This document shows positions 1-32,975 of a stretch of 32,975 bases of DNA, piece after piece. The stretch's first letter is position 1. Each line of letters opens with the position of its first letter. This DNA is from Ruminococcus sp. Its GTDB lineage: Bacteria > Bacillota > Clostridia > Oscillospirales > Ruminococcaceae. A model generated the notes under the pieces. That model did no database searches. It was not told the origin of the DNA and was given only the letters and a program-made list of their open reading frames with translations. The position numbers were made by a program, and so were the translations under genes. The stretch lies in assembly GCA_017523285.1 (NCBI GenBank), contig JAFWWU010000067.1, positions 1 through 32,975 on the forward strand, given 5' to 3'.

Positions 1-294
1 ACTTACGACCAACTCGCTAGAAATCCAGATGATTATAAAGGAGAAAAAGCAAAATTCTATGGTAAGGTAATACAAGTTATTGAGGGAGACAGCGAAATAC
101 AAATTCGTTTAGCTGTTAATGATAATTATGATAAAATAATACTTTGTGGCTACAATCCATCTATAGTACCATCAAGAATACTTAAAGATGATCATATTAC
201 GGTTTATGGTGTTTCTGTCGGTGTTGTAAGCTACGATTCAACTCTCGATGGTCAAATCACTATACCTGGAATGGTACTAGATAAAATCGATTGA
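1..294 (+). CDS. C-terminal part of an OB-fold (tRNA_anti-like) protein, 5' end outside window
   Basis: Frame 1 is open from the first base to TGA at 292-294 and gives 97 residues starting TYDQLARNPDDYKGEKAKFY. The pattern of 'L..NPD.YKG...K..GKV.QV', a short acidic turn, a beta-rich middle and 'D.ITVYG' is typical of the tRNA_anti-like OB-fold domain that ends many Firmicutes zinc-ribbon lipoproteins and membrane proteins. The N-terminus, where a lipobox or zinc ribbon would lie, is missing, so cell location is not visible. No terminator is obvious after the stop; about 110 bases later a separate strong promoter starts the next unit. The family assignment is by pattern recognition and the function is unknown. 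Confidence 0.75.
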   Translation, partial: TYDQLARNPDDYKGEKAKFYGKVIQVIEGDSEIQIRLAVNDNYDKIILCGYNPSIVPSRILKDDHITVYGVSVGVVSYDSTLDGQITIPGMVLDKID

Positions 295-405
295 TAGTTT
301 CATAATTATTAAAAATCCATTATCTTAATGTAATTGCACGAAATTTTAGTTTATAATATAAGAAAACACCATATAAAAATCTTTATTAAAATCTTCATTT
401 CCCCC

Positions 406-434
406 TTGACATCCTCAGAAAAGTATGCTATAAT
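406..434 (+). promoter_or_regulatory. Strong vegetative promoter for rpmE
   Basis: TTGACA at 406-411 and TATAAT at 429-434 are separated by 17 bases, with TGC directly before the -10 (extended -10). This is a perfect housekeeping sigma promoter. It leaves a leader of about 85 bases before rpmE. In that leader TACTAT (485-490) and ATAGTA (500-505) can form a small hairpin just upstream of the ribosome site, which could tune L31 translation (inference). Nothing else is seen in the gap 295-524. Confidence 0.85.
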
Positions 435-524
435 TTATTGTAAATGTATGACGAAAGTACTACTGTCTAAGGAAATTGATGGGCTACTATGGTTTACAAA
501 TAGTAATTGAAAGAGGTGACAATC

Positions 525-728
525 GTGAAAGAGGGTATCCATCCAAATTTTGTAAAGACTACAATTACTTGCCACTGCGGTAATGTAATCGAAACAATGT
601 CTACAAAGGAAAACATCAAGGTTGAAATCTGCTCAAAGTGCCATCCATTCTATACAGGTAAGCAGAAGCTTGTTGATACAGGCGGACGTGTTGACAGATT
701 CAAGAAGCGTTTCAATATGGACAAGTAA
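525..728 (+). CDS. rpmE: Ribosomal protein L31 (bL31, zinc-binding C+ form)
   Basis: The 67-residue product begins MKEGIHPNF, the standard L31 N-terminus. It has the zinc cysteines C16, C18, C36 and C39 (CHC and CSKC), followed by [20 protein letters not shown], the conserved L31 core. The C+ form is the zinc-replete version; its zinc-free paralog is not in this window. The start is taken as GTG at 525 because AGAGGTGAC at 512-520 is a strong ribosome site at the right distance. An in-frame TTG at 507 would add six residues that families do not have. The gene is a single transcription unit with its own promoter at 406-434 and a terminator at 735-756. Confidence 0.95.
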
Positions 729-734
729 TTATGC

Positions 735-756
735 GGCGGTCTTTGACCGCCTTTTT
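735..756 (+). terminator. Rho-independent terminator after rpmE
   Basis: GGCGGTC (735-741), loop TTT, GACCGCC (745-751), then five T. It begins seven bases after the rpmE stop and ends 18 bases before the next gene. Confidence 0.9.
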
Positions 757-773
757 ACTTAATAGGAGTCAAT

Positions 774-1406
774 ATGAACTACTTTACTGTTTCCGAGGCT
801 TCCGAAGCCTCTTTTATAGAAAAACGCTCGGAGTTTATCGGCTATATAGCTCCCGTTAAAACAAATGATGAAGCGGTTGAATTTATAAATTCCATTCGTG
901 CAAAGCATAGAAAAGCCAAGCATAACGTCTATGCATATATTCTTAGAAACGATAATATTTCCCGTTATTCCGATGACGGCGAGCCTCAGGGAACGGCAGG
1001 CATGCCTGTTCTCGACGTACTGCAAAAAAGAGGCCTCGTTGACGTATGTATTGTTGTTACAAGATATTTCGGCGGAATACTTCTCGGCGGCGGTGGCCTT
1101 GTAAGAGCCTATTCGCATTGTGCTTCTATCGCCTGCGACAGCGCAAAAATTATGAATATGCGTTCATGCAGCAGGATTTTTCTCGAAATGGATTATAATC
1201 TTTACGGCAAAGTAAGCTATATTCTGCCGAACTTTAAAACTATTACCGTAAACAGCGATTTCGGCGATAACGTAAAGCTTGAGCTTTTTGTAACGGATGA
1301 AATGACTCAGCCACTTAAAACGGAGCTTATTGATATTTCCAACGGAAATATCTCAATTACCGAAGCCGAAAAGTTATTTGCAGATTTTTCTTCAATTAAT
1401 TTTTAA
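774..1406 (+). CDS. YigZ / IMPACT family protein
   Basis: The 210-residue product matches the YigZ family in length and in its two domains. The IMPACT (UPF0029) domain lies at about residues 15-120 and contains the signature run 'AKHRKAKHNVYAY', 'SDDGEPQGTAG' and 'VTRYFGGILLGGGGLVRAY'. A DUF1949-type alpha/beta domain follows at about 135-200. Eukaryotic IMPACT regulates the Gcn2 kinase; the bacterial role is not established, though RNA or ribosome binding is suspected. The start at ATG 774 has AGGAG at 764-768. It sits between the rpmE terminator and a weak hairpin at 1447, so it may be a single-gene unit or read on into dgt. Confidence 0.9.
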   Translation: MNYFTVSEASEASFIEKRSEFIGYIAPVKTNDEAVEFINSIRAKHRKAKHNVYAYILRNDNISRYSDDGEPQGTAGMPVLDVLQKRGLVDVCIVVTRYFGGILLGGGGLVRAYSHCASIACDSAKIMNMRSCSRIFLEMDYNLYGKVSYILPNFKTITVNSDFGDNVKLELFVTDEMTQPLKTELIDISNGNISITEAEKLFADFSSINF

Positions 1407-1446
1407 AAAACAAGAGGATTTTTGTTTTTTGTCGAGTATATATATT

Positions 1447-1470
1447 ACAGAAGTTATTTCTGTCTTTTTT
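1447..1470 (+). terminator. Weak rho-independent terminator after the YigZ gene
   Basis: ACAGAA (1447-1452), loop GTTAT, TTCTGT (1458-1463), then C and six T. The stem is only six AT-rich pairs, so partial readthrough into dgt is likely. No clear promoter for dgt is visible between here and 1499. Confidence 0.45.
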
Positions 1471-1498
1471 CAGATATTTTTAAAATCGGAGGGTATTT

Positions 1499-2494
1499 AT
1501 GAACGTAAGAGAACAGCTTGAAACTATTGAAGCAGGTACTTTAAGCAATTTTGCCTGCACCTCTACAAATCATAAACAGACAAGAAGAATAATCTATGAA
1601 GATCCATGTAATTACCGTACCGATTTTCAACGTGACAGGGATAGAATTCTTCACTGTAATTCTTTCAGACGCTTAAAGCGTAAAACTCAGGTATTTCTCT
1701 CCCCTGTCGGAGATCATTACCGTACACGACTCACTCATACGCTTGAAGTTGCTCAGATTGCAAGAACAATTTCAAGAGCTTTGAAGCTCAATGAAGATCT
1801 CACAGAGGCAATCGCTCTCGGCCACGATCTCGGACATGCTCCTTTCGGTCACTGCGGCGAAGCTATACTCAACGAAATCTGTCCTCACGGCTTCAAGCAT
1901 TATCTCCAGAGTGTTCGTGTTGTAGATTACATAGAAAAACAAGGTAAAGGTCTTAACCTTACTTATGCCGTTAAAAACGGTATTGCATGTCATACAAATC
2001 AGGTTTCATGCACCCGTGAGGGAAATGTTGTTCGTCTTTCAGATAAAATCGCTTATATCAATCACGATATTGAGGATTCAATCCGTGCAAATATCCTTAA
2101 ACCCGAAGAGCTTCCGTTTGACTGCATAAGCGTTCTCGGAGATACAAAATCAAAGAGAATTACAACTCTTATTGCATCAATTATTAAAAACGGCGTATAT
2201 GAAATTAAAATGCACGACAATATCAAAAAGGCTCATGATGATCTCAGGGCTTTCCTTTTCGCAAATGTATACACTAATCCTATTGCAAAGCAGGAAGAAG
2301 AAAAGGTACAGTTTATAATTGAAAGACTCTATGCATATTATAAGGAAAATCCTGATAAGATGCCTGAGGTTTACAGAATGGTTGCTTCAAAAACCGACCT
2401 CGACAGAGGTGTATGCGACTTTATTTCTGGTATGACTGACGGATATGCTATCGACCTCTATACCGAGCTTTTCGTTCCGAAAGCGTGGAAATAA
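1499..2494 (+). CDS. dgt: Deoxyguanosinetriphosphate triphosphohydrolase-like HD protein
   Basis: A 331-residue member of the dGTPase family of HD hydrolases, which cleave dNTPs to the nucleoside and triphosphate. Visible signatures are 'NSFRRLKRKTQVF' (about 54-66), H80 in 'RLTHTLEVAQIAR', the HD pair in 'GHDLGHAPFGH' (H109, D110, H113, H118) and the last metal ligand D182 in 'RLSDKIAYINHDI'. Its length fits the short dGTPase-like subgroup rather than the longer E. coli enzyme. The start at ATG 1499 follows CGGAGGG. Only 15 bases separate it from dnaG. This order (dgt, dnaG, rpoD) is a known Clostridia arrangement that links nucleotide pools, replication priming and transcription. Confidence 0.9.
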   Translation: MNVREQLETIEAGTLSNFACTSTNHKQTRRIIYEDPCNYRTDFQRDRDRILHCNSFRRLKRKTQVFLSPVGDHYRTRLTHTLEVAQIARTISRALKLNEDLTEAIALGHDLGHAPFGHCGEAILNEICPHGFKHYLQSVRVVDYIEKQGKGLNLTYAVKNGIACHTNQVSCTREGNVVRLSDKIAYINHDIEDSIRANILKPEELPFDCISVLGDTKSKRITTLIASIIKNGVYEIKMHDNIKKAHDDLRAFLFANVYTNPIAKQEEEKVQFIIERLYAYYKENPDKMPEVYRMVASKTDLDRGVCDFISGMTDGYAIDLYTELFVPKAWK

Positions 2495-2509
2495 GCGAGG
2501 AACTGTAAT

Positions 2510-4264
2510 ATGACACAGAATGATGAATTTCTGTACCAGCTCAGAATTGCAAATCCTATTGATTCGGTTGTAGGAGCTTATGTAAATCTGATTAAGCGAG
2601 GGCATAATTATGTCTGCTCTTGTCCGTTTCACTCGGAATAAACTCCATCCTGCACAGTATACAATGACAGTCAGAGCTTTTACTGCTTCGGCTGTGGTGC
2701 CGGCGGAGATGTTATTACATTTATTATGAAAATCGAAAATCTTGATTTTCGTGAAGCTATAAATTTTCTTGCCGCCCGTGCGGGACTCACAGTACCTGAG
2801 GACAGAAAGAACAGCGAATATGCTCAGCGAAAAACAAGAATTTATGAAATAAACCGCCTTGCCGCTAATTTTTTCTATAAAAATCTGCTTAAAGGCACTG
2901 ATAAACGAGGACTGCAATATTTTGCACAGCGTAAGCTTTCTCCTCAGACAGTTAAAAAATATGGTCTGGGATTTGCTCCTGACTCATATAATACTCTTTA
3001 TAACAATCTGAAAGAAAATGGTTATAAAGATGATGAAATCATTGACTCATGGCTATGCTCACGTTCTGAAAAAAACGGAAAAATCTATGATATTTTCCGT
3101 AATCGTGTGATGTTTCCGATTATTGACCTCAGAGGAAATGTTATAGGCTTTGGCGGAAGAGTTCTTGATGATTCAAAACCAAAATATCTCAATACAAGCA
3201 AAACTCCTGTTTTTGACAAGGGAAACAATCTTTTCTCGATGAATTTTGCAAAAAATTCTCCCGAAAAAAGAATTATCCTTGCCGAAGGATATATGGATGT
3301 TATTTCTATAAATCAGGCAGGCTTTGAAAATGTAGTTGCTACGCTCGGAACTGCCATAACAGCCGAACAGGCAAGGCTTCTTAGTCATTATGTAAATGAA
3401 GTCATTATCGCCTACGACAGCGATGCTGCAGGACAGACAGCCACCCAGAAAGCTATAAATCACTTCTCAAACGTGGGAATAAATACAAGAATTATTCGTC
3501 TTGAGGGCGCTAAAGACCCCGATGAATACATAAAAAAATTCGGTGCGGCAAAATTCCGTATGCTCCTTGACAGCTCATCTGATGCAAACAATTTTATGCT
3601 TAACAAATGCGAGCTTGGTCTTGACCTTTCAACACAGCAAGGACAGGTTGAATTTCTCAATCGTGCATCAAAGGTTCTTGCAAAAATTGAAAGTCCTCTT
3701 GAACGTGAGGTTTATATTTCAAGAACTGTCAAGAAATGTGATATTTCCGCAGATGTACTTAAAAGTCACATTGAAAATGAAATAAAAAAATCACAAAGGC
3801 TTGAAAAAAAGCTTGAATGGAAGAATATAAAATCCGCATCAGTTATTCCCGACGCTGTAAATCCTATGGCAGCAAAGCTTCCTAAAGAATGCAAGGCAGA
3901 AGAAACTATCATCTGCTGGCTTATGAAGCATCCTGAAAACTGTCTGGAGATTTCTCAGAAAGCTCCCGCTCATTTATTCGTTACGGATTTCAATAAAAGA
4001 ATCTATGAATGTCTGATACGCAAAATGACAGAATATAATTCCTTTACAATTTCAATGCTCTCGGAAGAATTTTCAACCGAAGAAGTGGGAAGAATAACGG
4101 GAATAGAGGCAAAAAAACGAGATGTGGATATAAACGAAAATGTTTTTGCGGATTGTATTGACATTCTGCAGAATTATCATAATACCCCTCATGCTGTAAA
4201 TGGGGAAAATCTGAGCGATAATGATTTAATCGCCTTATTCGAAAACAAACGCAAAAGAAAGTAA
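2510..4264 (+). pseudogene. dnaG: DNA primase DnaG, reading frame interrupted by TAA at codon 44
   Basis: Primase makes RNA primers at replication forks with the DnaB helicase. Reading from ATG 2510 gives a normal N-terminus: zinc ligands C38 and H41 in 'CSCPFHSE' and C59 and C62 in 'FYCFGCGAGGD'. Codon 44, which is Lys in the conserved 'CPFH.EKTPS' motif, is TAA (2639-2641); one A-to-T change from AAA explains it. After it the frame is open to 4264. An uninterrupted frame from ATG 2726 gives 512 residues with the catalytic core and TOPRIM domain ('ILAEGYMDVI', 'AYDSDAAG') and the helicase-binding tail, but no zinc domain and no ribosome site. The gene lies 15 bases after dgt and 15 before rpoD. 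DnaG is essential, so consensus error, readthrough or a truncated but working protein all need to be considered. Confidence 0.9.
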
Positions 4265-4279
4265 AACGGAGGAAATTCA

Positions 4280-5362
4280 ATGGAACCTAAAAAAAATACT
4301 ATTGAAACATTAATGGAACAGGGCAAAACAAACGGTAAGCTCACTACAAAGGAAATTACCGATGCTCTTGAAGAACTCGACTTTGACGTTGACCAGCTTA
4401 ATACTTTCTATGATAACTGCGAAACTCTCAACATTGAAATCGTTGAGGATTTCTCGCTCGATACAGATCTTAAAGTAGGTCTTGACGCTTCACTTACAGA
4501 TGATCTCGAAATGGCTCTTTCTACTGAGGGAATTGCTATTGATGACCCTGTAAAGATTTACCTCAAGGAAATCGGACGTGTTCCGCTTCTTTCACCAGAA
4601 GAAGAAATCGAACTTGCTCAGCGTATGTCAACAGGCGACCCATACGCAAGAAAGCGTCTTTCAGAGGCTAACCTCCGTCTTGTTGTAAGTATTGCAAAAA
4701 AATATGTCGGCAGAGGTATGCAGTTCCTTGATCTTATTCAGGAAGGCAATCTCGGTCTTATCAAAGCTGTTGAAAAATTCGACTACACAAAAGGATTTAA
4801 GTTCTCTACTTACGCTACATGGTGGATAAGACAGGCTATTACAAGAGCTATCGCAGACCAGGCAAGAACTATCCGTATTCCTGTCCACATGGTTGAAACA
4901 ATCACAAAGGTTAAAAAGGTATCAAGCCAGCTTCTCCACGAAAACGGTCACGACCCGACACCTGACGAAATCGCTGAACGTCTTGAAATGTCAGTTGACA
5001 AGGTAAGAGAAATCATGCGTATTGCTCAGGACCCTGTTTCACTTGAAACTCCTATCGGTGAAGAGGAAGACAGCCACCTCGGCGACTTTATCCCTGATGA
5101 TGATGCACCTGCACCGTCAGAAGCTGCAAATCATACTCTTCTCAGAGAACAGCTTAATGAAGTCCTCAATACTCTCACAGAGAGAGAAGCAAAGGTGCTT
5201 AAATTAAGATTCGGTCTTGAGGATGGTAAATCACGCACTCTTGAAGAAGTAGGACAGCGTTTCGAGGTTACAAGAGAACGCATCAGACAGATTGAAGCTA
5301 AAGCACTCAGAAAGCTCCGTCATCCAAGCAGAAGCAAAAAGGTAAAGGATTTTCTTGATTAA
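4280..5362 (+). CDS. rpoD: RNA polymerase primary sigma factor (SigA/RpoD)
   Basis: The 360-residue product has every sigma-70 group 1 block. Region 1.1-like acidic sequence covers about 1-90. Region 1.2 is '[22 protein letters not shown]'. Region 2 contains '[15 protein letters not shown]', '[20 protein letters not shown]' and the -10 reading helix '[18 protein letters not shown]'. Region 3 starts '[10 protein letters not shown]', and region 4.2 is '[21 protein letters not shown]'. The length is that of Bacillus SigA, without the long spacer of E. coli RpoD. The start at ATG 4280 follows CGGAGGAAA. It is the last gene of the dgt–dnaG–rpoD unit and ends at a strong hairpin (5373-5403). The promoters called elsewhere in this window match what this sigma is expected to read. 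Confidence 0.97.
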
Positions 5363-5372
5363 TAAAAATTAT

Positions 5373-5403
5373 AAGGCTATCGGTTTAAATTTCCGATAGC
5401 CTT
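5373..5403 (+). terminator. Terminator after rpoD, copy 1 of a duplicated hairpin
   Basis: AAGGCTATCGG (5373-5383), loop TTTAAATTT, CCGATAGCCTT (5393-5403), followed by an AT-rich tract. It lies between convergent genes and can act in both directions. The same 31 bases recur exactly at 6253-6283. Confidence 0.85.
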
Positions 5404-5420
5404 ATTTATTATATTATAAA

Positions 5421-5843
5421 TTAAATCTTTTTTACTGCATTTGATATTTTTCCTGCAATAAAAAATGGTGTAACAAAAAATCCTATCATCATAGAAATCC
5501 AAAGTTTGAATACAAAGTAAATCAGCCAACCAACAAGTGGCAAAGAAATAAGAAAACCAAGATTGATTTTTTCAAGAAAATGCCAACCACCAATCGCACA
5601 AGCAATTAGTATTCCTGCAAACATATACGCATTTCCTATCTGAACTGATAATACAAGCAATCCAAACGAAATAAGGTAAACAACAGCAATTATAACTAAT
5701 TTCCCGAGTGGAGATTGTATAAATGATTTAAAGCTTCCGGATTTTTCAGAAGATTCAAATGACACTGCAATTGTTCCTTCATCTCCGCATTCAGGGCATA
5801 ATCCCTCTTCATTAATTTGATTACCGCATTTTGAACAAAACAT
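5421..5843 (-). CDS. Zinc-ribbon membrane protein of unknown function
   Basis: The 140-residue product starts MFCSKCGNQINEEGLCPECG, a zinc ribbon (CSKC and CPEC) at residues 3-20. A polar linker follows, and about three hydrophobic segments lie at roughly 48-66, 70-86 and 95-125. I chose the start at 5843 because AAGGAG lies seven bases upstream on this strand; the frame extends seven codons further without a better ribosome site. It is transcribed divergently from the XRE regulator at 5959, and its -35 box lies inside a palindrome, so repression by that regulator is likely (inference). Zinc-ribbon membrane proteins are common in Clostridia and mostly uncharacterised; no function is claimed. 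Confidence 0.8.
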   Translation of the reverse strand: MFCSKCGNQINEEGLCPECGDEGTIAVSFESSEKSGSFKSFIQSPLGKLVIIAVVYLISFGLLVLSVQIGNAYMFAGILIACAIGGWHFLEKINLGFLISLPLVGWLIYFVFKLWISMMIGFFVTPFFIAGKISNAVKKI

Positions 5844-5876
5844 ATTTTTACTCCTTTTCAACAAAAATCCAATATC

Positions 5877-5926
5877 AGTATACCATAGTATTTAAATATT
5901 GTCAAGCAATATTTATATAATAGTAT
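5877..5926. promoter_or_regulatory. Overlapping divergent promoters with a palindromic operator
   Basis: Minus strand: TTGACA (complement of 5900-5905), 17 bases, TATACT (complement of 5877-5882), with an extended TGG, driving the zinc-ribbon gene. Plus strand: TTGTCA (5899-5904), 16 bases, TAGTAT (5921-5926), a weaker promoter for the XRE gene. Both -35 boxes sit inside a perfect dyad of TAAATATTG (5893-5901), five bases, CAATATTTA (5907-5915). One bound repressor would block both promoters. The minus-strand promoter is firm, the plus-strand one tentative. Confidence 0.75.
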
Positions 5927-5958
5927 TGTAATATTTATTCACAGTATTGGAGGTATAT

Positions 5959-6249
5959 ATGATGTTCGGAGAAAGAATAAAAGAGCTTCGTTTAAATCTT
6001 GGGCTTAATCAGGTAGAATTCAGTAAATTATTGAATGTAACAAAACAAAGTGTCAGCAACTGGGAAAACAATAATATACTTCCGTCAATCGATATGCTTA
6101 TAAATATATCAAAAAAATTTTCTGTAAGTGCAGATTATCTTCTTGGTTTATCTGAAATACCCACACTTAATGTGCAAGATTTAACAACTGAACAAATTAC
6201 ACATTTGCAATTATTAATAAATGATTTGAAAAACACAAATAACCATTAA
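5959..6249 (+). CDS. XRE/Cro-family helix-turn-helix regulator
   Basis: About 96 residues. An HTH_3 domain fills residues 4-63: 'ERIKELRLNLGLNQVEFSKLLNVTKQSVSNWENN' holds the two DNA-reading helices, and 'PSIDMLINISKKFSVSADYLLGL' completes the fold. A short leucine-rich tail may help dimerisation. The ribosome site GGAGG at 5949-5953 fits ATG 5959, or ATG 5962 one codon later. It is divergent from the zinc-ribbon gene and probably represses both itself and that gene through the dyad at 5893-5915. It ends directly at the second copy of the rpoD terminator hairpin. Confidence 0.88.
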   Translation: MMFGERIKELRLNLGLNQVEFSKLLNVTKQSVSNWENNNILPSIDMLINISKKFSVSADYLLGLSEIPTLNVQDLTTEQITHLQLLINDLKNTNNH

Positions 6250-6252
6250 TAA

Positions 6253-6284
6253 AAGGCTATCGGTTTAAATTTCCGATAGCCTTT
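6253..6284 (+). terminator. Terminator after the XRE gene, copy 2 of the duplicated hairpin
   Basis: AAGGCTATCGG (6253-6263), loop TTTAAATTT, CCGATAGCCTT (6273-6283). It is identical over 31 bases to the rpoD terminator at 5373-5403, and both copies are preceded by ATTAATAAAA. It also lies beyond the end of cdd on the other strand. Confidence 0.85.
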
Positions 6285-6288
6285 AGCT

Positions 6289-6693
6289 TTAGCCTTTTAA
6301 TAATTTTTCTTTATTGAACTGATTGGGTAAAAATTCTGAGAATCTATGCTCTCCATCTGAGAGAATTATCATAAAATCAGGCTCGCAGAATTCCGTCATT
6401 ACCTGTAAACACGCACCGCATGGAGTGCACGGAACTGAAAAATTTCTGTCACTGCTTCCGACAACAGCAATTGCTTCAAATTCTGTGCAGTCATCGGAAA
6501 TCGCCTTGAAGAAAGCAGTTCTTTCAGCACATATTGTAAGAGAATAGGAAGAATTCTCTATATTACAGCCTGTGTAAATTTTGCCGTTTCTGGCAAGAAG
6601 TGCCGCACCTACACGAAATCCCGAATAAGGCGAATAAGAATTTTCGGAAGCTGAAATTGCCTTATTTATAAGGTCAGAATATTTCTGTTCCAT
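6289..6693 (-). CDS. cdd: Cytidine deaminase
   Basis: Deaminates cytidine and deoxycytidine in pyrimidine salvage as a small homotetrameric cytosolic zinc enzyme. The 134 residues match the family length. The substrate motif 'GAALLARNGKIYTGCNIENSSY' is followed by the first zinc cysteine and catalytic glutamate in 'CAERTAF' (C55, E57), and then 'PCGAC' with C92 and C95. The residue after C95 is Leu (L96), where the family motif PCGxCRQ normally has Arg. It overlaps the upstream DUF896 gene by one base (TAATG), so the two are translationally coupled. The usual partners in other genomes, era and dgkA, are absent here. Confidence 0.95.
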   Translation of the reverse strand: MEQKYSDLINKAISASENSYSPYSGFRVGAALLARNGKIYTGCNIENSSYSLTICAERTAFFKAISDDCTEFEAIAVVGSSDRNFSVPCTPCGACLQVMTEFCEPDFMIILSDGEHRFSEFLPNQFNKEKLLKG

Positions 6694-6893
6694 TATTTTT
6701 CACCTGCCTTATGCTTTCTGCCATCAGGCTCAACAATATATGTATTATCAAGATGAGATGTAAGACTGCGTCTTATTGATTCTCTGTATTCATTTCTGAG
6801 CTGAGTCTGTTCCTGCTTTTCAGCGTCAGTAAGACCTTCATTTTTTGATTTTTTTGCAAAAAAATTTATTCGCTGTATTTTTTCATCAGTCAT
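6693..6893 (-). CDS. DUF896 (YnzC-like) small protein
   Basis: The 66 residues match DUF896: 'KIQRINFFAKKSKNEGLTDAEKQEQ', then 'LRNEYRESIRRSLTSHLDNT' and a tail 'IVEPDGRKHK'. Family structures are helical hairpins. In Bacillus, paralogs belong to stress (SOS-linked) and sporulation regulons, but the biochemical role is unknown. The start at 6893 follows GAGGT on the minus strand. It is the first gene of a two-gene unit with cdd and has a promoter at 6939-6967. Confidence 0.9.
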   Translation of the reverse strand: MTDEKIQRINFFAKKSKNEGLTDAEKQEQTQLRNEYRESIRRSLTSHLDNTYIVEPDGRKHKAGEK

Positions 6894-6938
6894 ATTTCAT
6901 ACCTCATATTTATTATTTTAATGTATTTCATATATAAC

Positions 6939-6967
6939 ATATTAACATAAATTCATACATATTTCAA
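6939..6967 (-). promoter_or_regulatory. Promoter for the DUF896–cdd unit
   Basis: On the minus strand, TTGAAA (6962-6967) and TAATAT (6939-6944) are 17 bases apart with an extended TGT. The -10 is imperfect (4 of 6). Confidence 0.55.
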
Positions 6968-6975
6968 GTATTAGC

Positions 6976-7004
6976 TACAAAAAATAATTAAAATGTGTTA
7001 TAAT
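6976..7004 (+). promoter_or_regulatory. Promoter for the SDR gene
   Basis: A perfect TATAAT at 6999-7004 has the extended TGT before it. The -35 region at 6976-6981 is poor, as is usual when the -10 is extended. Confidence 0.6.
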
Positions 7005-7041
7005 AAGATTAACGGATTATAATCATAAAAGGAGCATATTT

Positions 7042-7758
7042 ATGAAATACGCAATAGTTACAGGCGGTTCAAGAGGAATAGGTGCTGAAATATGCCGTAA
7101 GCTTTCAGAAAACGGATATTATGTATATATAAATTATAATAATTCAGCAGAAAAGGCAGAAGCTCTTGCAGCTGAAATCGGTGGTAAAGCAGTTAAATTC
7201 GATGTTTCCGATACGCAATCTGTAAAAATTGCAATGAATAGTATACTTAGCGAATGCAAACACATTGATTTGCTCGTAAATAATGCGGGAGTTTCTGAAA
7301 TAGAGCTTTTTAATTTCATTGAACAAGAAAATGCTGACAGAATCCTGAATATTAATCTCAGAGGAACACTCAGTTGCAGTCGTGCAGTAATTTCTTCAAT
7401 GGTTAATCATAAAAGTGGCTGTATTATTAATATATCTTCTATGTGGGGAGAATGCGGAGCTTCCTGTGAAGTGGACTACTCAGCTTCAAAGGCAGGTATT
7501 ATCGGTTTTACAAAAGCTCTTGCTAAGGAACTTGCTCCATCAGGTATAAGAGTAAACTGTGTTTCTCCGGGTTTTATTCTGACCGAAATGAACAAAAAAT
7601 TTACCGAAAGCGAGCTTGAAGAAATCATTGAAGAAATCCCGCTTGGAAAATTCGGAACTACTGCTGATGTTGCAAATGCAGTTGTATTTCTGGCATCTGA
7701 AAATGCCGCTTTTATTACGGGTCAGACGCTTTCTGTGAACGGCGGAATGGTAATTTGA
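7042..7758 (+). CDS. FabG-like short-chain dehydrogenase/reductase
   Basis: A 238-residue classical SDR. The Rossmann motif 'TGGSRGIG' (7-14), 'NNAG' (80-83) and the catalytic tetrad N105, S133, Y146 and K150 (in 'YSASKAG') are all present, along with 'PGFILTEM' and a C-terminal 'GGMVI'. A basic residue after the first glycines (R11) fits NADPH use. It resembles FabG, the 3-oxoacyl-ACP reductase, but it stands alone, away from fatty acid synthesis genes. Stand-alone Firmicutes paralogs of this kind are often assigned as the EF-P 5-aminopentanone reductase (YmfI type), which I consider the likelier job. The start at ATG 7042 follows AAAGGAG. Confidence 0.85.
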   Translation: MKYAIVTGGSRGIGAEICRKLSENGYYVYINYNNSAEKAEALAAEIGGKAVKFDVSDTQSVKIAMNSILSECKHIDLLVNNAGVSEIELFNFIEQENADRILNINLRGTLSCSRAVISSMVNHKSGCIINISSMWGECGASCEVDYSASKAGIIGFTKALAKELAPSGIRVNCVSPGFILTEMNKKFTESELEEIIEEIPLGKFGTTADVANAVVFLASENAAFITGQTLSVNGGMVI

Positions 7759-7854
7759 ATATTGTAAATATGCACAAAACAAGGTTGCAATAATCGTGCA
7801 TTTCTCACAAAACGCCGAATTAAGTGAAAAAATGATGATATTTTGTTTTTTCGC

Positions 7855-7883
7855 TTGCAGAAAAATTTTTATTGTGATATATT
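7855..7883 (+). promoter_or_regulatory. Promoter for the LtaS-like gene
   Basis: TTGCAG (7855-7860), 17 bases, TATATT (7878-7883) with an extended TGA. Just upstream, AAGTGAAAAAA (7822-7832) can pair with TTTTTTCGCTT (7846-7856) to form an 11-pair hairpin that may end SDR transcripts, although no T run follows it. Nothing else is seen in the gap 7759-7958. Confidence 0.55.
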
Positions 7884-7958
7884 AAAGTAAACAAAATATA
7901 ATTTATATGTAAATTCAATCGTTTTATTGTTTTCTTTTTATAAAGGGTGGGTTTATCT

Positions 7959-9794
7959 ATGAAAGAAAAAATATTAGCAGGAAAGGAAAAAGTTTTTTCC
8001 AAAATCAAGGCATTCAACGCAGTAAGAAATGAAAACACCGAGAAATATACTAAGCTTAATCACTGGCTTTTAGCATTATTCCCGATTTTTATTACATCAA
8101 TGGCAGAAATAAATCACGATAAAAGCATCGCTTCTTATCTGAAATTCATTGTTGAAAGACCAACTGTAATGCTCTTCAACTTTGTTATTGCATATCTGAT
8201 TTATTTTATACTTCTTGCAATTTTCAAAAAAGGCTGGATTGCAACGGCAATTCAGGGCTTTGTATATATTATGCTCAGCACGGTTGAGCTTTTCAAATTC
8301 GGTACAAACGGAAATCACCTTATCCTTTCGGATATGAAGCTTTTTAAAAGCGTAAAGAGTCTTACCTCATTTGCGTATATTAAAATCACAATACCGCTTA
8401 TACTTGCATGGCTCGCTGTTATCGCTGTATTCTGTGTGATTTTCTGGTTCAATCCTAAAATCAAGATGAAGCCTTTCAAGCGTGTTCTTACAATGGGCGC
8501 ATGCTGTATGCCTTGTGTATCTCTTATCACAATGCCTTCATTCTCAGCTCCTGTTTATTCTCTCTTTAATGTTGATACAACAAAGGCAAGCAATACATTC
8601 ATTCTCAATGAAAAATTCGAAAGCAACAGCTTCCTCGCATTTATCGTGGAAACAGCAACAGAAAGCTTTGCAAATCGTCTTACAAAGCCTGAAGCTTACA
8701 CAGAAGAAAAGGTTGATGAAATTCTTTCCGTTGATGTTGACAACAACGAAAACTTCAATGGCGGTATAAAGCCAAACGTAATCGTTATTATGAGTGAGGC
8801 TTTTGCTGATTTCAGAGTATTCGATGAACTTGATATAGACGAAAACGTATATGCAGAATTTGATAAAGCTGCTTCAGAAGGCTTCGGCGGTACAGCAATT
8901 TCTCCGACTTACGCAAGCTTTACAGTACGTTCTGAATTTGAGCTTCTTTTCGGACTCCCTGTACGTTCGCTCAATGACCCAAATATGCCGCAGCGTGACC
9001 TTGCAGAAAGAGAACAGCCTGCACTTGCTCAGTATTACAAGAGCTGGGGTTACAATACAGCATATGTTCATCCTTTCTATGAAAACTTTTACAGCCGTCG
9101 TAAAATTTATTCACAGTTCGGCTTTGACACTATGATTTTCGAAAACGATTTTACAGTTCCTGTTGAAAATTTCGGAACTTATATTTCAGATGAAACCGTT
9201 TTCAATCAGCTTGACGCTCTCATAAACGAAAGCGATGAGCCTATTTATATCCACACTACTACAATGCAGAATCACCAGCCTTATGACCAGGGTGAAAATC
9301 CTGATGCAGAATTTGATAACTATTGCCAGTGGATTCAGAAAACCAATGAAACACTCGCTGAATTCCTCGATAAGCTGGAACAGTCTGATGAACCTACACT
9401 TGTATTATTTGTAGGCGACCACTTCCCTTCTTTAAAGGGTGGTTCAGGAATTTATGACCAGCTTGGTATTAACGGTGATAACTGCTCAGTTCTTTATGAA
9501 CAGAAATACCTTCTCTGGAGCAACTATGACGCTGATTTCAGCAAGGTTCCACAGGATAAAAAATCACTCTATTATATGCCATACGTTATTATGGATGTAA
9601 TCGACGCTCCGAGAGATTCGTTCATTCAGAAAATGTTTGATTATATGGAAACAACTCCGATATACTCAACAAACTATGATGATACTGTTCCAAGAGATGA
9701 AGAGCTTGACATCCTCACATACGACAGAGTTATAGGCGATGTTGTTTCACCTTGCCCTATCCCTGAGGATAAACTTTTGAATGAGGATGATTAA
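7959..9794 (+). CDS. LtaS/phosphoglycerol-transferase-like membrane sulfatase
   Basis: A 611-residue polytopic membrane enzyme. About five membrane segments lie at residues 36-50, 72-90, 96-112, 142-164 and 176-196. An extracellular alkaline-phosphatase/sulfatase-fold domain follows from about 270. Active-site cues are 'NVIVIMSEAFADF' (metal ligand E280), the expected nucleophile T322 in 'YASFTVRSEFE', 'HTTTMQNHQPYD' and 'LFVGDHFPSL' near the end. These match the LtaS family, which transfers glycerophosphate from phosphatidylglycerol onto lipoteichoic acid or membrane glycans. Which polymer it builds cannot be told from sequence. ATG 7959 is chosen because AAGGGTGG precedes it; an in-frame GTG at 7947 lies inside that ribosome site. 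A thioesterase gene follows after five bases. Confidence 0.88.
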   Translation: MKEKILAGKEKVFSKIKAFNAVRNENTEKYTKLNHWLLALFPIFITSMAEINHDKSIASYLKFIVERPTVMLFNFVIAYLIYFILLAIFKKGWIATAIQGFVYIMLSTVELFKFGTNGNHLILSDMKLFKSVKSLTSFAYIKITIPLILAWLAVIAVFCVIFWFNPKIKMKPFKRVLTMGACCMPCVSLITMPSFSAPVYSLFNVDTTKASNTFILNEKFESNSFLAFIVETATESFANRLTKPEAYTEEKVDEILSVDVDNNENFNGGIKPNVIVIMSEAFADFRVFDELDIDENVYAEFDKAASEGFGGTAISPTYASFTVRSEFELLFGLPVRSLNDPNMPQRDLAEREQPALAQYYKSWGYNTAYVHPFYENFYSRRKIYSQFGFDTMIFENDFTVPVENFGTYISDETVFNQLDALINESDEPIYIHTTTMQNHQPYDQGENPDAEFDNYCQWIQKTNETLAEFLDKLEQSDEPTLVLFVGDHFPSLKGGSGIYDQLGINGDNCSVLYEQKYLLWSNYDADFSKVPQDKKSLYYMPYVIMDVIDAPRDSFIQKMFDYMETTPIYSTNYDDTVPRDEELDILTYDRVIGDVVSPCPIPEDKLLNEDD

Positions 9795-9799
9795 TAATT

Positions 9800-10192
9800 A
9801 TGAAAGAATTAAATGTCAATATATCAGGAAGCGCAGAACTTATCGCCGATAAAAGCAATCTTGCAGTCAATGTCGGAAGCGGAAGCCTTGAGGTTTTCGC
9901 AACACCGATGATGGCTATGCTTATGGAAAAAGCCGCTTGCAACGCACTCAGCTCCTACCTCGAAAATGATGAAACAACAGTCGGAACAGAGCTTAATATC
10001 AAGCATATTTCAGCTACTCCCGAAGGAATGAAGGTTACTGCAACAGCAACTGTTACAGCTGTAAACGGCAGAGAAATTTCATTTAAGGTTGAAGCTTCCG
10101 ATGAAGCAGGAATTATCGGAACAGGTGAGCACAAAAGATTTGTTGTTTTCGGTGAGAAATTCACTGAAAAAACAAAAAGTAAGCTTAATTAA
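9800..10192 (+). CDS. Hotdog-fold thioesterase of the FlK (fluoroacetyl-CoA thioesterase) type
   Basis: The 130-residue single-domain protein starts 'MKELNVNISGSAELIADKSN'. Its Thr35, Glu43 and His69 have exactly the spacing (8 and 26) of the catalytic T42, E50 and H76 described for FlK. The motif 'FATPMMAMLMEKAA' carries T35 and E43, and 'GTGEHKRFVV' is the usual end. Most Firmicutes members are generic acyl-CoA thioesterases with unknown substrate; resistance to fluoroacetate should not be assumed. It is five bases behind the LtaS-like gene and shares its mRNA. A functional link is unknown. Confidence 0.85.
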   Translation: MKELNVNISGSAELIADKSNLAVNVGSGSLEVFATPMMAMLMEKAACNALSSYLENDETTVGTELNIKHISATPEGMKVTATATVTAVNGREISFKVEASDEAGIIGTGEHKRFVVFGEKFTEKTKSKLN

Positions 10193-10200
10193 TAACAAAA

Positions 10201-10237
10201 ACGGTTACTGAAAATTTTCAGTAACCGTAATTTTTTT
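10201..10237. terminator. Bidirectional terminator between convergent genes
   Basis: A perfect 28-base palindrome: ACGGTTACTGAAAA (10201-10214) and its complement TTTTCAGTAACCGT (10215-10228). Seven T follow at 10231-10237 on the plus strand, and a short T run follows on the minus strand. The T run overlaps the last codons of the minus-strand PAS gene. Confidence 0.88.
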
Positions 10238-10967
10238 ATGCCTTATAATCATCATAATACTTGACGCACACAACAGGATTTCCATTATACTCAACGAAGT
10301 AACAAACTGCTTTCTGAGTTATTTTTTCGCCGTCAAAATAATAATCAAATACAATTTCATTTTTATCAGTGTCGCTCTCATAAAGCTTACGAAGTGCTTC
10401 AGTTGACATATTCTTTTTATAATCTTCAACACATTCTTCGGCGAGATACTTTTCAACGAAATAATTTACACGCATATTCCAGTCATGTGCTTCAATGTCT
10501 TTGCCATAAGACTTATGTTCGCCATTTTCATAAGTTATATAATATAAACCATTATTAAGGTCAATCATAACCGAAAAATCGCAATCACGCATGAAAAGTC
10601 CTGAATTAACGGTATTTATAAATTCATGATAGAACTGAACAACCCCTATTTTATGGAAAACACATACACAAAGCTGTGAGCCATTTGAAAGCGTAATATT
10701 ATTTTCAGCAAGGTAATAATGTTCACCAAAAAGCTTTTCCTTATCAGCAACAAGAAATGTAGACTCACCTTTTGTAACAATATCATATTTATCAGATATT
10801 GCATTATACATTTCTTCTATGAGCATATCTTTCTCAATATTAGGACAAAGCTCTTTACAAAGCTCATTAAAGAAAACTATTCTACCTGTTGTTTCATCAG
10901 ATACACAGCATGCTGAGCCATTATATGATGTAAACATTTTTTCGATAATACTAAGTTCAAATTCCAT
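10236..10967 (-). CDS. PAS-domain protein without an output domain
   Basis: The 243-residue product appears to be two PAS-like modules. The first (about 5-110) has 'SACCVSDETTGRIVFFNELCKELCP', the usual PAS opening. The second (about 118-240) has 'FSVMIDLNNGLYYITYENG' and later 'YLAEECVEDYKKNMS', the layout of PAS modules that precede GGDEF or kinase domains in gut Firmicutes. Here nothing follows: no HTH, GGDEF or kinase. There is no signal peptide, so it is probably a cytosolic sensor or adaptor. The start at 10967 has GGAGGG upstream. It lies 76 bases behind the AraC gene on the same strand, which suggests a sensory pair. Ligand and partner are unknown. Confidence 0.7.
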   Translation of the reverse strand: MEFELSIIEKMFTSYNGSACCVSDETTGRIVFFNELCKELCPNIEKDMLIEEMYNAISDKYDIVTKGESTFLVADKEKLFGEHYYLAENNITLSNGSQLCVCVFHKIGVVQFYHEFINTVNSGLFMRDCDFSVMIDLNNGLYYITYENGEHKSYGKDIEAHDWNMRVNYFVEKYLAEECVEDYKKNMSTEALRKLYESDTDKNEIVFDYYFDGEKITQKAVCYFVEYNGNPVVCVKYYDDYKA

Positions 10968-11043
10968 TTTTCCCTCCGTATGTCACATATATTGTAACAT
11001 TTCCTTATATTATTTTCCTGCCGATATATCAAGCAGGAGATTT

Positions 11044-11820
11044 TTATATTTCCGAATACTTTTTCCTGTATACAGACGGGGTAAAGCCTGTATGCTTCTT
11101 GAACTGTCGCATAAAATACGAATCGCTTTCATAACCGCATTTTTCTGCAATAACGCTTATGGAATTATCAGTTGCTACAAGCATTTTTTTTGCATTTTCA
11201 AGCTTACTGTTAATAATATCCTGAAGATATGATGTGCCAAAATATGCATTATAAATCCTATGAAAATACGTTCTTCCGACACCAAGTTCATTACATATAT
11301 CGTCAATCTCAATTTTTTCAAAAGGCGAATTATAAATCTGCTCTCTTATATCCGAAAGAAATTCATAATGCTTACGCATCTCCTGATACTCTTCCTGAGC
11401 CGAGGACATTTCCGCAACTTTTATAATAATAAGCCTTAAAAGCTGGTTTTCAAGCTCGCATTTGAATTTTCCTGTTTTTCTGTATTCAAGTGAAAGACAA
11501 TGAAATAAGGTTGACATCATATATTCATCTGCAACCGGAATCGCTTTATTGAATTCTATTCCAAGGTCAGAAAAAAACTGAAAATCCTTGATATCTGCTT
11601 CAAATACAACATATCCGCCAAGCTGAATTTCAGGCGCTCTGAACTCAAGCTTTCCGTTACAAATAACGACAGACTTTCCTGTTATCTTACATTTTTCGCC
11701 GTTTGAAGTAAAAAAAGCATCTGACTTGAAATACAAAAGAAAAAACTTGCCGTTTTCAGATATCAATGAAGCTTTTCTGCAGTCAATTCTGTTATTGACA
11801 TCAACATTGCATACTTTCAT
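11044..11820 (-). CDS. AraC-family transcriptional regulator
   Basis: About 258 residues. The C-terminal 100 residues form the double HTH of AraC: 'IDDICNELGVGRTYFHRIYNAYFG' is the first helix pair and 'ISVIAEKCGYESDSYFMRQFKKHTGFTPSVYR' is the second, with the family signature. The N-terminal half (about 1-150) is a cupin-like beta region, expected to bind an effector, followed by helices for dimerisation. I prefer ATG 11820, preceded by GGTGA, over ATG 11835, which has no ribosome site. Its own promoter is at 11864-11892. Likely targets are itself, the downstream PAS gene or the divergent VanY-like gene at 12105 (inference). Confidence 0.88.
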   Translation of the reverse strand: MKVCNVDVNNRIDCRKASLISENGKFFLLYFKSDAFFTSNGEKCKITGKSVVICNGKLEFRAPEIQLGGYVVFEADIKDFQFFSDLGIEFNKAIPVADEYMMSTLFHCLSLEYRKTGKFKCELENQLLRLIIIKVAEMSSAQEEYQEMRKHYEFLSDIREQIYNSPFEKIEIDDICNELGVGRTYFHRIYNAYFGTSYLQDIINSKLENAKKMLVATDNSISVIAEKCGYESDSYFMRQFKKHTGFTPSVYRKKYSEI

Positions 11821-11863
11821 TTTTTCACCACTCATAAACGGATAAGTATTTTATACATTTATT

Positions 11864-11892
11864 ATAATAATATATTTATTCGTTTTTGTCAA
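11864..11892 (-). promoter_or_regulatory. Promoter for the AraC-family gene
   Basis: On the minus strand, TTGACA (11887-11892), 17 bases, TATTAT (11864-11869). An overlapping TATAAT at 11861-11866 has a 20-base spacer and is less likely. Confidence 0.7.
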
Positions 11893-11993
11893 TAAATTCT
11901 TGAATTTTCTATATGTTAAGTTATTTTATTATCAATTCTGCCAAACTTTCAAATTGTTTTTTCTCCATTTTCTTTGTAAAAAAAATAAAATTT

Positions 11994-12034
11994 TGTAAAA
12001 AGTTATTTACTTTTTACATTTTGTATGGTATAAT
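11994..12034 (+). promoter_or_regulatory. Promoter and palindromic operator of the VanY-like gene
   Basis: TTTACT (12006-12011), 17 bases, TATAAT (12029-12034) with an extended TGG. A perfect dyad, TGTAAAAAG (11994-12002), seven bases, CTTTTTACA (12010-12018), spans the -35. It looks like a regulator site. Upstream (11893-11993) I see only AT-rich sequence. Confidence 0.7.
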
Positions 12035-12104
12035 GTATGTGTTAAATTTTGCAAAATCAGTTTATTATATCAGAATATAAATTTCTTGAAAGGATTTCTT
12101 GATT

Positions 12105-13118
12105 ATGAATAAAGGAAACAGACGAAGAAAAAGATACAGAGTCCGTTATGACCGTTTAATTATGGTCGGACTGATTTTTCTTGTTATTATATTTATTTTT
12201 GCTTCATGTGCAAACAGCTGTTCAAATAAAAAGGACAAAAACAAGAATAAAACTGGTTCATCTATAATTGACCAGACATCTGCTCCGAGTGGTCAGAACA
12301 ACAACAATATCCAGCAGGGCGATCCGGGAGGACAAAATCCTATTATGCCTCCTACTGCTACTGAATATACAACAGCTCCGCTTGAATATTCAGCAATCAA
12401 CAGCGGTGACCTTGTTCTTGTAAACTCACAGTATGAGTACAAATTCCCTGCAAGTGATATAAAGCTCGCAGATATTTACAGCAACAGAAACGATTGCTAC
12501 AGCGTAAGTGATATGACTGTAAGCCTTGATGTAAACGTTATCGCTAAAATCAACGCTATGATGACTGACTATTACACCAATGTACAGAATAATTATCTCA
12601 GAATTATCGGCGGTCACAGAACTAAGGAAGAACAGAACGACAAATACCAGAACGGTGTTTCAAATATTCTCGGTGGTTATTCCGATTATCACACAGGCAG
12701 AAGCTTCAAGCTCGGAATATTCCCTAAGGGAGAAAGCTCTAATATCTACAAGCCTGAAGGACAGTATGCATGGATTGACCAGAACTGCGCAAACTATGGC
12801 TTCGTTGTAAGATATCCTGCTGGTAAGGAATCCGTTACAGGTGATGATTCAAGCACTGCTATTTTCAGATATGTAGGCGTTCCTCATTCTGTTTATATGA
12901 AAGAAAATAATCTTTGCCTTGAAGAGTATATTGAAGCTATAAAATCATATAATCATACTAATACTCTTAAAGTTATGGTTGGCACAGAACAGTATGAAGC
13001 TTATTATGTAGCTGCAAATGTAAATAACGTTACAGAAGTTCCTGTTCCGTCAAACAAGACATACACTGTTTCAGGCAACAATGTAGACGGATTTATCGTT
13101 ACTGTATCACCAAAATAA
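12105..13118 (+). CDS. VanY-like (peptidase M15) protein lacking the zinc ligands, a probable pseudoenzyme
   Basis: A 337-residue surface protein. A basic N-terminus is followed by a membrane segment at 19-34 and 'FASC' with C35 as a possible lipobox, then a low-complexity Asn/Gln/Pro linker (about 43-95). An M15 D-Ala-D-Ala carboxypeptidase fold spans about 100-280: 'IIGGHRTKEEQ' matches the usual 'SGYRS...Q', and 'YGFVVRYPAGKESVTG' and 'FRYVG' are family blocks. In true VanY enzymes 'SEHNTGLALD' gives His and Asp ligands and 'EPWHFRY' gives Glu and His. Here these positions are Y195, K202, S250 and I253, so catalysis is not expected. A beta-rich tail of about 50 residues follows. The start at ATG 12105 follows AAAGGA. 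Binding of peptidoglycan stems without cutting is a plausible role (inference). Confidence 0.82.
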   Translation: MNKGNRRRKRYRVRYDRLIMVGLIFLVIIFIFASCANSCSNKKDKNKNKTGSSIIDQTSAPSGQNNNNIQQGDPGGQNPIMPPTATEYTTAPLEYSAINSGDLVLVNSQYEYKFPASDIKLADIYSNRNDCYSVSDMTVSLDVNVIAKINAMMTDYYTNVQNNYLRIIGGHRTKEEQNDKYQNGVSNILGGYSDYHTGRSFKLGIFPKGESSNIYKPEGQYAWIDQNCANYGFVVRYPAGKESVTGDDSSTAIFRYVGVPHSVYMKENNLCLEEYIEAIKSYNHTNTLKVMVGTEQYEAYYVAANVNNVTEVPVPSNKTYTVSGNNVDGFIVTVSPK

Positions 13119-13139
13119 TATCTTTACAATTAATTATAC

Positions 13140-13173
13140 GGCGGTTGCTGATTATTTCTTCAGTAACCGCCTT
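13140..13173 (+). terminator. Hairpin between the VanY-like gene and the binding-protein gene
   Basis: GGCGGTTGCTGA (13140-13151), eight bases, TCAGTAACCGCC (13160-13171) with one G·T pair, but only two T follow. It is probably a partial terminator or an mRNA-end stabiliser, allowing some readthrough into the next gene, for which no separate promoter is visible. Confidence 0.6.
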
Positions 13174-13196
13174 AAACATCTATAAAGGAGATAATT

Positions 13197-14837
13197 TTGA
13201 AAATAAAACCTGTTTTTTTGGCCGCATTAATTCTATGCACATCATTCTCCGCCTCCTGCAAAAAAAATGATGATAAAGGAAGCGGAAGCAATTATATGTT
13301 CAACGCATGTCTGCTTAATAATCCTGAGAGTCTTGACCCGCAATATTCCTCTGACGCTTCGTCAGCTACTGTAATTTCAAATCTTTACAGCGGATTGCTG
13401 AAATCTGACTCAACGGGAACAATTATCTGTGACGGTGCTGAAAGCTATACTGTTTCAGATGACGGACTTGTATATACTTTCAAGCTAAGACAAGACGTTT
13501 TCTGGTTTTTTGATAAAAATGATAATGACAAGGCAGATGATGACGAATACTTCAATGTTACTGCAAAGGATTATGTTTTTGCATTCAATCGTCTGCTGTC
13601 CCCTGTTACACAGTCGCCTCATTCTGAGAAATTTCTTTGTATCAAAGGCGCGCAGAATCAGCTTAGCGGAAGCACATCACAGCTTTCTGGAGTAACATCA
13701 ACTGATGATTACACTCTTACAATCACGCTTGAACATCCCAACGCTGATTTTCCGATGCTTCTTACAACAAATGCAGCCAAGCCCTGCAATGAAGAATTTT
13801 TCCTCAGTACAAAGGGCAGATATGGTCTTGATGATAATTCTGTTATGTCAAACGGAGCTTTTTTCATTCGTCAATGGTTCTATGACCCATACGGAAGCAA
13901 CAATATTCTCTATATGAAAAGAAATGCTGTAAACAGCGAAAATAATACTGTTCATCCTTCTTATCTGAGCTTTTCAATTGAAAAAAGCCAGAGTGATATT
14001 GTTTCATCATTCAAAAAAGGAAAAACAGATTGTTTCTCATCTATGAGCTTTGATGGCAGCTATAATAAGAATAAGCATTATTACAATGCCGAAAAGACAA
14101 TAACTCTCGGGCTTATTTTCAATCCTGAAAACGAAATTTACTCCAATCAGAATCTCAGAAAGGCAATTGCATATTCTATCGATAAGGAAGCTGTAAAGAA
14201 AGAAATCAACAGCGATATAAGCGTTGCTTACGGTATAATTCCAAGCGGAATAAAGCTTCTTGGGCAAAGCTATCGTGAGCTTTCAGACCACTCTGCTTTT
14301 TCCTGTTATAACAAAGATGAAGCGGTGAGATTCTTTGAAAGAGCAAAAAAAGAGCTTGCGATTGAATCACTCAGCTCTGAAAAAATCCTTGTATCGACAA
14401 GCTCTCTTAACTCTAAATATCTTCACATTCTTTCTCAGCAGTGGCAAGAGCTTTTCGGTTATTATATCGGTGTTGAGGAGGTTTCTGACAAGGAATTTTA
14501 CTCACGTCTTGAAAGTGGAGAATACTCAATTGCTCTTTATCCTGCAACAGCTGATTACAACAGCGGCATATCATTTTTGAAGAAGCTTGAACAATGCCCG
14601 TATATCAACCTGACAGCACAATGCAGTCAGGCTATAAATCAGCTTGACTGCATTGGTAATTCGTCTGAATATGTTGAGAGGTTCAGCAGTATCGAAAAAC
14701 AGATACTTGACGAAAACTGCTTTATTCCCATTTTTTATAAAAACACCTATCTGGTGATAAAAAAGGAAAATGAGGATGTGGTTTACGATGCATTTTCCGG
14801 AGCTGTCAATTATCAGAACGCAAAACATTATAATTAA
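13197..14837 (+). CDS. Peptide ABC-transporter substrate-binding lipoprotein (SBP_bac_5)
   Basis: A 546-residue OppA/DppA-type extracytoplasmic binding protein. The signal peptide covers 1-20 with 'FSASC', and C21 is the lipidated cysteine. Family blocks are 'NNPESLDPQYSSDASSATVISNLYSGLL' near the N-terminus, 'DGLVYTFKLRQDVFWF', 'VTAKDYVFAFNRLL' and 'NQNLRKAIAYSIDKEAVKKEI' in the middle. The start is TTG at 13197, directly after AAGGAG. No permease or ATPase gene is near, so it must use a transporter encoded elsewhere or act as a receptor. An acidic DxNxDxxxDD run at about 105-115 (DKNDNDKADDDEY) looks like a calcium-binding loop. Confidence 0.9.
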   Translation: MKIKPVFLAALILCTSFSASCKKNDDKGSGSNYMFNACLLNNPESLDPQYSSDASSATVISNLYSGLLKSDSTGTIICDGAESYTVSDDGLVYTFKLRQDVFWFFDKNDNDKADDDEYFNVTAKDYVFAFNRLLSPVTQSPHSEKFLCIKGAQNQLSGSTSQLSGVTSTDDYTLTITLEHPNADFPMLLTTNAAKPCNEEFFLSTKGRYGLDDNSVMSNGAFFIRQWFYDPYGSNNILYMKRNAVNSENNTVHPSYLSFSIEKSQSDIVSSFKKGKTDCFSSMSFDGSYNKNKHYYNAEKTITLGLIFNPENEIYSNQNLRKAIAYSIDKEAVKKEINSDISVAYGIIPSGIKLLGQSYRELSDHSAFSCYNKDEAVRFFERAKKELAIESLSSEKILVSTSSLNSKYLHILSQQWQELFGYYIGVEEVSDKEFYSRLESGEYSIALYPATADYNSGISFLKKLEQCPYINLTAQCSQAINQLDCIGNSSEYVERFSSIEKQILDENCFIPIFYKNTYLVIKKENEDVVYDAFSGAVNYQNAKHYN

Positions 14838-14842
14838 TCTGT

Positions 14843-14868
14843 AAGCGACCTTTATGGTCGCTTTTTTT
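14843..14868 (+). terminator. Terminator after the binding-protein gene
   Basis: AAGCGACC (14843-14850), loop TTTAT, GGTCGCTT (14856-14863), with T continuing to 14868. Textbook rho-independent form. Confidence 0.92.
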
Positions 14869-14942
14869 GTTGTTCCTTATCTATTATTATACTACTCTTT
14901 TTTTATATTGCAATAACAGAGATATTCCAATATTCCTACAAT

Positions 14943-15039
14943 CAAGAAAATATTTCTTACAAAATTGATTTCTGTATTACATAAAAGCTACAAAGGTGAC
15001 AAATAATACTAACAGCCCGTTTACAGAAATATTTTCTTG
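14943..15039. repeat. 15-base inverted repeat with a 67-base spacer
   Basis: CAAGAAAATATTTCT at 14943-14957 and its exact complement AGAAATATTTTCTTG at 15025-15039. It lies in a 330-base gap with no gene (14838-15167). It could form a long stem-loop in RNA or mark a small relic element. No open frame lies between the arms. Confidence 0.7.
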
Positions 15040-15073
15040 TTGCATATTGAAATTTTCTGCATAAAATAATATA

Positions 15074-15199
15074 AACAGCGTAGTAATAAAGGCTCTCGTT
15101 TTTACAGTGGCTTATGCCCTTGAATAGCTGTAGAAACGCTTATATTAATCCGCTGTTTTTATATAAATCAGTGCTTATGAAAATAAGCACTATTTTTTT
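15074..15199 (+). ncRNA. Candidate structured small RNA ending in a terminator antisense to the spoIIID 3' end
   Basis: A possible promoter TTGCAT (15040-15045), 16 bases, TAAAAT (15062-15067) predicts a start near 15074. There AACAGCG (15074-15080) can pair with CGCTGTT (15151-15157). Inside, TTTACAG (15101-15107) pairs with CTGTAGA (15128-15134, one G·U), enclosing a GGC-TTAT-GCC hairpin. The unit ends with AGTGCTTAT (15170-15178), GAAA, ATAAGCACT (15183-15191) and seven T (15193-15199), a strong terminator for the plus strand. No known family is recognised. The last 30 bases overlap the end of spoIIID in antisense. Confidence 0.35.
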
Positions 15200-15458
15200 G
15201 CCTGCACTTTGCAAGCTCCTGATACTTTTTCTTCGTCGCCATTCCGCCTCGGATATGACGTTCACTTTTATTTATTTCAAGAACTTTTTTAACTTCGGCA
15301 TAAAGCACAGGATTAATTTTTGATAATCTTTCACTTACATCCTTATGTACTGTACTTTTGCTTATACCAAACTCTCCTGCGGCGGCTCTGACGGTAGATT
15401 TGTTTTCAATTATAAACTGTCCAAGCTCTATCGCCCGCTTATCTGACTGATTTTTCAT
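15168..15458 (-). CDS. spoIIID: Sporulation transcriptional regulator SpoIIID
   Basis: The 96-residue product follows SpoIIID throughout: 'RAIELGQFIIENKSTVRAAA', then the HTH 'EFGISKSTVHKDVSERL', 'INPVLYAEVKKVLEINKSERHIRGGMATKKKY'. SpoIIID is a mother-cell DNA-binding protein that adjusts the sigma-E regulon during endospore formation. The start is set at ATG 15458 because GGAGTGA lies just upstream; the open frame runs 43 codons further but has no family match there. It is monocistronic, after the glgA terminator. Its promoter would be expected to use sigma E, and no clear sigma-A promoter is visible. Its presence implies sporulation capacity or ancestry. Confidence 0.93.
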   Translation of the reverse strand: MKNQSDKRAIELGQFIIENKSTVRAAAGEFGISKSTVHKDVSERLSKINPVLYAEVKKVLEINKSERHIRGGMATKKKYQELAKCRQKNSAYFHKH

Positions 15459-15563
15459 TATCTCACTCCAATACATTTTCGTTTTTACCGATTTTCTTCT
15501 GAATTTCGGTAGACAATAAATATATATGACGAAAATCTGTAATAGAGTACAAATAATACATAC

Positions 15564-15597
15564 AAAAAAAGCAATGTCGATTTTCACGACATTGCTT
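15564..15597 (-). terminator. Terminator after glgA
   Basis: The hairpin arms AAGCAATGTCG (15569-15579) and CGACATTGCTT (15587-15597) lie 17 bases past the glgA stop. A seven-base A run at 15564-15570 reads as a T run on the minus strand. It separates glgA from spoIIID. Confidence 0.92.
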
Positions 15598-15613
15598 TGA
15601 ATATTATTATATA

Positions 15614-17068
15614 TTACCAGTTAATCATCCAGCTGTAAAGTCCCTCATACTGTCTTGCAGAGCTGTTCCATGAGAAGTCCTGTTTCATTCCTCTTACAAC
15701 CATCTTATCCCAATCAGCAGGACGTTCAAAATAAATCTTCTTTGCATAATTGATAACGCTCAGCATTTCTTCTGCATTATAATTTGCAAATGAGAAGCCT
15801 GTGCCTGAATTTCTGAATTCATCATAAGCTTCAACTGTATCCTTTAAGCCGCCTGTTTCTCTGACAATCGGAACTGTTCCGTATCTGAATGCCATAAGCT
15901 GTGTAAGACCGCATGGCTCAAACAGTGACGGAACGAGAATTGAATCTGCCGCCGCATAAAGCTTTCTTGCAAGTCCGTCTGAATAAAGAATATTTGCAGA
16001 TACACATTCAGGATATTTCCAGCGGTAATGCTTGAACATATTCTCATATCTTTCATCACCCGTACCGATAACAACAATCTGTGTGTGCGGGTCAATGATA
16101 CGCTCTATTGCATAATTTACGAGGTCAAGACCTTTCTGGTCGGTAAGACGTGAAATGATAGCAATCATAAACTTTTTCTTATCAACAGGAAGTCCGAGTT
16201 CATGCTGAAGTGCCGCTTTATTTGCTGCCTTGCCTGATTTTACATTTTTAACGCTGTACTGCTTGTAAATCTGAACATCATCCTGAGGATTGAACAAGCT
16301 GTAATCTATACCGTTGAGGATACCTCTGAGCGACATTTTTCTTGCACGAAGAAGTCCGTCAAGCCCCTCGCCAAAGAATGGATATTTAATTTCATCCGCA
16401 TAGGTTTCACTTACGGTTGTGATATAATCTGCATAAACAAGTCCACCCTTGAGCATATTTGCATCACGCTTGTATTCAAGCTTGTCGGGAGTAAACATAT
16501 AATCAGGAAGTGCTGTATTGAATTTAAATGTATCAATATCCCATGTACCCTGAAATTTAAGATTATGAATAGTCATAATTGTTTTTGTGCCGTTATAGAA
16601 TGGATTAGACGCAAATGTTGATTTAAGGAAAACAGGAATAAGACCTGTCTGCCAGTCGTGACAATGGATAATATCAGGTTTGAAATCAATAACAGGCATA
16701 ATTGCAAGAACAGCCTTTGAGAAGAATGTAAAACGCTCGATATCCCACTTCAAATCAGATGTATATGGAGTTGAACCATTGAAATAATACTCATTGTCAA
16801 CAAAATAGAATGTTATTCCCTTATATTCATATTCCATAATTCCTACATGAGTATTTACAATTCTCATACCGTAATCCATATAGAAATGATGCTTGTATTT
16901 AAAATCATTTCTGAAATTTTCAGGAATACAAGTGTAATAAGGCATAACAACTCTTACATCAAATTCTTTTTTATCAATATACTGAGGAAGTGCACCGACA
17001 ACGTCAGGAAGTCCACCTGTTTTTACAAATGGGACACATTCTGATGACGCAAACAATATTTTTTTCAT
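15614..17068 (-). CDS. glgA: Glycogen synthase (ADP-glucose type, GT5)
   Basis: Extends alpha-1,4-glucan chains from ADP-glucose in glycogen storage. The 484 residues match the usual length. The N-terminal GT5 domain opens 'KKILFASSECVPFVKTGGLPDVVGALP' with the sugar-nucleotide KTGGL motif. 'HCHDWQTGLIP' and 'TIHNLKFQG' follow. The C-terminal domain has 'ISRLTDQKGLDL' and 'SLFEPCGLTQLMAFRYGT' with the catalytic glutamate, then 'RETGGLKDTV'. ATG 17068 is chosen because TAGGAG lies seven bases upstream; an in-frame TTG at 17089 precedes that ribosome site. No glgB, glgC or glgD is adjacent. It has its own promoter and terminator and is divergent from murD. Confidence 0.96.
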   Translation of the reverse strand: MKKILFASSECVPFVKTGGLPDVVGALPQYIDKKEFDVRVVMPYYTCIPENFRNDFKYKHHFYMDYGMRIVNTHVGIMEYEYKGITFYFVDNEYYFNGSTPYTSDLKWDIERFTFFSKAVLAIMPVIDFKPDIIHCHDWQTGLIPVFLKSTFASNPFYNGTKTIMTIHNLKFQGTWDIDTFKFNTALPDYMFTPDKLEYKRDANMLKGGLVYADYITTVSETYADEIKYPFFGEGLDGLLRARKMSLRGILNGIDYSLFNPQDDVQIYKQYSVKNVKSGKAANKAALQHELGLPVDKKKFMIAIISRLTDQKGLDLVNYAIERIIDPHTQIVVIGTGDERYENMFKHYRWKYPECVSANILYSDGLARKLYAAADSILVPSLFEPCGLTQLMAFRYGTVPIVRETGGLKDTVEAYDEFRNSGTGFSFANYNAEEMLSVINYAKKIYFERPADWDKMVVRGMKQDFSWNSSARQYEGLYSWMINW

Positions 17069-17122
17069 ATACAAACTCCTATCTGTCAATTAACTGACTT
17101 TATTTCCACTTATATATATACT

Positions 17123-17151
17123 ATTATAAACTTTTATAACAAAATAGTCAA
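17123..17151 (-). promoter_or_regulatory. Promoter for glgA
   Basis: On the minus strand, TTGACT (17146-17151), 17 bases, TATAAT (17123-17128). Between this and the murD promoter (17152-17372) there are about 220 AT-rich bases in which I see no gene, clear hairpin or repeat. Confidence 0.85.
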
Positions 17152-17372
17152 GAACTTGCAGAAAATTCATAAAAAATTTATATATATGCACTACCTTATT
17201 TGATGATTATGCACAATCCGATTAATTCCCGATATATATTCATTATTCCTATGCATAGCTATATTTTCCCTTTGCTATATTGTTATAAACAGGAAAACAA
17301 TCAACAATAATGTATAATTTGCATAAAACTTACAATAATTCCCATATACTGCCTTTCAATAGCGTTATTCCC

Positions 17373-17401
17373 TTGCAAAAAAGAGTGTTTTTTGTTATAA
17401 T
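17373..17401 (+). promoter_or_regulatory. Promoter of the murD operon
   Basis: TTGCAA (17373-17378), 17 bases, TATAAT (17396-17401) with an extended TGT. It is the only clear promoter upstream of the five-gene run 17454-22937. Confidence 0.82.
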
Positions 17402-17453
17402 GTATATTGGAATTTAATGCGTTAAGCAATAAAATAATGAATGGAGTTTATCT

Positions 17454-18842
17454 ATGACTAAAGCTGAAATCTTTTTCAATCAGATGAAAAATAAAAAAAT
17501 TGCATTTATCGGTACAGGTGTTACCAATACAAATATTATAAAGCTTTTTCTTTCTAAAGATTTTGATGTTACTATCTGCGACAGAAAATCTCCTGAACAG
17601 ATGGGCGAGCTTTATGACGAGCTTAAAAATCTCGGTGCAAAATATATCATGGGCGAAAAATATCTTGATACCCTTACTGATTTTGACGTTGTTTTCCGTT
17701 CACCAGGTATGTACTTCAACAATCCTGCTCTTAAATCCGCAAGAGAAAAGGGTGTTGTAATCACCTCTGAGATGGAAGTTTTCTTCGAGCTTTGCCCTTG
17801 CAAAATCTATGCTGTTACAGGCTCAGACGGAAAAACAACAACTACAACTCTTATTTCTGAATTCCTTTCAAAGGCAGGTAAAACAGTTCATAAGGGCGGA
17901 AATATCGGCAGAGCTTTACTTCCTATAATCGAAGAAATCAAGGAGGATGATGTAGCCGTTGTTGAGCTTTCAAGCTTCCAGCTTATTTCTATGCGTCACT
18001 CACCTGATGTTGCTGTTATTACCAACATTGCACCTAATCATCTTGATGTTCACGGAACAATGGAAGAATATATTGATTCAAAGAAAAATCTCATACTTCA
18101 TCAGAATGCTTTTTCAAAAACTGTTCTCAACCTTGATAACGAGCTTACAAACAATCTTTCTGACCTTGTAAGAGGAAAGCTTGTTAAATTTTCAAGAAAA
18201 GCAGTTCCGCAGTGTGGTGCTTTCCTTAATGAGAATAATATTCTTTGCTACAACGACTACGGAAAGATTACCGAAATAGTAAAAGCTGATGAAATCAGAA
18301 TCCCAGGAATACACAACGTAGAAAATTACCTTACAGCTATTACTGCTGCATGGGGCGAAGTAAGCATTGATGATATAAGATATGTCGCAAGAGAATTCGG
18401 CGGTGTTGAACACAGAATTGAATTTGTAAGAGAGCTTGATGGTGTTAAATATTACAATGACAGTATCGCTACAAGCCCTACACGAGTTCTTGCAGGACTC
18501 AATTCATTCAATCAGAAGCTTATTGTCATTGCAGGCGGATATGATAAGAAAATCCCGTTTGAGCCTATGGCTGAAACAGTCTGCAATAAGGTAAAGCATC
18601 TTATCCTCATGGGTGTTACTGCTGAAAAAATAGAAAAGGCTGTTACAGAATCCCCTGCTTATAATTCGGAAAATATTAAAATTCACCACGTTTCATCTAT
18701 GGAAGAGGCTGTACAGAAAGCAAAGGAAATCGCTGTAAGCGGTGATGTTGTAACACTTTCACCTGCATGTGCAAGCTTTGACCTTTATCCTAATTTCGAA
18801 GTAAGAGGAATTCATTATAAAAATATCGTAAAGGATTTATAA
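17454..18842 (+). CDS. murD: UDP-N-acetylmuramoyl-L-alanine:D-glutamate ligase
   Basis: Adds D-glutamate to the muramoyl-alanine precursor in cytosolic peptidoglycan synthesis. The 462 residues fit the Mur ligase family. The N-terminal Rossmann-like domain starts 'KKIAFIGTGVTNTNI'. The ATP loop 'GSDGKTTTTTLI' lies at about 121-132, followed by 'ELSSFQL', 'NIAPNHLDVHGTMEEY' and the carbamylated-lysine region 'SKKNLI'. The C-terminal domain has 'NDSIATSPTR', 'AGGYDKKIPF' and 'LSPACASFDLYPNFEVRGIHY', which are MurD-specific. TGGAGT precedes ATG 17454. It leads a run of five genes with gaps of no more than one base, outside the usual dcw cluster. Confidence 0.96.
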   Translation: MTKAEIFFNQMKNKKIAFIGTGVTNTNIIKLFLSKDFDVTICDRKSPEQMGELYDELKNLGAKYIMGEKYLDTLTDFDVVFRSPGMYFNNPALKSAREKGVVITSEMEVFFELCPCKIYAVTGSDGKTTTTTLISEFLSKAGKTVHKGGNIGRALLPIIEEIKEDDVAVVELSSFQLISMRHSPDVAVITNIAPNHLDVHGTMEEYIDSKKNLILHQNAFSKTVLNLDNELTNNLSDLVRGKLVKFSRKAVPQCGAFLNENNILCYNDYGKITEIVKADEIRIPGIHNVENYLTAITAAWGEVSIDDIRYVAREFGGVEHRIEFVRELDGVKYYNDSIATSPTRVLAGLNSFNQKLIVIAGGYDKKIPFEPMAETVCNKVKHLILMGVTAEKIEKAVTESPAYNSENIKIHHVSSMEEAVQKAKEIAVSGDVVTLSPACASFDLYPNFEVRGIHYKNIVKDL

Positions 18843-18843
18843 T

Positions 18844-19857
18844 ATGAATATAAAGGCTGTAATTAAAAATCTCGTCAACTCAAAAGGTATTTCGGGAAAC
18901 GAAAACAGTGTCTGCGAAACAGCGCTTAATCTCCTGAAAGAATACTGTCCCGACGCTTATATCAAAAACGGAAATGTAATCGGAAAATTCGGCTCTTTCA
19001 AAGAAAACCGTCCGCATATTCTTCTTGATGCACATATTGATCAGGTAGGTATGATTGTTACTTATATTACCGACGATGGCTTTATCAAGGTCGGTAATGT
19101 AGGCGGACTCGACCGCCGCCTGCTCCCTGCACAGCAGGTTACAATTCACGGCGAAAAAGATATCAAGGGCATTATATGCTCTGTTCCTCCTCATCTCACA
19201 AAGGGTAAATCAGCTGTGCTTAAAATAGAAGAAGTTTCAATTGATACGGGCTATTCAAAGGAAGAACTTGAAAAAATTGTTACTCCGGGCGATATGGTTA
19301 CATTCGATACCTTCTATACAGAGCTTTTAAATGACAGAATTACAGCATCAGCACTTGATGACAGATGCGGTATTGCTTCTGTTCTTTATGCTCTTGACCA
19401 GCTTAAAGATACAGAGCTTGAATGTAATGTTACAGTTCTTTTCTCTGCACAGGAGGAGCTTGGTGAGCGTGGTGCAAAAATCGCCTGCTATGAAATCAAT
19501 CCCGATATTGCTCTTGCAGTTGATGTAAGCTTCGGTTATACCTGCGGCGATACCGAGCATGAATGCGGAAAGCTTGGCGACGGTGCAATGATAGGCATAT
19601 CTCCGTCACTTTCAAGAGAGATTTCAGATGCTCTTATAAATACAGCAAAAAACAATGATATTCCATATCAGCTTGAAGTCATGAGTGGACTTACATCTAC
19701 AAATGCCGACAGATTTTCTGTAAGCAGAAACGGCGTAAAGGCTTGTACTGTTTCAATTCCTCTGAGATATATGCACACTCCCGTTGAGGTTATTGACATA
19801 AATGATGTAAAGCTTACAGGCAGACTTATTGCACAATATCTTAAGGAGGTACAATAA
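18844..19857 (+). CDS. M42-family metallo-aminopeptidase, copy 1
   Basis: A 337-residue di-metal exopeptidase of the M42 family (glutamyl aminopeptidase/FrvX/'cellulase M' group), which assembles into large tetrahedral complexes that trim peptides. Metal and catalytic residues are in place: 'LLDAHIDQVG' (H64, D66), 'SALDDRCG' (D171), 'SAQEELGERGA' (E203, E204), 'AVDVSFG' (D226) and a late His in 'YMHTPVEVID'. It begins two bases after the murD stop and overlaps the next gene by one base. The naming as a cellulase in this family is historical. The exact substrate is unknown. Confidence 0.9.
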   Translation: MNIKAVIKNLVNSKGISGNENSVCETALNLLKEYCPDAYIKNGNVIGKFGSFKENRPHILLDAHIDQVGMIVTYITDDGFIKVGNVGGLDRRLLPAQQVTIHGEKDIKGIICSVPPHLTKGKSAVLKIEEVSIDTGYSKEELEKIVTPGDMVTFDTFYTELLNDRITASALDDRCGIASVLYALDQLKDTELECNVTVLFSAQEELGERGAKIACYEINPDIALAVDVSFGYTCGDTEHECGKLGDGAMIGISPSLSREISDALINTAKNNDIPYQLEVMSGLTSTNADRFSVSRNGVKACTVSIPLRYMHTPVEVIDINDVKLTGRLIAQYLKEVQ

Positions 19858-20873
19858 TGAGCGATTACCTCAAGGACTTATGTTTGCTCAATGCCGTTTC
19901 AGGCAATGAAGAAAGCGTAAGAAACTTTATTATAGATAAAATAAAAGAATTCTGCGAATACTCCGTTGATAATCTCGGTAATGTAATAGCTTTGAGAAAG
20001 GGCAGAAAAACTCCCGATAAAAAGCTTATGGTTGCCGCACATACAGATGAAGTAGGACTTATCATAACTTCAATCAGAAGCGATGGTACTCTTACTTTTG
20101 ACGCTGTAGGTGGTATCGATTCTGCTGTTATAATCGGAAAAAAAGTTAAAATCGGCAAGGCTGAGCTTAATGGCGTTGTAGGCTCTAAGGCAGTTCATAA
20201 GCTTTCGGCAAAACAACGTGATGAAGCTCCTGAAATTTCAGATTTATATATAGACTTCGGTGCAACCGATAAACAGGAAGCTGAAAAAAATGTCAATGTC
20301 GGAGATTACGCTTATTTTGATTCCGATTATATTGAATTCGGCAACAGAAGAATTAAGGCAAAGGCCATTGACGACAGGGCAGGCTGTGCGATTATGCTCT
20401 CTCTCATAGAAGAAGAGCCTGAATATGATACATGGTTTGTTTTCAACGTTCAGGAAGAAATCGGACTTCGCGGCTCAACAGTTTCCGCTTATACCGTTCA
20501 GCCTGATATTGCTATTGTGCTTGAAGCTACAACTGCCGCTGATATTGACGGGGCTTCGGGTGCCGAAAGAGTATGCGAAGTAGGAAAAGGTCCTGTTGTA
20601 TCATTTATGGACAGGTCTACAATGTACGATAAAGAGCTATATAAAACTGCTTTCAGTCTTGCAGATGAGCTTGGTATAAACTGTCAGACAAAATCTATGA
20701 TAGCAGGCGGTAATGACAGCGGTGCAATTCACATAAGCGGAAAAGGCGTAAGAACTATTGCAGTTTCGCTTCCTTGCAGATACCTCCATTCGCCCTCTTG
20801 TGTAATTTCCGCACAGGATTACGACGACACATATACGCTTGTAAAAGCAATGATGAAAAAGGTACTTGATTAA
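19857..20873 (+). CDS. M42-family metallo-aminopeptidase, copy 2
   Basis: A 338-residue second M42 enzyme in tandem with copy 1. It has 'VAAHTDEVG', 'KAIDDRAGCA', 'NVQEEIGLRGS', 'VLEATTAADID' and 'CRYLHSP' at the metal and active-site positions, so it should be active. The two copies are clearly diverged: the metal motifs agree but most other positions differ, so this is an old duplication that probably gives different specificity or a mixed-subunit complex. ATG 19857 overlaps the preceding stop (TAATGA) and its own stop overlaps the next start, giving translational coupling on both sides. Confidence 0.9.
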   Translation: MSDYLKDLCLLNAVSGNEESVRNFIIDKIKEFCEYSVDNLGNVIALRKGRKTPDKKLMVAAHTDEVGLIITSIRSDGTLTFDAVGGIDSAVIIGKKVKIGKAELNGVVGSKAVHKLSAKQRDEAPEISDLYIDFGATDKQEAEKNVNVGDYAYFDSDYIEFGNRRIKAKAIDDRAGCAIMLSLIEEEPEYDTWFVFNVQEEIGLRGSTVSAYTVQPDIAIVLEATTAADIDGASGAERVCEVGKGPVVSFMDRSTMYDKELYKTAFSLADELGINCQTKSMIAGGNDSGAIHISGKGVRTIAVSLPCRYLHSPSCVISAQDYDDTYTLVKAMMKKVLD

Positions 20874-21676
20874 TGATACGTTTAATTGATAATCAGAATG
20901 ATTTTGACCGTGATATGCTGCTTAAAACACTAAGCGGAAAAAAGATGCTCTCATATCTGAAGGCATACGGCACGGATTATGATTTCTGCCGATTCTATAA
21001 GCTTGAATATGATGAAGTTTACGGCTTTATGTTTATGATTAATTCAACGCTTATAATATGCAGTGATTATGATTTACCCGTTGACGAAATTCTCTCATTC
21101 ATTCAGATGAATGTTCCGTTTCGTATTGAGGGCTCACAGCAGATACTGAAAAAGCTTTCAATTGACAATTATCAGACTCTTAACAGAACTGTTTTTGAAA
21201 TGCTGCCTGATGAGAAAACTGCTCAGTTCAACGAGGAATATGTTGATTTCAACCCAAATCTCGAAGAAGTATATAAAATTCTCAGCGAGGGATTTCCGAA
21301 TATTGCCGATTTTGGCTTATGGTATACCGATACATCTCACAGATGCCGTCATGGTGTAAGCAGAGTTTTCACCTACAAGGATTGTACAACAGCTTCTATT
21401 GCATTTGATATTGAAAATACTGTTCTTATCGGACAAGTTGCTACAAAAATCGAATCAAGAGGAAGCGGTTATGCAAGAGAATTTCTCAAATGGCTTGCAT
21501 GGTTTCTTAATCAGTTCAATAAACGTGCCTATCTGCTTGCTCTTGACATCAGAGTAAGCTATTACATAGAAATAGGCTTTCGTGAGGTTGAAAAGGAAAT
21601 CGTTCTTGAACGTATAGATATAGAAAAAGAAAGTATGCAGAAAGGACTTCTTAATAATGAACCAGAACATAAATAA
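20873..21676 (+). CDS. GNAT-family acetyltransferase-like protein
   Basis: 267 residues. The C-terminal third has the GNAT acetyl-CoA motif 'QVATKIESRGSGYAREFLKWLAWF' (R..G.G..), then 'KRAYLLALDIRVSYYIEIGFREV', the usual last strands. The N-terminal half (1-120) is a separate, less conserved domain beginning 'IRLIDNQNDFD', which also has a GNAT-like pattern; two tandem GNAT folds are possible. The substrate is unknown. It starts within the stop of the M42 gene and its end overlaps the next gene by 20 bases, so it is coupled to both. Confidence 0.8.
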   Translation: MIRLIDNQNDFDRDMLLKTLSGKKMLSYLKAYGTDYDFCRFYKLEYDEVYGFMFMINSTLIICSDYDLPVDEILSFIQMNVPFRIEGSQQILKKLSIDNYQTLNRTVFEMLPDEKTAQFNEEYVDFNPNLEEVYKILSEGFPNIADFGLWYTDTSHRCRHGVSRVFTYKDCTTASIAFDIENTVLIGQVATKIESRGSGYAREFLKWLAWFLNQFNKRAYLLALDIRVSYYIEIGFREVEKEIVLERIDIEKESMQKGLLNNEPEHK

Positions 21677-22937
21677 GCTTTTTGATATTGATGAACGTAT
21701 TTTAAAGCTTGCAGAAAAAGCAGAAAAAAACTGCTGTGATACATTCAGAAGAATTGAAGAATGTGCAGAATATAACGGTGCAAAGGTGCTTAAAGCTTTT
21801 GCTGAAAACAGAGTAAGCGAGCCTTGCTTCTATGGAAGTACGGGATATGGCTATGGTGACATCGGACGTGTAACTATTGATAAGGTTTATGCTGATATTA
21901 TGGGTACTGAGGACGCTCTTGTGCGTCATAACTTCGTTTCGGGCACTCATGCTCTTTCAGTTGCACTGTTCGGTGTGCTCCGCACAGGTGATAAAATTGT
22001 TTCAATCACAGGCAAGCCTTATGATACTCTTGAAGAGGTTATCGGTCTTGCAGGCAAAGAGGGAAACGGCTCATTAAAGGATTACGGTGTTCTCTACGGA
22101 CAGGTTGACCTCAACGAAGACGGCTCGGCAAAGCTTTATGAAATCACCAAAGCTGTAAAGGATGCTAAGGTTGCATATATTCAGCGTTCAAGAGGATATT
22201 CTCTCCGTCCTGCATTTACTGTCGCTGATATTGAAGAAATGGTAAAGGCAGTAAAAAAAGGAAATCCTGACGCTATCGTTATGGTTGATAACTGCTATGG
22301 AGAATTCGTTGAAACAGCAGAACCTACAAATGTTGGCGCTGATATCATAATCGGCTCACTTATCAAAAATGCAGGCGGCGGAATTGCCCGTACAGGCGGT
22401 TATATTGCTGGCAGAGCAGACCTTATTGAGCTTTGCTCATACAGACTTACCTGTGTCGGAATGGGTAAGGAGGTCGGCTGTACTCTTGATATGAACAGAG
22501 AAATGCTGCTCGGACTTTTCTTTGCTCCCGATGTTACAGCAAACGCACTTAAAACATCTGTATTTGCAATTGAGCTTTTCAATATGATTGGCTTTGAATG
22601 TTCTCCTGCACGAGATGATGCAAGAGGAGATATCATTACTGCCGTAAAGCTTGGAAACGAGGAACTCCTCACAGCTTTCTGTCAGGGGATACAGAAGGGT
22701 GCACCTGTTGATTCATTTGTTACGCCTGAGGCATGGGATATGCCTGGATATACAAGCAAGGTTATCATGGCGGCTGGTGCTTTTACTATGGGTGCTTCAA
22801 TTGAGCTTTCCGCTGACGCTCCTATAAGAGAACCTTACGCTGTATGGATGCAGGGCGGTATTACATATACAAGCGGAAAAATCGGTGTTATGCTCGCATT
22901 ACAGGAGATGCTTTCTAAAAATCTGATTGAACTTTAA
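21657..22937 (+). CDS. PLP-dependent methionine gamma-lyase-family (YnbB/'aluminium resistance') protein
   Basis: The 426 residues match the YnbB family of fold-type I PLP enzymes: 'FYGSTGYGYGDIGR', 'HNFVSGTHAL', 'VDNCYGEF' with the PLP-pairing D211, and 'GSLIKNAGGGIARTGGYI' with the Schiff-base Lys K237. The end 'PYAVWMQGGITY' is also typical. Databases call this family aluminium resistance protein or methionine gamma-lyase-like, and the true reaction is not settled. The start at ATG 21657 is inside the GNAT gene and has AAAGGA upstream. It is the last gene of the operon. No clear terminator follows in 22938-23028. Confidence 0.9.
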   Translation: MNQNINKLFDIDERILKLAEKAEKNCCDTFRRIEECAEYNGAKVLKAFAENRVSEPCFYGSTGYGYGDIGRVTIDKVYADIMGTEDALVRHNFVSGTHALSVALFGVLRTGDKIVSITGKPYDTLEEVIGLAGKEGNGSLKDYGVLYGQVDLNEDGSAKLYEITKAVKDAKVAYIQRSRGYSLRPAFTVADIEEMVKAVKKGNPDAIVMVDNCYGEFVETAEPTNVGADIIIGSLIKNAGGGIARTGGYIAGRADLIELCSYRLTCVGMGKEVGCTLDMNREMLLGLFFAPDVTANALKTSVFAIELFNMIGFECSPARDDARGDIITAVKLGNEELLTAFCQGIQKGAPVDSFVTPEAWDMPGYTSKVIMAAGAFTMGASIELSADAPIREPYAVWMQGGITYTSGKIGVMLALQEMLSKNLIEL

Positions 22938-23028
22938 ATAGTTACAAAAAATCTGTTTTATGTAATCTTTGATGTAATTGTTTACAAAACAAATACAAAA
23001 TTGATAATATTAGGTTATATATTCATTA

Positions 23029-23063
23029 TAAAGGTTGACATTCACCTTTATTGCTGTTAAAAT
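23029..23063 (+). promoter_or_regulatory. Promoter of the PASTA pseudokinase gene, with a dyad over the -35
   Basis: TTGACA (23035-23040), 17 bases, TAAAAT (23058-23063) with an extended TGT. TAAAGGT (23029-23035) and ACCTTTA (23044-23050) form an inverted repeat around the -35 box, a possible operator. Confidence 0.75.
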
Positions 23064-23129
23064 AGATAATGGATGGTTGCAAAAATTTAAATTTATTCTG
23101 CCATCAAATAAATTTAAGGAGGAAATGCT

Positions 23130-25118
23130 TTGGGAGAACTTAAAATGTGCTATAACTGCTTGGAAAATTACGATGCTCAGAAATCTGAATGTCCAAGATG
23201 CGGTTACCTTTATGATACTCCGCATAATCCGAACTATATAGCTCCCGGAACGATACTCCATGACCGCTATATTGTCGGTGTTCTTATCGGCTATAACGGT
23301 GAAGGTGCGAATTATACCGCTTATGATAAGAATATGGGATGCAAGGTTCTTATAAGAGAATATATGCCTGCTGCACTCTGTTCGCGTGTAAAGAATAAAG
23401 CTGTTATAAGCGTAAATTATAATAATCTTGCTAAATACAAGGCTTTTATGGCTGAGTTTACTGAGCTTAACAAGTCGCTCGCAAGATTCAGAAACAACTC
23501 AAATATTATTCCTGTTATTGATATGTTTGCTGAAAACAATACAACATATACTGTTTCGGAATATATCGAGGGAATAAAGCTTCTTGATTATTTAAAGGAT
23601 AATGCTGGTGAGCTTCCATGGGAAAAGGTAAGAAAAATTTTCCCTCCGCTTTTCACTACTATCGGAATTATACATAACGCAGGAATTATCCACAGAGCTA
23701 TAAGCCCTGAAACAATTTATGTAACCGAAAACGGCGACCTTAAATTATCAGGCTTCTGCGTATCCTCTGTAAGAACAGCAGATGCAGGACTGGAATATGA
23801 GCTTTTCAAGGGATATTCTGCTCCTGAGCAGTATTCCGCAAGCACAAGCAGCCGTCAGGGTTCATGGACAGATGTTTACGGAATCTCTGCACTTCTTTAT
23901 CGTGTACTTACAGGCTGTATGCCACTTGACGCTTCAAGTCGTCTTCAGGATGATACTCTTTGCGAGCCTTCTGTACTCAACAAGAATATTCCTCAGCACG
24001 TTTCAAGAGTTATTATGGAAGGTCTTAATCTTTCGGGACGTGACAGAATTCAGACTATTACCGAGCTTGTAACAAAGCTTTTTGATGAGCCTGCACCTGT
24101 CGTAAAACCGATATCACACGCTAAACCATCTGTTCATGATGAAGATATGCTTCATACAATGCCTATCTCATATCCGAAACAGGCGCTCAGTTCAAATAAT
24201 ACAAACGATAATAATCCTTATCGTCAGCAGCCGCAGCAGAATAAAAACAATCATCAGAACAATCGTGGCGGTGGCTATTATGATGAATATGAATATGAAA
24301 GCGTAAGCACTATTGACCGCTTTAAAGCTCCTGTAATAATCGGTGTACTTCTTCTTGCTCTGCTTCTTATTGCAATTGTTGCAGTTGTAACTATTATGGG
24401 CGATGATAAGAATTCTGATTCTTCAAACAACAGCTATTATTCATCTTCTGTGCCTGATAATGTTATCCCCGGTGCTACTGACGCTCCTTCCGATGATTTT
24501 GACAGCACTATGCTTGACCTTAAGGGCAAATTCTTTGATATTACTCAGCAGAAATACTCTGAAAGCTTTACGCTTGAGAAAACAGAAGAATTCAACAGTG
24601 AATATGCAAGCGGACAGATTTTCGAACAGGATCTCGCTCCGGGAGCACCTTTCAAGAAGGGCGCAACTGTTGTAAAGGTTAAAGTAAGTAAAGGACCTGC
24701 TGAAGTCGTTATCCCTGATTATAAAGGCTTCACTGTAACTCAGTATGAAAGCAAGCTTACAGACGCAGGCGTTCCTTATCAGCTCATTGAAGATACATCA
24801 GGCAACGGAACTCCTAATTCTGTAACAAGAATTGAAGTAAGAGGCGAAAAGACTTCTCCGGGCAACAAGGTTAATATTGCTTCTGGCGAAAAACTTATGG
24901 TTTATTTTGTAATCAAGGATGCTACTACAACTACTGTAACAACTACAACTGAAGAAGTTACTACAACAACTGAAACTACTACAACTACTACAACAGTTCA
25001 GACTGAGCCACCTACGGAAGCTCCTACTCAGGCTCCGACTGAGCCACCTCAGCAGAATGATCAGCCTGTTGCTCCTCCACCTGAAAACAACGGAGATCAA
25101 AACAACAACGCTCAATAA
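23130..25118 (+). CDS. Zinc-ribbon/PASTA transmembrane pseudokinase
   Basis: A 662-residue Ser/Thr-kinase-like receptor. In order: zinc ribbon (C7, C10, C21, C24), protein-kinase fold (about 45-320), a Gln/Asn-rich linker (355-380), one membrane segment (401-423), two PASTA-like domains (about 462-520 and 526-594) and an outside Thr-rich then Pro/Asn-rich tail (599-662). PASTA domains bind peptidoglycan or its precursors. The kinase signatures are all altered: the VAIK Lys is R76 ('VLIREYMP'), HRD is HRA (A190) and DFG is GFC (G208). Structural motifs such as 'YSAPEQYS' and 'WTDVYGISALLY' remain. It is therefore expected not to phosphorylate and to act as a scaffold or ligand sensor (inference). 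TTG 23130 follows AAGGAGG; ATG 23145 is an alternative start. No partner phosphatase is adjacent. Confidence 0.9.
   Translation: MGELKMCYNCLENYDAQKSECPRCGYLYDTPHNPNYIAPGTILHDRYIVGVLIGYNGEGANYTAYDKNMGCKVLIREYMPAALCSRVKNKAVISVNYNNLAKYKAFMAEFTELNKSLARFRNNSNIIPVIDMFAENNTTYTVSEYIEGIKLLDYLKDNAGELPWEKVRKIFPPLFTTIGIIHNAGIIHRAISPETIYVTENGDLKLSGFCVSSVRTADAGLEYELFKGYSAPEQYSASTSSRQGSWTDVYGISALLYRVLTGCMPLDASSRLQDDTLCEPSVLNKNIPQHVSRVIMEGLNLSGRDRIQTITELVTKLFDEPAPVVKPISHAKPSVHDEDMLHTMPISYPKQALSSNNTNDNNPYRQQPQQNKNNHQNNRGGGYYDEYEYESVSTIDRFKAPVIIGVLLLALLLIAIVAVVTIMGDDKNSDSSNNSYYSSSVPDNVIPGATDAPSDDFDSTMLDLKGKFFDITQQKYSESFTLEKTEEFNSEYASGQIFEQDLAPGAPFKKGATVVKVKVSKGPAEVVIPDYKGFTVTQYESKLTDAGVPYQLIEDTSGNGTPNSVTRIEVRGEKTSPGNKVNIASGEKLMVYFVIKDATTTTVTTTTEEVTTTTETTTTTTTVQTEPPTEAPTQAPTEPPQQNDQPVAPPPENNGDQNNNAQ
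24924..24995 (+). repeat. ACT/ACA trinucleotide tract coding a threonine run
   Basis: Residues 599-622 of the pseudokinase are almost all Thr, coded by ACT and ACA in alternation with GAA and GTA interruptions. Such tracts can change length by slippage without a frameshift. They probably form an extended, possibly glycosylated stalk outside the membrane. Confidence 0.8.
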
Positions 25119-25124
25119 TAACAT

Positions 25125-25158
25125 AAGTCGGTTATCCGTAATTGATAACCGACTTTTT
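25125..25158 (+). terminator. Terminator after the pseudokinase gene
   Basis: AAGTCGGTTATC (25125-25136), loop CGTAATT, GATAACCGACTT (25144-25155), with the T run reaching 25158. Confidence 0.93.
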
Positions 25159-25179
25159 TATGTTTTTTATAAAATTATA

Positions 25180-25208
25180 TTGCTATTTTTCTCAAAATGT
25201 GTTATAAT
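25180..25208 (+). promoter_or_regulatory. Promoter for the SseB gene
   Basis: TTGCTA (25180-25185), 17 bases, TATAAT (25203-25208) with an extended TGT. It leaves a leader of about 105 bases. Confidence 0.75.
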
Positions 25209-25259
25209 TACTATTGTACCTTGATATTTCAATTACAGGTACAACTAATACTTTATAAA

Positions 25260-25300
25260 ATGCCGTTGTGCTGATATATCAGCAATTGAAAATTCGGCAT
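25260..25300 (+). promoter_or_regulatory. Hairpin in the SseB-gene leader
   Basis: ATGCCG (25260-25265) pairs with CGGCAT (25295-25300) around an inner perfect palindrome TGCTGATATATCAGCA (25269-25284). There is no T run. It ends seven bases before the GGAGG ribosome site, so it could stabilise the mRNA or control translation. Confidence 0.5.
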
Positions 25301-25321
25301 ATATTTTGGAGGATACATAAA

Positions 25322-26092
25322 ATGGCTGAAATAAATAACAAGGTTTTACTTGATTTAATCGCTGAAATGGAAAAAAACGCTACTGTGGATGCTCAGGAAG
25401 CTGTACTTAACGAAATCGTTACAAATGCAAAATTCCTTATTCCTGCTGTTGTAACTGAAATTCCGCCTGAGGAAGCAAAAAATCTTAAAAATCCTGAACA
25501 CAACACAAGAATTAAATTCAGTATGATTACAAACGACAAAAACGAAAACTACTTCCCTGCTTTTACTTCTATGGAAGAACTTTATAAGTGGCAGGAGGAT
25601 TATAACGGTAATACTCTTACACTCGGTTTTGATCAGTATGCACAGATGCTTGCTAAATCAAACGATTTTGCAGGTATGGTTATTGACCCATTCACACACA
25701 GCCTCATTATTGATAACAGAATGGCTGAAGAACTTGCTATTCAGAAAAGCCTGTATACAAAAGGCTCTGCGAAAAGAATTCTCAAAGATGGTGAAAAAAT
25801 AAGAATTTCACATCCTGAGGTAACTCCGACAGAAATGATTGAAGCTATGAAGGCTCACCTTGTAAATGAGCCATGCGTTGAAAAGGCTTATCTTCGTATG
25901 ATGACTAAAGAGAATAATGCTGAAAGTTATCTCCTTGCAGTTGATTTCAAAGGCGATATGGAAAAGGTATTTCCTGAAATTGCAGCAGCTGCACGTCCAT
26001 ATCTTAGTGGTAAGTTTATGGACATCGTTCCTGCGGATACAGGTCTTGGCAAATCAGTTGCTGACAGCACAGAACCATTCTATACAAAGTAA
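25322..26092 (+). CDS. SseB-family protein
   Basis: 256 residues with the two SseB modules. The N-terminal domain has 'FLIPAVVTE', 'KFSMITNDKNENYFPAFTSMEELYKW' and 'FAGMVIDPFTHSLII' (about 38-135). The C-terminal domain runs from 'KILK..EKIRISHPEVTPTEMI' to 'LSGKFMDIVP' (about 150-245). Enhanced serine sensitivity (SseB) was named from an E. coli overexpression phenotype; in Clostridia the domain is common and its function is unknown. I chose ATG 25322, with GGAGG at 25308-25312; the open frame extends 18 codons upstream through the leader hairpin and is not expected to be translated. It is a single-gene unit between terminators. Confidence 0.85.
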   Translation: MAEINNKVLLDLIAEMEKNATVDAQEAVLNEIVTNAKFLIPAVVTEIPPEEAKNLKNPEHNTRIKFSMITNDKNENYFPAFTSMEELYKWQEDYNGNTLTLGFDQYAQMLAKSNDFAGMVIDPFTHSLIIDNRMAEELAIQKSLYTKGSAKRILKDGEKIRISHPEVTPTEMIEAMKAHLVNEPCVEKAYLRMMTKENNAESYLLAVDFKGDMEKVFPEIAAAARPYLSGKFMDIVPADTGLGKSVADSTEPFYTK

Positions 26093-26132
26093 AAAACAAG
26101 CGGATGTTCTTCAAAAGAGCATCCGCTTTTTT
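26090..26132. terminator. Bidirectional terminator between the SseB gene and glmM
   Basis: AAGCGGATGTTCT (26098-26110), loop TCAAA, AGAGCATCCGCTT (26116-26128) with one G·T pair. T runs follow on the plus strand (to 26132), and an A run upstream serves the minus strand. Confidence 0.9.
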
Positions 26133-26136
26133 ATCA

Positions 26137-27525
26137 TTATTCTGCTGCGTGACCTTTTTTATTGATAACGTCAACTACATAATTAACATACTTATCGCAT
26201 GTTTCCTTATCTTTTGCTTCTACCATTACTCTAACAAGAGGCTCTGTACCACTCTGACGTACAAGAATTCTTCCTGAATCACCAAGCTGATTTACTACCT
26301 CTTCAACTGCTGCCTTTACATCTGCATCAGCTTCAGCCGCTTCCTTATCCTTAACTCTTACATTCTTAAGCACCTGAGGATAAACCTTGAATGGCGCACA
26401 AAGCTCGCTGAGCGTCTTCTTTGAAGCCATAATAACTTCCATAACCTTAAGACTTGTAAGGATACCGTCACCTGTTGTAGCATATTTAGAGAAGATGATA
26501 TGACCTGATTCTTCACCGCCGATTCTGCAGCCGTGTTCCTTCATATATTCATATACATACTTATCGCCTACATCTGTCTTTGCATAGCCTATTCCTGCCT
26601 TGTCAAACGCTTTATAGAGTCCGAAGTTTGACATTATAGTTGTAACAACTGTGTTTGAAATAAGCTTTCCTCTGTCCTTCATATATTTTCCGTATATGTA
26701 AAGAATGTGGTCACCTGTAATTACATTGCCCTTTTCGTCAACGCAAAGACATCTGTCAGCATCGCCGTCATAAGCAAAACCGACATCAAGCTTGTTTTCA
26801 ACAACATATTTCTGTAAGCCCTCAATATGAGTTGAGCCTGCGTTATTATTGATATTAATTCCGTTAGGAGAAGCATTGATTACATAGGTTTTAGCACCGA
26901 GTGCGTCAAATACAGATTTAGCAAGATTCCATGCACTTCCGTTTGCACAGTCAAGACCTACTCTCATTCCTCTGAATGAATACATACCGAGTGAAATAAT
27001 ATAACCGATATATCTGTTTCTACCTGAAACATAGTCAACTGTACAGCCGATTTCGCTGTCCTTAGCGTATGGAATATCTTCCCATGTCTTGCCAAATACA
27101 TTAAGCTTTCCGTCAATATAATCCTCGATGAGTGAAATAGTAGCTTCGTCAAGCTTTTCACCCTGTCCGTTAAGAACCTTTAAGCCGTTATCATAATAAG
27201 GATTATGGCTTGCAGAAACCATAATACCGCAATCGAATGAATCAACTCTTGTAATATATGCAACTGACGGAGTTGTTGTAACGTGAAGAAGATATGCATC
27301 AGCACCTGATGCTGTAAGACCACCTACGAGAGAATATTCAAACATATAGCTTGAACGTCTTGTGTCCTTACCGATGATAATCTTCGGAGCTGAATAGTCA
27401 CCGTTCTGCTTTTTAAGCTCGCCATAATACCAGCCGAGAAATCTTCCCACCTTGAATGCGTGGTCTGCTGTAAGATTGACATTTGCGGTTCCTCTGAAAC
27501 CGTCTGTACCGAAATATCTGCCCAT
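26137..27525 (-). CDS. glmM: Phosphoglucosamine mutase
   Basis: Interconverts glucosamine-6-phosphate and glucosamine-1-phosphate, feeding UDP-GlcNAc for peptidoglycan. The 462 residues show all four phosphohexomutase sites: N-terminal 'FGTDGFRG', the phosphoserine loop 'GIMVSASHNPYYDNG' (S106), metal-binding 'YDGDADRC', sugar-binding 'GGEESGHIIF' and the phosphate site 'VRQSGTEPLVRVMVEA'. The GTDG start and SASHNP loop favour GlmM over PGM or PMM. AAAGGA precedes the ATG. It has its own promoter at 27637-27665 and lies after the gpmI terminator. The leader (about 100 bases) shows no glmS-type ribozyme, which belongs to glmS in any case. Confidence 0.95.
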   Translation of the reverse strand: MGRYFGTDGFRGTANVNLTADHAFKVGRFLGWYYGELKKQNGDYSAPKIIIGKDTRRSSYMFEYSLVGGLTASGADAYLLHVTTTPSVAYITRVDSFDCGIMVSASHNPYYDNGLKVLNGQGEKLDEATISLIEDYIDGKLNVFGKTWEDIPYAKDSEIGCTVDYVSGRNRYIGYIISLGMYSFRGMRVGLDCANGSAWNLAKSVFDALGAKTYVINASPNGININNNAGSTHIEGLQKYVVENKLDVGFAYDGDADRCLCVDEKGNVITGDHILYIYGKYMKDRGKLISNTVVTTIMSNFGLYKAFDKAGIGYAKTDVGDKYVYEYMKEHGCRIGGEESGHIIFSKYATTGDGILTSLKVMEVIMASKKTLSELCAPFKVYPQVLKNVRVKDKEAAEADADVKAAVEEVVNQLGDSGRILVRQSGTEPLVRVMVEAKDKETCDKYVNYVVDVINKKGHAAE

Positions 27526-27636
27526 TTTTATCTTTTCCTTTCAAAAAAGTTATATAATATTTGCGTTTTTAAGATCTATTTAATTGTCACTTCGCATTTT
27601 TTAATTGATACAGCAATATATTCGCCATACAAATTC

Positions 27637-27665
27637 ATTATACCACTTTTTTTTCATATAGTCAA
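27637..27665 (-). promoter_or_regulatory. Promoter for glmM
   Basis: On the minus strand, TTGACT (27660-27665), 17 bases with an A8 tract, TATAAT (27637-27642) and an extended TGG. Confidence 0.85.
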
Positions 27666-27698
27666 CAAAAAAACAGCCATTTTTTCAAATGGCTGTTT
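27666..27698 (-). terminator. Terminator after gpmI
   Basis: Arms AAACAGCCATTT (27671-27682) and AAATGGCTGTTT (27687-27698) with a four-base loop. The A run at 27667-27673 reads as a T run on the minus strand. It begins 15 bases past the gpmI stop and abuts the glmM promoter. Confidence 0.92.
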
Positions 27699-27712
27699 CA
27701 TATTGCATTAAT

Positions 27713-29221
27713 TTACTTGATAAGTGATTTACCTGTCATTTCAGTAGGCTGTGGTACTCCGAGTACCTGAAGAATTGTTGGAGCAATATCTGCAAGCACG
27801 CCGCCCTCACGAAGCTCACAATCCTCACCTACAACAATGAATGGTACAGGATTTGTTGTATGTGCTGTGAATGCGCTTCCGTCAGGTTCATACATCTTAT
27901 CTGCGTTACCGTGGTCGGCTGTAATAAGAGCAACGCCGCCCTTTGCCGTGATAGCGTCAACCATCCTGCCAACGCATGTATCAACAGCTTCAACAGCTGT
28001 CTTTGCGGCATCAAATATGCCTGTATGACCTACCATATCGCAGTTAGCATAGTTGAGAATGATTACATCATACTTATCAGCTTCGATAGCTTCAACAACT
28101 GCGTCTGTTACCTCGAATGCACTCATTTCAGGCTTCATATCGAATGTTTCAACGTCAGGTGACTTTATAAGAATTCTGTCCTCACCGTCAAACTGCTTTT
28201 CTTCGCCGCCGTTGAAGAAGAATGTAACGTGTGCATACTTCTGTGTTTCTGCAATTCTGAGCTGTGTCTTGCCAAGCTTTGCAAGATATTCGCCGAGTGT
28301 CATTGTAAGCGCTTCAGGTGGGAATGCTACTGATACATTCGGCATTGCAGCATCATACTGTGCCATACATACAAAATGTACAGGGAAATATTTTCTTTCA
28401 AAGCCTGTAAATTCCGGATCAACAAATGCTCTTGTAATCTGTCTTGCTCTGTCAGGACGGAAGTTGAAGAATACAACGCTGTCATTTTCCTTGATCATAC
28501 CGTTTTCGTCAACAACTGTCGGGAGCATAAATTCGTCAGTAACTTCATTAGCGTATGAATTCTTGATAGCCTGAACAGGATCTGTTTCCTTTACGCCTTC
28601 ACCCTTAACGAGTGCTGCGTAAGCCTTTTCTACTCTGTCCCATGCATTATCTCTGTCCATAGCATAGAAACGTCCTGCAATTGTAGCAACTGAGCCTGTA
28701 CCGATCTTGTTGATTTCAGCAACAGCTTCTTCCATAAATTCAGCAGCTGATGAAGGTGGAACGTCACGTCCATCTAAGAATGCGTGAACGTAAACCTTTT
28801 CAAGTCCGTTTCTCTTTGCCATTTCAAGAAGTCCGTAAAGATGCTCTGTGTGGCTGTGAACACCGCCTGGTGAAAGAAGTCCCATAAGGTGAAGTGCTGA
28901 GCCATTCTTCTTGCAGTTTTCAATAGCATCTACGAGAGCCTTATTTTCGAAGAAATCGCCGTCCTTGATTGACGTTGAAATCTTTACGAGCATCTGGTAA
29001 ACAATTCTTCCTGCACCGATATTTGTATGACCAACCTCAGAGTTACCCATCTGTCCGTCAGGGAGTCCTACATCAAGTCCGCTTGCACCGATAATAGTGT
29101 TCGGACCTTTCATATATTTATCGATATTAGGTGTATTTGCGGCTGTGATTGCATTGCCGTAATCCTCGGCATTATATCCGAAGCCGTCCATAATAATAAG
29201 TGCTACGGGTTTTTTAGACAT
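27713..29221 (-). CDS. gpmI: 2,3-bisphosphoglycerate-independent phosphoglycerate mutase
   Basis: Converts 3-phosphoglycerate to 2-phosphoglycerate in glycolysis, using two Mn2+. The 502 residues are typical. 'ALIIMDGFGYN' carries metal ligand D12, and 'GLPDGQMGNSEVGHTNIGAGR' carries the phosphoserine S61. 'GVHSHTEHLYGL', 'HAFLDGRDVPP', 'RFYAMDRD' and the late metal block 'ADHGNAD' all match. ATG 29221 has GGAGGA on this strand; the frame extends 17 codons upstream without family similarity. A gap of 41 bases separates it from the membrane-protein gene upstream, so both probably share the promoter at 30084-30112. Confidence 0.96.
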   Translation of the reverse strand: MSKKPVALIIMDGFGYNAEDYGNAITAANTPNIDKYMKGPNTIIGASGLDVGLPDGQMGNSEVGHTNIGAGRIVYQMLVKISTSIKDGDFFENKALVDAIENCKKNGSALHLMGLLSPGGVHSHTEHLYGLLEMAKRNGLEKVYVHAFLDGRDVPPSSAAEFMEEAVAEINKIGTGSVATIAGRFYAMDRDNAWDRVEKAYAALVKGEGVKETDPVQAIKNSYANEVTDEFMLPTVVDENGMIKENDSVVFFNFRPDRARQITRAFVDPEFTGFERKYFPVHFVCMAQYDAAMPNVSVAFPPEALTMTLGEYLAKLGKTQLRIAETQKYAHVTFFFNGGEEKQFDGEDRILIKSPDVETFDMKPEMSAFEVTDAVVEAIEADKYDVIILNYANCDMVGHTGIFDAAKTAVEAVDTCVGRMVDAITAKGGVALITADHGNADKMYEPDGSAFTAHTTNPVPFIVVGEDCELREGGVLADIAPTILQVLGVPQPTEMTGKSLIK

Positions 29222-29262
29222 AATTGTCCTCCTGTATATAATTAATTTTAAACCGTGAGATT

Positions 29263-30015
29263 TTATCCCCACATTACAACTAATCCACTATCGTAGTCGA
29301 AAGCATATCCATATTTATTGCTTTCACTGAAATTATAAATAATTGTGTCTTTATCAAGTTCTGCTTGTTTTTTATCGCTCAATCGATGATAAACATAGGG
29401 CGGCAAGCCTCTCTTCTGAAGGTAACCTAACATAATAATTTTCAAATCGCCTTCATAGTACTCTTCGTTCTCTTCAAAATATTCTTCATAGGTTATTTCA
29501 CATTCAGGAATAAATCCGTCATTTTCTCTGCAATTCCTTTCAAGTTCTTTAATAGCATCTGTATCGGTATAAAATGAAAGATATGCAGTAGGTGAATAAT
29601 CCTGTGCAGGCATACAAGGCTCTGTTTTGAAATAATAATCTTCACATTTTTCAGGAAGATTTTTCGGAAACCTTTTCATGGTTTCTTCACTATATACACG
29701 CACTCCGTATGAAAAGACCATTTTCTTTGGCTGATACATTATCTTACCGGTTTTAAAGCCTACGCATATAAACGGCAGGAAAACACAAAAAAGAGTAAAT
29801 ATCACAGCAACAGTTCGTAGTATTATTACTGCCTTTTTATATGTTCCGTATTCTTTGTATTTTTTATAAAAAAACGCAAGAAATATATTAAGCAAAATAA
29901 ACGGAATACAAAGATATTTTACAATCCCCATAACAGCTATTGTTAAAAAAGCTCCGCCTAAAAAGATATAACAACATGCTATAATTAGATTTAATAAAAA
30001 AATCGAGATCTGCAT
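29263..30015 (-). CDS. Membrane protein of unknown function, probable N-terminal frameshift
   Basis: A 250-residue product with three membrane segments (about 4-27, 30-48 and 63-88) and a polar C-terminal domain of about 150 residues rich in Tyr, Glu and Lys. No family is recognised. The ATG at 30015 has no ribosome site. An upstream ATG at 30032 has GAGGTGA placed well, but its frame reads MTDSKKCRSRFFY and stops. One extra base in the seven-A run at 29996-30002 (poly-T on the coding strand) would join it to this frame as MTDSKKCRSRFFLLNLII, a normal positive-inside start. The gene is therefore probably frameshifted or misread by one base. It shares a promoter with gpmI. Confidence 0.7.
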   Translation of the reverse strand: MQISIFLLNLIIACCYIFLGGAFLTIAVMGIVKYLCIPFILLNIFLAFFYKKYKEYGTYKKAVIILRTVAVIFTLFCVFLPFICVGFKTGKIMYQPKKMVFSYGVRVYSEETMKRFPKNLPEKCEDYYFKTEPCMPAQDYSPTAYLSFYTDTDAIKELERNCRENDGFIPECEITYEEYFEENEEYYEGDLKIIMLGYLQKRGLPPYVYHRLSDKKQAELDKDTIIYNFSESNKYGYAFDYDSGLVVMWG

Positions 30016-30058
30016 TTTTTACTATCAGTCATAAAATCACCTCATTAATACAGTGAAT

Positions 30059-30112
30059 ACAGGAAATTCCTGTCTATGACTATAGCATAACACACTATTC
30101 ATTATTTGTCAA
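30059..30112 (-). promoter_or_regulatory. Promoter of the membrane gene–gpmI unit, with a start-site dyad
   Basis: On the minus strand, TTGACA (30107-30112), 17 bases, TATGCT (30084-30089) with an extended TGT. Just downstream, ACAGGAA and TTCCTGT around one base (30059-30073) form a dyad near the predicted 5' end, either an operator or a 5' protective hairpin. Confidence 0.75.
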
Positions 30113-30173
30113 TAGTTTTTTATCGTTTTTCGATAATATTTTTCTGTTTTTCAAAATTGGTGCATTTGCAAAT

Positions 30174-30196
30174 GTAGGGGCGGATATTATCCGCCC
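30174..30196 (-). repeat. Short GC-rich repeat, copy 1 (GTAGGGGCGGAT), hairpin beyond tpiA
   Basis: GTAGGGGCGGAT starts at 30174, and GGGCGGAT (30178-30185), ATT, ATCCGCCC (30189-30196) form a GC-rich hairpin in AT-rich surroundings, 23 bases past the tpiA stop. No T run follows on the minus strand. The same 12 bases occur in reverse orientation at 31825-31836. Confidence 0.75.
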
Positions 30197-30219
30197 GCTT
30201 AAATCAAATAACATTCGGC

Positions 30220-30996
30220 TTAGCCATTGATAGCAGCCTGAACGATTGTGTTGAAGTCCTCAGCCTTGAGTGAAGCACCGCCGATAAGACCGCCGTCGAT
30301 GTTTGGCTTAGCAAGAAGCTCAGCAGCATTTGCAGCGTTCATTGAACCACCGTACTGGATTGTTACAGCGTCAGCAGTTGCCTGATCGTAAAGCTTAGCA
30401 AGCTGTGCACGGATAAATGCACAAACTTCTTCAGCCTGTTCTGGAGTAGCTGTAAGACCTGTACCGATTGCCCATACAGGCTCGTAAGCGATAACTGTGT
30501 TCTTAACCTGTTCAGCTGTGAGTGACCAGAGGTCAAGCTTAATCTGACGAGCAATAACTTCTTCTGTGATATTGCATTCACGTTCCCACTTAAGCTCACC
30601 AACACATACGATTGGCTTAAGACCTGCATTGAGAGCAGCAATTGTTCTCTTGTTTACAGTTTCATCTGTTTCACCAAAATACTGTCTTCTTTCGCTGTGA
30701 CCGATTACAACGTATTCAACGCCAAGCTCAACGAGCATATCAGCAGAAATTTCACCTGTGAAAGCACCACTCTTTTCAAAGTGTACGTTCTCAGCACCAA
30801 TCTTTACGTTTGAACCTGCTGTTGTATTGATAGCTGTTTCAAGGTTTGTGAAAGGTACGCAAGCGATAACCTCTACATTGTTTTCAGCATTTGCAACGAG
30901 TGGCTTGATAGCTTCGAGAAGAGCCTTAGCCTCAGGTCTTGTCTTATTCATTTTCCAGTTTCCGGCAATAATTGCCTTTCTTGTTGACTTGTTCAT
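30220..30996 (-). CDS. tpiA: Triosephosphate isomerase
   Basis: Interconverts glyceraldehyde-3-phosphate and dihydroxyacetone phosphate. The 258-residue TIM barrel has the catalytic trio K15 ('AGNWKMN'), H100 ('VVIGHSERR') and E172 ('YEPVWAIGTG'), plus the phosphate loops 'IQYGGSMNAANA' and 'DGGLIGGASL'. The start has AAGGAG upstream on this strand. Only 19 bases separate it from the interrupted membrane-protein gene upstream, so it is probably transcribed from the pgk side. Confidence 0.97.
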   Translation of the reverse strand: MNKSTRKAIIAGNWKMNKTRPEAKALLEAIKPLVANAENNVEVIACVPFTNLETAINTTAGSNVKIGAENVHFEKSGAFTGEISADMLVELGVEYVVIGHSERRQYFGETDETVNKRTIAALNAGLKPIVCVGELKWERECNITEEVIARQIKLDLWSLTAEQVKNTVIAYEPVWAIGTGLTATPEQAEEVCAFIRAQLAKLYDQATADAVTIQYGGSMNAANAAELLAKPNIDGGLIGGASLKAEDFNTIVQAAING

Positions 30997-31015
30997 ATCA
31001 ATTAACTCCTTATAA

Positions 31016-31510
31016 TTATTTGATTAAAGAATCCGAAAGCACTACAATTTCACACATAGCCAAAAATCCTGCAATAATAAAATACGATACTGCTGCTCCT
31101 GTTAAAATCGGAGGCTTCGGTTTAAATATCTTTGTAATTTCGGGCTTATCCTTACGACAATATATTTCAGTACCGATATCTCCCGAACTATATTTCAAAG
31201 TTTTAAATTCATAGGATTTTCAGTCATATTCATATTTAAGCTTACTGTATTTTGCTGTACTATTTATCGGGTATGATTTATACCTTACTCCCGTTTTATG
31301 ATAATGGACATCATCAAACGCAGAGCTTTCAAAATCTGGGGCAATCTCAATATCCTTTTCACTTACTGTCTGAACATCAACCTTTGCCCATCTCAATTTG
31401 CAAGGTCGAATACTGGAAGTCTTTTTCATCAGACCTCTTATCGCCACCCATAGCGAAAATATAATCACCATATTATACAGCACAAACAAAACAAGTGAAA
31501 AAACACGCAT
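31016..31510 (-). pseudogene. Small two-span membrane protein (DUF3592-like), interrupted by in-frame TGA at codon 97
   Basis: From ATG 31510 the frame runs 96 codons to TGA (31220-31222). It then stays open in the same frame for another 67 codons to a stop at 31016. Joined, the 164 residues make one sensible protein: a membrane segment at 4-26, a soluble beta-rich middle ('CKLRWAKVDVQTVSEKD', 'YKSYPINSTAKYSKLKYEYD') and a second membrane segment near the end ('AAVSYFIIAGFLAMCEIV'). The residues around the break read YEYD-stop-KSYEF. In DUF3592-type proteins this place is usually 'YxYxGKxY', so GGA to TGA is the simplest change. The role is unknown. It lies 19 bases before tpiA. Confidence 0.75.
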
Positions 31511-31549
31511 ATTTTACCTCGTAATCATTTTCAAGAACTATTTATGAGT

Positions 31550-31738
31550 TTATTCGCAGTCGCAGTTGCAGTCACAGCCGTCGCTACCGGTATGGTGACA
31601 GTTGTCACTTCCTATAGATGTAGATGCTGACAGACCCTTATTGCTGCAGCCTATAGATGTGTTTATAGAGAGACCATTCTTGATAGGTGCAATAAATATA
31701 CCTACGGCAAATCCGAAAATAAATACGATTATTGCCAT
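31550..31738 (-). CDS. Small membrane protein with a Cys-rich tail
   Basis: 62 residues from ATG 31738. One strong membrane segment (2-19, 'AIIVFIFGFAVGIFIAPI') is followed by a Ser/Asn/Gly-rich stretch and a tail 'HHTGSDGCDCNCDCE' with alternating Cys and acidic residues that could bind metal. No family is recognised. The ribosome site is weak. The same frame is open for 22 more codons upstream, right up to the GC-rich repeat at 31811-31836, so a longer original N-terminus cut by that repeat is possible. It is between pgk and the interrupted gene, on the same strand. Confidence 0.55.
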   Translation of the reverse strand: MAIIVFIFGFAVGIFIAPIKNGLSINTSIGCSNKGLSASTSIGSDNCHHTGSDGCDCNCDCE

Positions 31739-31810
31739 AATTACTGCAAAAGCAGTATCCTGTGGAATTTTCTCGTTTGAGTTTTCTATAATATATCTTC
31801 TTTGAAATAA

Positions 31811-31836
31811 GGGCGAATATCACTATCCGCCCCTAC
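31811..31836 (+). repeat. Short GC-rich repeat, copy 2, inverted relative to copy 1
   Basis: GGGCGAAT (31811-31818), six bases, ATCCGCCC (31825-31832) and then CTAC form an imperfect hairpin. Its last 12 bases are the reverse complement of GTAGGGGCGGAT found at 30174. The sequence is GC-rich against an AT-rich background. Confidence 0.72.
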
Positions 31837-31864
31837 TGATTTTGTATACTGAAATCCGATTGTA

Positions 31865-31933
31865 TTCTCCCACCTCCCTTGGGGGAGGTCACATTTACTC
31901 GCCTCTGCCTGTAAATGCAGTCAGGTGGGGGAA
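31865..31933. repeat. Branched GC-rich element beyond pgk
   Basis: The outer stem TTCTCCCACCT (31865-31875) pairs with AGGTGGGGGAA (31923-31933, one G·T). An inner stem CATTTAC (31892-31898) pairs with GTAAATG (31911-31917). A competing hairpin ACCTCCC-TTGG-GGGAGGT lies at 31872-31889. The composition differs sharply from its surroundings and resembles the short interspersed CCTCCC...GGGAGG repeats common in gut Clostridia (recalled, not searched). Next to it, AGCGGG-GACT-CCCGCT (31939-31954) touches the pgk stop and may end transcripts. Confidence 0.65.
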
Positions 31934-31953
31934 CTGTCAGCGGGGACTCCCGC

Positions 31954-32975
31954 TTACTTTTCAGCGATAACAGCTACGCCTGGAAGAACCTTACCTTCGA
32001 GGTATTCAAGTGAAGCACCGCCGCCTGTTGAGATGTGGCTCATCTTGTCAGCAAAACCGAGCTGCATAACAGCTGCAGCTGAGTCACCGCCGCCGATGAT
32101 TGTTGTAGCGTCTGTTTCAGCAAGTGCCTGAGCAACTGCGATTGTACCCTTAGCAAGAACAGGGTTTTCGAAAACGCCCATAGGTCCGTTCCATACAACT
32201 GTCTTAGCTGTCTTTACAGCATCAGCGAAGAGAGCCTGTGTCTTAGGACCGATGTCAAGACCCATCTTGTCAGCAGGAATCTGATTTGATTCGCAGATTT
32301 CAATTTCGATTTCAGCATCTATTGGTGTTGGGAATTCAGCTGTGATAGCTGTATCGATTGGGAGAAGAATCTTCTTGCCGAGCTTTTCAGCCTTAGCAAG
32401 CATTTCCTTACAGTAATCAAGCTTTTCGTCATCAACGAGTGATGTACCGATTGAACCGCCGTTAGCCTTGATGAATGTATATGCCATACCGCCACCGATG
32501 ATAAGTGTATCACACTTTTCGAGGAGGTTTGAAATTACGTTGAGCTTATCAGCAACCTTAGCACCGCCGAGGATTGCAACGAAAGGACGTTCTGGAACTT
32601 CTACTGCATTACCAAGGTACTGGATTTCCTTCTGCATAAGATATCCAACAGCTGTTTCAGCAACAAAGTTTGTAACACCTGCAGTTGAAGCGTGAGCTCT
32701 GTGAGCACTTCCGAAAGCATCCATAACGAATACCTGACCATCAACGAGCTGTGCGAGTTCCTTTGAGAAATCTTCGCCGTTCTTTGTTTCTTCAGCGCCT
32801 CTGAATCTTGTGTTCTGGAGAAGAACAACTTCACCGTCAGCCATTTCAGCAACAGCCTTCTTAGCGTTTTCGCCTACAACAGTATCATCATTTGCAAAAG
32901 TTACCTTAGCAGGAGCAAGAACCTCTGCAAGTCTAGCAGCAACAGGAGCGAGTGAGAACTTTTCCTCAGGACCAT
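31954..32975 (-). CDS. pgk: Phosphoglycerate kinase, 5' end outside window
   Basis: Makes ATP and 3-phosphoglycerate from 1,3-bisphosphoglycerate. The frame is open from 32973 on the minus strand, beginning [20 protein letters not shown], which corresponds to about residue 75 of a normal PGK; the first portion is beyond the window edge. Visible blocks are '[12 protein letters not shown]', '[12 protein letters not shown]', '[12 protein letters not shown]', '[10 protein letters not shown]', '[11 protein letters not shown]' and the nucleotide loop '[12 protein letters not shown]', then '[16 protein letters not shown]'. All are intact. It is followed by GC-rich repeats and then small membrane genes and tpiA on the same strand. 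Confidence 0.96.

Follow-up and report, generated by a model that had tools for sequence, protein, structure and literature searches.

PASTA kinases have been studied as sensors of peptidoglycan, and the roles of catalysis and of binding are hard to separate in them. The PrkC/PknB/StkP type, represented by the NCBIfam model NF033483, combines a cytosolic kinase fold, one membrane helix and extracellular PASTA domains. Pseudokinases are also known from bacteria, and the available passages of a 2025 review name seven families of them, ActPs1-3, GLW, CP1, DYD and DLHK (PMC12599244). In mycobacteria, the pseudokinase of MviN is described in such passages as being phosphorylated by PknB and as recruiting FhaA (PMC6180346, PMC12599244), and pairing through the N-lobe is reported, in an excerpt of the source, to stabilise or activate PknB and PknD (PMC3601408).

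The DNA analysed here, referred to in its full length of 32,975 nucleotides as the window, belongs to a Ruminococcus sp. contig (JAFWWU010000067.1) and encodes on its forward strand, where the flanking sites of the gene also lie, a 662-residue PASTA pseudokinase, read from a TTG-initiated open reading frame (23130..25118). A Shine-Dalgarno sequence, AAGGAGG (23116..23122), lies 7 bases 5' of the start codon, and the same layout and spacing occur in all 14 ortholog loci chosen for viewing, 13 of which start with TTG and one with GTG. A sigma-70-like promoter (TTGACA-17-TAAAAT, 23035..23063, 11 of 12 matches) is located in the gap 5' of the gene, and a terminator-like 12-pair stem that leads into a run of T (25125..25155) matches the consensus of intrinsic terminators. 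Based on these two sites the gene is suggested to form a single-gene transcript, although such consensus matches are little above those of shuffled sequences: promoter-like sites in the region number 15 against 9.3 +/- 2.6 in shuffles, weak evidence by itself, and terminator-like stems 2 against 1.2 +/- 1.2. No RNA regulator was detected at Rfam gathering scores within 22850-25350.

The product begins with a zinc ribbon (C7-x2-C10-x10-C21-x2-C24, 23148..23201), the cysteines of which are conserved in at least 90% of 90 aligned rows of its clade and are also kept in catalytically intact zinc-ribbon kinases. This is followed by the pseudokinase domain (residues ~41-318, 23250..24083), delimited by Pfam and by alignment with PpkA, by a cytosolic linker (24096..24320) that varies in both length and sequence, many relatives having only some tens of residues here, and by a transmembrane helix recognized by hydropathy (residues ~402-422, 24333..24395). 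Pfam assigns to the protein a Pkinase match of 67.8 bits and two PASTA stretches (24507..24692 and 24705..24878), the second being weaker at 25.2 bits against a cut-off of 23.2, and a Thr/Pro/Asn-rich extracellular tail closes the sequence (24888..25115). The extracellular PASTA domains lie C-terminal to the single membrane helix, and PASTA and Pkinase occur together in all 65 members scanned. The zinc ribbon, the APEQYS motif, the membrane segment and the PASTA domains named in a first-pass annotation of this gene are all real, as judged by cysteine pattern, hydropathy and Pfam. NF033483 is the best-scoring NCBIfam model, in keeping with the shared architecture; however, the score of 163.9 bits (160.3 for a 600-residue stretch) does not reach the curated cut-off of 450, and the window protein differs from PrkC/PknB/StkP in having the zinc ribbon and an EYMP segment and in lacking the catalytic Lys, Asp and Asp.

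Following the operational definition of PMC12599244, proteins are termed pseudokinases here when any of the beta-3 Lys, the HRD Asp or the DFG Asp is lost, and the window protein has lost all three. The replacements proposed from the first inspection of the sequence were borne out: R76, A190 and G208 fall on the VAIK Lys, the HRD Asp and the DFG Asp when aligned with the solved PpkA (IKEYMP, HRDIS and DFG) and are placed likewise by alignment with intact zinc-ribbon kinases, while alignment with the PrkC of the same genome positions A190 and G208 identically and leaves position 76 in a gap. The beta-3 segment, LIREYMP (23349..23369), has R76 where the ATP-binding Lys is expected and, in addition, L74 at the position of the adenine-pocket Ala; the catalytic loop, HRAISPET (23691..23714), has T195 instead of Asn next to A190 instead of Asp; and DFG is replaced by GFC (residues 208-210, 23751..23759), with C210 at the Gly position. 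The Gly-rich loop is also altered (GYNGEGANY, 23289..23315), E58 standing where intact relatives have Phe. The P+1 segment GYSAPEQYS (23811..23837) is retained, and its E233 is invariant in the 90 rows.

These losses are shared across the clade. Near relatives were compared in an alignment of 106 rows, the window included, of which 105 cover the catalytic loop and the gapped one probably represents the C-terminal piece of a split gene (L078). The position of the HRD Asp is occupied by Ala in 86 of these rows, by Gly in 19 and by Asp in none, Asn195 is replaced by Thr in 103 of 105, the beta-3 Lys position holds Arg in 95 rows, Lys in 6 and Asn in 4, and the DFG Asp position holds Gly in 82 and Asp in 8. 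A wider set was sorted, by whether the catalytic loop contains HRD, into 169 Asp-less and 41 HRD-bearing rows, so that the counts of 0 Asp in 169 and 41 of 41 hold by definition; thinning at 75% identity reduced them to 74 and 34, respectively. The full loss of all three residues, which the first-pass annotation had claimed, holds for the window and for 130 of the 169 rows with the window counted, but not for those that retain the beta-3 Lys (26/169) or the DFG Asp (20/169), seven of which keep both. Thr replaces Asn195 in 146 of the 169.

Positions of the nucleotide site vary among the pseudokinase rows, whereas those of the scaffold are fixed. The VAIK Ala (position 74) is retained in 1 of 167 rows, being elsewhere mostly L, M, E or T, and is present in all 34 thinned intact relatives; G54 is kept in 7 of 74 thinned rows and G210 in 3 of 90. 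Invariant in the 90 rows are Y62, E77, H188, E233, D248, Y250, G262, R271 and R306, which we take, from general knowledge of kinases, to be scaffold residues, E233 being that of APE and D248 that of helix F. Since the adenine-pocket Ala is replaced, mostly by larger residues, binding of ATP appears unlikely for the window protein and even for members that keep the Lys, although some of those retaining the beta-3 Lys and/or the DFG Asp may bind nucleotide. Other residues are characteristic of the clade (E58 in 60, W164 in 62, R215 in 67, A231 in 70, L260 in 62 and P288 in 69 of the 74 thinned rows) and are absent or different in intact relatives, L260 and P288 occurring in part of these. Such clade-specific constraints, arising after catalysis was lost, are the pattern that a binding module would be expected to show.

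The phylogenetic placement of the domain departs from the original view of the protein as a degenerate PknB/PrkC. A maximum-likelihood tree, for which no labels were supplied, was computed for 122 kinase domains, namely the window, the far rows and one in eight of the near rows, with four fragments excluded. In it the pseudokinases form one clade (SH-aLRT 100) that sits among the zinc-ribbon kinases and apart from the PrkC outgroup. A long-branched sequence from family f23 (L151) falls inside it, and one row (L205) is mislabelled as intact, its Gly loop reading HRD by chance and its catalytic loop being HGHISPASL. A second tree of 80 rows, sampling one in twelve of the near rows and alternate far pseudokinase rows and leaving out 12 named rows (fragments, near-copies and long branches, L173 among them), recovered the clade again with support of 100 and joined it to intact multi-PASTA zinc-ribbon kinases (SH-aLRT 89.9), a link that is suggestive only. 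The catalytic columns were kept in the alignments for both trees, and in neither does a sampled HRD-bearing member lie inside the clade, a result that does not depend on the sorting of rows by HRD. The search among relatives and in the tree for orthologs keeping Lys, Asp and Asp, with the window the sole mutated copy, thus found none, and the reading of the protein as kinase-dead by sequence, and conserved in that state, stands, with the HRD Asp in 0 of 105 near rows and a single, fully supported clade.

Identity values agree with the tree, the window protein being 34-35% identical to two intact zinc-ribbon kinases over the ribbon and kinase and 25% identical to the PrkC of its own genome over residues 104-319. 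It shares with the zinc-ribbon kinases of Clostridia the four-Cys ribbon, the K/R-E-Y-x-P segment after beta-3, the ISP catalytic loop and the EQY post-activation segment, and groups with them in the tree; these kinases, most of which appear catalytically intact, differ from it in keeping VAIK, HRD, the Asn and DFG, the label of intact being itself set by HRD. PpkA (PDB 5hnv) is the closest solved structure to the kinase part, a likeness established by sequence. All four cysteines are present in each of the 34 thinned intact kinases, so the ribbon is a feature inherited from the zinc-ribbon kinase lineage rather than an addition.

Zinc-ribbon kinases occur in several copies in some genomes, and the three scanned with Pfam carry 6-8 PASTA domains: L158 has eight together with Big domains, L154 seven, and L155 six together with Flg_new repeats. 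A further intact one (L181) shows PASTA with a home-made profile only. Such proteins constitute, in some genomes, a second type of PASTA kinase beside PrkC. Most intact zinc-ribbon kinases lack PASTA by the home-made profile, which was made from 5 seeds and under-counts. Two other zinc-ribbon pseudokinases were noted, one encoded at L173:10460-12355 (HGNIRPENI), whose long branch outside the PASTA clade in the 122-row tree suggests a separate loss of catalysis, and one at L235 (HGNICPDTV).

In order to describe the distribution of the gene, a family profile (A2) built from 65 relatives was used at a threshold of E <= 1e-120, set from a class-wide sample of profile searches. Matches were recovered in 207 of 221 good-quality genomes of the family, in 261 of 297 overall and in 113 of 126 genera, with exactly one match at this threshold, among the matches listed, in each matching family genome. 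The gene is retained in genomes of 0.7-0.9 Mb (G068, G087 and G160). The other 14 good-quality genomes gave no match at E <= 1e-120; five good-quality genomes with poor matches were searched again, and no full-length pseudokinase was found in them, the gene being there either absent or unassembled. PrkC-like matches, recognized by position and frame length, were found in these five, with one further short match in G265. In the class sample, matches at E <= 1e-40 occurred in 143 of 291 genomes; the nine places with at least 479 bits all belong to the window's own family (f1) or to one of the same order (f24), and the next, at 382 bits, is the intact zinc-ribbon PASTA kinase L155. In the loci taken from outside the order but within the class (L221-L241), HRD is present in every readable catalytic loop except that of L235, L238 giving no row. 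A scan of named genomes yielded 95 places, and 75 of the best 80 belong to records titled Ruminococcus; one record titled Alistipes senegalensis (L053) carries a Ruminococcus-type locus and is probably a mislabelled metagenome bin.

The selection acting on the gene is purifying. Compared with the nearest relative (L015), dN/dS is 0.038 over the zinc ribbon and pseudokinase, 0.095 for the PASTA domains, 0.23 for the membrane helix and 0.28 for the linker; by this comparison, constraint on the protein is strongest in the dead kinase. The long Thr/Pro/Asn tail mentioned in the first-pass annotation does exist but is weakly constrained, with a dN/dS of 0.17. The kinase-region dS is 0.77 against L015 and exceeds 1 against the four other relatives compared, for which the ratios are consequently rough.

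No operon conserved across the family was found in the flanks of the best 80 of the 95 named loci. Relatives of the PF06838 gene occur in 38 of these 80, and those of two M42 genes and of a GNAT-like gene in 33 each, counts in which some loci are short and in some of which the genes sit on the opposite side or strand; relatives of SseB, GlmM and GpmI were seen at L015 only. Only some of the 80 named loci have relatives of the upstream genes nearby, and none of 30 loci taken from other genomes does, intact-kinase loci included, so these neighbours are best regarded as local synteny. Also upstream of the gene, Pfam recognizes a VanY-like D-Ala-D-Ala carboxypeptidase (12099-13118) and a MurD-like ligase (17454-18842).

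An active PASTA kinase encoded elsewhere had been anticipated, and one of the five Pkinase matches in the genome is indeed a PASTA kinase with intact HRD and DFG motifs (G000:C125). This PrkC adjoins a PP2C-type gene in an order resembling rlmN-prpC-prkC-rsgA, the names being assigned by reading of the frames. PrkC was found in all 90 good-quality genomes sampled from the family, and in 113 of 119 when those of any quality are counted; its coexistence with the pseudokinase is observed but is uninformative, given that both are near-universal in the family. Two odd kinase-like proteins are also encoded: the first (G000:C59) contains YQDLN and has a vWA-type gene next to it, and the second (G000:C100) lies in a 1136-residue frame that contains CLDIKPEN and has a long C-terminal portion. 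The single FHA match of the genome, at the locus G000:C66:1849-4902, is a 143-residue protein with a transmembrane segment, whose gene directly precedes SEDS-like (RodA/FtsW-like) and PBP-like transpeptidase genes, as read from the frames. This order recalls the fhaB-rodA-pbpA arrangement of mycobacteria.

Taken as a whole, the clade probably represents a conserved non-catalytic PASTA receptor acting by binding, most likely in the cell-wall pathway of PrkC. Such a membrane pseudokinase would have arisen once, from a zinc-ribbon kinase with intact catalysis that possibly already bore PASTA domains, in an ancestor of the window's family and of at most two families neighbouring it. The PASTA domains are expected to place the receptor at nascent peptidoglycan, or to report on it, and the cytosolic pseudokinase and zinc ribbon would together serve as a binding module rather than as an enzyme. 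The receptor could then feed the PrkC pathway either by pairing with PrkC or by keeping a substrate or a reader protein bound. PrkC as the partner is a guess, yet a plausible one by analogy, given the PrkC and the FHA gene of this genome, the precedent of MviN and FhaA, and the N-lobe pairing of PknB and PknD. A more specific form of this proposal, offered tentatively, is that the whole family operates two PASTA receptors, the active PrkC and, as its obligate partner, a kinase-dead receptor that exerts allosteric control over it. HER2 and HER3 are such a pair of active and pseudokinase receptors, and PrkC with its kinase-dead companion would be their bacterial counterpart.

It is also conceivable, if rather unlikely, that the receptor works independently of PrkC and passes its signal to a cytosolic partner of its own, for instance through the zinc ribbon. 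The promoter-like and terminator-like sites of the gene and a kinase lineage different from that of PrkC would fit this, but no candidate partner was found alongside, and conservation of the neighbouring genes does not extend across the family. We regard as distinctly improbable a scaffold of the MviN type, in which the pseudokinase or its juxtamembrane linker would be phosphorylated by PrkC and the mark read by the single FHA protein found in the genome. The phosphorylation of the MviN/MurJ pseudokinase by PknB and the recruitment of FhaA, as given in the available passages (PMC6180346, PMC12599244), and the location of the FHA gene directly before SEDS-like and transpeptidase-like genes speak for it; however, the linker is unconserved and very short in many relatives, so a phosphosite there cannot be the common mechanism, and T216 of the activation segment is kept in only 70 of 90 rows. 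There is very little to recommend an unconventional enzyme that still binds nucleotide and catalyses another chemistry, as SelO or SidJ do: seven of 169 rows keep both Lys and DFG Asp, the NGEG of the loop is conserved in near relatives, and R76 could replace the Lys, as a passage of the review says of other bacterial pseudokinases (PMC12599244), but the adenine-pocket Ala is replaced in 166 of 167 rows and the catalytic positions differ among relatives where the scaffold does not. Decay of the gene, which the loss of three catalytic motifs might evoke, is refuted by the open frame, the common start site, the low dN/dS and the near-universal single copy, and decay of a PrkC copy in particular is ruled out by the tree placement together with the latter two.

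A role as a defence kinase was considered and rejected. The protein matches 32 PADLOC models, the best being PD-T4-6 at 118 bits, in what looks like general kinase similarity, and scores 82 bits with the NCBIfam model MAD6, whose cut-off is 460; a gene carried by almost all genomes of the family is not distributed as a defence gene would be.

If the clade is, as we favour, a PASTA receptor that acts by binding, it offers a natural case without catalysis, single-copy and near-universal, in genomes that include some below 1 Mb, where the role of PASTA without phosphorylation could be tested.

Among the pseudokinases described, MviN/MurJ (ActPs3) of mycobacteria resembles the window protein in being a bacterial membrane pseudokinase linked to cell-wall biology (PMC12599244, PMC6180346, in the passages available). 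It differs in belonging to Actinobacteria and in being fused to the lipid II flippase MurJ, with no PASTA domain described in those passages (PMC12599244), and its motif losses are others (VALT, Lsidhpsr and Y-- in Table 1 of PMC12599244). EssB/YukC of Firmicutes is, in passages of the review, likewise a pseudokinase in the membrane that has lost all three motifs, but it is part of a type VII secretion system and is described with neither PASTA nor zinc ribbon (PMC12599244). As far as the excerpts of the review go, none of its seven families is described with PASTA or a zinc ribbon, and it is by these descriptions that the window protein is set apart: DYD, the sole family listed for Firmicutes, is grouped with those keeping a canonical HRD and/or DFG, DLHK lacks a membrane segment and retains the HRD Asp, and ActPs2 shows the same change of Lys to Arg but has Asn for the HRD Asp and a DFG deletion (PMC12599244). 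In the open-licence literature, outside which most subscription papers fall, titles and beginnings of abstracts among the matches listed mention no PASTA pseudokinase in these bacteria. Judging from those titles, abstract beginnings and passages, the clade appears to be a family of bacterial pseudokinases absent from the literature found. It constitutes a family-level variation on two known things, the PASTA receptor and the bacterial pseudokinase.
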